Shown here in pieces: positions 1-64,000 of a stretch of 64,000 nucleotides of DNA. The DNA lies in assembly GCA_006218035.1 (NCBI GenBank), contig VBWC01000016.1, forward strand, positions 1 to 64,000, in the 5' to 3' direction. Each line of letters begins with the position of its first letter. Position 1 is the stretch's first letter. The notes below the pieces were generated by a model that saw only the letters and a list, made by a program, of their open reading frames with translations, searched no databases and had not been told where the DNA came from. The stretch comes from Gammaproteobacteria bacterium (GTDB lineage: Bacteria > Pseudomonadota > Gammaproteobacteria > VBWC01). The position numbers and the translations under genes were made by a program.

Positions 1-56
1 TCCACACTTTGGCACCTAGATGCCGTTTTAGAAAGTGGGCGTCCATTCCATTACCC

Positions 57-82
57 TACCCTCTCCCGGAGGGAGAGGGGAA
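57..82. repeat. Short GC-rich palindrome (CTCTCCC family)
   Basis: The stretch holds CCTCTCCC, a three-base spacer and GGGAGAGG, so it can fold into a short hairpin. The same palindrome recurs at 35771-35822 and 41293-41385, always between genes, so it is a dispersed extragenic repeat. The window start (1-170) holds no gene that I can support. Confidence 0.6.
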
Positions 83-102
83 ACATTGGACATCCCAATC
101 GT

Positions 103-180
103 ATCGACACCCAGTCGTGTCAACATCCTTCACACATCAACACCCAGGCCATATCAACACACGCCCCGTATCAACACCCA
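103..180. repeat. Degenerate TATCAACACCC repeats
   Basis: Variants of TATCAACACCC occur about five times with roughly 16-20 base spacing just downstream of the DMT transporter gene. Copies are imperfect and the last one overlaps the stop codon of that gene. I see no coding sense in them; they may be a decayed tandem repeat. Confidence 0.4.
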
Positions 181-1046
181 TCCCGCGTATGACTCCTGGC
201 CGCGAACAATGCCGCCGACACGATCAGTGCGCCGCCTATCCATTCGTTAAGCTGCACCAGTTCATCGGTCAGTAACTGGGCCGACACCGAGCCGGCGACG
301 AGTTCGAACAGCAGGATCACGGCGGAACGATGTGCCGGCATATGGGTGACGCCGTAAAGCACTGCCATGGTCATGACCAGCATGCCGATGGCGCCCAGCG
401 CGAACGCGGAAAGGTAAACGGTACCGTCGACCTGCGGCAGCGGCGGCGTGGTGATCGCCAGCAACGCGATGGCGACGCCTATCACGCCTGTCCAGGCGAC
501 CGCCGCCTTGGTCCAGATCGACACGCCCTGCACCTTGCGCGCGATGACATTCGACAACGCAAAGGCCGCACCGGAGGATATCGCCAGCCAGTCCGCCGGG
601 TCTTGCGGCCAGGGCAGCCCGACGGCCGGATTCCATAACATGATCACGGCACCCACCATCGCCAGCACCAGCGTGGCTTTGGCCTCGCGCGCCATGGGCT
701 CGTGCAGGATCAGTCTGGCGAACAGTACGGTCCACAACGGCGACAGGTAGAACAGCAACAACACGCGCACCACGTTGCCATCGATCACCGCGAGTATGAA
801 CGCGACGTTGCACCAGCCGCTGGCCAGCGCCAGCACGGCGTACTGACCAAGGTGGCGGCTTTCGACGCGATGCCGCCACAGCATCGGCAGACCGGCCAGC
901 AGCGCGGCGCAGTACAGAATCAGCGACGACCACAGCCCTTGCAGGCCGGCGTTCTCGAGCAGGCGCAGCGGATACCACATCACGCCCCACATCGTTGAGC
1001 TGATCAGCAGGGCGATGACGGGCACAAATGTCGACAAAGGAGTCAC
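171..1046 (-). CDS. DMT/EamA-family inner-membrane transporter
   Basis: A 291-residue, almost wholly hydrophobic protein with about ten predicted membrane spans, in two similar halves as in the drug/metabolite transporter (EamA) superfamily. The N-terminal span carries the MWGVMWYPLR type of motif seen in these exporters, and the second half begins near residue 150 (WLAISSGAAFALSNVIARK). The length is normal for the family. Substrates of such proteins range from amino acids to metabolites and cannot be read from sequence. The assigned start is a GTG without a clear ribosome binding site, so the first few residues are uncertain. The neighbour at 1179-1880 is on the same strand, but a 130-base gap makes a shared operon unproven. 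Confidence 0.85.
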   Translation of the reverse strand: MTPLSTFVPVIALLISSTMWGVMWYPLRLLENAGLQGLWSSLILYCAALLAGLPMLWRHRVESRHLGQYAVLALASGWCNVAFILAVIDGNVVRVLLLFYLSPLWTVLFARLILHEPMAREAKATLVLAMVGAVIMLWNPAVGLPWPQDPADWLAISSGAAFALSNVIARKVQGVSIWTKAAVAWTGVIGVAIALLAITTPPLPQVDGTVYLSAFALGAIGMLVMTMAVLYGVTHMPAHRSAVILLFELVAGSVSAQLLTDELVQLNEWIGGALIVSAALFAARSHTRDGC

Positions 1047-1178
1047 GGGCGGTGAGGTGAAGCGTCGGGTTGGTTAAGGTAGCGACGAGTATACAGACTC
1101 TGCAACCGTGTCAGTTGCCACGGTTACAGCAACGATCCCCGGATTCCGCTGCGCTGCCGGGGCGGCCATTGACGTGAC

Positions 1179-1880
1179 CTAGCACCAGCTCGCCTGTCCC
1201 TTCGGCGACTCCAGCAGCTCCAGTACATTCGCCTCGACGATCCGGTAGCCGACGTTACCGTAGAGCTTCTGGCGACCGTCGTTCAACAGATAGGTCGGGC
1301 TGCCTTCGAGCCGGTAGGCCTCCTTCTTCTCGAAGTCATCGCACAGCGCCGCCATCGCCGCGCCGCTGTTGATCTGTTCCATCAGCGCGTCGACCGGCAG
1401 ACGCATTTCCCCGGCGATTTCCAGCAGCACCGCCAGCTGGCCGATATCCCTCGCCTCTTCAAAAAAGGCGCAGCGCACGCGCCAGATCAGTTCTTCGAAC
1501 ACGGTTCTGTCGTCATACCCGGCCACAGGCTCGCCGGAGATCACGCCGTGCTGTTCCAGCAACAAGGCCGCTTTGAGAAACAAATGGCCCATGGCCGACG
1601 ATGCGGGGCGGCAGACCTTCCACGCATCCGGATTGATTTCCACATGCGGAAACGATCGACACACCTCGACGACGTGATCGCCGTAGGCGGCGTATCCGCC
1701 ACGTCCCTGCCAACCCTGGCCGACACGCTTGTCGGTGTTGCCGAACACATTGATGAAGTACTGGTGTATCGAAATTTCGCTGCCGAGCTGTTCCTTCAAC
1801 TCGGTGAGGCGGATCTGGGACACATAGGCCCAGACGCAGAGCACGTCGGAGAAATAGGCAAGCTGTACCGGTACGGCCAT
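1179..1880 (-). CDS. DsbA-fold thioredoxin-like protein (2-hydroxychromene-2-carboxylate isomerase/FrnE type)
   Basis: The 233-residue protein opens with a thioredoxin-type strand and the active-site segment SDVLCVWAYV, and near the C-terminus has GSPTYLL, which matches the cis-proline loop of DsbA-fold proteins. The usual CxxC is reduced to a single cysteine (CVWA), so classic disulfide exchange is unlikely; a glutathione-dependent isomerase or reductase role is more plausible. There is no signal peptide, so it should act in the cytosol. Length suits the FrnE/HCCA-isomerase group. The ATG start is supported by the fold beginning immediately after it. The substrate is unknown. Confidence 0.75.
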   Translation of the reverse strand: MAVPVQLAYFSDVLCVWAYVSQIRLTELKEQLGSEISIHQYFINVFGNTDKRVGQGWQGRGGYAAYGDHVVEVCRSFPHVEINPDAWKVCRPASSAMGHLFLKAALLLEQHGVISGEPVAGYDDRTVFEELIWRVRCAFFEEARDIGQLAVLLEIAGEMRLPVDALMEQINSGAAMAALCDDFEKKEAYRLEGSPTYLLNDGRQKLYGNVGYRIVEANVLELLESPKGQASWC

Positions 1881-2129
1881 GGTTGTTTTCTATTTAACGC
1901 TGCGTTGGGATTCGCTGCGATTGTCTCGCTTATGCAGGTGCGGGGCAAGCCGACACGCGTCAACGCCGGTCACCGCAGAAGCTGGCACGCCGCGACACTG
2001 CGAGCGTCACCCCGGCAACGCGCCCGGCGCGGATATGAATGTCGTCGGCCAGCGTCACTCGGTACACCACAGCCTGTGCGCGCAGCCATGGACCGGTCGT
2101 AACGGACGCCAGGCCGACGCTTCGATCAC

Positions 2130-2618
2130 CTATTCCTCTTCGAGATACGTGATCACGTCCTTGCGCACCACGCGGTACAGCGTCCATTGCTTCAACGGCT
2201 TTGCACCGAGGTTTTTGTAGAAGCGCCTGGCATTGCGGTTGTCGCGATAGACGATGCCGTCGACACGCGGGCAATCGCGCTCGATGCTGATTTTCAACAC
2301 CTCATTGATCAGCTGCCTGCCCAGCCCGAGTCGCCGCCTCGCGGGCGTCACGTAGATATCCTCAAGGTACAGGCACGGGCGCGCGTGATAGGTCGAATAG
2401 TTGTGATAGAACGCGGCAAACCCGGCCAGCTCGCCATCGACGTAACCGGCCAGAAACTCGATCGCCGGGCGAATGCCGAAGGCATGCTGCTTAAGCCGTT
2501 CGGCAGTCATCTCGAACTCGTCGAGCGCGTCGTCGGCCTCGGCGAGTTCGCGTAATAAAACAGCAATACCGCCGATATCCTGTTCGGATGCCTTTTCTAC
2601 GGTAATTCGACGAGTCAA
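2130..2618 (-). CDS. GNAT-family N-acetyltransferase
   Basis: About 162 residues with the GNAT fold: the acetyl-CoA loop appears as YVTPARRRLGLGRQLI, and the C-terminal part has the usual N.rArrFYknlGA signature (RDNRNARRFYKNLGAK). The open frame continues upstream to 2762, but that part reads through a dispersed repeat (2681-2781) and is not protein-like. I therefore choose the TTG at 2618, which has a purine-rich GGGAAGAG just upstream. Such enzymes acetylate small amines or diamines (the sequence resembles the SAT-like subgroup), but the substrate cannot be fixed here. Confidence 0.8.
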   Translation of the reverse strand: MTRRITVEKASEQDIGGIAVLLRELAEADDALDEFEMTAERLKQHAFGIRPAIEFLAGYVDGELAGFAAFYHNYSTYHARPCLYLEDIYVTPARRRLGLGRQLINEVLKISIERDCPRVDGIVYRDNRNARRFYKNLGAKPLKQWTLYRVVRKDVITYLEEE

Positions 2619-2680
2619 CTCTTCCCTTCTCCCTGCGGCGCTCCGGCTTCCTTCCCGGGCAACTCCCGGCACCATTTTTA

Positions 2681-2781
2681 GGAACCTCTGATGTGTCGTC
2701 ATTCCGGCCCCCGCCTGCGCGGGGGCCGGCTGCGCGCAGCGGAGAGCGGGAATGACGGACAAGAAATTAATCAGAGCTTCC
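2681..2781. mobile_element. MITE-like element with GGAAnCTCTGAT ends
   Basis: A roughly 101-bp element begins GGAACCTCTGAT and ends ATCAGAGCTTCC, an inverted pair, with a second inverted pair GTCATTCC/GGAATGAC inside and a strong central GC hairpin (CCCCCGCCTGCGCGGGGG). TTA occurs on both outer sides. It is one of several copies in the window (5986, 43988, 51532, 54371 and 58262). It lies in the 447-bp gap between the acetyltransferase and the tyrosinase gene; the rest of that gap (2782-3065) shows no gene or clear promoter. Confidence 0.65.
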
Positions 2782-3065
2782 CTTACGTTTCAACTATACC
2801 TTTACGGCGGGACGGCGGGAACCGTTGCGCGACGGCGCGGCCGTCCCGGGGTTCTCCCGGTGTGATCGCCAGGCGGGTCGAGGATGCGCCGGCATTCGCA
2901 CGCCCGTCGCGCCCGGTAATTTCTCACATTTCCCGGGCAACATTTCTCACAGTCTTTCCCCCCGTTTCGTCGTTAACTCAATGACACCACACATAGCGCC
3001 GTTAGCCGCGTTCGGCCACGGCCATTCACCGACGCCAGCGTCACCGACCACAGGAGAACCGTCCC

Positions 3066-5924
3066 ATGAAACCCGTCCGCCGCAATGTCGCCCATCTCAG
3101 CCAGGCCGAGCGCGATGCGTTCGTCAACGCGATCGTGCAACTCGATACATCGAAGGTATTCCCGGACGGCGTCTCGTACTGGGACAAGCAGGACCAGATC
3201 CACCAGGCTACGCACGTGCACGGCGGCGCGGCATTCCTGCCGTGGCACCGCGAGCTGCTGAACCGCTTCGAGGCCATGCTGCAGGAGGTCGACCCGAGTG
3301 TCGCGCTGCATTACTGGGACTGGACCGAGGACCCGCGTGTGGCGTCCAACGGTTCCGGCGGCACGGTTAATCTGTTCACCGCGGCGAACTTCGGCAGCTC
3401 CACCAGCCGCGCCGGCGTGCCGTTCGACAGCTTCGATAACGGCGGCAACTTCGCCGGCAGCCGCGACGACACCGGCAACCCGGCCGATCCGCCGCAGCAG
3501 ATCACGCGCAACCTCAACGCCGGCGCGCCGGGCGTCAATTCGGACAACGACATCATCACGTCGGCCGACGGATTGCCACAGGCACAGCAGTGGGCGGAGT
3601 TTCGCGACGTGCTGGAAAGCTCGCCCAACCACAACTCGGTGCATGGCTATTTCGGCGACGGCAGCACGATCAAGGCGTCGCACTCGGCGTTCGAGGACCC
3701 GTTCGTATTCTTATTGCATTCGAACATCGACCGGCTGTGGGCGATGTGGCAGATGCAGCCGGGTTACGAATGGCGGCTCGACCCGAGCCAGACCTACGGC
3801 GATGAGACCGGCGACGCCGAGATCATCGAATATCTCGAACCATGGTCCGGCACCGTGCATTTCGGCAGTCCGGTGCCGCCGTGGGACCCGGGCAACCCGG
3901 ACAACGAGATCGAACTGAAAAATTCGCGCCACCCCACCGTCGTGCAACCACCGTGCTATGACACGCTGCCGGTGTCGGTCGAGCTGCAATCGCCATCGTC
4001 CGGCGCGCCGCTGACCTTCAACGACATCCCCGAAGGCACCGAGACAGTGCGCGCAGCGGTGTTTGCGATACGCGCCTGCGAGGACATCACCTTCGACATC
4101 ATCGCCGGACCGGGCGCGGCCTTCGGCGCACCGCTGGGTACCGGCGTCACCGTGCCGTACAACGCCGGCGCGCTTGCCAACGGTTATGTGTGGGTGTCCT
4201 ACCAGGGCACGACGGCCGGTGCCGCCGCGGCCGGCAGCGTCACGATACGCTGCAACGAGACCGGCGAGGAGTGGATCATCCCGATCACCGCGAACACGAT
4301 TACCAAGCCCAAGGTCGCGTCGATGCTGGTGCTCGACAAGTCCGGCAGCATGGCCTGGAGCTCGGGTATCCCCGGCGAGACGCGGCTCCAGGTGCTGAAG
4401 TGGGCCGCGCCGCACTTTGTGCATGCGATGGGTAACGACGACGGCATCGGCATCGTCAGCTTCGACCATGACGCGTATCCGGTGATGCCGGTAACGCCGG
4501 CCGGCTCGTTGATGTTCGGCGCCGGCCGCGCCCAGGCATTGAACGCGATCAACCTGCATGACGAGGACGGCGGCGCGACGTCGATCGGCGACGGCCTCGA
4601 TCTTGCGCACGCGACGGTAGACCCGGTCGGCGGCTATGATCACAAGGCGCTGATCGTGTTTACCGACGGTCAGGAGAACACACCGCAGTACATCGCCGAC
4701 GTCGCGGCGATTCTCAACGAACGCGTGTTCGCGATTGGGCTGGGCCGCGCCGATCAGCTTGACGTGTCGACACTCGATACGCTGACCAGCGGTTCAGGCG
4801 GTTACATGGTCATGACCGGCGATCTCGACGTCAACGACCAATTCCGGCTCAGCAAGTATTTCCTGCAGATACTCGCCGGCGTCACCAACACGGCCATCGT
4901 CGTCGATCCGGAAAGCACAGTGCTGCCCGGGACCAAACATCGCATCCCGTTCACGCTGACCGGCGCGGACACCGAGACCGATATCATCCTACTGTCGCCC
5001 GACCCGTGGGCCCTCGACTTTTATCTGGAGACGCCGGACGGCAAGACCATCACACCCGCCGATGCGGCCATGCTGCCCGCCGTGACCTATGCGACCGCCG
5101 ACACGCTGCACATGTACCGCGCAACGCTGCCGATCCCGGTCGCCGGCGGCAAGGCGCACGGCGGCACCTGGCATGCGGTGATCTCGGTCGACGCCGGCAA
5201 CTTCAAGAAATACGTGTCGAAGCTGCGCGATAGCAACATCAGCCGCTGGTCGGCCAGCACCGCAATCCACGGCATTCCGTACAACCTCGGCGTCTACGCC
5301 AAATCGAACCTGCGATTGCGCGCGTCGGTTATCGCCAACAGCCATGAACCCGGTGCGACGGCGATGCTGCGCGCGGTGCTGACCGAATCCGATCTGCCGG
5401 TGGATCATCGCGCCGTCGTGCGAGTCGTGATACTGCGGCCGGACGGCACGACCGTTACCGTACCACTGACCGAGGGCGCGGCGGGCGAGTTCGAGCGGCC
5501 GGTCATGTTGTCACAGGCGGGCGTATACCAACTGCGTTACCTCGCCACCGGCACGACGCGCCGCGGCCAGCCGTTCACGCGCGAGGAGCTGCGCTCGATC
5601 GGCATTGCCCACGGCGCCGACACGCCGCGCCCGCGCAAGCCGGACGCGCGCGACAACGAGCTGTGCCGGCTACTGGCATGCCTGCTGGCCGACGAAGGCG
5701 CGCTGAAACTGATCGAACGCCTCGGCCTCAACCCGAAACGGCTGCTGGAATGCCTGAAGGAACTGTGCCGCAAGGTACAGCACGGCGACTCGACGTTCAC
5801 CGGCCACGCGGCGGCGGTCGCTCCGGCGACCGCGGCTAGCGCGTCACTGACGGAACTGCGCAAACTACTGGCGCAACCGGAAGTGCGCGCGATGCTCGGC
5901 AGGCTGTCACGCGTGGAGAAATAG
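3066..5924 (+). CDS. Tyrosinase-VWA fusion protein
   Basis: A 952-residue protein with a type-3 copper tyrosinase domain (about residues 5-230) followed by a von Willebrand factor A domain (about 417-600). Copper site A shows HVHG (H52) and FLPWHR (H61), with H46 or H50 as a candidate third ligand; site B shows HNSVH (H189, H193) and FLLHSNIDRLW (H218). The VWA domain has the metal-ion motif DKSGS near residue 424 and a later FTDG. The rest is beta-rich, ending in a Cys-containing helical tail. No signal peptide or membrane anchor is visible. A ribosome binding site AGGAG precedes the ATG. Tyrosinases oxidise phenols to quinones; the VWA part may bind a partner or substrate. A perfect terminator hairpin follows at 5939. 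Confidence 0.85.
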   Translation: MKPVRRNVAHLSQAERDAFVNAIVQLDTSKVFPDGVSYWDKQDQIHQATHVHGGAAFLPWHRELLNRFEAMLQEVDPSVALHYWDWTEDPRVASNGSGGTVNLFTAANFGSSTSRAGVPFDSFDNGGNFAGSRDDTGNPADPPQQITRNLNAGAPGVNSDNDIITSADGLPQAQQWAEFRDVLESSPNHNSVHGYFGDGSTIKASHSAFEDPFVFLLHSNIDRLWAMWQMQPGYEWRLDPSQTYGDETGDAEIIEYLEPWSGTVHFGSPVPPWDPGNPDNEIELKNSRHPTVVQPPCYDTLPVSVELQSPSSGAPLTFNDIPEGTETVRAAVFAIRACEDITFDIIAGPGAAFGAPLGTGVTVPYNAGALANGYVWVSYQGTTAGAAAAGSVTIRCNETGEEWIIPITANTITKPKVASMLVLDKSGSMAWSSGIPGETRLQVLKWAAPHFVHAMGNDDGIGIVSFDHDAYPVMPVTPAGSLMFGAGRAQALNAINLHDEDGGATSIGDGLDLAHATVDPVGGYDHKALIVFTDGQENTPQYIADVAAILNERVFAIGLGRADQLDVSTLDTLTSGSGGYMVMTGDLDVNDQFRLSKYFLQILAGVTNTAIVVDPESTVLPGTKHRIPFTLTGADTETDIILLSPDPWALDFYLETPDGKTITPADAAMLPAVTYATADTLHMYRATLPIPVAGGKAHGGTWHAVISVDAGNFKKYVSKLRDSNISRWSASTAIHGIPYNLGVYAKSNLRLRASVIANSHEPGATAMLRAVLTESDLPVDHRAVVRVVILRPDGTTVTVPLTEGAAGEFERPVMLSQAGVYQLRYLATGTTRRGQPFTREELRSIGIAHGADTPRPRKPDARDNELCRLLACLLADEGALKLIERLGLNPKRLLECLKELCRKVQHGDSTFTGHAAAVAPATAASASLTELRKLLAQPEVRAMLGRLSRVEK

Positions 5925-5938
5925 ATCGGCCGGCGTAT

Positions 5939-5973
5939 CCCCGCCATCGCCATAAGCCGCGATGGCGGGGTTT
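5939..5973 (+). terminator. Rho-independent terminator after the tyrosinase-VWA gene
   Basis: A perfect 12-bp stem (CCCCGCCATCGC pairing with GCGATGGCGGGG) with an 8-base loop is followed by a short T-run, 15 bases after the stop codon. It supports a monocistronic transcript. Confidence 0.8.
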
Positions 5974-5985
5974 GACCAGGTTCGC

Positions 5986-6112
5986 CCTCTGAATAATTCG
6001 TCATTCCGGCCGTAGCGCAGCGGAGAGCCGGAATCCAGTGCTACGCATTCAGCGGTTTACTGGATTCCTGCTTTCGCAGGAATGACGGATAAGAAATTAT
6101 TCAGAGATTCTT
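5986..6112. mobile_element. MITE-like element, degenerate ends
   Basis: The left end CCTCTGAATAATTCGTCATT and the right end ATTATTCAGAGATTC are inverted partners, and GTCATTCC/GGAATGAC lies inside. The interior GGAATCCAGT...ACTGGATTCC is itself an inverted repeat. The outermost GGAA bases are lost on the left, so this copy looks old. It occupies most of the gap between the tyrosinase gene and motA. Confidence 0.6.
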
Positions 6113-6286
6113 TCTGGACCGGCAAACCTTGCCGCTGTTGCCCGCATTGAGCTGCCAAAATCCGCCACCTCGCGCGATCGTGTTGCCGAAACCGAACACT
6201 AATGCCGTCGCTATCCGTCCGGACAAGCCGAATGTTGATCCGGCACGGATATTGCCCCTTTCTTGGGAAAACATACAGCGACAGCG

Positions 6287-7093
6287 ATGAAAAAATTTAT
6301 CGATACACAAAACTCGGCATTGATCGGGCTGCTTGGCGGCGTGCTGGTGCTGGCGACGATGGCAATGGCGTCGCACCAGGATCTGCTCGGACTGTTCAAC
6401 CTGCCCGGACTGGTGATGGTGCTCGGCGGCACACTCGCCGCGACGCTGGTCAGCCGGCCGATGAAGGACGTGATCACGGCGCTGCGCGCACTGCGCGCGC
6501 TGCTGCGCGACGAGAACCCTGGCCTGACCGGCGAGATCGGTCATTTATTGAATATCGCGCACTGGTATCGCGACGGCAATCTGCGCGCTGCGGAGCAGGC
6601 CATCGAGCAGGTCAGCAATCCGCTGCTGCGCGCCGGCGCGCAACTGGTGATCGACCGCGAACCTATCCAGGACATCGTCAAGTTATTGCAATGGCGCGTC
6701 ATCGGCGCCCGTACCCGCGATCTGAACAACGCCCAGATTCTGCGCACGATGGCGATGTTTGCCCCGGCGTTTGGCATGCTGGGCACGTTGTTCGGCCTGA
6801 TTCAGATGCTCGCCATCCTCGGCGCATCCGGACTGAGCGAGATCGGGGCAACGATGTCCTTTGCGCTGATCACGACGCTGTACGGTCTGTTGCTCGCCAA
6901 TATGGTATTCAAGCCGCTGGCGATGAAAATGGAACAGCGCATCGAACACCAGACGATGCTGATGAATTTTATTATCGAAGGCATATTGCTGCTGCATGAC
7001 CGCCGTCATCCGACGGTTATCAAAGAGGCACTTACCACCTACATGCAGCAACATCACACGGCAGCGCCGGACGCTATCGTGAAGGCCGCCTGA
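6287..7093 (+). CDS. motA: MotA/PomA-like stator subunit
   Basis: A 268-residue membrane protein with the MotA layout: two N-terminal spans, a large cytoplasmic loop (about residues 50-150), then two spans joined by the GMLGTLFGLIQML and ATMSFALITTLYGLLLAN segments that line the ion channel. It should pair with the next gene product to form an ion-driven stator complex. I start at the ATG at 6287 (MKKFIDTQ); an in-frame TTG at 6263 is less likely. No flagellar genes are visible nearby, which is common for stator operons. Proteins of this superfamily also power other envelope machines, so flagellar use is an inference. Confidence 0.85.
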   Translation: MKKFIDTQNSALIGLLGGVLVLATMAMASHQDLLGLFNLPGLVMVLGGTLAATLVSRPMKDVITALRALRALLRDENPGLTGEIGHLLNIAHWYRDGNLRAAEQAIEQVSNPLLRAGAQLVIDREPIQDIVKLLQWRVIGARTRDLNNAQILRTMAMFAPAFGMLGTLFGLIQMLAILGASGLSEIGATMSFALITTLYGLLLANMVFKPLAMKMEQRIEHQTMLMNFIIEGILLLHDRRHPTVIKEALTTYMQQHHTAAPDAIVKAA

Positions 7094-7106
7094 TCCGGGC
7101 TTGCGC

Positions 7107-7820
7107 ATGAATCGCACCAGCCTAGACTCTTACCAGGGCATCCATCATCGAAACAGCGCGTTTCATCCGGTCGCTGCGCCACATGACGCACAGGAAAGCG
7201 ATGGCTGGCTGATCAGCTTTGTCGACATACTGACGCTGCTCGTCACGCTGTTCGTCGTGTTGCTCGCGTTCAGCCAGTACTCGGGACAGGTCAAGACGGC
7301 GTCGAAGGTAAAGGCGGAAAAACACGTCATGGCCGGCACGACGGCAACGCAGCAGAACGACACGCCACCGGCCCGGGAACTGATCGACGACCTGACGATA
7401 CCGCCGGACCTGCAACACCAGCTGGAAATCACGCGCACCGCGACGTCGGTAAATTTCGAAATCAAGGACAGCGTGCTGTTCGACACCGCCAGTGCCGATC
7501 TGAAACCGGCCGGCCGCACGATACTCGCGCGCATCGCCGGTGTGCTCGACAAAAGCCGCTACCAGATCTCCGTGGAAGGCCATACCGACAACGCGCCGAT
7601 ACACACGGCACGCTTTCCGTCGAACTGGGAGCTGTCTACGCTACGCGCCACGACGGTCACCCGTTACCTGATCGAACAGGGCATAACAACCGAACGCCTG
7701 CGTGCCACCGGCTATGCGGATACGCAACCGCTGGCGGTCAATACCGACGACACCGGCCGCGCGCGTAACCGGCGCGTATCGCTGGTGGTGAATCTGAACG
7801 ATCCGGTCAAGCAGTTCTGA
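7107..7820 (+). CDS. motB: MotB-like stator subunit with OmpA-type peptidoglycan-binding domain
   Basis: A 237-residue partner of MotA. A single membrane helix follows the plug-like DGWLISFVDILTLLVTLFV stretch, whose aspartate is the expected ion-binding residue. The C-terminal half is an OmpA/MotB domain with VEGHTDNAPI and the NRRVSLVV end, which anchors stators to peptidoglycan. It lies 13 bases after motA and is surely cotranscribed. I start at the ATG at 7107, not the upstream TTG. The protein is somewhat shorter than flagellar MotB of enteric bacteria. It converges on the eptA gene, with a 47-base gap. Confidence 0.87.
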   Translation: MNRTSLDSYQGIHHRNSAFHPVAAPHDAQESDGWLISFVDILTLLVTLFVVLLAFSQYSGQVKTASKVKAEKHVMAGTTATQQNDTPPARELIDDLTIPPDLQHQLEITRTATSVNFEIKDSVLFDTASADLKPAGRTILARIAGVLDKSRYQISVEGHTDNAPIHTARFPSNWELSTLRATTVTRYLIEQGITTERLRATGYADTQPLAVNTDDTGRARNRRVSLVVNLNDPVKQF

Positions 7821-7867
7821 CGGGCTGTATACCGAACGGCACACAGCGACGGTAATACGCGTCTGTC

Positions 7868-9526
7868 CTAGCCGGTGCGGCAGGTCGAGAACAGATCGCG
7901 CTCCGCCCGGTAAACGGCGGTTTCGACAGCCATCACGCCCAGCACCGAGTGAAACAGATTGTCGTGGGAGTAAGCCGTGTCGCGGTTTCGCGCGAGGCAA
8001 TCGCCATCGATACTGGCGCCTTTCGTCAACTCATCCGACAGCCACAATACCATCGGCACCTTCTTCTGCTCATCGGGCGCAAACGCATAGGGAAGGCCGT
8101 GCAGATAAACGCCGTGCTCACCCAACGACTCGCCGTGATCAGACACATAAACCATGGCGCTATCGAAAGCGGCGCTGTTGCGTTTGAGCAGATGGATCAC
8201 CTCGGCGAGAAAATGATCGGTATAGGCGATGGTGTTGTCGTAGGCGTTCATCAGCATTTCGCTGCTGCAGTCCTCGACGTTTGCGATGGCGCATTCCGGC
8301 TGGAAGCGCGTATAGGAGGCGGGGTGGCGCAGATAATAGGAGGGACCGTGGCTGCCCATCTGGTGCAGCACAACAACGGTATCGCCCTTGATCTTGTCGA
8401 GATACTCCTGCAGCCCGGTCAGCAACTCCTCGTCGTAACACTCACCGGCGTGACAGAGTACCGGATTCAGATTGTCGGACACCTGTTCCGAAGCGACACG
8501 CGCGCACACGCCCTTGCATCCCGCGTTATTGTCACGCCACAGTACATTGACACCGGCATGCGCAAGCACATCGAGAAGATTTTCGTAATGCTCCGCATCA
8601 CCGTTAAAGCCGTCACGCCCGAACATGGAGAACATGCACGGCACCGAGATCGCCGTCGACGTGCCGCAGGAGGACACGTTACGAAAGTTGATCACATGCT
8701 CCTTGCCGAGCTCCGGATTGGTCAAACGGCCGTAGCCGTTCAGCGAAAATGCGCTGGCCCGGGCGGTCTCGCCGACCACGACGAGGACCAATGTGCTCTT
8801 GCCGTCGGTCACCGTGGCCGCCTTCCTGTGCGCATCCGCTCCGACCAGAACCAACCCGGTGCTGCGCGAACGATTGACGAAATACTTGACGACTGAATGA
8901 ACGGGATAGGTCGGATTGATATAGAACCGCAGGTCCGAGTGCTCCCTGCCGACAAACGAGAAGTCCTTGTAAAAAGCCAGCAGTCCTCCAACCAGCAGTA
9001 CCGAGGCCATCAGCATCGTTGCGCCACGGACGAGGACCTCGCGGAAGAAAGGGCGATATTTGATCCTGACGGCGATGACGAACAACGCGGGAAGCAGCCC
9101 GGTGGCCAGGAAATACAATGCGGACTTCGCCGTCAGTAACTCCGACGCTTCGTTATAGTTCGTTTCCGCCATGTTGCGGATCATGACGCTGTCGATGACC
9201 ACGCCATTCTGACTCATGAAATAACCGGCCATGGACGCGGTGACCAGCATCACGATGAGCACCGGTTTAAACAGGTACTTGATGCCGAACAACGAAAAGA
9301 ACAGTGTCAGCCAGGCAACCAGCACCACGAAGACCGTGACCAGAAAGGCCGCGTGGCGGAGCGTCGATGCGTCGACCACCTGGAAAAGGCGGCTCCAGAA
9401 CGCGTAACTGTCGACGGTCACGACAAACAGCGCGCAAACGACCGTGAGCGTGACAACGCCCAGACTGGGGCGGGACAGCCAGGCCGGCAATATCCGCTTG
9501 AACGATGCTGAAGACAGGTCTGTCAC
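7868..9526 (-). CDS. eptA: Lipid A phosphoethanolamine transferase (EptA/Mcr family)
   Basis: A 552-residue inner-membrane enzyme with five N-terminal membrane spans (about residues 20-185) and a periplasmic alkaline-phosphatase-like domain. Metal and catalytic residues of the family are visible: E253 in VVGETARA, the nucleophile T289 in SCGTSTAISVPCMF, and D463-H464 in SDHGES; many cysteines in the periplasmic part fit the family's disulfides. It transfers phosphoethanolamine from phosphatidylethanolamine to lipid A, which lowers surface charge and affects cationic peptide resistance. The gene stands alone with no PmrAB-like regulator nearby. Acceptors other than lipid A are possible. Confidence 0.9.
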   Translation of the reverse strand: MTDLSSASFKRILPAWLSRPSLGVVTLTVVCALFVVTVDSYAFWSRLFQVVDASTLRHAAFLVTVFVVLVAWLTLFFSLFGIKYLFKPVLIVMLVTASMAGYFMSQNGVVIDSVMIRNMAETNYNEASELLTAKSALYFLATGLLPALFVIAVRIKYRPFFREVLVRGATMLMASVLLVGGLLAFYKDFSFVGREHSDLRFYINPTYPVHSVVKYFVNRSRSTGLVLVGADAHRKAATVTDGKSTLVLVVVGETARASAFSLNGYGRLTNPELGKEHVINFRNVSSCGTSTAISVPCMFSMFGRDGFNGDAEHYENLLDVLAHAGVNVLWRDNNAGCKGVCARVASEQVSDNLNPVLCHAGECYDEELLTGLQEYLDKIKGDTVVVLHQMGSHGPSYYLRHPASYTRFQPECAIANVEDCSSEMLMNAYDNTIAYTDHFLAEVIHLLKRNSAAFDSAMVYVSDHGESLGEHGVYLHGLPYAFAPDEQKKVPMVLWLSDELTKGASIDGDCLARNRDTAYSHDNLFHSVLGVMAVETAVYRAERDLFSTCRTG

Positions 9527-10016
9527 CTGGGTTTTCTCAGGGCAGATCGGCCCAGTGGGTACAAAAATCGGAACATCAACATTATTTCGGCTGCTGCACC
9601 GGCAGGATTAACCGAAAACACCGGCACAGGCCCGGCGGTCCCGGTATAGCTTTTTAATAAGAAGGCCGCGGCCGAAAAAAGTTCCAATAAATGTGGTGTT
9701 ACCGTTCAACGTGTGTCTGCGCCAACCGCCGCCGCCTGGCGACGAACCCGGCCGACGAATAACTCTTCTCGACATCGATGCTCGAATTTTTCCGTGCCAT
9801 CGATGCACTCCTGATCATCAGAAAAACGTAAAGCCACAGTGCAAAGCTCAACTAATGCGATGCGAAAGCCCCGTTATGTTGCCACGCATTATTGGTTAGC
9901 AGGCTGTTGAAAAACAGCCTGCGTGCGGTGCATGGATGCACTGCCATTTTTCACAACATCCTGTTAGTATAGGTCTGTATGCCGTGGCATGGATTCCACG
10001 TAGAACCGGAACACCA
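9527..10016. other. Gap upstream of the nap operon with a strong hairpin
   Basis: No gene is evident in these 490 bases. At 9899-9922 there is a perfect 10-bp stem, GCAGGCTGTT/AACAGCCTGC, with a GAAA loop, and right after it GTGCAT..ATGCAC (9928-9941) forms a smaller inverted repeat. The nap promoter must lie here or in the first hundred bases upstream, but I see no convincing FNR half-site pair. The hairpin has no T-run, so it is not a standard terminator. Confidence 0.5.
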
Positions 10017-10523
10017 ATGGACAGCATAGCCACGAAACCGACGCGTACCCGATTGAATTGCCGCGATTTCGCGAACCAGCGCGACCCAATCTATCCACCG
10101 TGGGCGCTGGCAACCGAAAAATTTCTCGACGCCTGTTCGCGCTGCGGCGCCTGCATCACCGACTGCCCCGAACACATACTGGAAACCGGCGCCGGCGGCA
10201 TACCCCAGGTCAGCTTCGTCAGCGGCGCGTGCACGTTCTGCGGCGTCTGCGTCAATGTCTGCAAGGACCGCGCGCTGGTCAGGCATATCGACGGCGTCGA
10301 ACAAGCGCCGTGGACAGTGGTCGCCAGCATCGGTGAGGACTGTCTCGCGACACTGAACATCGCCTGCCAGGAGTGCGCGGATCATTGCGAACAGCACGCC
10401 ATCCGCTTTCGGCCGCTGATCGATGGCACCATTGAACCGCGGGTCGTCGCCGCGCGCTGTACCGGTTGCGGCGCATGCGTCCGTCCTTGTCCCGGCAATA
10501 CGATTGGGATGAGGCCTGCTTGA
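10017..10523 (+). CDS. napF: Ferredoxin-type protein NapF
   Basis: A 168-residue iron-sulfur protein. Four-cysteine [4Fe-4S] motifs appear as CSRCGACITDCPE, CTFCGVCVNVCK and CTGCGACVRPCPGN, as in NapF. It acts in the cytoplasm and is thought to help assemble or activate the iron-sulfur cluster of NapA before Tat export. I start at the ATG at 10017 because the region before it is not conserved-looking. Its stop codon overlaps the TTG start of napD, so translation is coupled. First gene of a napFDABC operon. Confidence 0.9.
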   Translation: MDSIATKPTRTRLNCRDFANQRDPIYPPWALATEKFLDACSRCGACITDCPEHILETGAGGIPQVSFVSGACTFCGVCVNVCKDRALVRHIDGVEQAPWTVVASIGEDCLATLNIACQECADHCEQHAIRFRPLIDGTIEPRVVAARCTGCGACVRPCPGNTIGMRPA

Positions 10524-10780
10524 CCGTATCCGGCGTATTGATTCATGTCCGACCCGCAGATGCAGCACGCGTCGGCGCTTCTCTTGCGGCGCTCCCCGGC
10601 GTTGAAGTACATACGCCGGGCGATGACGGCCGCATGGTTGTCACCATCGAAGGCGATAATGACCGTGACGTGTCGGACATGTTTGTCAGGCTGCACGATA
10701 TTCAAGGCGTGGTCGCGGTGACACTCGCCTGGCATCACAGCGAACGATCAGAGGAACCCGATGAAGCTCACGCGACGTGA
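10520..10780 (+). CDS. napD: NapA signal-peptide-binding chaperone NapD
   Basis: An 86-residue protein with the NapD fold: [32 protein letters not shown] and a C-terminal VTLAWHH. NapD binds the Tat signal of NapA and delays export until the enzyme is mature. The start is a TTG overlapping the napF stop, preceded by GGGATGAGG as ribosome binding site; an upstream in-frame extension exists but lies inside napF and is not NapD-like. The 3' end overlaps napA by 20 bases. Confidence 0.88.
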
Positions 10781-13274
10781 ATTTCTCAAGACCAACGCCG
10801 TGGCCGCGACGGCAGCGGCCGCCGGCATATCTCTCCCGGGCGTCGTCGGCGCGGCCGCGGACGCCGGCAAGATACGCTGGGACAAGGCGCCATGCCGGTT
10901 CTGCGGCGTCGGTTGCAGCGTGATGGTCGGCACGAAAAACGGCCGCGTTGTCGCCACGCAGGCGGATGTCCTCGCGCCGGTCAATCGCGGCCTGAACTGC
11001 GTCAAGGGCTATTACCTGTCGAAGATCATGTACGGCGCCGACCGGCTGACGACGCCGCTGCTGCGCATGAAAGACGGCAAGTTCGACAAGCACGGCACGT
11101 TCACGCCGATCAGCTGGGATCAGGCGTTCGACATCATGGCCGAGAAATACAAGGCCGCGTTGAAGACGAACGGGCCGTCGTCGGTCGGCATGTTCGGATC
11201 CGGCCAGTGGACCATCTGGGAAGGCTACGCGGCGGTCAAGTTCATGAAGGCCGGGCTGCGCTCGAACAACCTCGATCCGAACGCGCGGCATTGCATGGCC
11301 TCGGCCGTCGCCGGGTTCATGCGCACGTTCGGCATGGACGAGCCGATGGGCTGCTACGACGACTTCGAGCACGCCGATGCGTTCGTTTTATGGGGCTCGA
11401 ACATGGCGGAGATGCATCCGGTGCTGTGGACGCGCCTGACCGACCGGCGATTGAGCAATGATCATGTACGTGTCGCCGTGCTGTCGACGTTCCGCAACCG
11501 CTGCTTCGATCTGGCCGACCTGCCGATGATCTTCCGGCCACAATCCGATATGGCGATTCTCAATTACATCGCGAACTACATTATCCAATCCGGCGCCGTC
11601 AACAACGAGTTCGTCGGCAAGCATGTGAACTTCCGGCGCGGCGTCACCGATATCGGCTACGGCCTGCGGCCTGAGCATCCGTTGCAAAAGGCCGCGGCGA
11701 ACGCCGGCAACGCCAACGACTCGCAGCCGATGACGTTCGATGAGTACAAGGCCTTCGTCGCTGAATATACGGCCAAAAAAGCGCACGACATCTCCGGCGT
11801 GCCGGAACAGGATCTCGAAAAGCTCGCGCGACTGTACGCCGATCCGAAGATCAAGGTGATGTCGTTGTGGACCATGGGCGTCAACCAGCACACGCGCGGC
11901 ACCTGGGTCAACAATCTGCTCTATAACATCCATCTGCTGACCGGCAAGATCGCCGAACCGGGCAACAGTCCATTCTCGCTGACCGGGCAGCCGTCGGCCT
12001 GCGGCACGGCGCGCGAGGTCGGCACGTTCTCGCACCGTCTGCCGGCGGACATGGTGGTGACAAAGAAAGAACATCGCGATGTCGCCGAGACGCTTTGGCA
12101 GTTGCCGGCAGGCACGATTCCCGATAAACCCGGCTATCACGCCGTCGAACAGAACCGCATGCTGCGCGACGGCAAGCTGAACGTGTACTGGACACAGTGC
12201 GTCAACAATATCCAGGCCGGCGCCAATCTGCTGGAAGAAGGCCTGCCCGGCTACCGCAATCCCGACAACTTCATCATTGTTTCCGATGCGTATCCGACGG
12301 TATCGGCGATGGCGGCCGATCTGGTGCTGCCGACCGCGATGTGGGTCGAAAAGGAAGGCGCGTACGGCAATGCCGAGCGTCGCACGCAGTTCTGGCGCCA
12401 GCAGGTACGCGCGCCGGGCGAGGCGCGCTCGGACCTGTGGCAGATTGTCGAATTCTCGAAGCGGCTGAAGGTCGCCGACGTGTGGCCGGACGAATTGATT
12501 GCGAAGAAACCGGAATACAGCAACAAGACGCTCTACGACATTCTGTTTGCAAACGGTATCGTGAATAAGTATCCGCTGGAACAGGTTGCACAAGGCTACG
12601 ACAACGATGAATCACGGGCATTCGGCTTTTATCTTCAGAAAGGCCTGTTCGAGGAGTACGCACAGTTCGGCCGCGGGCACGGCCACGATCTCGCGGAATT
12701 CGATCGCTATCACAGCGAGCGCGGCCTGCGCTGGCCCGTGGTCGATGGCAAGGAAACCCAGTGGCGCTACCGCGAGGGCTACGATCCTTACGTCGCGGAA
12801 GGCAAGGGCGTCGAGTTCTACGGCCATGCGGACGGCCGCGCGATCATCTTCGCGTTGCCTTATGAGCCGCCACCGGAATCACCCGATGCCGAATTCGATC
12901 TGTGGCTGGTGACCGGGCGCGTACTGGAGCACTGGCACTCGGGCACGATGACGCGCCGCGTACCGGAACTGCATCGCGCCGTGCCGGATGCGTATGTCTA
13001 CATGCATCCCGATGACGCGAAGGCACGCGGCCTGAAGCGCGGCATGGCGGCCATACTGCAATCGCGACGCGGCGAGATGGTCACGCTGGTTGAAACACGC
13101 GGCCGCAACCGTCCGCCGCGCGGCGTTGTGTTTGTACCGTGGTTCGATGAGAGCCGGCTGATCAACAAACTGACGCTCGATGCGACCTGTCCGATCTCGA
13201 AACAGACGGACTTCAAGAAGTGCGCGGTGCGCATCGTCAAGGCGCCGCTGCCGGCGCCGGGGGCAACCGCATGA
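10761..13274 (+). CDS. napA: Periplasmic nitrate reductase catalytic subunit NapA
   Basis: An 837-residue molybdopterin oxidoreductase, the usual NapA length. It opens with a Tat signal (TRREFLK, then an Ala-rich stretch), followed by the [4Fe-4S] site C45-x2-C48-x3-C52 and C80. The molybdenum ligand is C178 in ARHCMASAV. It reduces nitrate to nitrite in the periplasm with electrons from NapB. The gene overlaps napD upstream and, by ATGA, napB downstream. The absence of napG and napH means quinol electrons should arrive only through NapC. Confidence 0.96.
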
Positions 13275-13741
13275 ATATCACGAACCCGCTGTTAACATGG
13301 ATTGCCTGCGGCGCGGTTGTCATGTCAGCGCCGGTATTCGCCGGCGACGGCCTCACCTCGTTGCGCGGCGACACGCCCATCGAGCAAAGCAGTCCGGCGC
13401 CGGAGATTTCGAGCTGGAAGCAGGATGACGTTGCGGTGGAACGCAACTTCGCGGAGCAACCCCCGCTGATTCCGCATCACATCAAGGCTTACAAGATCGA
13501 CCTGCGCAGCAACAAGTGCCTGACCTGTCACAACCGCGCGATGGCGCAGAAGACCGGCGCGCCCGAGATCGGACCGACGCACTTCCGTGACCGCGACGGC
13601 AATGAAACGCCGGGCGTGTCGCCGCGACGCTATTTCTGCCTGCAGTGTCATGTGCCGCAGAAGGCGGTGTTGCCGCTGGTCGATAACACATTCCGCCAGG
13701 CGGACGCGGAAAATCAAACACAACGACAGGGATCGCAATGA
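13271..13741 (+). CDS. napB: Diheme cytochrome c subunit NapB
   Basis: A 156-residue exported cytochrome. After a signal peptide (residues 1-24, ending PVFAG) two heme sites are seen: CLTCH (83-87) and CLQCH (123-127). It is the electron-transfer partner of NapA in the periplasm. The start is the ATG that overlaps the napA stop (ATGA), and the stop overlaps napC the same way, so the three genes are translationally coupled. Confidence 0.93.
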
Positions 13742-14337
13742 CTGACGACAGTTCCGCAAGCTGGTTGAAACGCTGCTGGCGAAAAATATGGAGACCCAGC
13801 GCACGCTTTTCCGTGGCAACGCTGCTGATCGGCGGCTTTGTCGCCGGGATTGTCTTCTGGGGCGGATTCAATACCGCGATGGAAATGACCAATAAAGAAA
13901 AATTCTGCATCGGCTGTCATGAAATGCGCGACTTTGTTTACAAGGAATACCAGGATTCAGTGCATTACAACAACAAAACGGGCGTGCGCGCCACCTGCCC
14001 GGACTGCCACGTGCCGAAGGAATGGATACACAAGGTCGTGCGTAAAATCCAGGCAAGCAACGAGGTGCTGCATAAAGTGCTTGGCAGCATATCGACCGAA
14101 GAGAAATTCGAAGCAAAGCGCCTGGAACTCGCACAACACGTCTGGCACACGATGAAGGAAACGGATTCGCGCGAATGCCGCAACTGCCACGACTATGAAT
14201 CGATGGACTACATGGAACAGGCGCGGCGCGCCTCGGAAAACCATCAGCGCGGTTTCGATCAGGGCCTCACCTGCATCGACTGCCACAAAGGCATCGCGCA
14301 CTCCCTGCCGGCGGGATTCGAGGAAGGCAAGCTGTAA
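13738..14337 (+). CDS. napC: Membrane-anchored tetraheme quinol dehydrogenase NapC
   Basis: A 199-residue NapC/NirT-family protein with one N-terminal membrane anchor (about residues 25-45) and four CxxCH heme sites: CIGCH, CPDCH, CRNCH and CIDCH. It oxidises membrane quinol and passes electrons to NapB. Length and heme spacing match NapC. It is the last gene of the operon; no NapE, G or H gene follows. I see no strong terminator behind it, only 85 bases before the convergent SEC-C gene. Confidence 0.94.
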   Translation: MTDDSSASWLKRCWRKIWRPSARFSVATLLIGGFVAGIVFWGGFNTAMEMTNKEKFCIGCHEMRDFVYKEYQDSVHYNNKTGVRATCPDCHVPKEWIHKVVRKIQASNEVLHKVLGSISTEEKFEAKRLELAQHVWHTMKETDSRECRNCHDYESMDYMEQARRASENHQRGFDQGLTCIDCHKGIAHSLPAGFEEGKL

Positions 14338-14422
14338 TCCGTGACGATAGCAGTCATTCGATTGGCGATCATGAACTACCGGTTGCGGCCAGTAGCAGTC
14401 ACTGATGCCTCAATCATCGTCG

Positions 14423-16000
14423 CTAATTCTCCTCGGCCTGTTTCGTTGCCGACCACGTCAGCCCCTCGGCGTACCTATAACGCAATTCGTCGTCCGGCAG
14501 CTTTTTCAATTCATCGATGTCGGGAGCATTTTTCATGAACTCCAGAAGTGTCTCTCGTGGTGTTTCTTTGTAGCCGTTTAAGAAAAACTCATACAGGTCT
14601 AGCGGGTCCCCGATATTGCCACCGACCGAAACGACCCGACCAAAGAATGTCTCTGGATGGGCTTTGTAAGCAGCCAATTCCGCATCCGTCAATTCCGCAG
14701 TCCAAATTGCGCCTTGTTCGGCTTCATCGATTACTGTGAGGTATGCTTTTTTCTCTGCCTCGGCAACAATTCCAGATTGCAGCGTGACGAACCTGCCCTC
14801 TGCCACTTCAATACGTTCACCGATATTGAATCGCCGTTCCGCTTCGCCAAATGCGAATTCCGGAATCTCACCGTCAAAGGTTACGGGGATCTTGTATGCG
14901 ACCATCGCCTTCTGCACATCGTACAGCGCCGCATATTTGACTCTTGCCTTGTGCGCATCAGTGTACGATGGAAACTGAGCGCCTTCGCCAAAGTCAGATA
15001 TTTTGAACCCAGTGACGAGACAGACCTGCGGCAGCCGGGTTTGTTCGAGAGCTAGGTGAAAAGGTTGATTGGTCACAAAAACATGGGCAGGGGGAGCCGC
15101 CGCTCCCATTATAGTCAGCTTTGCTTCTCTACCACGTATTGCGTCCAGCGCCTGCGTTCCGAATGCCTCGAAATCGGCATCCGCGCCTACATTCATGTCG
15201 ATGAAAATTACCCTTGGTAATTGACTCTCAATTCGAAGTGCGGCATAGAGTTGATTCCCCACATCAAAATGATTCTTTTTGGCTTGGCGTGTCTTTGCTT
15301 CGACCGAGTAGCTTTGACCATCGCGTGTTGCGATGAACTCCGGATGAGTTCGGCCTCCGTCCTGCTCATTTTCAATGCGAAGCTCGAAACCGGCGAGAAT
15401 GAACCACGCAGAGACAAATGTTTCGTAGTACGCAGCGTAGAAACTATCTGTCATTTTGAGGCGGCGAATCAAGTACTCTTGTAGCTCTGCGTTGTGCTGC
15501 AACAAGTATAGGTTGTACGCCAACCCATAATACGCAGTGACTAACCCGTTTAATGGCATATCCTGAATTTCGCCTGCCGGCTTCTTCATATTCTCTTTCT
15601 GCAGAGCGCATAACGCGTCATACCACTGCAAAATCTGGTGACGCTCTTCCAAGGGCTTCGCAATCTCAGCATTGCCCCAATGAGGGTCGAGTATGTTTCT
15701 GATGTAATCACCAAGGAAGTCGATGAATGTTTGATGTTTCTTCGACCAATGGATTCGGTTTCCAACAGCGGTCAAGCGATAGCCTTGAAACTCCGTCGAG
15801 ATAATTGGCTTACCCTTTCCTTGCTGGCTCCGCCGAATTGTTTCTTTCGCCTCGTGTGACTCCATCATTGCCGTGATTATTTCAGGTATGGGGCCGAGCG
15901 GTTTCGACGTCGCGCGACCGTGGCATCGTTTGTACTTTTGACCACTACCACAAGGACACGGTTCATTGCGACCGATTTTTCGCTTCCCACGTTTAGTCAT
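14423..16000 (-). CDS. SEC-C motif protein with PD-(D/E)XK-like core
   Basis: A 525-residue protein. Residues 15-27 form a SEC-C zinc motif ([13 protein letters not shown]). In the middle, HPEF (E221) followed by YSVEAKTRQ (E234, K236) and an upstream E193 in AYYETF resemble the E...ExK active site of PD-(D/E)XK nucleases. The C-terminal third is acidic and of unknown function. SEC-C motifs occur in SecA and in many mobile-element and defence-associated proteins. The gene diverges from a second ExK-motif gene with only a palindrome between the start codons (15998-16020), so the two are likely co-regulated. Codon use is AT-richer than flanking core genes. Nuclease activity is my inference, not a family assignment. 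Confidence 0.7.
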
Positions 16001-16020
16001 AGGTGTATGCTACACCCATG
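15998..16020. promoter_or_regulatory. 23-nt palindrome spanning both divergent start codons
   Basis: The sequence reads CAT, A, GGTGTA, TGC, TACACC, C, ATG. The inner GGTGTA-TGC-TACACC is a perfect inverted repeat, and the outer CAT and ATG are exactly the start codons of the leftward SEC-C gene and the rightward ExK gene. Its position between two genes without any leader suggests a shared operator or translational control site. Neither gene has a recognisable ribosome binding site. Confidence 0.55.
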
Positions 16021-16749
16021 ATAATTGATGTTGAAACGGAATTAGATCACTGCGTTGAGGTTATCGACGGCAGACTGGTTCGCGACTTGGTAGGGGCATC
16101 CCCAAACTTCCATAATGCGGACTACCTGTTTGACGAGTTTGAAGTTGTCGCGGAACTAAAGATCCTCTCGGTCGATCAGATGCACGAACCGAAAATTCGG
16201 GACAAGATGTCCGACATTTACCGCGAAGCATCTGCCCGAGGTGAGGCTGAGGTAGTTGTTTACGGGGAAGCGATGATCACTGCGGGCAATCTGTCAGCCA
16301 ACTACAGTAAGAAAATGGGGGAAGTCTACCGTCGTCCAGTTCAGAACATCGTCAAGAAAGCTAACAAGCAAATCCGACAAACCAAGCGGCACTTGAATAG
16401 GCACGGTCATAGTGGCTTGCTAATCCTCGTGAACGACAATCATCGAGCACTCGAACCGACTCATGTCAATTGGATATTGCAATCAACATTGCGAAATCGT
16501 AACTACTCTTCAATTAATTCGATTTTATATTGCACTACAAATATCACAGCTCGCCATCCGGAACTGGATACTGATTTTCTAGTTTGGATGGAGCAACACA
16601 GGTCAGGCTTGAAACCGTGCGCCGACGAATTACTGAAGAGAATACGTGAAGCGTGGTTTCGCCGAATGAGTGAGATAACTGGTGAAGCAATACCGAGCTA
16701 CCGACTCACGCCCGATGCTATGGCAAAACTCGGTCACGAATTTAAGTAA
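16018..16749 (+). CDS. Putative PD-(D/E)XK nuclease-like protein of unknown function
   Basis: A 243-residue protein I do not recognise. Near the N-terminus NADYLF (D35) and VVAELKIL (E46, K48) give the D-x10-ExK pattern of PD-(D/E)XK nucleases. A basic, Lys/Arg-rich stretch follows (around residues 90-130), then HGHSGLLILVND. The ATG at 16018 is preferred over the GTG at 16003 because it is the mirror image of the opposite gene's start in the shared palindrome. It is a candidate partner of the SEC-C protein. Whether this is a defence pair is inference only. Confidence 0.6.
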   Translation: MIIDVETELDHCVEVIDGRLVRDLVGASPNFHNADYLFDEFEVVAELKILSVDQMHEPKIRDKMSDIYREASARGEAEVVVYGEAMITAGNLSANYSKKMGEVYRRPVQNIVKKANKQIRQTKRHLNRHGHSGLLILVNDNHRALEPTHVNWILQSTLRNRNYSSINSILYCTTNITARHPELDTDFLVWMEQHRSGLKPCADELLKRIREAWFRRMSEITGEAIPSYRLTPDAMAKLGHEFK

Positions 16750-16948
16750 TCCGTGTTTCGATAATCGCCAACTGATCTTTTTCGAACATGTCTGATATGT
16801 CGCCGGACAGGATTGGTAGCTGATAGAGCCGAATCGCGAACGACCGCTGTGGGTCGGTTTCTGCCTCGGCCTTGAGTGGACCTTCATGCCGACCGGGAAT
16901 GTAGCGGCAGCGGGAAAGCCGGTCCGCGTTTATACTGTAAATAGTCAC
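16742..16948 (-). CDS. Small hypothetical protein coupled to the upstream gene
   Basis: A 68-residue frame that starts at a GTG overlapping the TGA of the preceding gene (GTGA), with a GAGAAG ribosome-binding-like stretch before it. It has no signal peptide or membrane span and no family I recognise. Its 3' end overlaps the end of the convergent ExK gene by eight bases. The overlap with its neighbour favours a real gene; the short length leaves doubt. Confidence 0.4.
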   Translation of the reverse strand: MTIYSINADRLSRCRYIPGRHEGPLKAEAETDPQRSFAIRLYQLPILSGDISDMFEKDQLAIIETRIT

Positions 16949-17499
16949 TTCTTCTCTAAGCAGGGAGCCCCAAGCTCATTGGCATACAGCTGCCGGCTCC
17001 AGCCTTGTTTATCTTTGAGGTCACTCTGCAGCTGAAAGAAAAGTGTGCTGCCGCCATCAAGATTCCACTCTGCACGGAACCTACTCCAGCCTTCCATTGC
17101 ATCATATTTATTCGGTTGACCGTAGCGTTGGTGCGCGGCCAGGAAGGTCTGGAACCATTTATTGAATTCTTCACCCGTTGTGAAGACGCCTTCCACCATC
17201 GCGTAAAGACGGTCTTGGCAAAAAAGATAGTCTCGCTGATCAGTACTAACCATTGAGGAATATGATAAACCCTGAGGACCTTTAGTGAATTGGACGCCTA
17301 CGTTGCTGAGTATTCTTTTAAGCTCTGATTCGGAGATTCCCGGCCTAATCTCCTCGGACCATTCTAGTGGTGGTAATTGAAACTCTGGCCACATCAGATC
17401 CAAATCCGCTCGTGCGCTATGGCTGATAGAACTCATGAAAGCTATTACAATCGCCAACATAAACGGATTTATTCGTGTCATGGATATTAGAGGCATCAT
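16945..17499 (-). CDS. Exported hypothetical protein
   Basis: About 184 residues, with an N-terminal signal peptide (hydrophobic FMLAIVIAFMSSIS, then SARAD). The mature part has ISESELKRILSNVG and two cysteines, and resembles small secreted proteins found between cassettes and islands, but I know no family. I start at the ATG at 17499, which has AAGGG upstream; another possible start is 17481. The frame continues upstream to 17676 through non-coding sequence. It probably acts in the periplasm. Confidence 0.6.
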   Translation of the reverse strand: MMPLISMTRINPFMLAIVIAFMSSISHSARADLDLMWPEFQLPPLEWSEEIRPGISESELKRILSNVGVQFTKGPQGLSYSSMVSTDQRDYLFCQDRLYAMVEGVFTTGEEFNKWFQTFLAAHQRYGQPNKYDAMEGWSRFRAEWNLDGGSTLFFQLQSDLKDKQGWSRQLYANELGAPCLEKK

Positions 17500-17615
17500 C
17501 AATGCCCTTGCTAACGTCCCGCAATATCCGCACTTTACAACGACCGACCGAAGCCGCAGCGAAGGAAGGGAGCACTCAAGCGTATGTGCTAAACGCATTG
17601 GCAGAAAACTCTTTT

Positions 17616-18167
17616 TCAGTCCTGCCCCACCCAAACAGGAATCGGCGCTCCTTCCAACTCCGAACGCTTGCGGCAACGTGCATCTCGAGCACGAATGCGT
17701 TGTTGGACGAGTTCTACCGCTTGCGCGTCGCTCATGATCTCGATACCGATTGCATTCTTTAATGCTTTTGCACTCCCCAAGATGCCCCTCGGCTGTGTTT
17801 TAGAGCCACCATCCGCTGTTACAAGAATTCGACAGTACTTTGCTGCATTAAATACGATTTCTACATCGTTGCGCTTGCTCCGGTTGTCTGCGCCCTCGGG
17901 AAACAGGATCTGCTCGATGGCCGCAATCATTTTCTGTTCTTGCGGCGTAGACGCGAGAGTTTCGGAGTAAATCGATTGGCGTGCCTTCGACGCCCGTTGT
18001 GCGTTGCTGCCGGCCATTGCCTCGCTTAGCGTGACCTCGGCCATATCTAACATGATGACGTCGTCGCGGGCCCACTTTTCTAGGAGATTCATATTCTCCA
18101 ATTTTTGCCTCGCATTGATCCGGTTGGTATCAATGTGAAACATCAACCCAATAAATCGCTGGTCCAT
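17616..18167 (-). CDS. PIN-like domain protein
   Basis: A 183-residue protein with a pattern like PIN-domain ribonucleases: D13 in FHIDTNRIN, acidic E44/E49 in MAEVTLSEAM, D101 in RNDVEIVFNAAKY and D119 in ILVTADGG. These positions match the four acidic residues that bind metal in PIN proteins. No small antitoxin gene directly upstream is visible (18168-18360 has none), so a classical VapBC pair is not shown. It could be a lone RNase-like protein of the islet. The assignment rests on pattern only. Confidence 0.55.
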   Translation of the reverse strand: MDQRFIGLMFHIDTNRINARQKLENMNLLEKWARDDVIMLDMAEVTLSEAMAGSNAQRASKARQSIYSETLASTPQEQKMIAAIEQILFPEGADNRSKRNDVEIVFNAAKYCRILVTADGGSKTQPRGILGSAKALKNAIGIEIMSDAQAVELVQQRIRARDARCRKRSELEGAPIPVWVGQD

Positions 18168-18360
18168 GTCTGCGGGTTTTCATTCTTTCGCCAGCTCCTA
18201 AGCGTGGTAACTGGGTGATAAGCTTCCCTCATCCGTAGACAGGTGACAATAGGGTGCAGGTTATGCCGCGCGAGTGAGTCACGATTTGGTCACGTCGCGT
18301 GGCACTTCACGTCCGCCAAATATGAGGCGTTCGGCTGATACCACAGATGCCTGATCTAAT

Positions 18361-18972
18361 TTAGTGTGACCACCATGACCATTCAATTCGTTCGACATTG
18401 TTCTTCAAGTCCAGTGATATATCGATAAGGTAGGGCTTGACGACAAATATGCCTGGCTTAGTTTCTTTCGCATTGTCTCTTTCATATATCAGATTGTGCT
18501 CGGTTTGATTGGTAGGTTTGCCGAGAATCATCAGAAAGTGTGATGCGGATTGGCCTATCCTAAGGTCGTTTTTTAGGCTGTAGATCGATTCCGAAATGGT
18601 GACGCGTCGAAGCCAAACATTACGATCGGTCACTGTTTTCCCTGCCGTAAGATCAGCCCCCAATTCCAATACTAAGCCGTCATAGTGCCACGTAAGTTCT
18701 TCGTATTTAAAAGGTCCAGTGATGGGATCAGGGTCTTTATAATCCAATACGCGACTCTCGGTGCTAATCGGATCGCCGAATCTCTTTTGAATTATCGAGA
18801 TAGAAAGGTTGTGCTGTCCATCGTTCACACCGGGCAAGGAATTCTCAAATATTTCGTAGCCTAATGCATCCACTGCTTCCTTGTTCAAGCCATCGGCTGC
18901 CGAGGCGGTATCCAAGATGGTTAGCGGCACAAGAAAAATAGAAAGGAAGGAAAGAAACAAACGTACGCTCAT
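18361..18972 (-). CDS. Exported hypothetical protein
   Basis: About 203 residues from the ATG at 18972, beginning with a clear signal peptide (RLFLSFLSIFLVPL, cleavage near TASAADG). The mature part is soluble, acidic and ends in WSWWSH. An in-frame ATG at 19008 is an alternative. No family is recognised; the pattern KRFGDPISTESRV and later ILGKPTNQTEHN suggests two related beta modules with an (R/L)GxP turn, as in small periplasmic SmpA/BamE-like folds, but this is weak. Confidence 0.55.
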   Translation of the reverse strand: MSVRLFLSFLSIFLVPLTILDTASAADGLNKEAVDALGYEIFENSLPGVNDGQHNLSISIIQKRFGDPISTESRVLDYKDPDPITGPFKYEELTWHYDGLVLELGADLTAGKTVTDRNVWLRRVTISESIYSLKNDLRIGQSASHFLMILGKPTNQTEHNLIYERDNAKETKPGIFVVKPYLIDISLDLKNNVERIEWSWWSH

Positions 18973-19592
18973 AAAAACGGCCCGAGGTATGCGAAGGTGT
19001 AGATACATAAATTCTTGCAGTGATAAATCTTTGTTAAAAATACCAGATACTTTGATAACATATTGCGACGGGCGTCGCAATCAAGCTGCTGCTCGAAGCT
19101 GGCCCCCACTCACCCGTTTGCCGTGCTTCGCCGCCGCCACACAGTTCGCCAACGATTTTGGCGAAATCGATAAACGCCGTGCCTAATCGGGTTCTACCCC
19201 AGGCCGTCGCTCACTTCCAGGTTCGCTGCTTGTTCCTTAAACTCCTTCGTGTACAACTACCTCGGTATCTTTCCCGTTTCTTGCCTCTTCGTTGAACCCA
19301 GTTCACTTCAACGATGGCGTCCACTTTTTCGAGCCTACCTCATAATATATCAGGTCGGAAATCATCGACAGCCAGAACGGCCACTTCGGGTCGAAAGTAC
19401 CAATTGGCCTTCCATGTGTGAACGGCTGCTCCCGCCAATAGCCGCCAGTGGCGAATCCAGTTTACAGATCGCCATTCGCGCAATACGCCTGGCCCACCGT
19501 CCGTAGTTCCTCGTCGGGGTAATCCGGAACGTCACAATATATATAGTCACGGGACGATACGGATCGCTTGATCATGTTTCGAGAAGAGCAGG
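18973..19592. other. AT-richer gap with no supported gene
   Basis: I find no convincing coding region, RNA gene or repeat in these 620 bases. Short frames exist on both strands but none has family-like composition. It marks the right end of the AT-rich islet that began after napC. Confidence 0.5.
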
Positions 19593-20063
19593 CTAGACAT
19601 CACCCGCACGGGATTCGAACCGGCGCCGGAGATCTTCCACCCGCCGGCGGTTCGTGCCGAAGTCCGAATAGCCGACGCGCGATGCCGACCGGACATGAAT
19701 CACGTTGCTTGCGGCATCCAGACGCGCTTCGAAATCATCGACGAAGCGGAATACCGGCGTGCGGAACGTCGCCCACAGATAGCCATCGCCATCGACCTGG
19801 ATTTCACCACCCGCTTCCGTGACGGCTTCACTGAACCGCCGCCATGCATCTCCCGAGTGTCCCGACCAGGTAACGGGCGATATCGCGCGACTTTCCGATA
19901 ATGGTTCGCTACACACGCAGTTCGGAGAAGCGGGACACGCCGCGAGCATGCCATCCTTCAAGCCCGGTGGCGTGCCGTGGCGCGACCGGATCGCCAGCAT
20001 GGCGAAACGAACCAGCACGATCGCGGCGAGAATGGCAGGTAACGCATAGAACAGATTTTGCAT
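19593..20063 (-). CDS. DUF1499 family membrane-anchored protein
   Basis: A 156-residue protein with one N-terminal membrane helix and the DUF1499 hallmark CPASPNCVCSE (about residues 43-53), followed by the family's FVDDFEARLD and RSASRVGYSDFGTNRRRVE segments. The function of the family is unknown. The stop lies inside the same region as a chance tRNA-like GGTTCGAATCC string. It is 24 bases from the VanZ-like gene upstream, so the two may share a transcript. Confidence 0.88.
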   Translation of the reverse strand: MQNLFYALPAILAAIVLVRFAMLAIRSRHGTPPGLKDGMLAACPASPNCVCSEPLSESRAISPVTWSGHSGDAWRRFSEAVTEAGGEIQVDGDGYLWATFRTPVFRFVDDFEARLDAASNVIHVRSASRVGYSDFGTNRRRVEDLRRRFESRAGDV

Positions 20064-20087
20064 AACGGACTGCGCCTCAAAAAACTA

Positions 20088-21086
20088 TTATGCCATTCGC
20101 GACCGCCGGACACCTCGACCGACCATCAGCCATGCGCCAAGATAACCGCCGGCGGAATTGAGCGCCAGATCGTCCACGCCCGGATAACGCCACGGCAGAA
20201 AATACTGGGTCGATTCGATCGTGAGACTCAGAAGAAAAGCGCAGGCACTCGCCCCCCGAATCCCGATCCGCGCTGGAAACAACCACACCAGCATCGCCCC
20301 GAACGGTACAAACCCTAGCAGATTCACGAGCCAGTCTATTGCCGTATTTGTCGTGTAACGTTCGTGAACAAACGGAATCAGCTCAACTATCCGGTCTTTG
20401 TATGACCGCGGAGCATAATCCGTCGGTATATCGAGGCGACCGCGTTCGAGATAATCCACCCAGTTACCGTCGACGCCGATCCTGGCCTCGACAATCTCGC
20501 CCAGCCACGGCCTGTCGAAGGTCACTTCGTTGCCGATCGCCAGCCAGTACTCGCGCGTCCAGGTGCGGAACGAGTTCTCCGGCAACGGCTCATCGAGCAG
20601 CTGCCTGCCATCGGCAAACACCGTCAATGCGCTGCCGGTCGCGACCACGTGGATGCGGTGTCGCTGCCGGTCGGCAAACACGTTCTTGAGCACAAACTCG
20701 GGCGTGCCGTTCCACATGGCCGCGGTGCGGCGCCAGCGCACGACCAGATCGGCATCGCTCTGACCAATCGTAAAGTTTCTGAAATTGGTATCGCCTGACA
20801 GCGAGATGATACGCGCCGGCCCCTGTTGCGACAGCGACCCCGGCAGAACATCGACAGCGATCTCCAGCCTTTCGAGTGCTATCGCCGCGTCCAGCCAACC
20901 GGCCACATCGCCGGTCAACGCGATGCCCGGCGCAGAGAAAATCAGCGCGCCGTCGGCGCGCCGCTCCACCGGGTTGTCGAACGTGGTAACGGATTCCGAC
21001 GTATAAAAACCGAACCACAGGTAAACCGCTATGGCGAGACCAAGAACCGGCCAGCGCAGCCGCGATGTTTCCGTTAATTTGAGCAT
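20088..21086 (-). CDS. VanZ-like membrane protein with a concanavalin-type middle domain
   Basis: A 332-residue protein. One membrane span lies at residues 12-30, then a periplasmic, beta-rich LamG-like region (about 45-210), then three or four spans with the VanZ pattern NLLGFVPFGAML and ESTQYFLPWRYPGVDDLALNSAGGY (split here for length as ESTQYF and PGVDDLALN). VanZ-like proteins bear on cell-wall stress, but this combined layout has no known function. I start at the ATG at 21086, which follows ACGGAAATA; upstream frame to 21206 is not protein-like. Confidence 0.78.
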   Translation of the reverse strand: MLKLTETSRLRWPVLGLAIAVYLWFGFYTSESVTTFDNPVERRADGALIFSAPGIALTGDVAGWLDAAIALERLEIAVDVLPGSLSQQGPARIISLSGDTNFRNFTIGQSDADLVVRWRRTAAMWNGTPEFVLKNVFADRQRHRIHVVATGSALTVFADGRQLLDEPLPENSFRTWTREYWLAIGNEVTFDRPWLGEIVEARIGVDGNWVDYLERGRLDIPTDYAPRSYKDRIVELIPFVHERYTTNTAIDWLVNLLGFVPFGAMLVWLFPARIGIRGASACAFLLSLTIESTQYFLPWRYPGVDDLALNSAGGYLGAWLMVGRGVRRSRMA

Positions 21087-21141
21087 TATTTCCGTAGAAG
21101 AAACGCGCCGAGGCTGCCAGCCGAATAGTGCCGCTCGATGG

Positions 21142-22005
21142 CTACTTCCTCGCCATGATCGCCCACGTGCTCGACGGCAGCCAGACGGTGCCGTCGGCGC
21201 GCACATTCCGGCGCATGAACGCGGCCATCTCCTCGCGTATCACCGGCAGCTTGCGCTGCCCTTCGGCACCGGCTTCGCGAATGATTTCACCCGACGGCCC
21301 GACCAGAACCTGGTAATCCACGGCCTCTTCAACGGTCGTACCCATGCGCACATCGGCGTCAATGCGCTTGAATAGCTCGATGTTGGTAAAGCCCGCCGCC
21401 TTCAGCATCGCGCGGTCGGTCTCCTCATCGGCCCACGAGAACGGACCGGGACCGCAGGTGCGCGCCGCGTCACCGGGCGGTGGCAGATATTTAAGCGCGA
21501 TCTCCTTGGCAGCGCCCCAGCACGGATTATCGCGGATGGTGCGCCAGACGATCAGGCACAGCGTGCCGCCGGGCTTGAGCGCCTTGTGGCTGTTGCGCAT
21601 CGCCATCACGGCGCTCTGGAAAAACATCACGCCGAAACGCGAAAACGCCGCATCGAAATATTCCGGCGGCAGTGCGTGGGTCTGCGCGTCGGCCAACTCG
21701 AAACGCACCTGCCTCAGCCCGGCCCGGTCGCACTCGTCATTGGCAACGGCGAGAAAGGCATCGGTGCAATCGATACCGAGTACCTCGCCTGTACCGGTTA
21801 CCTGTTGACCGATCTCGAGACAGGTCTCGCCGTACCCGCAGCCGATGTCGAGCACCTTGTCACCCGGGCGGAAACCGAAATCCTTGTAGGCAATGGCACT
21901 GTGTATCGCGCCGTTGCCTGAAAGCAGATGGCGGAAGCGGTTCCACTTCGGCACCAGTATCTCGTTCCAGCAATCGATGAAATCGTCGTTGGTCGTCGTA
22001 TTCAT
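21142..22005 (-). CDS. SAM-dependent methyltransferase, class I
   Basis: A 287-residue Rossmann-type methyltransferase. Motif I is VLDIGCGYGETCLEIG (about residues 50-65), the acidic end of strand 2 is GIDCTDAF, and motif IV reads FDAAFSRFGVMFF. A post-motif FF and LKPGG follow, as in small-molecule and UbiE/PhcM-type enzymes. The ATG at 22005 has a strong GGAGG ribosome binding site. The substrate is unknown. It is next to a nitrobindin-like gene in the same direction, 50 bases apart. Confidence 0.87.
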   Translation of the reverse strand: MNTTTNDDFIDCWNEILVPKWNRFRHLLSGNGAIHSAIAYKDFGFRPGDKVLDIGCGYGETCLEIGQQVTGTGEVLGIDCTDAFLAVANDECDRAGLRQVRFELADAQTHALPPEYFDAAFSRFGVMFFQSAVMAMRNSHKALKPGGTLCLIVWRTIRDNPCWGAAKEIALKYLPPPGDAARTCGPGPFSWADEETDRAMLKAAGFTNIELFKRIDADVRMGTTVEEAVDYQVLVGPSGEIIREAGAEGQRKLPVIREEMAAFMRRNVRADGTVWLPSSTWAIMARK

Positions 22006-22055
22006 TGCCGCACCTCCGCTACACCCGGAATTCATCCGGACAAAGACTGCGCCGG

Positions 22056-22643
22056 CTAGTTCGCACGCCGCAACGTGTTCTTGTCCGTGTGATGGAATAT
22101 GTCCGCCTGACCGGGGATCTTCAGCTGGGTATCCTCGGCATAACTGAAACTGCCGTCGTCGTTCAACGTCACCGTCAATTCGTAACGTACCGTCTTGAAC
22201 GCCTTGTCGAGAAACGGGTTCGACAGAATACCGTAGGTCTCCGAACCGACGAGCGCTGACAGCTTCAGCACCCTCGCGTGGGGATCCGCCGCGCCACCGG
22301 CCAGCACGGTCACGCCGCGCGGCACCATGAAGCAGCGCATCACCTGTTGATCACGCGCGTCCCATAACCAGTAGCCGGTCTCCTCGTGAAACGCCTCGTC
22401 CTGACCCATCGGCCAGACGGTCGTCGCATAGCGCAGGCCGTACAGCACCTGCGGCCCGTTCACGACCGGCCCGAGTGGATCGAACGTCAGTCGTTCGCGA
22501 TAGCGCGTCTCGGCCGGGCCCTTGCGAGCCGGCGCGATGTCGACGCCCTGATCGCCTTCCCAGACCCCGACCAGCGGCGCCAGCGGCCCGAGATTCTTTA
22601 CGATATCCTTGTCCGGATTCACCGGTTTGTTGAAGACATCCAT
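22056..22643 (-). CDS. Nitrobindin-like heme-binding beta-barrel protein
   Basis: A 195-residue FABP/nitrobindin-fold protein. The barrel start LGPLAPLVGVWEGDQ and the C-terminal IFHHTDKNTLRR match the heme-binding beta-barrel family, in which the HTD histidine coordinates heme. These proteins bind heme and react with nitric oxide or peroxynitrite. GGAG precedes the ATG. A role in nitrogen-oxide chemistry would suit the nearby nap operon, but that is only a suggestion. Confidence 0.8.
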   Translation of the reverse strand: MDVFNKPVNPDKDIVKNLGPLAPLVGVWEGDQGVDIAPARKGPAETRYRERLTFDPLGPVVNGPQVLYGLRYATTVWPMGQDEAFHEETGYWLWDARDQQVMRCFMVPRGVTVLAGGAADPHARVLKLSALVGSETYGILSNPFLDKAFKTVRYELTVTLNDDGSFSYAEDTQLKIPGQADIFHHTDKNTLRRAN

Positions 22644-22745
22644 CGTTGATCTCCATGCGGTATTCGCTGCTTAATCAATTATGGCACGTTAAGCGTTTAC
22701 ATCATCGATGATAAAATCGCTTACGCACGCGCCATCGCGGCCGGT

Positions 22746-23240
22746 CTATTTATACACCTTGCGTCGAAACAAATCATTCCTCCGGCTGACGAGCCGGTCG
22801 AGAAACAGCAGGCCATCGAGATGATCGATTTCATGCTGCACGGCGCGCGCCTCGAATTCCTCGAATACATAGGTGTTTCTGTCGCCGTTTTCATCGAACG
22901 CCGCGACCTCGATGCGCTCGGCGCGCATCACGTTACCGGTGAAATCTGGTAACGACAAACAGCCCTCGCGCCCGATCACATCGCCGTCGCGACGTGTAAT
23001 CACCGGATTGATCAGCACCAGTCTGCCGTGGCTGCGGGTCTTCGGCCGGCTCGACACGTCGACGATGGCGATGCGCTGCGTCGATCCGACCTGCGGCGCC
23101 GCTATACCAACACTCGGTGGTCCACCGCGCATCGTCTGTTCAAGATCGCGCACGAACGCACGCAGCGCGTCGTCGAATACGTTGACGGGCGTCGCCACCT
23201 GCTTCAGGCGTGGATCGGGATAGGTGATGACGTCGAACAA
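22746..23240 (-). CDS. def: Peptide deformylase
   Basis: A 164-residue metalloenzyme removing formyl groups from nascent proteins. All three family motifs are present: GIAAPQVG (motif 1), EGCLSLP (motif 2, with the metal-binding Cys) and QHEIDHLDG (motif 3, with two metal-binding His). The start is a TTG with AGGGCGG upstream, ten bases after the stop of the ACT-domain gene. It is not next to fmt, so it is probably a secondary deformylase. Confidence 0.92.
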   Translation of the reverse strand: MFDVITYPDPRLKQVATPVNVFDDALRAFVRDLEQTMRGGPPSVGIAAPQVGSTQRIAIVDVSSRPKTRSHGRLVLINPVITRRDGDVIGREGCLSLPDFTGNVMRAERIEVAAFDENGDRNTYVFEEFEARAVQHEIDHLDGLLFLDRLVSRRNDLFRRKVYK

Positions 23241-23250
23241 CGGCGCCGCC

Positions 23251-23772
23251 CTAGCCCATCAGCGTATCGATCGACGTGAGCCTGATGTCCAGGCCATCGC
23301 GGGCAAAATCGGCGACGGCTTGCGTCAGCGCTTCGATACCTCGGGTCGCACAACCTTCAATATGCATCACGTACACCGGCTTTCGCTCGGTGCCGGCCAC
23401 GTCCGATTCCAGATCGAGTATGTTGAATCCCGCTGCAGCGAGCGCACTCGTTACCTGCGCAACGATGCCGGCACGGTCGGCGCCGTACACCGATATACGC
23501 ACGTCCGGCACGATATGCTCGTGCAACCGGCCCTCGATTTCATCGATGTGAAAATGCAGTCCGAGCTCGGCTGACAGTGGCGCCAGCAGGCGTTGCAGCG
23601 CCGCTGTATCGCCGTCGTACTGCACCATCAACATGATCGTGAAATTCCCGCCCAGCCGCGCCATCGACGCCTCGCCAAGATTGCCGCCGTTATCGAACAG
23701 CCGCGTGGTAATCCGCGCCACAATACCGGGCCTGTCCGTCCCGACCACCGTCAGCATGAACCACTGCTTCAT
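23251..23772 (-). CDS. GcvR-like protein with two ACT domains
   Basis: A 173-residue protein built of two ACT domains. The first starts MKQWFMLTVVGTDRPGIVA and the second RISVYGADRAGIVAQV (about residue 92); both carry the GtDrpGI loop that binds amino acids. This is the layout of GcvR, the regulator of the glycine cleavage system, though it may sense another ligand. It overlaps the DUF5996 gene by four bases (ATGA) and runs into def after ten bases, so all three are likely one transcript. Confidence 0.82.
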   Translation of the reverse strand: MKQWFMLTVVGTDRPGIVARITTRLFDNGGNLGEASMARLGGNFTIMLMVQYDGDTAALQRLLAPLSAELGLHFHIDEIEGRLHEHIVPDVRISVYGADRAGIVAQVTSALAAAGFNILDLESDVAGTERKPVYVMHIEGCATRGIEALTQAVADFARDGLDIRLTSIDTLMG

Positions 23773-24740
23773 AGCGTTTTCCTCCCGTGACGGCGTGAGC
23801 CCCCTTCCGGATCATGATCCCGCTCCAGCGACGCCCGCTCCCAATTCGCCAATGTGGCTGCCGCCTCATATGTCGTCTGCAGAAAGTCGAGCAGCGTGTC
23901 GTCCGGGGACGTAGCCCGGCGCACGACGTCGTATGGCAGAATGAACTCCCGCAGATCGGTGCTGTAAAACGCCCCGCCAGGCTGGATGGGCGCTGCGGCA
24001 AATCCCGCCGGTTCCGGATAGGCATACGAATAGAACGCCGGATACGGCACCGGCCCGCCTCCCGGCCAGAACCCGCAGCTGCTGACTTCGTGCGAGTACG
24101 CTTCCCGGGTCACCCGGTCCGGCAGATTCGGAATTCCGCCGGGATGCTCGGGAGCACGCCGACCCGAGAACCGCGTGACCGCCAGGTCCGCGGCGCCCCA
24201 GAAGAAATGCACCGGACTGCACTTGCCGATGAACCTCGCGCGAAACGTCTTGAAAATCCGATCGGCCTGCACGAGTATCCGCCAGAACCGGTTCGCATAG
24301 ACCGGATCGTACGCCCGATGCACCTCGTCCCGATCGAACGGGATCGCGTCGACGACCTCGTTGGGTGTCTTCCTGATGTTCACAGGCAGGTGCAGTCTGT
24401 TCAGCTCATCCATGAGACGCGCATAAAACGTCGCCACGGACTGTGGTTCGAGTGCAAAGCCGCCGCGACTTCCGTCGGTGGACAGCACGTTGAGCTGATG
24501 GCTGACGAAATCGAAATCGATCTGAAACATCCGGGTGCCGCACGGCACAGCGGAGGTCGTCAACCCGCGGGCCGTCACATACAGCGTGGCGTGCCAGGAA
24601 TGATTCACCCACGCACTCTGCACCAGCCGGATCTTCCCGACGATCTGGGTCCACAGGTGCAGCGTCGCGCACGTCGCGCTCCATGACTCCAGAGGCAGGT
24701 CCGGCCATACCTCAAACCCGGCAACGGATTGCGCTTGCAT
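23769..24740 (-). CDS. DUF5996 family protein
   Basis: A 323-residue soluble protein with the conserved opening WPDLPLESWSATCATLHLW and later FFWGAADLAVTRFSGRRAP and SHEVSSCGFWPGG. It matches the DUF5996 family, whose function is unknown; no enzyme motif is evident. It leads a three-gene unit with the ACT and deformylase genes by overlap. Length is normal for the family. Confidence 0.82.
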   Translation of the reverse strand: MQAQSVAGFEVWPDLPLESWSATCATLHLWTQIVGKIRLVQSAWVNHSWHATLYVTARGLTTSAVPCGTRMFQIDFDFVSHQLNVLSTDGSRGGFALEPQSVATFYARLMDELNRLHLPVNIRKTPNEVVDAIPFDRDEVHRAYDPVYANRFWRILVQADRIFKTFRARFIGKCSPVHFFWGAADLAVTRFSGRRAPEHPGGIPNLPDRVTREAYSHEVSSCGFWPGGGPVPYPAFYSYAYPEPAGFAAAPIQPGGAFYSTDLREFILPYDVVRRATSPDDTLLDFLQTTYEAAATLANWERASLERDHDPEGGSRRHGRKTL

Positions 24741-24791
24741 GGGGCACTCCTTCCGCGGATTACGCGGTTTAACCTGTTCAGTTCAATCCGT

Positions 24792-24822
24792 GTAGAGCGG
24801 AAGCCCGACCGGCGTTCCGCCG
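24792..24822. repeat. REP hairpin next to RAYT
   Basis: GTAG is followed by GCGGAA, a 12-base spacer and TTCCGC. The tetranucleotide plus hairpin is the usual REP layout, and its GGCGTTCCGCCG core also appears in the large palindrome at 25396-25443 on the other side of the RAYT gene. Confidence 0.6.
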
Positions 24823-24842
24823 CATGCATCCATCATCGGCGC

Positions 24843-25367
24843 TCACCCGCCGCCACATCCGTTGCGCCATCGCCGCCCCGGCCGGCCGGACAGGCGCCGA
24901 CGGCTACCCAGCGATGAAACCGTCGAACAGGGCCATGCTACCACCGCCGCGGCGTACCCATGTTTGACGGGATTGTAATGAATGTAGTCGATGTGCCGCG
25001 CGTAATCTTCGTCATCCCGTACGACGTGCTCCCGGAAACGGCGTTGCCAGATTCCGCGTTCGCCTTTGGCGACCCGCACCGCCGAACGTCGTTCGCGGGG
25101 CGCCAAGGCGCGCACGAAACGTATCTTGATGGCCTTGATGCGATTCGAATAGTCATCATCGCCGGGCGGTAGCGTGATGATACAGTGCATATGATCCGGC
25201 AGGACCACCCGGGCATCGATGTGAAACGGCTGGTTGCCCCGCGCTCGCTTAACCGCCGCACGCAAGGCGTCTATATGACGCACGAGGAAATCCGAGCGCC
25301 GTTCCAGCAAATTAATCGTGAAGAAGTACGTGCCTCCCGGCACACGATGGCGGCGATAGTCGGACAT
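24843..25367 (-). CDS. REP-associated tyrosine transposase (RAYT), C-terminus frameshifted
   Basis: A 174-residue Y1/HUH transposase. The HUH pair is in LPDHMHCIITLP and the catalytic tyrosine region is HIDYIHYNPVKHGY. In this frame the last 30 residues are odd; in the neighbouring frame the expected WP.S.FHRW tail continues (FHRWVAVGACPAG) to a stop at 24833. One extra base near 24921-24928 would explain this, so the C-terminus is shifted or the read has an error. REP-type hairpins flank the gene on both sides. RAYTs are single-copy enzymes that act on REP sequences. Confidence 0.85.
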   Translation of the reverse strand: MSDYRRHRVPGGTYFFTINLLERRSDFLVRHIDALRAAVKRARGNQPFHIDARVVLPDHMHCIITLPPGDDDYSNRIKAIKIRFVRALAPRERRSAVRVAKGERGIWQRRFREHVVRDDEDYARHIDYIHYNPVKHGYAAAVVAWPCSTVSSLGSRRRLSGRPGRRWRNGCGGG

Positions 25368-25395
25368 GAGTGCATCGTATCATCGCCGCGTCATT

Positions 25396-25443
25396 CGGCG
25401 GAACGCCCTGCGCCAAGCCGCGATTTTGCAGGGCGTTCCGCCG
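25396..25443. repeat. Large REP-like palindrome upstream of RAYT
   Basis: CGGCGGAACGCCCTGC and GCAGGGCGTTCCGCCG are perfect 16-bp inverted arms around a 16-base loop. It lies 29 bases before the RAYT start and shares the GGCGTTCCGCCG core with the hairpin on the gene's other side, so it is a likely substrate of this RAYT. Confidence 0.7.
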
Positions 25444-25487
25444 CCTATGTCGGCCGGACAGCCGGAACCTCTCCGTGTATCAACGCA

Positions 25488-26267
25488 TCAATGCAAGGTC
25501 GAATGGGCGAAGTGGATGACACCGACGCCGGAGACGATCAGCAGCATCTGCTGCAACGTCGCGCGCAGCTCGGTGCGCTTGTGCAGGGTGGGGATCAGAT
25601 CCGCCACGGCGACATAGATAAAGCTCGCGGCCGCCACCGCCAGCACGTACGGCAGATACTCTTCCAGACCCGCCAGGCCATACCACGCGAGTACCCCGCC
25701 GACCACGGTACCCATACCCGACAACAGATTGTAAAGCAGTGCCTTGCTGCGCGAGTAACCGCTGTGCAGCAGCACGACGAAATCGCCCAGCTCCTGGGGA
25801 ATCTCGTGCGCCGCAACCGCGAGCGCGGTAACCACGCCAAGATCGAAGTCGACGAGAAACGCCGCGGCAATCAGCACGCCGTCGATGAAGTTATGCAAGC
25901 CATCGCCGATGAGAATAATCGCGCCGGCAGCCTTCTGCCGGTTTGCCTCGTGCACATCGACATGCACGTCGCAGTCGTGCGTATGACAATGGCGCCACAG
26001 CACCATTTTTTCCAGCAAAAAAAATCCGAGCACGCCGAACAACACGGCCATCATCAATTTATGCGCGTCGACGTCCGGTCCTGCGATTGCGTGCGGCAGC
26101 AGTGCGAGGAAAGCCGCGCCCAGCAACGCGCCGATTGCAAAGCTCAACAAGTGCGGCAACAAGCGCTGGCGCAGATCGTTACCGATAAGCAAAAACGCCG
26201 CCGCGACAATCACGCTCAATGCGCCGCCAACGACGCAGAACAGAATGATCCAGCCCAGTGTGTTCAT
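25488..26267 (-). CDS. ZIP-family metal transporter
   Basis: A 259-residue ZIP protein with eight membrane spans. Span 4 carries HNFIDG and span 5 HEIPQELGD, the paired metal-binding helices of the family. Between spans 3 and 4 a His-rich loop (WRHCHTHDCDVHVDVHE) is a likely cytoplasmic metal sensor or binding site. It should import zinc or a similar divalent ion. No Zur-like gene is near. Confidence 0.9.
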   Translation of the reverse strand: MNTLGWIILFCVVGGALSVIVAAAFLLIGNDLRQRLLPHLLSFAIGALLGAAFLALLPHAIAGPDVDAHKLMMAVLFGVLGFFLLEKMVLWRHCHTHDCDVHVDVHEANRQKAAGAIILIGDGLHNFIDGVLIAAAFLVDFDLGVVTALAVAAHEIPQELGDFVVLLHSGYSRSKALLYNLLSGMGTVVGGVLAWYGLAGLEEYLPYVLAVAAASFIYVAVADLIPTLHKRTELRATLQQMLLIVSGVGVIHFAHSTLH

Positions 26268-26287
26268 CGGTCAGCCCGCCTCTCTCA

Positions 26288-27070
26288 TCAGCGATTCCCG
26301 GTCATCCAGATCAATGTCGCCATGCGACCGGTGACGCCGTCGCGGCGATAGGAATAGAACCGGTCTGCCTCGGACACCGTGCAGAAACCGCCGCCGTACA
26401 CCGAGGTCACCGCCGCCTCGCCCAGGCGTTGTCTGGCCAGTTCATAGATATCCGCCAGCCACCGCCCCGCGTTTGCTGACGGCACAAACGCCGCCGCGCT
26501 GCGTGGATCATGGGCGAGAAATTGCGCGCGCACCTCGGCGCCTACCTCGAACCGGCCCGGCCCGATCGCCGGCCCCAGCCAGGCGAGCAGGTCGTCACCG
26601 CGGCTGTTCATGCGCGCTATCGTTGCCGCGATGACCCCCGCCGCCAGGCCACGCCAGCCGGCATGGACCGCGGCAATCCGCTGATTGCGCCGGTCGTACA
26701 GCAACACCGGCAGGCAGTCCGCTGTCAAAGCGGCACATACTACCTGATCGCTCCCGGTAAAACTGGCATCCGCTACGCTGCCGCGCGCGGCGCTGCGGGC
26801 ATCGACCACGCCAACGCCATGCACCTGGTTCAGCCAGAACGGCATCGCCGGCAAATCCGCGAGCCGGAACAGCCGTTCACGGTTGTCATTCACCACGCGC
26901 TCGCTGTCACCAACGTGATCGGCGAGATTCAGGCTGCGATACGGGCCCGTGCTGACGCCGCCGCGCCGCGTTGTCGTCAGCGCCTGCACGAACGACGGCA
27001 CCGGCCAGTCGGGCACCAGCCAGTCGCAGGCGCGGGCCGCCGCAGGGGCATGAATGCGATCTGAACTCAT
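26288..27070 (-). CDS. pgeF: Peptidoglycan editing factor PgeF (YfiH/laccase-domain)
   Basis: A 260-residue protein of the YfiH family. The metal-ligand motifs are present: FWLNQVHG, ADCLPVLLYD and AAVHAGWRG. PgeF removes wrong (serine-containing) stem peptides from peptidoglycan precursors; older work called the family polyphenol oxidases. I start at the ATG at 27070 (MSSDRIH). It follows rluD by 69 bases, the same order seen in many gammaproteobacteria (rluD-pgeF). Confidence 0.9.
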   Translation of the reverse strand: MSSDRIHAPAAARACDWLVPDWPVPSFVQALTTTRRGGVSTGPYRSLNLADHVGDSERVVNDNRERLFRLADLPAMPFWLNQVHGVGVVDARSAARGSVADASFTGSDQVVCAALTADCLPVLLYDRRNQRIAAVHAGWRGLAAGVIAATIARMNSRGDDLLAWLGPAIGPGRFEVGAEVRAQFLAHDPRSAAAFVPSANAGRWLADIYELARQRLGEAAVTSVYGGGFCTVSEADRFYSYRRDGVTGRMATLIWMTGNR

Positions 27071-27139
27071 CGGGTATTTGTACCATGAAGTACCCGGCAG
27101 TGGCTCACGCTCCACCTGCACGGTCTTCGTGGTAAATGC

Positions 27140-28105
27140 CTACTTGGCCTTGTCTGACGCGACATCGGCGCGTAACACGGCGATCAGCGCCACCATGTCC
27201 GGTGGCAACGGCGCACTCCATTCCATAGGCGTACCGAGGCGCGGATGCGTTACCGTCAATCGCACCGCATGCAAGGCCTGCCGCTTGAAACCGTGCAGCG
27301 CATCGCGCAATGCCTCGGTCGCCCCCTTGGGCATGTGTAACCGGCCCCCGTATTCGGGATCGCCGACGATGGGAAACTGGATGTGCGCCATATGCACGCG
27401 GATCTGGTGTGTACGTCCCGTTTCCAGCTGCACCGATGCCAGCGTGTGGGCGCGGAACCGCTCGATCACCCGAAAATGACTGATAGCCTCGCGACCCTCA
27501 TCAACCACGGCCATGCGCTTGCGATTCAACGGATGCCGCGCGAGCGGCGCGTCGACCCTGCCGCCGGCGATCATCACACCGTTCACGACGGCCTGATATT
27601 CGCGTTTACACAGCCGCGCCTGTAGCTGGTCGACGAGATGTTTGTGCGCCGACAGCGTGCGCGCGACGATCAGCAGGCCGCTGGTGTTCTTGTCGAGACG
27701 ATGCACGATACCCGCGCGCGGCAGCGCATTGAGCTCCGGCGCGTGATGCAACAGCGCGTTGACCAGCGTGCCGGCCTGATTGCCGGCGGCCGGATGCACC
27801 ACCAGTCCGGCGGGCTTGTTGATGACGATGACATCGTCGTCTTCGTAAACGATGTCGAGCGCGATGTTTTCCCCGGTCCACGCGGTCTGCTCGACCAGCG
27901 TCGCCGCGATTTCAATGGCCTCGCCGCCGCGCAGCTTGTCCTTCGGTCGTAACGACCTGCCGTTGACGGTCACCTGACCATCGACTATCCATTGCTTGAG
28001 GCGGGATCGGGAATAATCGGGAAACAGCCCGGCCAACGCCTGGTCGAGGCGCAAGCCGGCCATATCGTCCGGAATGGTTGCAGAAAGCTGTACGGTATCT
28101 GACAT
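27140..28105 (-). CDS. rluD: 23S rRNA pseudouridine synthase RluD
   Basis: A 321-residue pseudouridine synthase with an N-terminal S4 domain (LDQALAGLFPDYSRSRLKQW) and the catalytic HRLDKNTSGLLI motif, whose Asp attacks the uridine. The length and order match RluD, which modifies helix 69 (positions 1911, 1915, 1917) of 23S rRNA. It diverges from the BamD-family genes, as in many gammaproteobacteria, and is followed by pgeF. Confidence 0.93.
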   Translation of the reverse strand: MSDTVQLSATIPDDMAGLRLDQALAGLFPDYSRSRLKQWIVDGQVTVNGRSLRPKDKLRGGEAIEIAATLVEQTAWTGENIALDIVYEDDDVIVINKPAGLVVHPAAGNQAGTLVNALLHHAPELNALPRAGIVHRLDKNTSGLLIVARTLSAHKHLVDQLQARLCKREYQAVVNGVMIAGGRVDAPLARHPLNRKRMAVVDEGREAISHFRVIERFRAHTLASVQLETGRTHQIRVHMAHIQFPIVGDPEYGGRLHMPKGATEALRDALHGFKRQALHAVRLTVTHPRLGTPMEWSAPLPPDMVALIAVLRADVASDKAK

Positions 28106-28146
28106 GCTCGGTAATAAATCGTTTCAGGGTGGGCGGGACGACTCAG

Positions 28147-28152
28147 TATAAT
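28147..28152 (+). promoter_or_regulatory. Consensus -10 box before the BamD-SPOR gene
   Basis: A perfect TATAAT stands 107 bases before the start codon of the gene at 28260. I see no good -35 box at 17 bases, only weaker TTTCAG further away. A similar TATAAT precedes bamD at 29907, so the two paralogs may each have their own promoter. Confidence 0.45.
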
Positions 28153-28259
28153 GGTTAGCCGGTCAAAACATCTGACAACCGGCGCCGGCTCATAATAATA
28201 TAAGTGGCGCGCCGACCGTAAACGGATAACTCCGGCGTAGCGAACCACGGACACTGCTC

Positions 28260-29597
28260 ATGATAAAAATCGTCGCCACCGGTCTCGCCGGACTATTGAT
28301 ACTCCTCGCCGGCGGCTGCGCCACCACGTCACGGACCGACGACCCGACGCGTGACTGGGCCGCGCAACGCTTCTATACGGAGGGCCAGGACGCCCTGCGG
28401 GCGGAGAATTACCCGCAGGCCATCGATTATTTCAAACAGATGCAGCGCCGCTATCCGGGCGACGAACGCGCCTTGCCGTCGCAACTGGAGATCGCCTATG
28501 CATGGTACAAGCTCGACAACACCGACGAGGCAGTCGACGCGACCAACCACTATATCGATGCCCCGGGCAGTCAGCCGCATGTGGACTACGCCTTATATCT
28601 GAAGGGCCTGGCGCGCTATCAGCAGGCCATGCACCCGGCGGATACCGGCAGCACGGCAGCCGACCAGGCACAGCAAGCCACCCGCCTGCGCGAGGCGTTT
28701 CGCGAGTTCGCCAATCTGACGCGCGCCCACCCGAACAGCAAGTACACCGAGGATGCGCTGCAACGCATGGTCGACATCCGCAACAAACTCGGTGAACTTG
28801 AGGTAAAAGCAGCGCGCCAGGCACTTGCCGAAGGTCAGGCCGAGGCCGCCGCGAAACGTGCCGAGCATGTCGTTGAACATTACGAGAATGCACCGGCGGC
28901 GCCGGATGCCTACGTGGTGATGATAGACGCGTATACCGCCCTCGGGCTCACCGAACAGGCGCTCGATGCACAGCGGACGCTGCGGCAAAAACACCCGGAC
29001 TATCACTACACATCGCTGACCGACAGTGTGCCGCCGGAACCGGCGCCCGCGGCGGTAGCAATCGAGAAACGGTCGGCCCCCAGGCGTCCGCCGACGGTGG
29101 CTGCAGCGCCCGCGCCGTCCCGTGCCGACGCGCCGGCCGAGCGAGCGGCCACACCGGTGATCGGCAGCATGCCGCAAGCACGTCCCACCGTGCCAGCGGC
29201 CCGCGCGGAGATGCGTACCGAGGACTGGCTGCTGGCGCAGCGTCCCGGACAATACACCTTGCAGGTACTGGCGACCGGCAACCAGCGAGCGTTGTCCGGC
29301 TTCGTATCCCGGCATCACATCGAGAACGACAGCGCGTATTTCTCCAGCATGAAGGGTGCACAGCAGTGGTATTCGCTGCTGTATGGCAGCTACGACACGC
29401 AGGCCGACGCCCGGCAAGCGATCGACGCCCTGCCGGCAGCACTGCGCCACGCCCGGCCGTGGATCCGCCGTTACAGCGACATTCAGGCCACCATCCGCAA
29501 GGAACGCGATCAACAGCCATCGGCCGCGCCAGCCACCGTGCCCGCGCAGCCGATGCCGCCGTTGCCGCAACCGGATGCAGCAGACACCGGCGACTGA
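28260..29597 (+). CDS. BamD-like lipoprotein fused to a SPOR domain
   Basis: A 445-residue lipoprotein: a signal peptide with lipobox LAGGC (Cys near residue 20), then BamD-like TPR repeats (about 30-240; FYTEGQDALRAENYPQAIDYF and related motifs), a Pro/Ala-rich linker (250-310) and a C-terminal SPOR-type domain (about 317-395; YTLQVLATGNQ...QQWYSLLYGSYDT). The N-terminal half closely parallels the next gene, bamD, so it looks like a tandem duplicate that gained a SPOR domain. SPOR domains bind denuded septal peptidoglycan. A role in outer membrane assembly at division sites is plausible. The start ATG is preceded by no strong ribosome binding site. Confidence 0.75.
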   Translation: MIKIVATGLAGLLILLAGGCATTSRTDDPTRDWAAQRFYTEGQDALRAENYPQAIDYFKQMQRRYPGDERALPSQLEIAYAWYKLDNTDEAVDATNHYIDAPGSQPHVDYALYLKGLARYQQAMHPADTGSTAADQAQQATRLREAFREFANLTRAHPNSKYTEDALQRMVDIRNKLGELEVKAARQALAEGQAEAAAKRAEHVVEHYENAPAAPDAYVVMIDAYTALGLTEQALDAQRTLRQKHPDYHYTSLTDSVPPEPAPAAVAIEKRSAPRRPPTVAAAPAPSRADAPAERAATPVIGSMPQARPTVPAARAEMRTEDWLLAQRPGQYTLQVLATGNQRALSGFVSRHHIENDSAYFSSMKGAQQWYSLLYGSYDTQADARQAIDALPAALRHARPWIRRYSDIQATIRKERDQQPSAAPATVPAQPMPPLPQPDAADTGD

Positions 29598-29961
29598 TGT
29601 CGCGCCAGGGAACCCTGACCCGAGCCGCGATGGCCGGCACTAACCCGTGATGGGTTCCTTGTTCCTGTCCGCCGCCTGCGCGGGTGCAGGATTCGCGTAG
29701 CTACGCGCCCGTGGACCGGCGAGGTCGGCCATGTCGGGAACCGATGGTCGGGAACCGATGGTCGGGAGCCGGAGTCCAGCGCAACGAAACGACCCGGCAG
29801 GCGGATTGCCGCAGCGTTTATACCCGCAGGGTGTTTATACCCGCAGGGTGCCGCAACGACGGACGGGAAATTCTTTACCGCGGCGACACCGCGCGTGTCA
29901 CCGCGTTATAATGAGCGCCCGCCCGCTGGCGTAAAATTCGGTTATTTGTCCGGACCAACCC
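29598..29961. repeat. Gap with two short tandem repeats and a -10 box
   Basis: Around 29738-29770 the unit CCGATGGTCGGGAA occurs about two and a half times, and at 29821-29851 TTTATACCCGCAGGGTG occurs twice. Downstream, TATAAT lies at 29907-29912, fifty bases before the bamD start and likely its -10 element. No coding frame here looks real. Confidence 0.6.
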
Positions 29962-30723
29962 ATGTCACGCATTCTGCTGATCGTACTCATCGTTTTGATG
30001 ACAGCCTGCTCGTCCACCAAGGAAAAGGACGAAACGCGCAGCGCCGAGGAATTTTATACATCGGGCAAAAAGGCGCTGGATATCGGCGACTACGAGACCG
30101 CTATCAAGGAATTCGAATCGCTGGAGGCACGCTATCCGTTCGGTAATTACTCGCAGCAGGCGCAGCTCGACATCGCCTACGCCTACTATCGCAACGACGA
30201 CCCGGACGAGGCGGTAGCTGCCGCCGACCGCTTTATCAAGCTCTACCCCCGGCACAAGCACGTGGACTACCTGTACTACCTGCGCGGTCTGGCGCGTTTC
30301 AATCAGGGCTACGGATACTTCGAGTACAAGTTCTCACTGGACATAAGCAAACGCGATCCACGCACCACGCGCGAGGCGTTCCAGTATTTCTCGGAGCTGA
30401 TCACCCGCTTTCCCGACAGCCAATATGCGGTGGACGCGCGTCAACGTATGATCGCACTGCGTAACCAGCTGGCCGTGTACGAAATGCACGTCGCTGATTA
30501 CTATATGCGGCGTGGCGCTTATGTTGCAGCGGCCAAACGCGCCAAATACGTCGTCGAGGAATTGCCGCAAACGCCGGCCACTGCCGACGCGCTGGCGCTG
30601 ATGGCATCGGCCTATCGCCAGCTCGGCATCGATGATCTGGCCGACGATGCGCTGCGCGTTCTGGAACGCAATAACGAGGAACATCCGGCGCTCACCGGCG
30701 CGGAATCACGGGCCATACGGTAA
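29962..30723 (+). CDS. bamD: Outer membrane assembly lipoprotein BamD
   Basis: A 253-residue lipoprotein, the usual BamD size. The signal ends in LMTACSS with the lipidated cysteine near residue 15, followed by five TPR-like repeats (EEFYTSGKKALDIGDYETAI, QLDIAYAYYRNDDPDEAV). BamD is an essential BamA partner in beta-barrel folding in the outer membrane. The region around residue 100 (HVDYLYYLRGLARF) is characteristic. It lies downstream of the SPOR-fused paralog. Confidence 0.93.
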   Translation: MSRILLIVLIVLMTACSSTKEKDETRSAEEFYTSGKKALDIGDYETAIKEFESLEARYPFGNYSQQAQLDIAYAYYRNDDPDEAVAAADRFIKLYPRHKHVDYLYYLRGLARFNQGYGYFEYKFSLDISKRDPRTTREAFQYFSELITRFPDSQYAVDARQRMIALRNQLAVYEMHVADYYMRRGAYVAAAKRAKYVVEELPQTPATADALALMASAYRQLGIDDLADDALRVLERNNEEHPALTGAESRAIR

Positions 30724-30757
30724 CGCATCCGCGACGTGGCGAAACGGGAGACACACC

Positions 30758-31279
30758 ATGTGGGATTTCTTTGAAACGGTCCGTCACCGGCATTCGGTGC
30801 GGAAATTTCTGCCGGACGCCCCGGTCGAGGCGGAAAAGCTGCACGCCGTGCTTGAAACCGCCTGCACCGCGCCGTCCGCCGGCGATCTGCAGGCCTACCA
30901 TATTGTCGTCGTCTCGCAACCCGACATGCGCGAACAGCTGAGCCGCGCGGCGCAGGATCAGGCGTTTATCCGCGAGGCGCCGGCCAGTCTGGTGTTTTTC
31001 TGCGACACAGAACGATCGGCAGACCGGTTTGGCAAGCGCGGCAAAAAGCTCTATGCGATTCAGGATGCGACCATCGCTGCCGCCTACACGCAACTCGCGG
31101 CGGTCGCGGCGGGCCTCGGTTCAATATGGGTAGGCGAATTCGATGAAAAGGCCGTGACGAAACTCTGCGGCGTTGGCGATGACTTGCGACCGGTGGCGAT
31201 TCTGAGCGTCGGCTATCCGGCCGAGCTGCCCGAGCCGACGCGGCGCCGGCCGCTGGAAGACGTGGTCACGATGCGCTGA
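30758..31279 (+). CDS. Nitroreductase family protein
   Basis: A 173-residue flavin-dependent nitroreductase-like protein. RHRHSVRKFLPDAPV and TACTAPSAGDLQAYHIVVVS are the FMN-binding elements, and the C-terminal part has GLGSIWVGEF and a final Arg/Pro-rich RRRPLEDV. These dimeric enzymes reduce quinones, nitro compounds or flavins with NAD(P)H; the substrate is unknown. GGGAG precedes the start. It lies 34 bases after bamD and may share its transcript. Confidence 0.88.
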   Translation: MWDFFETVRHRHSVRKFLPDAPVEAEKLHAVLETACTAPSAGDLQAYHIVVVSQPDMREQLSRAAQDQAFIREAPASLVFFCDTERSADRFGKRGKKLYAIQDATIAAAYTQLAAVAAGLGSIWVGEFDEKAVTKLCGVGDDLRPVAILSVGYPAELPEPTRRRPLEDVVTMR

Positions 31280-31284
31280 CGACG

Positions 31285-31306
31285 GGCTTGCCACTCGCGG
31301 CAAGCC
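31285..31306. terminator. Hairpin between convergent nitroreductase and glnB genes
   Basis: GGCTTGCC and GGCAAGCC pair around a six-base loop, five bases after the nitroreductase stop. No T-run follows on either side, so termination is only a suggestion. Confidence 0.45.
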
Positions 31307-31322
31307 GGCGCGGGTCAACGGC

Positions 31323-31685
<363 letters not shown>

Positions 31686-31695
31686 TCAGCAGAAG

Positions 31696-33342
31696 TCAGT
31701 ACTGATACGCCGAAGTAATCGGATAACGGCGATCGCGGCCGAACGCCCGCCGCGTGACCCGCACACCGGGCGGGGCCTGGCGGCGCTTGTATTCGTTGCG
31801 GTTCACCATCGCGATCACCCGCCTGACAACGGCGTCCCCGAAACCGGCGGCGACGATGTCCTCGGGACTTTTATCCTGTTCGATATACATTTCCAGTATC
31901 GCATCCAGAATGGCATAGGGCGGCAAGGTATCCTCGTCTTTCTGGTCCGGCGCCAGCTCCGCCGACGGCGGCCTTGTAATGACGCGCTCCGGAATCACCG
32001 GCGCGATCGAATTACGATACCTCGCCAGACGATACACCATTGTCTTGGGCACGTCCTTGAGCGGTGCGAAGCCGCCCGCCATGTCGCCGTATAGCGTCGC
32101 ATACCCGACCGACACCTCGCTCTTGTTACCGGTAGTCAGCAACATCCGGCCGGTCTTGTTCGAAATCGCCATCAGGATAATGCCGCGGCAGCGCGCCTGG
32201 ATGTTTTCTTCGGTCACGTCCGGCGGCCGGCCGGTGAACTCGGCGGCCAGGCTGTCGAGAAACACGCGAAACGGCGGCTCGATCGGAATCACGTGATACG
32301 CCACACCCTGCGCCTGCGCCTGCGCCTGCGCATCCTGCTGACTGATCGCCGCGGTATAACGCGACGGCATCATCACCGCCTCGACCCGGTCGGCGCCGAT
32401 CGCATCCACCGCTATCGCGAGCGTCAACGCCGAATCGATGCCACCGGACAGGCCCAGCACCACGCCCGGGAATCGGTTCTTCTCGATGTAATCGCGCACC
32501 CCCAGCACCAGCGCGTGGTAGACGCTTTGCTCCCCGGTCAGCGGCTCGGCGAGACTGCCAGGCAGCGGCACGGGCCGGCCGTCCCGCAGCGTGAAATCCA
32601 CCGGATACAGGCCCTCCACGAAGGCCGGCGCGCGCTGCGTCACCTCGCCCGTGGCGTTCATGACAAAGGATTCACCGTCGAATACCAGCTCGTCCTGTCC
32701 GCCGACCTGATTGACGTAGACGACCGGCACGCCGTTTTCCTCGATGCGCTGGCGTACGACGATCTCGCGCTCGCGCCCCTTGCCGGCATGAAACGGCGAG
32801 GCATTCAGGTTCACCACCAGCCGCGCGCCGCCGGCCGTCGCCTGCGCCACCGGGTCCGGCATCCAGACATCCTCGCAGATGGTGATGCCGACCGGCACGC
32901 CGTTGATATCAAGCACGCAGGGCAGGTTGTCCGGCACAAAATAACGCTTCTCGTCGAAAACGCTGTAGTTGGGCAGATGCTGCTTGTGATAGGTCGCGAT
33001 AATCTGGCCGTCGCGTATCACCGATGCCGCGTTCGACAGACCACCGATGTCGCTGCGCGGGTAGCCCACGATGACGTCGATGCCTCTCACCTGGCGGCGT
33101 ATCTCGGTCATGCCGCGCAATACCCGTTCATGGAAATCCGGCCTGAGCAACAAATCTTCCGGCGGATAACCGGTCAGCGCCAGCTCGGTGAAAATAACCG
33201 CATCGGCGCGCAGTTCATCGCGCGCGCGGTTTGCCGCCGCGATAATTTTGTGCGCGTTGCCGGTGATGTCGCCCACCATCATGTTGAGCTGGGCCATCAC
33301 CAGACGGAGCTTGGTTTCGCGACCTGCGGTTGCTGTGTTCAA
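31696..33342 (-). CDS. nadE: Glutamine-dependent NAD+ synthetase
   Basis: About 548 residues with two domains: an N-terminal CN-hydrolase glutaminase (FTELALTGYPPEDLL, catalytic Cys in ITICEDVW) and a C-terminal synthetase with the SGGIDSALT P-loop. It amidates deamido-NAD with ammonia made from glutamine. The exact start is uncertain: the frame continues to 33414 through a dispersed repeat, and I prefer the TTG at 33342, though the ATG at 33297 is possible. glnB follows, and PII-type control of this glutamine-dependent class is known in some bacteria. Confidence 0.92.
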   Translation of the reverse strand: MNTATAGRETKLRLVMAQLNMMVGDITGNAHKIIAAANRARDELRADAVIFTELALTGYPPEDLLLRPDFHERVLRGMTEIRRQVRGIDVIVGYPRSDIGGLSNAASVIRDGQIIATYHKQHLPNYSVFDEKRYFVPDNLPCVLDINGVPVGITICEDVWMPDPVAQATAGGARLVVNLNASPFHAGKGREREIVVRQRIEENGVPVVYVNQVGGQDELVFDGESFVMNATGEVTQRAPAFVEGLYPVDFTLRDGRPVPLPGSLAEPLTGEQSVYHALVLGVRDYIEKNRFPGVVLGLSGGIDSALTLAIAVDAIGADRVEAVMMPSRYTAAISQQDAQAQAQAQGVAYHVIPIEPPFRVFLDSLAAEFTGRPPDVTEENIQARCRGIILMAISNKTGRMLLTTGNKSEVSVGYATLYGDMAGGFAPLKDVPKTMVYRLARYRNSIAPVIPERVITRPPSAELAPDQKDEDTLPPYAILDAILEMYIEQDKSPEDIVAAGFGDAVVRRVIAMVNRNEYKRRQAPPGVRVTRRAFGRDRRYPITSAYQY

Positions 33343-33416
33343 TGCGGTATGGGTTGTTATGGAATCTCGGTACCCGGAATGCCCGGTATGGCTGACATAC
33401 CTGAAGCTCGTCATTC

Positions 33417-33541
33417 CCGCGCAAGCGCGAGCCCATGGACGGGCGAGGTAGAGCGGCGTCGGGAACAGCCGCCGAGGAATCCAGTCATACTAACAACCAC
33501 TGGATTCCGGGTCTACGCTTCGCTCCGCCCGGAATGACGAA
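33417..33541. repeat. Dispersed CGTCATTCC/GGAATGACG repeat
   Basis: An imperfect inverted repeat begins GTCATTCCCGC and ends GGAATGAC, with GGAATCCAG/CTGGATTCC inside. It belongs with the copies at 41090 and 61188 and shares its ends with the interior of the MITE-like elements, but lacks the outer GGAAnCTCTGA ends. Confidence 0.6.
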
Positions 33542-33629
33542 CTATTCGGCATCTCATGCCGACGACACAAGACACCACTATCGAAAACCCCGGTGCAACA
33601 TCCACCGTGATACCCGCCCTATCGCGGCA

Positions 33630-34514
33630 TCACTTACCCGGCGCCTTGCCTATCGCCTTGCCCATCGCCGCGCCGATCTCCGCCGGTGAACGCACCACGG
33701 TAACGCCGGCCGCTTCCAGCGCCGCGATCTTGTCCGCCGCAGTGCCTTTACCACCCGAAATAATCGCGCCGGCGTGACCCATGCGCTTGCCGGCGGGCGC
33801 GGTTACGCCGGCGATATACGCGACCACCGGCTTGCTGACATTCTTTTTGATAAATTCGGCGGCCGCCTCTTCCGCGGCACCACCGATCTCGCCGACCATC
33901 ACGATGCCTTCGGTCTGCGCGTCTTTTTCAAACAGCGCGAGGCAATCGATGAAATTCGTGCCCTGCAACGGATCGCCACCGATGCCGACGCAGGTGCTCT
34001 GGCCAAGACCGTTCAGCGTCGTCTGGTGCACGGCCTCATAGGTCAGCGTGCCGGAACGCGACACGATGCCGATCGCACCGGGTTTGTGTATGCTGCCGGG
34101 CATGATGCCGATCTTGCACGCGCCCGGCGTGATGATGCCGGGGCAGTTAGGCCCGATCAGCCGCGAACCGCTGAACTTCAGCGCCGCCTTGACGCGCAGC
34201 ATGTCCAGCACCGGAATGCCCTCGGTGATACAGACAATAATCTCGATACCGGCGTCGACGGCCTCGAGTATCGAGTCCGCCGCATACGGCGCCGGCACGT
34301 AGATGACCGTTGCATTCGCGCCGGTCTGTTTCACCGCATCGCGCACCGTGTCGAACACCGGCCGATCGAGATGCGTCTGCCCGCCCTTGCCCGGCGTGAC
34401 GCCGCCGACCATGTGGGTGCCGTAGGCAATCGCCTGCTCGGAATGGAATGTCCCCTGCTTGCCGGTAAAGCCCTGACAGATGACGCGCGTGTCCTTACCG
34501 ACCAGTATCGCCAT
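33630..34514 (-). CDS. sucD: Succinyl-CoA synthetase alpha subunit
   Basis: A 294-residue TCA-cycle enzyme subunit. It has the CoA-binding Rossmann start ([16 protein letters not shown]) and the phospho-histidine region [14 protein letters not shown] near residue 246. With SucC it converts succinyl-CoA to succinate with ATP or GTP. Its start ATG overlaps the sucC stop by one base (TGATG), so the pair is translationally coupled. The frame extends upstream inside sucC and is not used. Confidence 0.96.
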
Positions 34515-35686
34515 CAGCGCTTGCCTGCTTTCGCGAACGCGACGGACTTCTGCGCCGCATCGGTCAGGCTCTCGGCGGCAGTAATGGCCAGCCCGCTGTC
34601 GCGCAGCAGTTTCCTGCCCTCGTCGACGCGCGTGCCTTCGAGACGCACGACGACCGGGATGGTCATATGCGTTTCTTCGACGGCCTTGATGATGCCCTCG
34701 GCAATCAGATCGCAACGCACGATGCCGCCGAAGATATTGACGAGGATCGCCCTGACTTTGGTATCCGACAGAATCAGCTTGAACGCCTCGGTCACGCGTT
34801 CCGCGGTCGCCGTGCCGCCGACGTCGAGAAAATTCGCCGGCTCGCCGCCGTGCAGCTTGATCAGGTCCATCGTCGCCATCGCCAGCCCCGCGCCGTTGAC
34901 CATGCACGCGATATTGCCGTCGAGCGTGATGTAGTTCAGGCCATGCTGCGCCGCGGCGTGCTCTTTTGCGTCTTCCTGCGTCGCATCGCGCAGCGCGGCG
35001 AGCGCCGGTTGGCGGTATTCCGCGTTGTCGTCGATGTTGACCTTGGCATCGAGCGCCAGCAGCGCGCCATCGCCGGTGATAATCAGCGGATTGATCTCGA
35101 CCAGACTCAGGTCCTTGTCGACGAATAATTGATACAGCGCCAGCGCAAGTGTCGTGAACGGGTTCACCTGCGCCGCGTCCAGCTTAAGCCCGAACGCCAG
35201 CTGCCGGCATTGAAACGGTTGCAGGCCGGTGACTGGATTGGCGTAAACGGTGACGATCTTTTCCGGTTGGGTCGCGGCCACTTCCTCGATCGCCATGCCG
35301 CCGGCGCTGGACGCCATCATGACGATGCGCTCGCGCGCCCGATCGACCAGCACGCCGAGGTACAGCTCGCGGCTGATCTGTTGCGCGGGCTCGATTAACA
35401 CCGTGTTGACCGGCAGGCCGTCCGCGCCGGTCTGATGCGTGACCAGGCGCGAACCCAGCATCGCCTTGACGGACGACTTCAGTTCCTCGATGCCGGTGAC
35501 CTTCTTGATGCCGCCGGCCTTGCCGCGCGCGCCGGCATGTACCTGGGCCTTGACCATCCAGGTATCGCCGCCGAGCTCACGGGCACGCGCCACCGCCTCG
35601 TCGACGGTCTGCGCCGCGCCGCCCGGCGGCACCGGGATACCATGATCAGCAAACAGTTGCTTGGCCTGATACTCGTGCAGATTCAT
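34514..35686 (-). CDS. sucC: Succinyl-CoA synthetase beta subunit
   Basis: A 390-residue subunit, the normal length, opening [20 protein letters not shown] with an ATP-grasp fold and closing with the power-helix domain ([11 protein letters not shown]). It binds nucleotide and succinate and docks on SucD. It is first in the sucCD unit. No sucAB genes are adjacent, unlike in enteric bacteria. Confidence 0.96.
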
Positions 35687-35770
35687 CCGCCGCTATGCAA
35701 CCCTTCGCTCGTGTGTTGCCCCATAAATAATTCGAATCATGTCTTGCCAGCAATGATTCCCTCATCCCCG

Positions 35771-35822
35771 CCCTTCTCCCTGTGGGAGAAGGGTGTAGCT
35801 CCCTCTCCCATTAGGGAGAGGG
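35771..35822. repeat. Double GC-rich hairpin (CTCTCCC family)
   Basis: CCCTTCTCCC/GGGAGAAGGG with a 3-base loop is followed by CCCTCTCCC/GGGAGAGGG with a 4-base loop. It sits between ssb and sucC, and relates to repeats at 57 and 41293. Confidence 0.7.
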
Positions 35823-35893
35823 GCCGGGGGTGAGGGGGTATATCGGTAAAGTTACCTGTGGGACGAACCACCGGGGCTTATGCTCTGCAAACC

Positions 35894-36334
35894 TCAAAAC
35901 GGGATATCGTCGTCGAAATCGTCGGCCCCGGCCGTTTCCGCGACCGGCTTCGACGCCGGCTCCTGATCGTATTGGGCGCTGCTGCTGCCACCACCGCTGC
36001 GGCTGTCGAGCATCTGCATCTCGTTGACGATGATCTTGGTCGTGTAACGGTCCTTACCCTCTTTGTCCTGCCACTTCTCGGTGCGAATACTCCCTTCTAT
36101 ATAGACCTTGGAACCCTTTTTCAGATATTCCCCGGCGACCTCCGCCAGTCGCCCAAAGAAGGTGAGGTTATGCCATTCGGTGTGTTCCTTCTTCTCACCC
36201 GTCTGCTTATCTTTCCACGATTCGCTGGTCGCCAGCGTGGCGCCGGTCACGGCGCCGCCGCTCGGCATGTAGCGCACCTCCGGGTCCTTGCCCAGATTGC
36301 CGATCAGTATGACCTTGTTTACGCCTCTCGCCAT
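35894..36334 (-). CDS. ssb: Single-stranded DNA-binding protein
   Basis: A 146-residue OB-fold protein starting [19 protein letters not shown], with the usual glycine/serine-rich linker and the acidic C-terminal tip DFDDDIPF that recruits DNA-repair and replication partners. It is near uvrA, separated by one MFS gene, an arrangement common in gammaproteobacteria. Confidence 0.96.
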
Positions 36335-36392
36335 CGCGATTCTCCTTAATTAGTAACCTGCCCTATCGTATTGATGCTGCCACCGTGCCGCA

Positions 36393-37820
36393 TCAGCCGG
36401 GTTGCGGCTGAGCCTGTTTGTCGGTGGCGCTGTCGCCGTCGCTGTTGCCGTCCACCGAAAAGCGAAAAACAGCCTCTCTGTCCAATATCCTGTTATCCAC
36501 CTTGAGGTAGGCGACCCCGTCCTCGACGATCACCACCGCCTCCTCGACGCCGCGCACCAGCAACAGCTCGGTCGCCAGCTGCCGGGCCCTGGCCTCGTTG
36601 ACCTGACCAACATTCAACATCAGGCTCGCGACATAACGCGGCGGTGCCATCGTCATCGCCACCGCTGCCCAGGCCATCGCGGCGACCGCACAGAAAACGA
36701 ACACGGCCGCGACGCCAAACGTACCATACAATGCCCCGCCGGCGACACCGCCGCAAAAGGCGCCCAGAAACTGCGCGCTGGAATAAATACCCATCGCGGT
36801 ACCCTTCATGGTGCCCGGCGCGGTTTTGGCCACCAGCGACGGCAACGTCGCTTCCAGAACGTTGAAAGCAGTAAAGAATATGAACAGGCCGGCGACCATG
36901 CCAACGAATGAATGGTCGAAAAACGCCAGCCCCAGTTCCGACGCCGCAATAACCAGGATGGCGGCGACGAACACCTGTTTCATCCGGCGCATCTTCTCGG
37001 CGATGATGACAAACGGCACCATCGCTACCAAACCGATCAGCAGCACCGGCGCATAGACCATCCAGTGGTGTGCGGCGTCCAGCCCGCCCTGGTCACGCAG
37101 CATCAACGGGAACGCGACGAAGGTCGCCGTCAACAACATGTGCAGCACGAAGATACCGAAGTCCAGCCGCAACAGTTCCGGATTGACCAGCGCCGTCTTC
37201 AACTGCGCCGGCATGGTTTGGGCATCGCGATGGAAGGTGGTGCGCACCGGCTGCGGCACCGCGTAACGCACCACGGCAATGCCCCCCAGCGCCAGCGCGG
37301 CTGTCAGCCAGAAGATGCCGGGCACGCCGAACCAGTGGTTGAACACCGGCCCGAGGATCATCGACACGGCGAACGACACGCCGATGCTCGCGCCTATCAT
37401 GGCCATCGCCTTGGTACGGTGTTCCTCGCGCGTCAGATCGGCGGCCAGCGCCATGACCGCCGCGGCGATCGCGCCGCTGCCCTGCAACGCGCGGCCGATG
37501 ATAACGCCGATGATGGTGTCCGACATGGCAGCCACCACGCTGCCGATCGCGAATACGATCAGTCCGAAGACGATGACCGGCTTGCGGCCGATGCGGTCCG
37601 ACAGCATGCCGAACGGGATCTGCAATACCGCCTGCGTCAGCCCGTAGGCGCCGATCGCAACGCCGATCAGCGTCGGGGTCGCGTCACTCAGATGATCGCT
37701 CGCATACAGCGCAAACACCGGCAGGATCATGAACAGGCCGAGCATGCGCAGCGAGAAGATACCGGCAAGCGAAATCGCCGCACGCCGCTCGCGCGGTGTC
37801 ATTTGTTGTTCAACCCGCAT
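36393..37820 (-). CDS. YajR-like MFS transporter with C-terminal cytoplasmic domain
   Basis: A 475-residue twelve-span major facilitator protein. The MFS signature appears as GMLSDRIGRKPVIVFG in loop 2-3. After the last span a soluble C-terminal domain (about residues 390-455; VGQVNEARARQLATELLLVRGVEEAVV) resembles the YAM ferredoxin-like domain of E. coli YajR. The substrate is unknown. It is divergent from uvrA and upstream of ssb in the same direction. Confidence 0.88.
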   Translation of the reverse strand: MRVEQQMTPRERRAAISLAGIFSLRMLGLFMILPVFALYASDHLSDATPTLIGVAIGAYGLTQAVLQIPFGMLSDRIGRKPVIVFGLIVFAIGSVVAAMSDTIIGVIIGRALQGSGAIAAAVMALAADLTREEHRTKAMAMIGASIGVSFAVSMILGPVFNHWFGVPGIFWLTAALALGGIAVVRYAVPQPVRTTFHRDAQTMPAQLKTALVNPELLRLDFGIFVLHMLLTATFVAFPLMLRDQGGLDAAHHWMVYAPVLLIGLVAMVPFVIIAEKMRRMKQVFVAAILVIAASELGLAFFDHSFVGMVAGLFIFFTAFNVLEATLPSLVAKTAPGTMKGTAMGIYSSAQFLGAFCGGVAGGALYGTFGVAAVFVFCAVAAMAWAAVAMTMAPPRYVASLMLNVGQVNEARARQLATELLLVRGVEEAVVIVEDGVAYLKVDNRILDREAVFRFSVDGNSDGDSATDKQAQPQPG

Positions 37821-38162
37821 AATTCATCAAGGGTCCCGGAAGCTGGCGAGGTTCACTGCCGGCCGCGCGCCGGGCTGGAACGAATCTCGGAATCTCGTAG
37901 TTGTAACGACGAGTGGAGTGAAGACCAGGCGAGGGCGAGCGACAACCCGCCAGAACCGGGACAGGCCGGCGGCGGAAATCATCGTGTATCGGCGCTGCAA
38001 ACCACCACCTTGGTCATTTATTTCTAACATCATCATCACTTACTGCGTAGCCGATGGCCGCCTTGATGAAATAGGCGGGTCAGCCACAGAAAATCCTGTG
38101 CCTTTGCCTGGCCCGCGAAGAAGCGCGTATATTAGCAGGTTGACCTGTCGCAGAAAATCAGC
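37821..38162 (+). promoter_or_regulatory. Intergenic region with candidate uvrA promoter
   Basis: The region separates the divergent MFS and uvrA genes. A candidate uvrA promoter has TTGCCT (38104-38109) and TATATT (38128-38133), 18 bases apart. I looked for a LexA-type CTGT-N8-ACAG site and found none. No gene is evident in the rest. Confidence 0.45.
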
Positions 38163-41042
<2,880 letters not shown>

Positions 41043-41089
41043 TTACCCTTTCACACTGTAACTGAATAGTGATGGAGAACTCTGACTAT

Positions 41090-41212
41090 CCGTCATTCCA
41101 GGCGGAGCGCAGCGACGACCCGGAATCCAGCCGTCGTCAAAGCCACTGAATTCGCTTACATGGGCCAGTGATTGTCGGATGGGCTGGATTCCTGCTTGCG
41201 CAGGAATGACAA
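41090..41212. repeat. Dispersed CGTCATTCC/GGAATGAC repeat
   Basis: An inverted repeat between uvrA and pyrE with ends GTCATTCC...GGAATGAC, interior CGGAATCCAGCC...GGCTGGATTCC. It belongs to the same family as 33417 and 61188. Confidence 0.6.
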
Positions 41213-41292
41213 TGGGGGAACCAGAAACAGTGCGGCAGGATGCGGTGAGGAACGAACCGCGTCCTGCGCTTCTATCAGTGTACAAAAGTACT

Positions 41293-41385
41293 CCCTCTCC
41301 CTCCGGGAGAGGGCTGGGGCGAGGGGATGAAAATAGCGCAGGGCAAATCCTCCCTCACCCTGCCCCTCTCCCAAAGGGAGAGGGG
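41293..41385. repeat. Two hairpins of the CTCTCCC family
   Basis: CCCTCTCCC/GGGAGAGGG at 41293-41313 and CCCCTCTCCC/GGGAGAGGGG at 41363-41385 form two hairpins in the pyrE leader region. They lie close to the gene and could influence its expression, but the same palindromes recur elsewhere without such a link. Confidence 0.6.
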
Positions 41386-41434
41386 ACGTACTAACCTGAG
41401 CTCTGCTATCCCATACATACAACGGAAACCACTC

Positions 41435-42076
41435 ATGTACGACTACCAACGGGAATTCCTCGCCTTCGCAATCCGCACCGGCGTGCTGTGCTTCGGCGAA
41501 TTCAAACTGAAATCCGGCCGTATCAGCCCTTACTTTTTCAACAGCGGCCTGTTCAATTCCGGCGACAGCATCGCGCGACTCGGGCGTTACTACGCCGCGG
41601 CGATCAACAGCTCGGGCATCGCCTACGACATGCTGTTCGGCCCGGCCTATAAAGGCATACCGCTCGCCGTCGCGACCGCGATCGCGCTCGCCGATCATCA
41701 CCACCGCGACGTGCCGTACGCGTTCAACCGCAAGGAAGCCAAGGCCCATGGCGAAGGCGGCACCGTCGTTGGCGCGCCGTTAAAAGGCAAGGTGCTGATC
41801 ATCGACGACGTGATCTCGGCCGGCACATCGGTGCGCGAGTCAGTCGCGATCATCAACGCGCAAGGCGCGACACCCGCCGGCGTGGTCATTGCGCTTGACC
41901 GTCAGGAGCGCGGCCAGCAGGAAACCAGCGCGATCCAGGAAGTCGAGAAGAACTTCGGATTAAAAGTGGCGAGCATCGTCAACCTCGACAACCTGGTGAC
42001 CTACCTGAAGGAACAGGCGGACATGCGCACGTCGCTGAACGGCGTGCGCGCATACCAAGAGAAGTACGGGGCATAA
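41435..42076 (+). CDS. pyrE: Orotate phosphoribosyltransferase
   Basis: A 213-residue enzyme of pyrimidine synthesis: orotate plus PRPP gives orotidine monophosphate. The PRPP motif is [17 protein letters not shown] (about residues 120-136), and [16 protein letters not shown] near the start is typical of PyrE. The ATG at 41435 follows ACGGAAACC. An in-frame upstream extension runs through repeats and is not used. It is on the plus strand and isolated. Confidence 0.96.
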
Positions 42077-42223
42077 ATGGACCGTGTGCGCGTGCGGCGT
42101 CTCACCCGGACCAACCTGGAGCGTGCGATCGTTCGCCGAGCCCGTCGGTCACTGCAATGCAGATTGGTATAGGCGCCTTTTTTCTATAATCTATCCCGTA
42201 TCTTTCGCGAGCGGCAACCGGTC

Positions 42224-43294
42224 ATGACCTACTTCAACAAGGACTATCACCCACCTGGAACGGAACCCGGCACACTGGTCGGGCGCGAGGTAGCTGCGAC
42301 GGCGGCGACACTGCACATCACCAGCATCGACAACGGGAAGACCATCGACAAGCAGGTTGCCACGCCGGAGGAATGCCGGGAATTTCTGCATCTCCCCGCC
42401 ACCTGGATACAGGTACACGGCAAACCCGATCCCGATGTGTTACGACGTCTTGGCGAAGTTCTGGAACTGCATCCGCTGGCACTGGAGGACGTATTGAATG
42501 CCGGTCAGCGACCCAAGATCGACGTGTTTGACGACCACTTGTTCGTGATCATGAATCTGCCGGTGATGGACGACGGCAGGATATCGGTACATCAGGTCAG
42601 TCTGTTTTGCGGTCAACATTACCTTGTCAGCGTCCACGATGCACCTGGGGATCTGTTTTCCCGGGTTCACAAACGCCTGCTGGAATCGAACGGACGCGTT
42701 AGTACGCGCGGCACGGACTATCTGTTGTATGCACTGCTCGACGTGATCATCGATACCGCCTTTCCGGTGCTGGAACGCTTCGGCGAGGAGCTGGAGGAAC
42801 TGGAAACGGAACTTCTCGACGCACCTACCCGCAAAACGCTGATCACGATACACCGTACCCGCCGGGAGCTGGTAGTGCTGCGCCGCATGCTGTGGCCGCA
42901 GCGCGAGGTCATCAATTCCCTGATACGGGACGAACACCCGTTGATCAACGCCGGCACGTATATTTACCTGCGCGATTGTTACGATCACGCCGTGCAGATT
43001 ATTGAACTGCTCGAGACCTATCGCGACATGCTGACCAGTATGCTGGACGTGTATCTGTCCAGTATCAGCAACCGCACCAACGACGTCATGCGGGTGCTGA
43101 CCATCATCGCGACCATTTTCATTCCGCTCACTTTCATCGTCGGTGTCTACGGCATGAACTTCAGCAACAATAACCGAAGTCCCTGGGCGATGCCGGAACT
43201 CAACTGGTATTACGGCTACCCGATGATATGGGGCGTGATGATTGTCGTTGTCATCGGTCTGCTGTGGTATTTCAAGCGCAAGAAGTGGTTCTAG
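42224..43294 (+). CDS. corA: CorA-family magnesium/cobalt channel
   Basis: A 356-residue protein with a long cytoplasmic N-terminal domain and two C-terminal membrane helices; the selectivity motif GMN is seen in VGVYGMNFSNN, at the loop between them. CorA pentamers import Mg2+ and Co2+. The C-terminus is a positively charged WYFKRKKWF. Length is typical. It lies upstream of the accessory zone. Confidence 0.94.
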   Translation: MTYFNKDYHPPGTEPGTLVGREVAATAATLHITSIDNGKTIDKQVATPEECREFLHLPATWIQVHGKPDPDVLRRLGEVLELHPLALEDVLNAGQRPKIDVFDDHLFVIMNLPVMDDGRISVHQVSLFCGQHYLVSVHDAPGDLFSRVHKRLLESNGRVSTRGTDYLLYALLDVIIDTAFPVLERFGEELEELETELLDAPTRKTLITIHRTRRELVVLRRMLWPQREVINSLIRDEHPLINAGTYIYLRDCYDHAVQIIELLETYRDMLTSMLDVYLSSISNRTNDVMRVLTIIATIFIPLTFIVGVYGMNFSNNNRSPWAMPELNWYYGYPMIWGVMIVVVIGLLWYFKRKKWF

Positions 43295-43396
43295 CCGATC
43301 GGATGAAGCGAACCTCTGTCTGAGCCGCCCGCAGGGATGCGAGTGACGTGAACGTGAGCGTTGGTGCTTGTGAGAAGCGAATGGGGTGAGCGCGCT

Positions 43397-43666
43397 TCAC
43401 TCCCGCGCCGTATCGCTCTCCATCCGACGCACCGCCAGCAAAGCGCAACCGGCACCGAACAGCAGCAGCGGCACACCCATAATCACCGCCACCTGCCACT
43501 TCGAGCCGTCACCGGCCGCCGGGTCCTGCACCAGGAACACATCGAACAGCACGAACAACAGAAAGGGGATCACCGGCACGATGACCGATACCCAGGCGCG
43601 TCGAAACGTTTTCTGCAGCACAAAGGCCATTCCGAAGCCGAAGATGAACAACAGTACCAGTCCCAT
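43397..43666 (-). CDS. Small membrane protein of unknown function
   Basis: An 89-residue protein with two or three hydrophobic helices (GLVLLFIFGFGMAFVL, VSVIVPVIPFLLFVLFDVFL, VAVIMGVPLLLFGAGC). No family recognised. The frame has membrane-protein composition; a small inner-membrane protein is likely. It starts the accessory region after corA. Confidence 0.6.
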   Translation of the reverse strand: MGLVLLFIFGFGMAFVLQKTFRRAWVSVIVPVIPFLLFVLFDVFLVQDPAAGDGSKWQVAVIMGVPLLLFGAGCALLAVRRMESDTARE

Positions 43667-43808
43667 AACGATGTTCCTCTTGGCGCGAGTCTGCGCTGCT
43701 GTGCGGCGCTGGCGCCTGGTTAGAATCCTTAACTATTCGTCAGGCTACCTTGCCTGACCGTGGCGACTCTATGAGTCCCCTAAAATACCCGAATTCGGCG
43801 CGCAGGTG

Positions 43809-43985
43809 TCAGGCGATGATCAGCAGCGCTCCGACCCGCAAACGAATCAGTGCAATACCGATGTCTCGCCATCGCCGAAGGTCGCGGGCCCTTCCGTTAT
43901 CGTGACGTTGATCGACGCCAGCGTCTTCCGGGCGTCATCGACAGATTGCACTTCGATCGCAAAATGGGTATAGCCGGGATACCGC
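43809..43985 (-). pseudogene. VOC/glyoxalase-family fragment
   Basis: The residual reading frame gives GYTHFAIEVQSVDDARKTL and NVTITEGPATFGDG, matching the second half of VOC (glyoxalase) proteins, then breaks: the current frame stops soon after TSV, while the next frame continues IALIRLRVGAL. The 5' part is cut off by a MITE-like element at 43988. It is a broken remnant. The stretch from 43667 to this point holds no gene; GTCAGGC...GCCTGAC at 43739-43758 can pair. Confidence 0.6.
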
Positions 43986-43987
43986 CA

Positions 43988-44119
43988 GGGAAACTCTGAA
44001 CAAGTCCCCGTTCGTGGTGAGCCCGTCGAACCATGAACGGGGGGACGTATTACGATCAGCGGATTACATAACCAGCCCTTCGACAAGCTCAGGGCGAACG
44101 GACTTATCCAGAGGTTCCC
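43988..44119. mobile_element. MITE-like element with GGGAAnCTCTG ends
   Basis: Left end GGGAAACTCTGAACAAGTCC and right end GGACTTATCCAGAGGTTCCC are inverted partners, and the flanks CGCCA...TGGCG are also inverted. The interior has a different hairpin family: CCGTTCGTGG...CCATGAACGG and CCCTTCGACAAGCTCAGGG. It interrupts the VOC fragment. The same interior type is seen in the half-copy at 51532. Confidence 0.65.
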
Positions 44120-44181
44120 TGGCGATTAACGGGTCAACAGCTCGTTACGGTCGCGATGCGCGGGTCAGACATGGCGGCAGG

Positions 44182-44610
44182 TCAGGCCAGTCGCTTGCGG
44201 ACTAACCAGAGCACCAGCAGCGGTATCACCAGCCACTGGGCGATCGGCACAATGCCGGTGCCCAGCACCGGGAGCGTCGGCATAGCCTTCCCATATAGCC
44301 AGCGATTCAACGACCCGGTCGCCAGCGCCTCGAATACCACGGTCATGACGATGCCGGGCGCCAGGAACAACGTTATTCGATAGCGATTTAGATGAAATAT
44401 CCACGCCCGCGATTTCACCATCGCCGCGGCGATCCAGAACATCACAACGAGCATCATCGCGTCGCCGGCGGATGCCTGCAGGCAGGTCAGGTTGATTTCG
44501 GCCAGGGACCGGTCTGCCGGGAACGCGAACAACGGCATCTGCAGCATTTCCCAAACGAAGTTGCACACCAGGCCAAAAAGAAAAAAATGGAACTCAATGC
44601 TTCTGGTCAT
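44182..44610 (-). CDS. Hypothetical membrane protein
   Basis: About 142 residues, three to four membrane spans, opening MTRSIEFHFFLFGLVCNF with a conserved-looking FVWEMLQMPLF. No domain name is secure. I start at the ATG at 44610 rather than 44652 because the membrane protein begins there. The gene sits directly beyond the MITE-like element. Confidence 0.65.
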   Translation of the reverse strand: MTRSIEFHFFLFGLVCNFVWEMLQMPLFAFPADRSLAEINLTCLQASAGDAMMLVVMFWIAAAMVKSRAWIFHLNRYRITLFLAPGIVMTVVFEALATGSLNRWLYGKAMPTLPVLGTGIVPIAQWLVIPLLVLWLVRKRLA

Positions 44611-44836
44611 CACCGCCCGCCGCGTGAAAACCGGAGTGTAAGCGATATCCACACCGGCCGGAAAACGCCAACGGCACGTGGCGCCGGGTTCCTGTCCGGT
44701 ATTGCCGGGACTGTCACCTTCATGCCGCGAACGAGACTGACAATCAGGCGTTCAAATGACTTTCATCCGGGTTGATCTGCGCCATTTTGCGCAATATCCA
44801 CCGACAAATCATGTTCCCGCCACCTGCCTTGTATTC

Positions 44837-45049
44837 TCATTTAAGACGTATACGTATTTTTTCTTTCCCAAACTCGATGATATCGCCTGAAACAATCTGT
44901 TTTCGTTTCCGGGTTTCGACCTCGCCATTCACCAACACCTGACCGGCCGCGATGACGGCCTTTGCTTCCGCTCCACTGGAGACCATGCCTTCGAACTTCA
45001 GGATTTTATAGAGCTCCACTGGCTCCTTTAAAATATCAACGTCTCGCAT
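44837..45049 (-). CDS. S4-domain RNA-binding protein (YbcJ-like)
   Basis: A 70-residue S4 domain: LYKILKFEGMVSSGAEAKAVIAAGQVLVNG with the S4 consensus of charged helix and turn (quoted in parts: LKFEGMVSSGAEAK, VIAAGQVLVNG). It resembles E. coli YbcJ, a small RNA-binding protein, and the S4 domains of other RNA modifiers. A basic end RKRKQIVSGDII fits RNA binding. Function unknown. Confidence 0.88.
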   Translation of the reverse strand: MRDVDILKEPVELYKILKFEGMVSSGAEAKAVIAAGQVLVNGEVETRKRKQIVSGDIIEFGKEKIRIRLK

Positions 45050-45115
45050 TTTATCGAAGGCTCATTCTCAATGTTGCTCGCCTGCACAACCAGACTCACC
45101 GCCACAGACCCCGAC

Positions 45116-45442
45116 TTACGCTCCGGGCGGCCGGTAGGAGATCGCCCGCGCACGGCCGAGGGCGTCCAGGGTCTCCTCGACGGTGAGTAGCGGCGTCGTC
45201 TCGAATTTCGACAATGCGCCACCGCCGCCGATCACGATCGCGACTGCGGCCATCGAAACGTTGTCAGGCGCTTCCCAGAGGGTGTAGCCGTCATACGTGC
45301 CGAACGCGTACCAGAAGCCGTGCAGCTTCCCGCCGACGGACTCGATGTACTTGCGTGCCGCCTCGCGGCGGTCTTCGGGGTTCTTGGTCAATCGGGCCCA
45401 AGTCTCCGGAGAATAGCTGAAGCGCGTCAAATAGAAAGCCAT
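45116..45442 (-). CDS. GYD domain-containing protein
   Basis: A 108-residue protein starting MAFYLTRFSYSPETWARL with a GGAGG ribosome binding site 9 bases upstream. The GTYDGYTLWEAPDN segment is the GYD motif. Proteins of this kind are small soluble alpha-beta barrel members of unknown function. A small secreted-looking frame (45427-45549) overlaps its start. Confidence 0.8.
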   Translation of the reverse strand: MAFYLTRFSYSPETWARLTKNPEDRREAARKYIESVGGKLHGFWYAFGTYDGYTLWEAPDNVSMAAVAIVIGGGGALSKFETTPLLTVEETLDALGRARAISYRPPGA

Positions 45443-45549
45443 GGCCACAATCCTCCTTCCCGTGTATGTGCAGTTTGCACCGTTGCGTCAGCAATGGCAC
45501 TGCCAGCGCAGAGCATGATCGAGAGTGACGTGAGTTCCAATTTCATCAT
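45427..45549 (-). CDS. Possible 40-residue signal-peptide mini-ORF
   Basis: The frame begins MMKLELTSLSIMLCAGS and has AIADATVQTA after it, a plausible signal peptide with an AxA site; it ends 16 bases inside the GYD gene in another frame. It could be a remnant of a secreted protein gene or a leader. No homology is known to me. Confidence 0.25.
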   Translation of the reverse strand: MMKLELTSLSIMLCAGSAIADATVQTAHTREGGLWPWLSI

Positions 45550-45589
45550 GTTTCCATTCGTGGTGGATTAACAATAGAAAATAAATGTT

Positions 45590-45667
45590 GCCTAACGCAC
45601 CAGACCAGCCGACCGCTTTGCCTTCGCTTCGCTGCGGCAAAACGGCGGCTGGAGCGTTTTGTCAGGT
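45590..45667 (-). other. attC-like site of a solitary integron cassette
   Basis: On the minus strand the site ends in GCGTTAGGC, the core of attC, and on plus CCAGCCG pairs with CGGCTGG and CCG with CGG, then TTTGCC with GGCAAA, forming a long hairpin with a bulged base. The opposite core (ACCTGACAAAACGC) is less canonical. The membrane protein gene at 45677-46186 ends right before it, the standard gene-then-attC cassette order. Confidence 0.55.
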
Positions 45668-45676
45668 GTCGTTTCG

Positions 45677-46186
45677 TTACCTGTCTCCCCGACCGCTCAT
45701 TCGCTCACTGAACAATCCAAGAAAAAGATTGGCAAGCAAGATAGCTATACCAAGCAGCAACCCACCTACACCAGTATAGGTAAGCAGCTCCGTCACCGGG
45801 TGTGCATGTGCCGCGCCTCTGCCGATAGACGGCGCAACGATAAACATCGCAAGCCAGGCGAGCGGATAAAGGCCGCCGAGGCCAATAAATACCGCTGTGA
45901 TTGTCTTGAATCTTTGCTTGAGGCTAGACGCTGAAACAAGCAGCAATAAGCCAATGGAGAAAGCGGCGATTCCTGTGGCGTGAAAATGCGCTCGCTGGGC
46001 ATAGCGCCATATCTTTTCAGGGCTGTTCGCATCATGAAGTTCCGGGTGGGCAGCGATCCCGTGAGCAACATACGTTTCAAAAAAAGCCTCGTTAACCCCA
46101 AAGGTGATGCCAAGACCAATACCGAAGAGCAAGCCAAGCATTACTAAAGCAAGGCCAATTTTTACGTTTGCGAGGGTGTTAATCAT
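45677..46186 (-). CDS. Cassette-borne membrane protein of unknown function
   Basis: A 169-residue protein with four membrane spans and histidine-rich loops (VAHGIAAHPELHDANS, RGAAHAHPV). It starts with an ATG after GGAGAACTCA, and GTTAGGT sits 16-22 bases upstream, a cassette-junction-like sequence; an attC-like site follows. Function unknown; a heme or metal membrane role is conceivable. The two signs together suggest a gene cassette inserted without an integrase nearby. Confidence 0.65.
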   Translation of the reverse strand: MINTLANVKIGLALVMLGLLFGIGLGITFGVNEAFFETYVAHGIAAHPELHDANSPEKIWRYAQRAHFHATGIAAFSIGLLLLVSASSLKQRFKTITAVFIGLGGLYPLAWLAMFIVAPSIGRGAAHAHPVTELLTYTGVGGLLLGIAILLANLFLGLFSERMSGRGDR

Positions 46187-46219
46187 TGAGTTCTCCAGGA
46201 TACCTAACGGGGTTGGGGA

Positions 46220-46438
46220 CTAGATGTAGCTCAGCACGCACAGCCGTAGCGTTTCCTGACCTCGAATAACCAGCGTAGCCAGAGCTTGCGGTCTCGCTGG
46301 AATTTGAGGAGAAATTCTTGCGTGTAACAACGGTGGGTTTTGTACACGTACGCACTTATGTCGTGGAGCACATGGATGTGCGAGAGCGACGAGGTGCCAG
46401 GCATACCCTGGTAGAAAGTGGCGATTGGCGCGAGGCAT
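46220..46438 (-). pseudogene. RAYT fragment (broken)
   Basis: The frame begins MPRANRHFLPGYAWHL as many Y1/RAYT transposases do, then continues in the next frame as THRCYTQEFLLKFQRDRK and WLRWLFEVRKRYG, and returns to the first as LCVLSYI. An insert of about 50 bases and frameshifts separate these. The gene is cut where the cassette core begins (46202-46208). The remaining sequence to 46579 shows no gene. Confidence 0.65.
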
Positions 46439-46579
46439 CGGGGGTCTTCCTTGGCGTTATTATTTCCGCGGTAAAAAGTAGTTCCCAAGACTTGTGTAGA
46501 CTCCGATTCTATCGCGATTTATTTTTCCATCAACCTCTTTAGCTTGGTCCGACCCCGTTCAGGCAGGCGTTCAGGAACT

Positions 46580-48100
46580 TCACTTGATCTCAAGTCGATA
46601 CACCTTACGTGTCACCATGTGGGCGAAATACAGCGCGCCGCCCAGTGCCGTCATGCCGCCGATGCCTTTGCCGAGACCCGTGTCTATGGTGCGCAGCACC
46701 TTGCCATCCAGGTCCAGCAGGGTGATGTGGCCGCTGGCGTGGTTGGCGAGCGCCAGGGTTTGCTTGTTCAGCAACGCCAGTCCGCTGGGCGCTACCTCTT
46801 CACCCCACAGTTTGCCCAGCGTTTGCCGCGAGGCGATGTCACGCAGCGGGACGCCTTCGAGGACCTGGATGCGTTGCAGTTCGGGAGGCAGGCTGAAGTG
46901 GAATTCGGCGAAGCGGCCTTTGGCTGCGGTATCGAACGCGACGAGGCGGCCGTTGCCGGAGTCGGCGATGAACAGATCGTTGCCAACCAGAACCATATTG
47001 CTAGGCACATTGGGCAGGCGCGTCAGAGCGTTGTCGCCAAAGCGGTAGCGGGTCACGGTCGCGTTATTGTGGTAATAGTGTCCGGGGAAATGCGGCGCGC
47101 CGAAGTCGTAAAGGTCCAGAGCGCCGAAGTTGCCGTTGAAGGTCCAGTAGCGTGTATCGCGTTCGAAGGCGATGCCCATGCAATAGGCGGTCCCATGGAC
47201 CATGTCCAGATGCGCACCGTTGGACCAGTCGTAAGCCCCTTTGGTGCCGTTGTAGATAGCAGGGTCCGCAGTCCAGAGCGTTGGGCCGATAAAGAAAGGC
47301 TGGTCGCTGAAGTTGGCGGTACGGTGTTCCGCGCAGGTGGCGAACGTGTTCTTGAACGCGACGCGTTTATCCAGTAACCGGCGCTTGTCGTGCATCGCGC
47401 CCGGATCATTGGGTTCGAGCCAGACTTGCGCGGCGCCGAAAGCGATGGCGCTCGGTCGGCGCATGAAGTGCCAGGCGTTGTAGTCGATCACCAGGGTGGC
47501 ACGACCGTTGGCTACGCTCGCCGCCTTCGCGGCTTGCGGCTGGCGCAAGGTCACGGTCGATCCCAGCAGGGCTTCGCAATCCGCCGGTCGCTTGGCATCG
47601 ACGGGGCACTCGCTCATGTCGTCGAAGTCGGGGGATTGTTGGAGACGCTGAATCAGCCACAGCTCACCATTCGGTGCCACCGACAGGTCCACCGGGATCC
47701 ACGGGCGAGGCAGCCGCGCGCCGGGCTGATCGGCATGTTTGTCGTGCCCGTTGGACTTGTCTGCCGTGGTGACATCCCCGCCGTGATGCATCGTGTAACC
47801 CAGGGCACGGCGAAACGTCGGCACTGTAGCCATGCCGGCAGCATAGACGGTGGTCAGGCGGAATGTCTCAGTCCTGCCGTCCGGCCCGGACTCCGGTTCG
47901 GTGGCGCCTACGCCGCAGGCGAACAGGATTGCGAGCAGCAGCAGCGCGGCGGCAACGCGCTCGGAGTGGACCCGATGGCCACCGGCCGCGGCGGGTGCCG
48001 GGTGGGGCCGTTCATTCAAGAAGATCTCGCCGTTGCCGCCGGTAACATTCGAGGCGCTGCGGAACACGATTTTGTCGAATGTTGAATACAACAGTTTCAT
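46580..48100 (-). CDS. Membrane-anchored beta-propeller-like protein
   Basis: A 506-residue protein with one hydrophobic segment (VAAALLLLAILFACGVG, about residues 49-65) and a large outside domain. NHL-like blade motifs recur: PWIPVDLSVAPNGELWLIQR, VLVGNDLFIADSGNGRLVAFD and EVAPSGLALLNKQTLALANH, with a C-terminal GKVLRTIDTGLGKGIGGM. A six-bladed propeller in the periplasm is likely. No enzyme family is identified. Its start ATG has no strong ribosome binding site. It is transcribed toward the solitary cassette. Confidence 0.65.
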   Translation of the reverse strand: MKLLYSTFDKIVFRSASNVTGGNGEIFLNERPHPAPAAAGGHRVHSERVAAALLLLAILFACGVGATEPESGPDGRTETFRLTTVYAAGMATVPTFRRALGYTMHHGGDVTTADKSNGHDKHADQPGARLPRPWIPVDLSVAPNGELWLIQRLQQSPDFDDMSECPVDAKRPADCEALLGSTVTLRQPQAAKAASVANGRATLVIDYNAWHFMRRPSAIAFGAAQVWLEPNDPGAMHDKRRLLDKRVAFKNTFATCAEHRTANFSDQPFFIGPTLWTADPAIYNGTKGAYDWSNGAHLDMVHGTAYCMGIAFERDTRYWTFNGNFGALDLYDFGAPHFPGHYYHNNATVTRYRFGDNALTRLPNVPSNMVLVGNDLFIADSGNGRLVAFDTAAKGRFAEFHFSLPPELQRIQVLEGVPLRDIASRQTLGKLWGEEVAPSGLALLNKQTLALANHASGHITLLDLDGKVLRTIDTGLGKGIGGMTALGGALYFAHMVTRKVYRLEIK

Positions 48101-48150
48101 TATTCACCTCTGATCGGGGATCGCCGGTTGCTGTAATGGCCAGCCCAGTA

Positions 48151-48330
48151 ATCATCCCGGGGTCACATCATCCCGGGGTCATTGCTCACCATCCCGCATC
48201 CCGGGGTCACATCCCGGGGTCATCATCATCCCGGGGTCATCATCCCGGGGTCATCATCATCCCGGGGTCATCATCATCCCGGGGTCATCATCCCGGGGTC
48301 ATCATCCCGGGGTCATCATCCCGGGGTCAT
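48151..48330. repeat. Tandem array of CCCGGGGTCATC units (about 11)
   Basis: Eleven copies of CCCGGGGTCA are spaced by 14 or 17 bases, differing by an extra ATC. The array runs up to and includes the stop region of the RAYT gene at 48327. In the other orientation the units read TGACCCCGGGATGA. Units are not multiples of three. Confidence 0.9.
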
Positions 48331-49268
48331 TGCTTGACTTTGCACAACCGCATGACTTGCTGCTGATTCTGTGAAGGCGGTACTGTCTCCACCGCCCGTT
48401 GAATATGCGATATCCGGGATGGCGATACGTCAAAAAGCGCCGCCACCGTACCAAGGGGCAGATTCGCCGCCCGGCGCAGCAACCATACGGCGGCATGATA
48501 GGCCTCCGGATTGGCCCGCGAAAGAATCTCATTAGCGGACACGCCGTATACCTCGCAGACATGCCGCAACACGTCCTCCTGACGTGATCTGACTGGCCGT
48601 GCCTGGGCCTGCGGTACGTTGGTTAATCGCTGTTTACGTATTAACCGTTCCATGCGTTCCAGAAATGCCTCATCCCCGAGAAAAATCTGTCCGCACACCT
48701 GCGTCCAGGGCGAGATCGATCCATGGCCTTCCCTTACAAATTGCCGGTAAGCGCCACAGGCCGCCGCTCGTCTGCGCGCAAACAAGTCTAATACCGGGTT
48801 GATATCCAGCCAGGCCGGGGCGGTCTTTAACCCGGCGGTCGCGCGGTAGCTGCTCCATGGCCAGTCCTTTGCGGAGGACACCATGCGCGCCCGCACCGGA
48901 TTCAGGACGATATAGCGGCATAGCTCCTGCAGGTAGCTGTCTTTGTGCACGAGGATGCTTTTGTACCGCCCCTGCAGTACGTGCCCGACCCGTCCGTGCC
49001 GGCGATTGTACGCCTGCGTGTAAACCTGGTTGAGCCGGCGCATCCCCCGGCTGAGGTTCGGCTCGGGCGTTTCGACGAGCAGGTGGTAGTGGTTATCCAT
49101 CAGGCAGTATGCATAGCAGCGCCATCCCTGTTGCTCTACCTCTTTCCCGAGCAGCCTTAGAAAGGTCTGCCGGTCTTCGTCGTCACGAAAGATATCCTCG
49201 CGTGCGTTGCCGCGCGCTGTCAGATGATACAGGGCACCTGCGAATTCCAGCCGGAGTTGTCTTGCCAT
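48327..49268 (-). CDS. REP-associated tyrosine transposase with DnaA-like HTH
   Basis: A 313-residue Y1/HUH transposase. The N-terminus MARQLRLEFAGALYHLTARG is typical of RAYTs; the HUH pair is CLMDNHYHLLVETPE; the catalytic tyrosine region is CRYIVLNPVRARMV. A C-terminal helix-turn-helix resembles DnaA domain IV (AALFDVSPSRISHIQRAVE). The true start is the ATG at 49268. An array of 11 units lies at its 3' end and 15-base repeats at its 5' end. It is longer than the small RAYT at 24843. Confidence 0.92.
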   Translation of the reverse strand: MARQLRLEFAGALYHLTARGNAREDIFRDDEDRQTFLRLLGKEVEQQGWRCYAYCLMDNHYHLLVETPEPNLSRGMRRLNQVYTQAYNRRHGRVGHVLQGRYKSILVHKDSYLQELCRYIVLNPVRARMVSSAKDWPWSSYRATAGLKTAPAWLDINPVLDLFARRRAAACGAYRQFVREGHGSISPWTQVCGQIFLGDEAFLERMERLIRKQRLTNVPQAQARPVRSRQEDVLRHVCEVYGVSANEILSRANPEAYHAAVWLLRRAANLPLGTVAALFDVSPSRISHIQRAVETVPPSQNQQQVMRLCKVKQ

Positions 49269-49302
49269 GCCGGACCCCTTTGTTCCATGTTCCTTTGTTC
49301 CC

Positions 49303-49461
49303 AACCAACGCATTGCCATTGTGGAGCCGGTGTTCGCGAATCTCCAAAACAAGGGCATGCGGCGGTTCACGCTCCGCGGCAAAGACAAAGTCGATGCTCA
49401 ATGGAAACTATTCACCTTGGTGCACAATATCGAGAAGATAGCTCGCTGCGGGGCAAGTTAG
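49303..49461 (+). pseudogene. IS1182-type transposase C-terminal fragment
   Basis: The frame reads RIAIVEPVFANLQNKGMRRF and TLRGKDKVDAQWKLF, TLVHNIEKIA, a match to the C-terminal end of IS1182-family transposases. No upstream part is present; the RAYT region lies directly beside it. It is a remnant. Confidence 0.65.
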
Positions 49462-49749
49462 AGAGGGAAACCGGCAGAAAGCATGAATACAGGCCATCCC
49501 TTATATAGAAAGGCCCAAGTCTGCAACCTCTTGTCGGCCGGCGACGAACCGGCTAGGGTTTGGGAAGGGGGTTTTTCTACAAGCTCGTTATGTACGGCAC
49601 CGTACAGATCGCGCCCGATGTTTCGGCTAAGTTGTTCTTGCTTTCACCGTGACGAAGAGATGTCTGTCGCGAATCACCGTTTCTGCCGGTATGACCTCAG
49701 GACAATACGTCATGCCCGGCAGCCCGACCGAAGGGACGCGTTACACGTT

Positions 49750-50055
49750 ATGCAGGAGCACTTCATTCACTTCCGGTTACCACGCATGTGGATTACGGCG
49801 GCCATCATCGCCGTGTCAAGCGGTGTTGGCATCGACGTGCTCATAGGGCGTACGCCGATCCGGCTCAGCAGCGGCGTCGAGACCACGCACGCGGCGGACG
49901 CGGTTGTGGTTGGCGCCGGGACGCGCAATGACATAGGCATAAAAGCGGCGCCGACCAGTAGCCACGATTCAACGCTTCGCTTCCCGGGATGGTCCGCCGA
50001 GGACCGGGTTCATGACGTTGACGACGCGCTCCGGTCGAACTTCGGACAACCATGA
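49750..50055 (+). CDS. Weak hypothetical protein
   Basis: A 101-residue frame from the ATG at 49750, with one hydrophobic stretch (MWITAAIIAVSSGVGIDVLI) after a short N-terminus. It precedes the DUF4398 gene and might be exported. No ribosome binding site and no family. The region 49462-49749 holds no supported gene. Confidence 0.3.
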   Translation: MQEHFIHFRLPRMWITAAIIAVSSGVGIDVLIGRTPIRLSSGVETTHAADAVVVGAGTRNDIGIKAAPTSSHDSTLRFPGWSAEDRVHDVDDALRSNFGQP

Positions 50056-50137
50056 AAAACGGCAGGATGGACCGGTTGTGCAGACCGTCAATGACCGGCG
50101 ATAAAACATAGTCAACCTCAATGGATGGAGACGCTTA

Positions 50138-50548
50138 ATGAAGCTACTTACTAATTCCAGATCGAATCACGTCAGGAGCCGGGCCCGCGTGCCGGCGATT
50201 TTTGCTGTGGCCGCAACGCTTACCGCCGGAATCGCGGGATGCGCAAGCACTCCGGCGCCGACCGAACAGATCGCCGTTTCGAAAGCGGCCGTCACGACGG
50301 CAGCCAGGGACGGCGGCAACGAGTTTGCACCGCTGGAACTCAAGGCCGCCACGGAGAAGATGGGCCGCGCCGAACGGGCAATGGCAGAGAAAGATTACGT
50401 GCTTGCCGGACGCCTCGCGGAACAGGCTCAGGTCGATGCCAAGCTGGCTGAGACAAAAACCGCAGTAGCCAGGGCGCAAACGGCGGTCAAAGACGGACAG
50501 GAGTCAAATCGCGTCCTGCGCGAAGAGATCAAGCGGACTACCCGTTAA
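50138..50548 (+). CDS. DUF4398 domain lipoprotein
   Basis: A 136-residue lipoprotein with lipobox ATLTAGIAGC (Cys near residue 36) and a helical DUF4398 body (EFAPLELKAATEKMGRAERAM, EAERLAEQAQ-type pattern). DUF4398 proteins are envelope coiled-coil-like lipoproteins of unknown function. The next gene, 42 bases on, has the same domain fused to an OmpA domain. Confidence 0.82.
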   Translation: MKLLTNSRSNHVRSRARVPAIFAVAATLTAGIAGCASTPAPTEQIAVSKAAVTTAARDGGNEFAPLELKAATEKMGRAERAMAEKDYVLAGRLAEQAQVDAKLAETKTAVARAQTAVKDGQESNRVLREEIKRTTR

Positions 50549-50590
50549 ACGGGAATCACGTTACCACGAAGGAACGTAAAGGAATCCATC

Positions 50591-51502
50591 ATGAAAAAGA
50601 ATTATCTATTACCTGTCATCCTGTTGACCGGCACTGCATTTTCAGCATGCAGCACACAGCCGGAGAAACACGCTGTGCTGGACGGGGCCCGCAGCGGCTA
50701 CACCGAGGCGCAGAGCAACCCGGACGTCACCAATTTCGCCGCTATCGAGTTGCAACAGGCGGGTAAGGCGCTGGAGAAAGCCACCAACGCTCAACGCAAG
50801 CGCGAAGACCGCGAAGTCGTCGATCATCTCGCGTATCTCGCCGCGCAGCGGGTCGCGATCGCGCAGGAAACGGCCAAACTGAAGGCGGCTGAACAAGCGA
50901 TCGCCAACGCCGGCACGGAACGGGAAAAAATCCGTCTTGAGCTGCGCACAGCCGAGGCCGATTCCGCCAAGCAGCAGATATCGACCGCGCAGAAAATGGC
51001 TGGGGAGCGGGAGGCCGCGTTAGCGGCAGCTCGGTCCGACAGCGAGGCGAAAGCGGCGGAAACCGCTGCCGCCAACGCGAGAATCAGTCAGATGGAGGCA
51101 GAACTCAAGGTGTTGAATGCCAGGAAAACAGAACGCGGCATGGTGATTACGCTCGGCGACGTATTGTTCGATACCAGCAAGGCGGAGCTTAAAGACGGCG
51201 CCGTCAACAACGTGCAGAAACTTGCCGAGTTTTTCAAGACATACCCGGAACGTACCGCGGTGATCGAGGGCTATACCGACAGTACGGGAGACAGCGTTTT
51301 CAACCAGACGCTTTCTGAAATGCGCGCCAGGGCCGTGCGCGATGTCCTGATCAGCATGGGCATCGACGGCAACCGCGTCAGCACGCGGGGCCATGGCGAG
51401 GAAAATCCTGTCGCTAACAACGAGACTGCTGTCGGCCGTCAATTGAACCGGCGCGTGGAAATCGTGCTTTCCGGTGACAGTGCCGATACTGCACCGCGTT
51501 GA
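50591..51502 (+). CDS. DUF4398-OmpA fusion lipoprotein
   Basis: A 303-residue lipoprotein. The signal ends LLTGTAFSACSTQ with the lipidated Cys near residue 20; a long helical DUF4398/coiled-coil region (about 30-180) leads to an OmpA-like domain (VITLGDVLFDTSKAELK, then VIEGYTDSTGD and NRRVEIVLSG). It should link the outer membrane to peptidoglycan. A GGAA precedes the ATG. It forms a stress-type envelope cluster with its two neighbours. Confidence 0.88.
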   Translation: MKKNYLLPVILLTGTAFSACSTQPEKHAVLDGARSGYTEAQSNPDVTNFAAIELQQAGKALEKATNAQRKREDREVVDHLAYLAAQRVAIAQETAKLKAAEQAIANAGTEREKIRLELRTAEADSAKQQISTAQKMAGEREAALAAARSDSEAKAAETAAANARISQMEAELKVLNARKTERGMVITLGDVLFDTSKAELKDGAVNNVQKLAEFFKTYPERTAVIEGYTDSTGDSVFNQTLSEMRARAVRDVLISMGIDGNRVSTRGHGEENPVANNETAVGRQLNRRVEIVLSGDSADTAPR

Positions 51503-51531
51503 CGGTTCGGCAAAAGAGGCGTGGTCGCCCT

Positions 51532-51583
51532 CCGTTCATGGTGCGACGAGATCACCCGAACGGGGGGCTTGTTCAGAGCATCC
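51532..51583. mobile_element. Half copy of a MITE-like element
   Basis: The interior CCGTTCATGGTGCGACGAG...CCCGAACGG matches the inverse of the interior at 43988, and the right end CTTGTTCAGAGCATCC is an inverted partner of the other copies' left ends. The left end is missing. It lies between the OmpA-fusion gene and the Lmo0937-like gene. Confidence 0.55.
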
Positions 51584-51640
51584 TCAGGGAAAGTGCCCGG
51601 GATCGATCCGGCTCAGGCATATAACAACGGAGATAGAAAA

Positions 51641-51790
51641 ATGCTCGAGATTATCGCGCTCGTCCTGATTGTGTTATGGCTTCTTGGCCTGGTTTCCTCC
51701 TACACGCTGGGCGGATTCATTCACATTCTGCTGGTCATCGCCATTGTGGTGATTCTGGTTCGTATCATTCAGGGTCGCCGCATCGTATAG
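51641..51790 (+). CDS. Lmo0937-family small membrane protein
   Basis: A 49-residue protein made of two hydrophobic helices (MLEIIALVLIVLWLLGLVS and IHILLVIAIVVILVRII). It matches the Lmo0937 family, tiny proteins in stress-linked envelope loci. Ribosome binding site GGAGA precedes the ATG. Its end is close to a tandem array and a RAYT fragment. Confidence 0.75.
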   Translation: MLEIIALVLIVLWLLGLVSSYTLGGFIHILLVIAIVVILVRIIQGRRIV

Positions 51791-51875
51791 CCGAATGGCG
51801 TCTGCCGCCGGCCGTGCAGGCCGGGAGTAACAGGGGACAGGCTGAGCTGCCCCCCTGTTTTCTGCCCTGTTTTCT

Positions 51876-51934
51876 GCGCTGTCAGATGATACAGGGCACC
51901 TGCGAATTCCAGCCGGAGTTGTCTTGCCATGCCG
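51876..51934 (-). pseudogene. 59-bp duplicate of the RAYT 5' end
   Basis: These 59 bases are identical to 49214-49272, the start codon and first 18 codons of the RAYT gene plus a few upstream bases. After that the two sites differ, and here a tandem array of CCCCTTTGCTG units adjoins the fragment's start codon. It is a partial duplicate. Confidence 0.85.
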
Positions 51935-52062
51935 CCCCTTTGCTGATGATGACCCCTTTGCTGATGATGACCCCTTTGCTGATGACCCCTTTGCTGATGA
52001 CCCCTTTGCTGATGATGACCCCTTTGCTGATGACCCCTTTGCTGCAATGACCCCTTTGCTGA
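51935..52062. repeat. Tandem array of CCCCTTTGCTGATGA units (about 8)
   Basis: Eight copies of CCCCTTTGCTG occur at 15- or 18-base spacing, with an extra TGA in the long form. Spacing is a multiple of three, so on the minus strand the array reads as repeated QQRGH(H). It shares the TGACCCC...TGATGA pattern with the array at 48151. Confidence 0.9.
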
Positions 52063-52155
52063 CACACCGGTAACAGCACGTTCGTAACCGTAGACGGTTA
52101 CGAGCACTTGCTCCGTTTTCGATCTGCCGAGGCTAAATGAGGCCATGAATGAAGC

Positions 52156-52219
52156 GCCTAACGTTCAAATTGAGGGGCGCGCCGCTTTTGGCGCGTCCCT
52201 CTCGAATGTAGTGTTAGGC
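52156..52219 (-). other. attC recombination site 2
   Basis: A 64-base site with GCCTAAC at one end and GTTAGGC at the other, inner arms GAGGGGCGCGCC/GGCGCGTCCCTC and a TTTT-type loop. The stop codon of the cassette gene (TAA at 52214) overlaps the site, as is usual for cassette attC sites. Confidence 0.92.
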
Positions 52220-52645
52220 TCTGGGGCATAAACTCAACACTCCGAGCACAAGACCAACGACACCGAGAAATAGCCCAATAGCACCAAGCCAAGCGGCCAC
52301 CCGGACAATGATTTGCGGATGGTCTGTGCAGGCTTTGAATTTACCCCACCAACAATTAGATGGCTTTATGTTTAGCGGAACATCTGCTTGGGTAGATAGG
52401 CCGCCAAGTGCAGCGCGATACCAACCACTAATTACAAGCGTAGCCTGTGGGTTGGAGATACTGGTTCGAGGAGATTGATTGTACGCACTGAGAAAGTTAT
52501 TTTCGATTTGCAGCGCCTCGCAATAAACGGACTTGCCATTTGCGGGGTTCATGATTTTCACGATGGAGCGAGCCGGAAGGCTTGCATCTTGCAACCAAAC
52601 CCAGCCCTGCTGGGTGTCTTCGCGTAATGCTGCAAATAGCTTCAT
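52214..52645 (-). CDS. Cassette 2 protein, membrane protein of unknown function
   Basis: A 143-residue protein: a soluble N-terminal half (MKLFAALREDTQQGWVWLQD, then SIVKIMNPANGKSVYCEALQ) and a C-terminal hydrophobic hairpin or helix (GAIGLFLGVVGLVLGVL). It is bounded by attC sites on both sides and transcribed away from intI, the normal cassette order. The first 20 residues resemble small soluble proteins found in environmental cassettes. Function unknown. Confidence 0.8.
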   Translation of the reverse strand: MKLFAALREDTQQGWVWLQDASLPARSIVKIMNPANGKSVYCEALQIENNFLSAYNQSPRTSISNPQATLVISGWYRAALGGLSTQADVPLNIKPSNCWWGKFKACTDHPQIIVRVAAWLGAIGLFLGVVGLVLGVLSLCPRA

Positions 52646-52653
52646 GGTGAAGA

Positions 52654-52716
52654 GCCTAACGTGGAGCTAAGCCGCCGCCCCGCTTTTGGGCGGTCGGCTT
52701 GAGCGTAGGGTTAGAA
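52654..52716 (-). other. attC recombination site 1
   Basis: A 63-base site with GCCTAAC and GTTAGAA cores and inner arms AAGCCG.CGCCC/GGGCG.CGGCTT around a short loop. It lies between the two cassette genes, the order expected for cassettes read on the minus strand. Confidence 0.92.
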
Positions 52717-52717
52717 A

Positions 52718-53158
52718 TCATGGGTTATTACCTCGACTCTTTAAATCCGCTTCTTCTTTTTGCCTTCGCTCTTTTTCCATGCGCAGGACTTTCCGCATGG
52801 TGGTTTTATAGAGAAGCACGGAAAAACAAGCAGCAACTAGACCAGTGGGAACAAGAACAGCAAAAACGATGGCAGTCCAGGTATGAAGAAACGGAGGAAG
52901 GGCTGCGGGAGTGGTTGCGCACGCTAGGGCTGCCGCAACTTGAAGAAGAAACGCGATTACAAGAAGCAGCGCACCAATTACGTACTGTGATCTCTGAGCG
53001 GCTAATGAAGATGCCACGGGTTCGCTGAAATCCCAATATGGTGTTGATTGAAGCAAAATTTTATTTGACGTGTTGAGGATGCCACCAATGCAAAAGAGCA
53101 CAGCAGAAACGAAACCGACTGATGCGGCGACAAGTGTAAGCACAAGCTGCTCGGTCAT
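52718..53158 (-). CDS. Cassette 1 protein, multi-span membrane protein
   Basis: A 146-residue protein with four hydrophobic spans (LVLTLVAASVGFVSAVLF, YVIGALLLVIAFLLQVAAAL and two more), ending in a basic, charged tail. It is the first cassette next to attI. No family known. Its start is an ATG eight bases after the core of attI-type junction GTTAGAA. Confidence 0.8.
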   Translation of the reverse strand: MTEQLVLTLVAASVGFVSAVLFCIGGILNTSNKILLQSTPYWDFSEPVASSLAAQRSQYVIGALLLVIAFLLQVAAALACATTPAALPPFLHTWTAIVFAVLVPTGLVAACFSVLLYKTTMRKVLRMEKERRQKEEADLKSRGNNP

Positions 53159-53164
53159 AATGAT

Positions 53165-53286
53165 TTCTAACTTAAAGTAGACATCCTAAAAGACGTATTG
53201 CAATACGTCCACGCGCATCCTAAGCTGTATTCTTGAATTAATCGCATATTTGAATTCAATCAATTACTCATTTTTAGTACATCCTA
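53165..53286. other. attI / intI promoter region with perfect palindrome
   Basis: On the minus strand the cassette 1 junction GTTAGAA is at 53165-53171. At 53192-53209 lies the perfect 18-bp palindrome GACGTATTGCAATACGTC, and CATCCTA recurs three times (53182, 53216, 53281). This is where attI and the divergent promoters for intI and the cassettes belong. I see no canonical LexA box. Confidence 0.6.
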
Positions 53287-54271
53287 ATGCCGAAAATAAA
53301 TACAGCTTCCCCGGCGCCGCGCTTGTTGGATCAAGTGTCCGCCAAAATCCGTCTGAAACACTACAGTATTCGAACCGAGCAGGCGTATGTGGATTGGATT
53401 AGACGATACATTAAATTTCATGGGGTACGCCAACCCTTCTGAGATGGGGGCGCAGGAAGTGGAGCGGTTTTTGACGCACCTGGCGGTGGAGGGCAAGGTG
53501 TCGGCTTCGACACAGAATCAGGCCAAGTCGGCGATATTGTTTTTGTACCGTGAGGTGTTGGGGCAAGAGTTACCGTGGTTGGACAATGTGGAACAGGCCA
53601 AGGCGCCGAAGCGTTTGCCGGTGGTGTTGACGCGGGAGGAAGTGCATGGCGTGTTGTCGCGATTGCCGGGGACGTATTGGTTGATGGGCAGTCTGCTTTA
53701 CGGTACCGGTATGCGCTTGATGGAATGTGCGCGCTTGCGGGTGAAGGATGTTGATTTCGGCCAGCGGCAGATTCTGATTCGTGATGGCAAGGGCTTCAAG
53801 GATCGGGTGACGATGTTGCCAGAGGCATTGAAGGTGCCGTTGCGCCAGCATCTGGAGCAAGTGAAAGCGCAGCACACGCAGGATTTGGCCAAAGGCGGTG
53901 GTGGCGTCTATTTGCCTTATGCGCTGGAGAAGAAGTATCCGAACGCGGCGCGGGAATGGGCCTGGCAGTATGTGTTTCCAGCAAGCGATGTTTCAGAGGA
54001 CCCGCGTAGCGGTATTGTGCGGCGCCATCATGTGAATGAACAAAATTTACAGCGGGCGATGAAGCAGGCGGTGCGCGACGCAGGTTTGAGTAAGCCCGCG
54101 ACTCCGCATACCTTGCGCCATTCGTTCGCCACGCATCTGCTGGACGGCGGTTACGATATCCGCACCGTGCAGGAGTTGCTCGGCCACAAGGATGTGACCA
54201 CGACGATGATTTATACCCACGTGTTGAACAAAGGCGGCCGGGGCGTGCGCAGCCCGCTGGACCGGATGTAA
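53287..54271 (+). pseudogene. intI: Integron integrase, broken by one frameshift
   Basis: The joined frames give a typical IntI of about 327 residues. The first 51 codons (from [15 protein letters not shown]) run [20 protein letters not shown] to a stop at 53440; the rest continues in another frame from [14 protein letters not shown]. Removing one base in the CCC run at 53434-53436 rejoins them (QPSEMG). Catalytic residues are present: R in [15 protein letters not shown] in [13 protein letters not shown] in LLGHKD and Y in MIYTHV. The IntI-specific insert [16 protein letters not shown] is present. The defect may be real or a read error. Confidence 0.88.
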
Positions 54272-54635
54272 CGTCATTATCAGTTCCGGATGACGGCGCT
54301 GGCGCGCATCTATTCGGGCCGCGGCGGCAACGCGGTGATCAGTTCGCTCGGCGGCGTGTTATCCGGTTAGGGAAGCTCTGATCAAGTGTCATTTCGAGCC
54401 CTGTCCCGAGCATCGCGAGGGAGCTGGCGAGAAATCTAATGACAAGAAACCTCTTATTCAGAGCCTCCTTAGCGTGGCATCTTTTCGGTAACAGAAGATC
54501 GTCCGCAATTCGTGCGGCGTAAAGTGCCGTGAACCAGCCAGTGCAATCGGATTCAACCAGAACTTCGCGAGAACCGGGCTTGAGCGGCAATACCACTTCT
54601 CCGATGCATTGCCGCCGCCTTTGCCCGCCGGCCTT
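54272..54635. other. Gap holding a MITE-like element; no gene
   Basis: An element at 54371-54469 begins GGAAGCTCTGATCAAG and ends CTTATTCAGAGCCTCC, with TTAG directly repeated on both sides. Before it, a short frame (MTALARIYSGRGGNAV) is probably a remnant. The rest up to the large protein gene shows no supported feature. Confidence 0.6.
54371..54469. mobile_element. MITE-like element with TTAG target duplication
   Basis: Ends GGAAGCTCTGATCAAG and CTTATTCAGAGCCTCC are inverted partners, about 99 bp apart. TTAG flanks both sides as a direct repeat, consistent with a YTAR target site. The interior lacks the GC-rich hairpin of copies at 2681 and 58262. Confidence 0.7.
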
Positions 54636-57600
54636 TTACGGTTGAACCGTGTTGGTCACCGTGAAGTCGCTGCGGGACCAGTCACCGCCTTCGTCCTCGT
54701 TTACCAGGTTGATCCAGCCCCCCTGCCACATGTTCATGGGCACGACAAAGTTGAAGCTGTAGTCGCCGTCCAGATCACCGGTATCTTCGCTGGTGCCTTC
54801 ATAGAGCTTGCCGTCGACAATGATTCTGACCGAGCGATCCATATTTAGGTCAACGACGAATCGCAGCTCTATCCTGACCTCGCCGCCAACCTTGTGGACG
54901 ATGGTCGTTTCATCGTGAGTATGCCAGGGGCCGACATCCACTTCCCGGTAGTAACTGTGGTCGCCGACCTCATTGGAGCCGAAGGTCTCGTCGTCGACGG
55001 TATGCATCGTGCCCTGAATAATAACGCGACGGTAATCCTGCGATGGTCCGAGCAGATTGATATCCAGTACCCGTGACGGCGAATTGATCGTTACCGGAAC
55101 CGTGGCGCTTTGAAAACTGCCATCGCTGTTGTCCTTCCACGCCTTGACTTCATAGTCGCCATGGGGAATTTCCGTCAGGTTATAAATACCGCCCGGTGGC
55201 GTGATGGCGGTCTTGCCATCGTAAAGCTGCACATAGGCGCCCTGCACCGGCGTTCCCCGGTAAAACACCCTGCCGGTCAGCGCTCCTGTCAGAAGCTCGC
55301 GCCGCCAGCGCCAGATCGTCACTGTTTCGCGACGCGGATCGCGATAGACCAGCGGGGCGGCGTAGCCGTAAAGACCCTGCAACAGCGGCGAATCCCAGAA
55401 CAGGATGTTGTCCGGGCTGACCGCATTCGCCTCGCCGGTAGTTTTCCAGGCATCGGAATCCTTGGCCGCTGTGTCTGACCAGTCGCTGGCAAAGGTGTTC
55501 ACCACCTGATTGGCAACATCGTCCGTGATGTCCGAGAAAAAATCCGCTGCCCCGGCCAGCGGCCCGAGCTTGCTCTCGAGCTGGCCTTCGACCAGTTCTT
55601 CCAAAGCGCTATGCAGCCATGCTCCGGCCGCACGCCGCTCGGCGGCGGTATATAGATAGACACCGTCGCGGGTTGATACCGAGACCTGCGCGCCTGCCGC
55701 TCTGTCCAGCGGTTCCAGATCGGCCTCCGGGACTGTCGCCGCCGGGCTCTCGAGCACCACCGCCTGACGCTTCAATGCCATCCAGATAAACGATGAACAG
55801 ACACTGGGATAGGTGCCGGATGCCCAGCCCGCTTCGGCTGGCGCAAAAGTGGTTTGCCCGATACTCGGGTCCGTATAGCAGTAAAACCGGTAGTGGCTGT
55901 TGCCTGTCTGCGCCAGCGCATCGTTGGCCACGTTGTGCAGCCGTTGACGAATTTCCGCTGTTTCCAGAAACGGGTCGGGTTTCACCACCAGCGGTGGCAC
56001 GATTTCCCAGACGCCGTTGACGTCCATGCCGGTACGCCGGGGCGCAAAGGAACTGATGGAGTACCAATCCTGTTGATCAGGCGGCAGCGCGGCAGTTTCA
56101 GGGTCCAGGTAGGGTTCGCCATAGACGGCTTCTTCCGTGGTCTGGGTGACTACGCCGGGCCACATATATTTCAGCACATCGGGACGATGCCCTTCCGACG
56201 GCGCTGTCTCTCCGAGTATGGAGCCCACCGGATAATTCAACAGCCGATCCTGGCTGGCGGTTGAATGTGTCACCTGGTCATAGTTGCGCGTCATCATGCC
56301 GCTGTGACTATAACGCTGCGGCGGCAACACCTGGCGCAACAATCCGCCAATCAAACCGTTGCCGCCCGGCGACAGGATGATATCGCCCTTGCGTGCATTC
56401 ATGAATCGCGCGGGGACACGTACCTCACGGGTTTCGGACGTCGCCTGGCAGACGAAACCTTCCGGAACCATTTCCGGAAGATTGTCCGGGTCGCATTCCC
56501 CGCCCTCTACGGCGGGATCGGGCCATGTCGTGGACAATGGCACCATGTCGGACCCGGCAGGCAGCGCGGCATCCCCTGGTGCCTTGATATGCGGGTACTT
56601 GACCAGATCAACATAACCAAGATTCCCGAGGCGTTGATACCGGACTGTACTCCGCGCGCCCGTCACGTCAGGCGCGGGCGACGTACGCGTATAGTAATCC
56701 TTCAGGAGATCCTTCACCCCGGGCAGTTTTGACGCGGCAATGATAGGACCGAGTGTGATCGCGGCGCTTCTGCGGTCTCTGGCCCGTAATTCAAGAAAGG
56801 CCTCGACGCGCACACAGTACCGGTTGTCCTTGCTCGTGCCGCCGTAATAGACCACGAATCCGGTGGTCTGGTCTGGCGGTACGTCGGCTATCGGTACCGA
56901 CACGGCAAGCGAAACGGTTGCGTTCGCCGCGACAGTCACGGGCGGATTCAGTCGCAACCCGGGGCCCGGTACCGTCATGCGGTTGTGATCCACATACATC
57001 GGCTGAACGCGCCGTTCGGTCAATTGAATCGGGTAGGCCTCGCGGTTGTGGATGACCACGGTTCCCTCAAACGACAGGAGATTTTTCGTTGCAAAAACGT
57101 CGCCTGTCACCCTCGGAAGCAAATAGCCACGTCTTTTCGCCATGACATAGGCGTTAAAGATACTGACGGTCCGCTTGATCTCGACGGGATCCGCGCCCGG
57201 CCTCTCGATCCGCACCGTGACATGGAACTGCTCATGCTCCCGCTCGATACCAAGCGATGCCTCATAGTCATACTCGACTGATGGTTCGCTGGTCGTGAGC
57301 TTTTTGCCATCGCCAAAGTCCCATTTAAAAACACGCCCGCCGGGGTCAGCATTGTCACCGGGCAGCCGGTGGACAAGCTCACCGATCTCGCCAACCCGAT
57401 CGATGCCGACAAACACCGCCGGCTTGCCCGGTCTTGAAGCCAGCTGCACCGCGTTGACCGGTACCGCTATCTGTCTGCCTGTCGGTAATTGGACAAAGCG
57501 CTTGCCCCCGGATGTTGGCAAACACGGCGACGACCGGCGAACCTCGATGCCGCGATCATGGCCGGCCTCCATCGTCGCATTCCGGCCGAATGCCGCCACT

Positions 57601-58133
57601 GACGCGCGATCACGGTTGGATGTCTCGTCCAGATAGCTGGAATAGTTATACGTTGCCCCTAGCCTGTGAGTTAACGGTGGTGTTTTTCGCTTCGACAGGC
57701 CATTGTCCGGCGGCGCGATACCCACACTGAAGCCCAGCAGATACTGCGTATCCGGGGCCCGCGTGATCGTTAACATCGGCAGGACGGCCTTGCGGCTTCT
57801 GGCATACCGGGGCCTGTCCGGCGCTACCGGCGTGTCAGCGGCCTCATGCTCGCTCCCGGCCGCCGGCTTTATCTGAATCGCGAGGGTCTGGCGTTCGGCT
57901 TTATCCTCGGCAAGCACGGAGACCAGAATCTGCTTCGTTCCGGGCCTGTCATACTGCAGATATTGTTCTGAGCCGGTAACCCCGTTAATTCGCACGAAAG
58001 GTGTCTCTGAATTTCCATATTGCTCGCCGTTGGGCGCCAGCACCTGGACAAGGAAACTTTCACCCGCTCGTGGGCTTTCGGGGGAAACGGCAATAGACCC
58101 GATCAGTTTTCCACTATCAACATAGTCAACCAT
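54636..58133 (-). CDS. Large multidomain protein with permuted NlpC/P60-type peptidase
   Basis: A 1165-residue protein with no signal peptide. The N-terminal part (1-100) is beta-rich; around residues 255-300 there is a PKD-like piece (FKWDFGDGKKL). A YiiX/YaeF-like permuted papain fold spans about 575-790, with ARKGDIILSPGG, then YSHSGMM (His about residue 611) and SVCSSFIWMALK (Cys about 779) as likely catalytic pair. Near 950-1010 is a carboxypeptidase-regulatory-like beta fold (LTGRVFYRGTPVQGAYVQLY). The final 150 residues are unknown. A secreted or machine-delivered hydrolase is conceivable. It adjoins a broken integron and MITEs, signs of an accessory locus. Confidence 0.75.
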   Translation of the reverse strand: MVDYVDSGKLIGSIAVSPESPRAGESFLVQVLAPNGEQYGNSETPFVRINGVTGSEQYLQYDRPGTKQILVSVLAEDKAERQTLAIQIKPAAGSEHEAADTPVAPDRPRYARSRKAVLPMLTITRAPDTQYLLGFSVGIAPPDNGLSKRKTPPLTHRLGATYNYSSYLDETSNRDRASVAAFGRNATMEAGHDRGIEVRRSSPCLPTSGGKRFVQLPTGRQIAVPVNAVQLASRPGKPAVFVGIDRVGEIGELVHRLPGDNADPGGRVFKWDFGDGKKLTTSEPSVEYDYEASLGIEREHEQFHVTVRIERPGADPVEIKRTVSIFNAYVMAKRRGYLLPRVTGDVFATKNLLSFEGTVVIHNREAYPIQLTERRVQPMYVDHNRMTVPGPGLRLNPPVTVAANATVSLAVSVPIADVPPDQTTGFVVYYGGTSKDNRYCVRVEAFLELRARDRRSAAITLGPIIAASKLPGVKDLLKDYYTRTSPAPDVTGARSTVRYQRLGNLGYVDLVKYPHIKAPGDAALPAGSDMVPLSTTWPDPAVEGGECDPDNLPEMVPEGFVCQATSETREVRVPARFMNARKGDIILSPGGNGLIGGLLRQVLPPQRYSHSGMMTRNYDQVTHSTASQDRLLNYPVGSILGETAPSEGHRPDVLKYMWPGVVTQTTEEAVYGEPYLDPETAALPPDQQDWYSISSFAPRRTGMDVNGVWEIVPPLVVKPDPFLETAEIRQRLHNVANDALAQTGNSHYRFYCYTDPSIGQTTFAPAEAGWASGTYPSVCSSFIWMALKRQAVVLESPAATVPEADLEPLDRAAGAQVSVSTRDGVYLYTAAERRAAGAWLHSALEELVEGQLESKLGPLAGAADFFSDITDDVANQVVNTFASDWSDTAAKDSDAWKTTGEANAVSPDNILFWDSPLLQGLYGYAAPLVYRDPRRETVTIWRWRRELLTGALTGRVFYRGTPVQGAYVQLYDGKTAITPPGGIYNLTEIPHGDYEVKAWKDNSDGSFQSATVPVTINSPSRVLDINLLGPSQDYRRVIIQGTMHTVDDETFGSNEVGDHSYYREVDVGPWHTHDETTIVHKVGGEVRIELRFVVDLNMDRSVRIIVDGKLYEGTSEDTGDLDGDYSFNFVVPMNMWQGGWINLVNEDEGGDWSRSDFTVTNTVQP

Positions 58134-58261
58134 TTGAATTCCTCCATGAACAACCGATCAATCAAAAATCAGTATGCCGCATTCTCAATATCCGGCGACC
58201 ACCATCGCCTGCGTGCAACGGTCTACAACACAGGGTGCTCTTATATCGAGAACATTGTTAA
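58134..58261. other. Short leader without a gene
   Basis: This stretch between the large protein gene and the MITE-like element at 58262 holds no supported gene; an upstream promoter for the large gene should lie here or within the element. The gap continues from 58442 to 58698, where I also see no gene. Confidence 0.4.
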
Positions 58262-58441
58262 GGAACCTCTGATTAATTCGTCATTCCGGGCGGAGCGTAG
58301 CGAAGACCCGGAATCCAGTGCTTTTAACACAGTGCGTTACTGGATTCCTCGGCGGCCGTTCCCGACGCCGCTCTACCTCCTGCATCCATGCAGTCGCGCG
58401 CGTTCGCGGGAATGACGAAAAGGTGATTAATCAGAGGTTCC
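58262..58441. mobile_element. MITE-like element with perfect 16-bp inverted ends
   Basis: GGAACCTCTGATTAAT at the left and ATTAATCAGAGGTTCC at the right are perfect inverted copies; the flanks are TTAA on both sides. Inside, GTCATTCC/GGAATGAC and GGAATCCAGTG/ACTGGATTCC are repeated. It is the best-preserved copy (about 180 bp). Confidence 0.8.
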
Positions 58442-58698
58442 TTAATTCATTCTTGAACGCTTCGGGACGACTCCGCCGCTATAGGTAATAGTTACTCCTT
58501 GTATTATTTATTTTCAACAGACTATCTCTATAAGGTACTCGCCTCCGGATTGCTGACTGGTCGGCGTTAGCATCGCTTGACAAGTCGAAAACATCAGACG
58601 CCGGGAGTCTCTAATTCTGAGTAGTCAGTTTTTCGGGAGGACCTCACTACCATGACAACACCGGCACAACATCGCGCCACGTCGTGTCACGCCACCCG

Positions 58699-59454
58699 CT
58701 AGCCAATAATCAGCTTCACGCCAATCAACAACGTAATCACCTCGAACACGCGTTTGATCGTGCCGCTGCCCTTGACGATGGCGAGGTGCGCGCCGAGGTA
58801 GCCGCCGAGCAGTGATCCGGCCAGTAACGCCGGCAGCCATTCCCATTTGATTTCACCGAGCAGGCCGAGCGTGACCGCGCCCAGGCCGTTCCAGAACATG
58901 CCGACCAGTATCAATGTATAGGCGACCGCCCGTTGGTAGTCCAACCCGAACCAGTAGACCAGCCACAGGGTGACAAACAAGCCGGTGCCGGAGGTCAATG
59001 AACCGTTCAGGATGCCGATAACGAACAGGACCAGCCCGCCGCCGAGATACCCCCGTGTATCACGGTGGGCCGGAACATGGCTCTGGCCGAGGCCGGGTTT
59101 GAGCCAGGAATAAATACCCAGCGCGGCGGTCAAAACCCCCAGGGCGATTTCCGCCGGGCGGTCAGGAATTCTGAGTATGACGATGGCACCGAGTAAAACG
59201 CCGGGCAGTCCGGCGGCCAGGATAAACAGCGCGAAGCGGCGTTCGATGGTCGAGGCGCGCCAGTGCCGCAGGGTCGCGCCGATGCCAAGCGCGACACTCG
59301 CCACCTTGTGCGTCGCGAGCGCGATGCCAAACGGCAGGCCAAGGAAGATCAGCACCGGGAACTGGATCAGGCCGGCGCCACCGCCGGCAAACGCGGAGAA
59401 GATGTTCGCAACCAGCGAGATGACAAACAATACGAGCTGGTCTATCCAGTCCAT
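58699..59454 (-). CDS. TauE/SafE-family sulfite exporter-like protein
   Basis: A 251-residue protein with eight membrane spans in two repeats (each with a GGGAG.I type loop near residues 25-30 and a GTGLF loop near 160). The TauE/SafE family exports sulfite, sulfoacetate or related anions, and many members have no proven substrate. Start ATG at 59454. It diverges from the DUF4124 gene. Confidence 0.85.
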   Translation of the reverse strand: MDWIDQLVLFVISLVANIFSAFAGGGAGLIQFPVLIFLGLPFGIALATHKVASVALGIGATLRHWRASTIERRFALFILAAGLPGVLLGAIVILRIPDRPAEIALGVLTAALGIYSWLKPGLGQSHVPAHRDTRGYLGGGLVLFVIGILNGSLTSGTGLFVTLWLVYWFGLDYQRAVAYTLILVGMFWNGLGAVTLGLLGEIKWEWLPALLAGSLLGGYLGAHLAIVKGSGTIKRVFEVITLLIGVKLIIG

Positions 59455-59515
59455 GTCCGTGGGTCCCCCGGGTTGATCGAGTGACTAATTTATAACCGCT
59501 TACTATACTTGTGCC

Positions 59516-60202
59516 ATGCATCGCTTGCCTTCTCCCGACATTTCCAACTTGAGAAAAATATTCCCGCTGCTGGTTGTTTCGGTCGTGCTGTGCATGATAG
59601 CGCCGGACGCTGCGCTGGCCGCGAAATTCTACCGCTGGGTGGATGAAAGCGGACAGGTGTATTACAGCGACAAGGTGCCGCCGGAACACGTCAGGCAAAA
59701 GCGCGAGGAGCTGAACGACCGCGGTCTGGTCGTCAATACGATTGATGCGGCAAAGACGCCGGCGCAATTTGCCGAGGAAGACCGCCAGGCCAAACTGCGC
59801 GAGGCGGAAGCGAGCCGGCGCAAGGTGGTCGAGCTGCACGATCAGTGGCTGGTATCGACCTATCGCAACGAGCAGGACCTGATCCGCGCGCGCGACGACA
59901 AGCTCGCCTCCATCGAGGCCGCCGCCACACTGACCCGCGAACGGGTCGACACGCTCAAGCAGGAATTACAGGGGTTGCGTACCCAGGCCGCCAATCATGA
60001 GCGCGCGGGCCAGGCGGTACCGGAGCATCTGGTCAAGGATATCGACGACGTCGAGCGCCAGGTCGCCGTCAATCTGGATTTCTTCCTGCGGAAAAAACAG
60101 GAACAGGCGCAACTGAAAACCGACTACGACCGCGACCTCGAAAGACTCGGCGAGCTGCTGGGGAACAAGAACGCGGGGAGTCAGGCCCTGGGGGGCAGGT
60201 AA
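59516..60202 (+). CDS. DUF4124-domain exported protein with coiled coil
   Basis: A 228-residue protein with a signal peptide (FPLLVVSVVLCMIAPDAALA, cleaved before AKFYRW), then the DUF4124 motif YRWVDESGQVYYSD (about residues 39-52), then a long coiled-coil region rich in Glu/Arg to the end. DUF4124 is a small SH3-like envelope domain. It may act in the periplasm. It runs convergently into argB with a ten-base gap. Confidence 0.85.
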   Translation: MHRLPSPDISNLRKIFPLLVVSVVLCMIAPDAALAAKFYRWVDESGQVYYSDKVPPEHVRQKREELNDRGLVVNTIDAAKTPAQFAEEDRQAKLREAEASRRKVVELHDQWLVSTYRNEQDLIRARDDKLASIEAAATLTRERVDTLKQELQGLRTQAANHERAGQAVPEHLVKDIDDVERQVAVNLDFFLRKKQEQAQLKTDYDRDLERLGELLGNKNAGSQALGGR

Positions 60203-60212
60203 CGGCGGCGGC

Positions 60213-61133
<921 letters not shown>

Positions 61134-61187
61134 TCATGGTGACTTGTGGTTATTCTCGCAAAACGGCAACCGCTTCGCTCCGATCAC

Positions 61188-61260
61188 GGCTGGATTCCGG
61201 GTCTACGCCCGGAATGACGAAGGTAGGAGTGTCATTCCCGCGAAAGCGGGAATCCAGCCC
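61188..61260. repeat. Dispersed GGATTCC/GGAATGACG repeat
   Basis: Two small inverted pieces, CCGGGTCTACGCCCGG and CCCGCGAAAGCGGG, with GGAATGACG and GTCATTCC as linkers. It lies between argB and algC and belongs with the copies at 33417 and 41090. Confidence 0.55.
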
Positions 61261-61341
61261 TTCCAACAATCACCGACCCCCGGCCTACGACACACTCTGA
61301 CCACAACGACAACTTATTCAGACCCATCGCAGGCCGCTGTC

Positions 61342-63882
61342 TCAGAACGGCAGTGTCAGATCGTGATCGATACCAAGGATCAGTTTACGAAAATCCTCCT
61401 GGATGCGGTGCATCGCCTGCGGATTGTCCGCCTCGAAGCGCAGCACCAGGCAAGGCGTGGTGTTCGAGGCGCGCACCAGTCCCCAGCCGTCGCTGAAGTC
61501 GACGCGGATACCGTCGATCGCGGTTATCGAGGCGTGCGGGAAACTCGCTGCCCTGGTGAGCTCGTCCATGAACTTGAAATGGTCCTTGTCGCCCATCTCC
61601 AGCCGCAGTTCCGGCGTGTTCAGCGCGTTTGGCAGTTTGCTGAATACCTCGCTGGTCCTGCCCTTGTGATTCGACAGTATCTCCAGCAGGCGCGCGGCCG
61701 TGTACAACGCGTCATCGAAGCCGTACCAGCGCTCCTTGAAAAAGATATGACCGCTCATCTCGCCGGCCAGCAGCGCGCCGGTTTCTTTCATCCTCGCCTT
61801 GATCAGCGAGTGACCGGTCTTCCACATCACCGGTCTGCCGCCGTCGCTCTTGATCGACTTGGCGAGGTTGCGCGAACATTTGACGTCGAAGATAATCTCC
61901 GCGCCGGGGTTGCGGCTCAGCACATCGCGCGCATACAGCATCATCTGCCGGTCGGGCCAGATGATCTCGCCGGAGGAATCGATCACGCCGAGCCGGTCGC
62001 CATCGCCGTCGAACGCCAGGCCGATATCCGCGCCCTGCTGTTTGACGTGGCGAATCAGGTCTTGCAGATTTTCCGGCTGACTGGGGTCCGGATGATGGTT
62101 GGGAAAGTTGCCATCGATGTCGCAGAACAGTTCGGTGACATCGCAACCGAGCGCCTGCAGCAACTGCGGCGCCACGTCGCCGGCGGCGCCATTGCCGCAA
62201 TCCACCACCACCTTCAGCGGCCGCGACAGGCGGATATCGCTGGCAATGCGCTGGATGTAATCGGACGCGACGCTCATCAGTTTGATGCTGCCTGCACCGG
62301 TGCGAAAGTTCTGCTTTTCAATCCGCTCGCGCAGCGCCTGTATCGCGGTACCCGACAGCGTGTCACCGCGCAGCACGATCTTCATGCCGTTATATTCCGG
62401 CGGATTATGGCTGCCGGTGATCATCACGCCGGACGCCGTGTTCATGTAATGGGTCGCGAAATACAGCACCGGCGTCGGCACCAGGCCGATGTCGATGACA
62501 TCGCGGCCGGACGCGCACAGCCCCCTGACCAGCGCTTCGGTAAATTCCGGACCGGACAACCGGCCGTCGCGCGCAACGATCACGCCTTGCTGGCCGCGAT
62601 CGAACGCCTCGCTGCCGATCGCCCGGCCGATGTCATAGACGATCTCCGGCGTCAGCGTCACACCGACGATACCGCGGATATCGTAGGCCTTGAAGATCGA
62701 CCCCACCGGCACCTGAGCCCGGTCCGCCACTTCCAGCGTGTCCACGCTGACCGAATTCTTGTCCTGATACATCAAACCCACCGGCGCATCGCTGTCCGGC
62801 GTGTAGGCCCTGGCCGGTTTGCGGTAGGACGTCGTCGGCATCGACGGCGTCATGCTTGTCAGTATCTCGGCGGCGCCCTCGAAATTTTTCAGGCGCATCG
62901 TGTGATCGCTGTCCGGCGGACGCGCGACATTCTTTTCGCCGACGATGTCGATCAACGTCAACAGGTCGGTACGTACCAGGCCGGACAGATAACGGCCCAC
63001 GGCGACGATCACCACCCCCAGCAGGATCACCGCCACGGCAAACGGCCACCAGAATTCCTGGCTGCCAAGACCGGCGCCGGACACCGCCGGCCAGTACACC
63101 AGCTCCCAGCGCGTGCCGGGTATGGGTCTGCGCAACGGGGCACCGCCGTCGCGCAGCGCGCTGTCGCCGTCGGCGGCCAGTACCTGTTCGCTGCCCTGAG
63201 CACGTTGCACGATCTCGGCGTAAGCGGGCGCGACGATCAGCGACTTCAACGCGTCGCCGACCGTCGCAACATTAAAACTCAGCAGCACGAAGCCACCCGC
63301 GATATCGTTGGCCGGGCCTTCGACGCGCGCGACCATGTCGATATGCTGTTGCGTCGTACCGAACATATGGGTCTCAAGCGGTGTCGCCGTCCGTGACGCG
63401 GCCTGGCGTATCAGTTCGATGTCGGCAAAGCTCAGCCTGGGAAAATCCCCGCCGCCGCTGGCGGATTCAGTGATATCCGGCTCCAGCAGTGCGACACGCA
63501 ATGCGGCCGGGAACATTAAATTGAGCTCCGCTTCACGCTGGCGCAGCATCGGCTCATCGCCCCATTGCAACGCGCGCGCGATGATCGGGTCCGCCGCCAG
63601 CGCGCCGACACTCGTTTGATACTGCGCGATGCGTCCGCCAAACGACGTCACCAGATTCGTCGCGACCGTTTCGACCTGCCGGGTTTCCGAGTCGTCGCTC
63701 AGCAGCGCCAGCTTGTTGTAAATCACCATGCCGGCCGCGACGATCAGCGCGCAGCCGGCCACGCTCAACAGCAGAAACAGTTGATCGACGCTGGTCGTCC
63801 TGGCGACGCGGCGACGCACACGCGGTGGCTTTTCACCACCACCGTCTGCCGCCGCTTTTTTGAACGGATTGCCGATTTTCAT
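61342..63882 (-). CDS. algC: Phosphomannomutase/phosphoglucomutase with N-terminal membrane extension
   Basis: An 846-residue protein. The N-terminal 380 residues hold two membrane spans (about 32-55 and 298-320) around a periplasmic domain, as in long AlgC forms. The C-terminal mutase has the phosphoserine S491 in MITGSHNPPEYNG, the metal loop AFDGDGDRLGV (about residues 620-630) and the final phosphate-binding EADNPQAM. It interconverts hexose 6- and 1-phosphates for polysaccharide synthesis. It lies between dut and argB, the classical order. The start ATG is preceded by no obvious ribosome binding site. Confidence 0.93.
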   Translation of the reverse strand: MKIGNPFKKAAADGGGEKPPRVRRRVARTTSVDQLFLLLSVAGCALIVAAGMVIYNKLALLSDDSETRQVETVATNLVTSFGGRIAQYQTSVGALAADPIIARALQWGDEPMLRQREAELNLMFPAALRVALLEPDITESASGGGDFPRLSFADIELIRQAASRTATPLETHMFGTTQQHIDMVARVEGPANDIAGGFVLLSFNVATVGDALKSLIVAPAYAEIVQRAQGSEQVLAADGDSALRDGGAPLRRPIPGTRWELVYWPAVSGAGLGSQEFWWPFAVAVILLGVVIVAVGRYLSGLVRTDLLTLIDIVGEKNVARPPDSDHTMRLKNFEGAAEILTSMTPSMPTTSYRKPARAYTPDSDAPVGLMYQDKNSVSVDTLEVADRAQVPVGSIFKAYDIRGIVGVTLTPEIVYDIGRAIGSEAFDRGQQGVIVARDGRLSGPEFTEALVRGLCASGRDVIDIGLVPTPVLYFATHYMNTASGVMITGSHNPPEYNGMKIVLRGDTLSGTAIQALRERIEKQNFRTGAGSIKLMSVASDYIQRIASDIRLSRPLKVVVDCGNGAAGDVAPQLLQALGCDVTELFCDIDGNFPNHHPDPSQPENLQDLIRHVKQQGADIGLAFDGDGDRLGVIDSSGEIIWPDRQMMLYARDVLSRNPGAEIIFDVKCSRNLAKSIKSDGGRPVMWKTGHSLIKARMKETGALLAGEMSGHIFFKERWYGFDDALYTAARLLEILSNHKGRTSEVFSKLPNALNTPELRLEMGDKDHFKFMDELTRAASFPHASITAIDGIRVDFSDGWGLVRASNTTPCLVLRFEADNPQAMHRIQEDFRKLILGIDHDLTLPF

Positions 63883-63907
63883 GCGTTATCGTTTCGGTTG
63901 CATCGGG

Positions 63908-64000
63908 TCATGCGCGGCCGGAATGGCCGAATCCGCCTTCACCGCGCTGCGATGACTGGAAGTCGTCGACCACCTCGAAGATCGCCTGCTCCACCGGCAC
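63908..64000 (-). CDS. dut: dUTPase, C-terminal end (partial)
   Basis: Only the last 30 codons are in the window, running off its right edge. They read [15 protein letters not shown] and [12 protein letters not shown], the conserved motif V of dUTPase, which closes over the active site. The enzyme hydrolyses dUTP to dUMP. It sits 25 bases from algC in the same direction. Confidence 0.9.

What the first reader, a model, noticed from the sequence alone, without database searches (positions are those of the whole stretch)
3066..5924. Tyrosinase fused to a VWA domain without signal peptide
Seen: full copper-site histidines of tyrosinase (52, 61, 189, 193, 218) and a MIDAS DKSGS in one 952-residue protein with no export signal. 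Known: tyrosinases usually are secreted or use a helper; VWA proteins often bind partners. Inference: an intracellular or non-classically exported phenol oxidase complex.
Basis: partly seen in the sequence, partly recalled or inferred. Interest (0 to 1): 0.6.

Follow-up and report, generated by a model that had tools for sequence, protein, structure and literature searches.

The report
Leaderless tyrosinase with swappable VWA module
This bacterial gene joins a copper enzyme that oxidises phenols to a large binding module, and the same module turns up on unrelated enzymes (peptidases and another oxidase) that also lack an export signal, in bacteria and a salt-loving archaeon, which suggests an undescribed add-on that places enzymes where they act.

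Summary
Window 3066-5924 is one intact 952-aa frame with a tyrosinase domain (Pfam E 8.5e-28), a VWA domain with a complete MIDAS, and no signal peptide or transmembrane segment. The fusion is not an artefact: it recurs in about 15 genomes (Gamma- and Alphaproteobacteria, Burkholderiales, Actinobacteria, a haloarchaeal plasmid) and is under purifying selection. The C-terminal ~590 residues form a mobile module (Ig-like, VWA, beta region, FnIII-like, cysteine hairpin). It also sits on M14, S8 and M64 peptidases and, in diverged form, on a LodA-like quinoprotein oxidase. None of those proteins has a recognisable signal peptide. Two separate tyrosinase lineages carry it (AU p 7e-42), and close relatives carry ricin or FG-GAP domains in the same place. 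So the VWA half is neither a tyrosinase lid nor a partner particular to phenol oxidation. Most likely it is a targeting or docking module acting through its MIDAS. How these leaderless proteins leave the cell, if they do, is not shown. Verdict: new variant of a known kind; rare, patchy, apparently undescribed.

The parts
3052..3056 (+). Shine-Dalgarno-like AGGAG, nine bases before the ATG
   Evidence: sequence; conserved in the same-genus gene
3066..5924 (+). Complete gene: 952-aa tyrosinase-VWA fusion, no signal peptide, no TM segment
3066..3998 (+). Tyrosinase region, residues 1-311 (Pfam core 39-230 = 3180-3755)
   Evidence: PF00264 8.5e-28; PDB matches to bacterial tyrosinases and hemocyanins
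3201..3248 (+). CuA ligands H46 (inferred), H52, H61 and the FLPWHR motif
3630..3719 (+). CuB ligands H189, H193, H218; HB1+1 Asn N190 (waterkeeper-position E184 lies just upstream)
3999..4310 (+). Ig-like domain, residues 312-415 (FNDIPEGTETVRA motif; Cys 338/396 pair)
   Evidence: module alignment A2; beta strands in the model
4311..4883 (+). VWA domain, residues 416-606
   Evidence: PF13519 2.2e-13, PF00092 1.6e-9
4335..4349 (+). MIDAS DKSGS (D424, S426, S428); completed by T505 (4578-4580) and D534 (4665-4667)
   Evidence: invariant in 11 aligned modules; position check
4884..5621 (+). Beta-rich region plus FnIII/Ig-like domain, residues 607-852
   Evidence: model pLDDT mostly 75-90 here; alignment
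5658..5780 (+). C-terminal helical hairpin, residues 865-905, C867-x4-C872 and C896-x4-C901
   Evidence: inner pair invariant in 12 tails, outer pair co-occurs in 9; only significant copy in this genome
5781..5921 (+). Terminal extension, residues 906-952, variable linker then a helix
   Evidence: present in Proteobacteria, Hydrogenedentota and S8 members, absent in the actinobacterial tyrosinase members; relaxed dN/dS 0.26-0.51

Best explanation
The gene encodes a type-3 copper phenol oxidase (tyrosinase domain) translationally joined to a mobile C-terminal targeting/docking module of about 590 residues (Ig-like, VWA with intact MIDAS, beta-rich region, FnIII-like, cysteine hairpin). SHOWN: the fusion, its conservation, the complete sequence sites, the reuse of the module on leaderless M14, S8, M64 and LodA-like enzymes, and the exchange of the same C-terminal place with lectin-type and FG-GAP domains in related tyrosinases. 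INFERRED: the enzyme folds and takes up copper in the cytosol without a caddie, reaches its site of action by a route other than Sec or Tat (leakage, lysis or a specific route), and the module then holds it on a surface or polymer through a MIDAS-bound Mg2+/Ca2+ and an acidic ligand, with the cysteine hairpin stabilised by disulfides, so that quinone production is kept local.
For: Full-length fusions at 29-95% identity in Gammaproteobacteria, a Rhodocyclaceae MAG, Lentzea, Tessaracoccus, Cellulomonas, Microvirga and Haloarcula. Same module, 40-48% identical, on M14 (Caballeronia, Tessaracoccus) and S8 (Tessaracoccus, G499); more diverged on M64 (G910) and LodA_N/LodA_C (G1083). No signal-like N-terminus in any of 16 module proteins checked. 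VWA-fused tyrosinases are not one clade (AU p 7e-42); the window's module groups with that of the Caballeronia M14 peptidase (96/93) while its tyrosinase domain groups with the actinobacterial ones (87/79), pointing to module exchange. MIDAS residues invariant in 11 modules. Related tyrosinases carry ricin, FG-GAP or fucose-lectin-like domains C-terminally. Paired tail cysteines. No MelC1 over cut-off in this genome and no caddie-like gene beside this fusion.
Against: No export route was identified and neighbouring genes are not conserved, so a cytosolic role is not excluded. The MIDAS is degenerate in the LodA-linked copy (DRSAH, TDN). One tyrosinase member (G448) lacks the cysteine hairpin. 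Ligand and localisation are unknown. The structure model is weak (mean pLDDT 52.5), so domain borders and the H46 ligand rest on sequence. The 96/93 and 87/79 branches behind the module exchange are moderate.
Confidence: 0.5

Rival explanations
1. The C-terminal half is a latency lid and copper-loading domain, like the C-terminal extension of Verrucomicrobium, plant and fungal polyphenol oxidases, removed by proteolysis to activate the enzyme.
For: Bacterial tyrosinases with C-terminal inhibitory extensions exist (PMC10526336). This fusion has no caddie-like neighbour, whereas second-lineage fusions do.
Against: The same module sits on S8, M14, M64 and LodA-like enzymes with unrelated active sites, and close tyrosinase relatives do without it or carry lectins. 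Second-lineage fusions have both the module and a caddie-like gene.
Confidence: 0.12
2. A cytosolic enzyme: the VWA module is a scaffold for an intracellular complex, or a client site for a MoxR AAA+ ATPase that inserts copper (as VWA-MoxR pairs mature other metalloenzymes).
For: No signal peptide or TM. A MoxR-like ATPase gene is the divergent neighbour in the Rhodocyclaceae MAG (identified by eye).
Against: MoxR-like genes were not seen next to the fusion in the window or the other loci inspected. The module also serves serine and zinc peptidases that need no such maturation. Ig, FnIII and cysteine-pair features fit an oxidising, external place better.
Confidence: 0.2
3. A toxin-like or conflict effector: leaderless oxidase and peptidase heads carried by a common delivery module, used against other cells.
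For: Interchangeable enzymatic heads on one C-terminal module, adjacent S8 and M14 versions in Tessaracoccus, rare and patchy distribution (about 1% of sampled genomes or less). LodA-type enzymes generate antimicrobial hydrogen peroxide (PMC4417212).
Against: No immunity-like gene, no secretion apparatus nearby and no defence-system model match for this protein; neighbours not conserved.
Confidence: 0.1
4. Artefact: two genes fused by a sequencing or assembly error.
For: The genome is a fragmented assembly of 62 contigs.
Against: Independent assemblies and phyla show the same junction; purifying selection on both halves.
Confidence: 0.01

Closest known systems
Streptomyces MelC2 tyrosinase with MelC1 caddie (NF047834, PF06236)
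   Same: Type-3 copper domain; the tyrosinase itself has no signal peptide
   Different: About 270 aa, no C-terminal module, copper loading and Tat export through MelC1; here no MelC1 over cut-off in the genome and NF047834 score 87 against a cut-off of 450
Bacillus megaterium tyrosinase (3NM8)
   Same: Caddie-independent (PMC10526336); sequence match E 3e-22
   Different: About 300 aa, no VWA module
Verrucomicrobium spinosum tyrosinase with C-terminal extension (PMC10526336)
   Same: Core plus C-terminal extension, no caddie
   Different: Tat signal present; extension is a jelly-roll lid, not Ig-VWA-FnIII; here the extension is shared with unrelated enzymes
CLCA proteins (TIGR00868; 6PYO VWA)
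   Same: Enzyme head followed by VWA and beta-rich domains (architecture from general knowledge); the VWA matches CLCA1's (E 0.0034)
   Different: Zincin head, secretory signal, eukaryotic; only the VWA stretch is matched
LodA-like quinoprotein oxidases with vWA domain, Amycolatopsis and Cryptosporangium (PMC4417212)
   Same: Oxidase plus PF13519; the G1083 example found here carries a diverged copy of the module and a LodB-like flavoprotein gene next door
   Different: Different catalytic head (quinone cofactor); degenerate MIDAS in the G1083 copy; the paper mentions the VWA only in passing

Membership tests
Tyrosinase / type-3 copper (PF00264) | Domain match above curated cut-off | tested here: met
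   98.6 bits against 22.6
Tyrosinase / type-3 copper (PF00264) | Three CuA and three CuB histidines | tested here: met
   H46, H52, H61, H189, H193, H218 conserved in at least 90% of relatives; H46 as first CuA ligand is inferred because the loop to H52 is short
Tyrosinase / type-3 copper (PF00264) | Monophenolase and diphenolase activity | not testable with these tools
   E184 and N190 at the waterkeeper and HB1+1 positions are compatible
MelC2 equivalog (NF047834) | Score above curated cut-off and MelC1 partner | tested here: not met
   87 against 450 bits; no MelC1 over cut-off in the genome
VWA domain with functional MIDAS | DxSxS, T and D residues | tested here: met
   D424/S426/S428, T505, D534 invariant in 11 modules
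PPO with C-terminal lid domain | C-terminal domain specific to the tyrosinase active site | tested here: not met
   Same module on S8, M14, M64 and LodA-like proteins
CLCA family (TIGR00868) | Full-length model above cut-off | tested here: not met
   32.7 against 900.85 bits, VWA stretch only
Sec/Tat secreted protein | N-terminal signal peptide | tested here: not met
   Hydropathy 0.95 against 1.6-1.8 for Tat controls, no twin-arginine signal followed by a hydrophobic stretch; no signal-peptide predictor was available

The most novel reading that the evidence does not exclude
The Ig-VWA-beta-FnIII-cysteine-hairpin unit is an undescribed portable module, spread by recombination among bacteria and haloarchaea, that gives leaderless pre-folded enzymes (copper and quinone oxidases, several peptidase types) a route out of the cell and an address on a surface.
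Probability: 0.2. Interest if true: 0.75.

Novelty: new variant of a known kind. Interest (0 to 1): 0.52.

Why it matters
How folded, cofactor-loaded enzymes without signal peptides (LodA-type oxidases, many bacterial tyrosinases) reach their place of work is open. One conserved C-terminal module shared by five unrelated enzyme classes makes that question testable: swap it between enzymes, mutate its MIDAS, and see whether location follows. It also shows that bacterial tyrosinases recruit interchangeable binding domains, which matters for their role in phenol turnover and for enzyme engineering.

Tried and rejected
Frameshift or mis-annotation (rejected: conserved fusion). Mobile-element cargo: a palindromic dispersed repeat flanks the gene on both sides, but its core has only 9 matches in the genome and none in the syntenic same-genus locus that also has the fusion, so it does not mark insertion of the gene. 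Phage origin: no relatives in viral contigs. Defence system: no PADLOC match for this protein. Tail as a genome-wide sorting signal: no second copy of significance in this genome. MelC1 homology of the small genes beside second-lineage fusions: no Pfam or NCBIfam match of significance, hhalign probability 3% though in a plausible register; left as likely caddie-like by position and pattern only. Structure: the AlphaFold model from 10 rows is weak and Foldseek gave only generic beta-sandwich and VWA matches. Literature: no paper found on a tyrosinase-VWA fusion; only open-licence papers were searchable.

Full report
Observation. The frame at 3066-5924 is intact, starts at ATG behind AGGAG, and has no upstream in-frame start. 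Pfam finds Tyrosinase at 39-230 and VWA at 420-581; NCBIfam gives MelC2 and CLCA/BatA matches far below cut-off; PDB gives bacterial tyrosinases and molluscan hemocyanins. In this lineage the loop between the first and second CuA ligands is unusually short (H46 to H52). The alignment program put W39 under the MelC2 ligand, but moving a short insertion matches W-D-K-Q-D-Q-I-H46 to Y-D-E-F-V-A-A-H; this remains an inference.

The fusion is real. Full-length homologues occur in a same-genus genome (95% identity), a Rhodocyclaceae MAG (75%), Lentzea, Tessaracoccus and Cellulomonas (45-47%), G035 (39%), and Haloarcula and Microvirga plasmids (36% and 32%), with more in later samples. Against the same-genus gene, dN/dS is 0.069 for the tyrosinase part and 0.014 for the VWA. 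The family is rare: 3 of 369 sampled genomes of the class carry a strong match, 1 of 399 in the phylum sample (the window's own genome), 2 of 389 in the order of the Rhodocyclaceae MAG and 2 to 3 of 385 in the class of Tessaracoccus.

The C-terminal half is a mobile module. Residues ~312-905 (Ig-like, VWA, beta region, FnIII-like, cysteine hairpin) align along their whole length with the C-terminal parts of proteins with other heads (11 modules, 35-74% identical to the window's): Peptidase_M14 in Caballeronia and Tessaracoccus (by sequence inspection), and Peptidase_S8 in Tessaracoccus and G499. Peptidase_M64 in G910 and LodA_N/LodA_C in G1083 carry more diverged copies. The LodA case has a LodB-like flavoprotein gene next to it (by eye; the Pfam scan of that gene was given a wrong frame and returned nothing) and echoes two VWA-bearing LodA proteins noted in PMC4417212. 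None of 16 module proteins checked has a signal-like N-terminus.

Trees support exchange. Tyrosinase domains of VWA fusions fall in two lineages and are not one clade (AU p 7e-42). Within the first lineage, relatives carry ricin lectin, FG-GAP repeats or nothing in place of the module; in the second, a fucose-lectin-like domain. The window's module groups with that of the Caballeronia M14 peptidase (96/93), while its tyrosinase domain groups with the actinobacterial ones (87/79). These two branches are moderately supported.

Helpers. Four fusions of the second lineage (G035, Haloarcula, Microvirga, G1183), and two lectin- or repeat-type tyrosinases (Methylobacter, Streptomyces), are preceded directly by a small leaderless protein (66-93 residues in the five read) with a G-H-x-[IV] ... 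L-x-I-D-G-like pattern resembling the MelC1 core. Statistical homology to MelC1 is not established. The window's lineage has no such gene and the genome no MelC1 over cut-off.

Mechanism. The MIDAS is invariant in 11 modules and the place of the module is taken by lectin-type domains in relatives, so a binding role is the best reading. The twin C-x4-C hairpin, with an invariant inner pair and a mostly co-occurring outer pair, suggests disulfides and hence an oxidising site, but metal binding is possible. Export is unexplained: no shared neighbours and no shared secretion system were seen. I therefore rank the leaderless docking enzyme first (0.5), cytosolic scaffold or MoxR client second (0.2), with the lid domain (0.12) and conflict effector (0.1) below.

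Novelty. Domains and enzyme are known kinds; the architecture and the promiscuous module appear undescribed in the open literature searched. Absence from that library is weak evidence.

Noticed in passing
window 2697-2780 and 6000-6110: A palindromic dispersed repeat (TCATTCCGG...GGAATGACGGAYAAGAAATTAWTCAGAG) lies on both sides of the fusion gene; 9 matches (up to 2 mismatches) to its core in the genome, none in the syntenic same-genus stretch L011.
   Followed up: partly
L004:947-1180, L020:4794-4994, L021:4741-4995, L057:2897-3178, L060:3983-4234: Small leaderless protein encoded directly upstream of second-lineage tyrosinases in bacteria and a haloarchaeon; a candidate caddie without a signal peptide, unannotated in Pfam.
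   Followed up: partly
L032 (Tessaracoccus) 5676-11469, - strand: Adjacent genes for an S8-subtilase and an M14-carboxypeptidase carrying the same C-terminal module; the M14 copy's module breaks off after its VWA part.
   Followed up: partly
L022:3490-3912 and L053:4193-4645: 140- and 150-aa proteins of unknown family overlap the start of the M14- and M64-module genes; they resemble neither each other nor known families clearly.
   Followed up: partly
L033:6538-8076, - strand: Lentzea has a second, N-terminally truncated copy of the module about 73 kb from the first, perhaps a decaying gene.
   Followed up: no
L039:1309-4470 (G448): A tyrosinase-VWA fusion whose C-terminus is a His/Asp/Glu-rich tail (HDHGQAEEHDEHGHEHHDHD...) instead of the cysteine hairpin; looks like a metal-binding tail.
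   Followed up: no
L028, L029, L030, L031, L064: More distant VWA-beta-FnIII proteins with other heads (repeated Ig-like, cytochrome-like, trypsin-like); L028-L031 end in a C-terminal hydrophobic, anchor-like stretch.
   Followed up: partly
window 9936-14337: Periplasmic nitrate reductase (nap) gene cluster by sequence inspection; ordinary.
   Followed up: no

Follow-up and report, generated by a model that had tools for sequence, protein, structure and literature searches.

Two genes diverge beside the nap genes in the window, i.e. the whole stretch of 64,000 nucleotides that was analysed. Their ATG codons are separated by 17 nt (16001-16017), as an earlier preliminary description of this DNA had stated and as both the open reading frames and the sequence bear out. 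The features of the locus are the following.

14338-19590: variable AT-richer cargo slot bounded on one side by the nap genes and on the right by a conserved flank, delimited by GC content and by comparison with genome G001
14423-16000, minus strand: gene 1, 525 aa, ATG start (from the ORF listing), with an N-terminal SEC-C motif (aa 11-29), a central PD-(D/E)XK-like core and a C-terminal beta/helical part
16018-16749, plus strand: gene 2, 243 aa, ATG start (from the ORF listing)
16003-16017, plus strand: GTG codon in frame with gene 2, an alternative start that would add MYATP and that lies inside the inverted repeat (from the ORF listing)
16002-16016: perfect 6-3-6 inverted repeat GGTGTA-TGC-TACACC, exact and found once in the genome
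16006-16012: candidate shared -10 element TATGCTA, read as TATGCT on the plus strand (16006-16011) and as TAGCAT on the minus strand (16012-16007)

The start of gene 1 agrees with the alignment to a 62%-identical homologue from locus L069 (MKKHGKNKIGRND). The start of gene 2 is uncertain because the in-frame GTG at 16003 sits in the inverted repeat.

The AT-richer islet after nap that was part of the preliminary description is real: from about 14.3 to 19.1 kb the GC content is 0.475-0.53, compared with 0.60-0.65 in most of the flanking sequence. Both flanks of the slot are kept in the same-genus genome G001 (84% and 77% identity), where the equivalent position is occupied by about 5 kb of unrelated DNA with neither gene 1 nor gene 2. 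The cargo of G001 (L067, G001:C9, 4235-8526) comprises a CARDB protein, an M74-like peptidase and a tyrosine recombinase. Further along the slot of the window, a 183-aa protein encoded on the minus strand (17616-18167) has a PIN-domain-like reading (IDTNRI..., LVTADGG) and could be a lone toxin-type RNase; no Pfam match reached the cut-off for it. Two simple pattern scans called no attC site in the slot, and the same patterns missed the attC-like site of locus L069 described below. The simplest reading of the distribution of the two genes and of the comparison with G001 is that the slot was filled independently with cargo.

The SEC-C protein encoded by gene 1 and its relatives

The patterns HPEF..VEAK and NADYLF..AELK and the SEC-C motif, all reported earlier, were found in the two proteins. 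In gene 1 the SEC-C zinc motif (CxC...CH) scores 39.6 bits against a Pfam cut-off of 20.4, and Pfam recognises nothing else in the protein. Matches in PADLOC 2.0 and NCBIfam are restricted to SEC-C (about 25 residues in PADLOC), and a PDB sequence search returned only SEC-C matches of the SecA/YchJ type. The PADLOC families PDC-S12 and CBASS E2 share with gene 1 only SEC-C, the rest being unmatched; the motif lies near the C-terminal end of their models, whereas in gene 1 it is N-terminal and followed by the PD-(D/E)XK-like core.

Residues E193, E221, E234 and K236 are invariant among nine aligned homologues (29-68% identity) as well as in a set of five. The AlphaFold2 model, computed from five input sequences, has an overall pLDDT of 62, which is moderate, with core blocks mostly at 75-86 (one at 52) and values of 56-79 past residue 240. 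It predicts an αβββαβ core (helix 184-202, strands 206-209, 221-226 and 229-237, helix 247-255, strand 263-268) in which E193 is placed on the first helix, E221 on strand 221-226 and E234 and K236 on strand 229-237. Foldseek searches of this model gave no PDB match at E<=0.001, the best being an unrelated large enzyme at E 5.7e-3, and nothing significant among viral models. The small-protein fold match of highest probability is XisH (2okf, 2inb; probability 0.84-0.85), but its E-values of 0.03-0.06 are not significant and XisH, with about 130 aa and no SEC-C, differs from the 525-aa product of gene 1. The XisH family is restriction-endonuclease-like. On the invariant residues and the predicted core, the assignment of gene 1 as a PD-(D/E)XK nuclease, with predicted activity, is well supported; it falls short of proof because Foldseek returned no significant PDB match.

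Homologues of gene 1 were gathered from genomes, plasmids and viral contigs. The profile search found the family in 4 of 369 genomes of the class, the window's own included, which makes it rare. It was seen at 12 distinct places, one of them the slot of the window, and almost all of these are mobile or linked to defence. In an alphaproteobacterial island (L001) the homologue is accompanied by TIR and PDC-S21 genes, by an integrase-like ORF and by a tRNA, and on a Caballeronia plasmid (L034) by an integrase and a type I restriction-modification system. Four Rhizobiales plasmids (L035-L038) also carry it, one of them beside a complete Gabija pair and others close to AbiEi, VapBC/integrase or a DEAD/DEAH helicase. 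SIR2-like genes are listed along with TIR among the neighbourhoods of the family. Elsewhere, the homologue lies beside RhuM-Fic and AbiE (L057), in an integrase-like neighbourhood (L068), on a phage-tail contig (L072) or in what we take from its genes to be a Mu-like prophage (L056), which was also found as a viral contig (L071). The last setting is a unidirectional, cassette-like array (L069/L070), which contains a GmrSD_N gene along with an attC-like hairpin (fold z -4.95).

Three of these loci hold further details. In the Caballeronia homologue SEC-C is left out by the annotated start and is regained from an upstream in-frame start at 2730 (L034, 2730-2829). On a Rhizobium plasmid a complete Gabija pair (GajA and GajB) lies 1.3 kb upstream of the homologue (L038, 134-3696). 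In L069 the attC-like hairpin (5700-5785) stands just upstream of the homologue, and the array, filed as a viral contig, may be an integron instead of a virus. Overall, the neighbourhoods of the gene-1 family may be enriched in defence genes.

The small protein encoded by gene 2

The product of gene 2 belongs to no Pfam or NCBIfam family, its best match in PADLOC 2.0 has an E-value of 0.027, and comparison with the PDB by sequence gave chance matches only. Residues 32-176 align with positions 40-184 of the profile phrog_20483, that of P2-EC67 ORF226 (E 1.2e-11), and a homologue in the Acinetobacter phage AbIPP1 matches across 98% of the length (E 2e-19). Further relatives occur in genomes G384 and G415 and on a Catenovulum plasmid, and the genome of the window itself has another member besides gene 2. 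This second, divergent member (L053, G000:C62:8730-9503) lies on a 23-kb contig whose other genes we take, from their sequence, to be ParB-like, VirB4/TrbE-like and an IS3-transposase-like piece. The family is present in 3 of 399 genomes of the phylum, the window's own included; tblastn against plasmids gave no match at 1e-5, and searches of viral sequences that started from the AbIPP1 and G384 proteins gave no additional relatives.

P2-EC67 ORF226 and gene 2 have in common D35, E46-x-K48 and an A-x-K-Q helix, with 21-22% identity and different N- and C-termini. ORF226 is located in the P2 tin/old locus and gene 2 in a chromosomal slot. In P2 the copies are found between gpA and gpQ (AM157369 is an isolated P2-EC67 segment), at the tin/old hotspot, which has been described as a reservoir of anti-phage systems (PMC9122126). 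Other contexts of the family are the Acinetobacter phage, a conjugative-type contig and an island with a recombinase. The defence flavour that had been proposed for the pair is supported by the contexts of both families.

D35, E46 and K48 account for three of only seven invariant columns in an alignment of eight divergent members. A structure model computed from a four-sequence alignment (the window and P2 sequences) reached a pLDDT of 39.1 and gave no usable fold. Because structure prediction failed, the plausible PD-(D/E)XK label of gene 2 is one of motif. Of the two PD-(D/E)XK folds suggested in the preliminary description, that of gene 1 thus holds through its invariant residues and predicted core, while for gene 2 the motif is what stands.

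The inverted repeat between the start codons

The inverted repeat had been described as extending to the start codons themselves. Its inner 15 nt are exact and their centre (16009) falls halfway between the ATG adenines at 16000 and 16018. The CAT and ATG ends are complementary in any divergent pair of ATG codons, so that only the inner 15 nt constitute evidence. In the 3.0-Mb genome the 15-mer pattern has a single occurrence. The core GTGTA-N3-TACAC, whose conservation was the check named at the outset, is absent from every fetched homologue locus, where the upstream regions are unrelated. The significance of the repeat is suggestive but not overwhelming.

The distance from one ATG adenine to the other is 18 bp and, if each is taken as +1, a T at -7, an A at -11, a T at -12 and a T at -18 are found on both strands. 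In bacterial bidirectional promoters an 18-bp spacing between starts is the commonest, and -7T and -11A pair reciprocally (PMC10268837, PMC12825309). The candidate starts match the bidirectional promoters of Warman, Grainger and co-workers in the 18-bp spacing, the reciprocal -7T/-11A and the -18T, the last of which follows trivially since it is fixed by the start codons. Unlike in the published promoters, they would fall on start codons, and the sites were here read from the sequence. The TA/TA identities would arise with a probability of about 0.004 from base composition and of about 1 in 16 given the palindrome. Candidate -35 matches are weak (4/6 on each side, spacer 16), and a consensus promoter scanner called none between the genes at its threshold. 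The pattern CAT-N5-TA-N3-TA-N5-ATG has one occurrence in the genome, between gene 1 and gene 2; a reversed control pattern likewise has one, so that the geometry by itself is not rare across the genome. Starts on both ATG adenines would give leaderless mRNAs. The palindrome fits a shared two-way promoter no less well than it fits a regulator site, and such a promoter would account for its inner part with no regulator involved; taken as a step on its own, this promoter is a tentative proposal that falls somewhat short of an even chance.

Interpretation of the locus

When all fetched loci were scanned with the two family profiles, the window was the only locus that both matched. In the genomes and records reachable here, gene 2 was not found where gene 1 occurs, nor the reverse; these mutual-absence searches contain no known positive and are weak for that, but the same profiles found their own families in like searches. 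Comparison of the two profiles indicates no relation (probability 0.3%), and no paper on either family was found in the literature. Since elsewhere the two occur apart from each other, in phages, on plasmids and in defence islands, gene 1 and gene 2 are probably not one system, and most likely they are unrelated accessory candidate nucleases standing side by side.

The preferred explanation, to which a probability of about 0.5 is given, is that the slot holds two independent candidate anti-phage cargo nucleases, the promoter being the less certain part. Two unrelated, separately mobile accessory genes would have come to lie head to head in the variable slot beside nap. The product of gene 1 would be a PD-(D/E)XK nuclease tethered by its SEC-C motif, and that of gene 2 a small nuclease belonging to the P2 ORF226 family. 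As for the palindrome, it would make up the symmetric core of a two-way promoter with overlapping -10 elements and starts on the ATG adenines, from which two leaderless mRNAs would arise and the two genes would perhaps be co-expressed. Stated in full, as two unnamed single-gene anti-phage nuclease families expressed without leaders from one symmetric promoter whose -10 is the palindrome, the proposal is rather unlikely.

Cargo genes juxtaposed by chance, each with its promoter inside the neighbouring gene and with a coincidental palindrome between them, are a somewhat unlikely explanation. It agrees with the independent distribution of the two genes and with the presence of about ten palindromic places of similar size (13 overlapping matches) in the 5.25-kb islet, most of them in coding sequence. 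On the other hand, arms of at least 6 nt around a loop of at most 6 nt arise in a random 17-nt gap in 0.45% of trials (P ~0.0045), and coincidence would also have to produce the shared axis of palindrome and start codons together with the 18-bp bidirectional-promoter geometry. The palindrome could instead be the operator of an unlinked regulator, encoded by the host or by a mobile element, that would repress both genes by covering a shared promoter. The sequence GGTGTANNNTACACC is shaped like the site of a dimeric regulator, and its outer GGTG/CACC arms are more than a shared -10 requires; its single copy in the genome is unlike a regulon and no regulator gene was recognised within the slot. 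This reading is quite improbable. The self-regulating two-gene nuclease system of the preliminary description, with the palindrome as shared operator, is very improbable: the head-to-head arrangement over 17 nt, the symmetric site on one dyad axis with the starts and the D/E..ExK motifs of both proteins would suit it, but among the loci and genomes examined no second locus has both genes, the palindrome was not found at homologue loci, the two profiles are unrelated and neither protein matches an HTH or other DNA-binding regulator family. Non-recurrence of the pair and non-conservation of the palindrome are both outcomes that the preliminary description had named as refuting it.

The reading as two independent cargo nucleases under a shared promoter suggests some caution in taking operators off sequence, since promoter symmetry can account for an inverted repeat flanked by start codons. 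Of the two families, that of gene 1 is the more interesting lead. Apart from SEC-C it is covered by no family in Pfam, NCBIfam or PADLOC, yet it recurs beside Gabija, AbiE and type I restriction-modification systems; being unnamed and recurrent in such company and in prophages, it is a good candidate for plating tests. If the shared promoter and the anti-phage role are both real, the locus would be a case of acquired defence cargo switched on jointly without a dedicated regulator.
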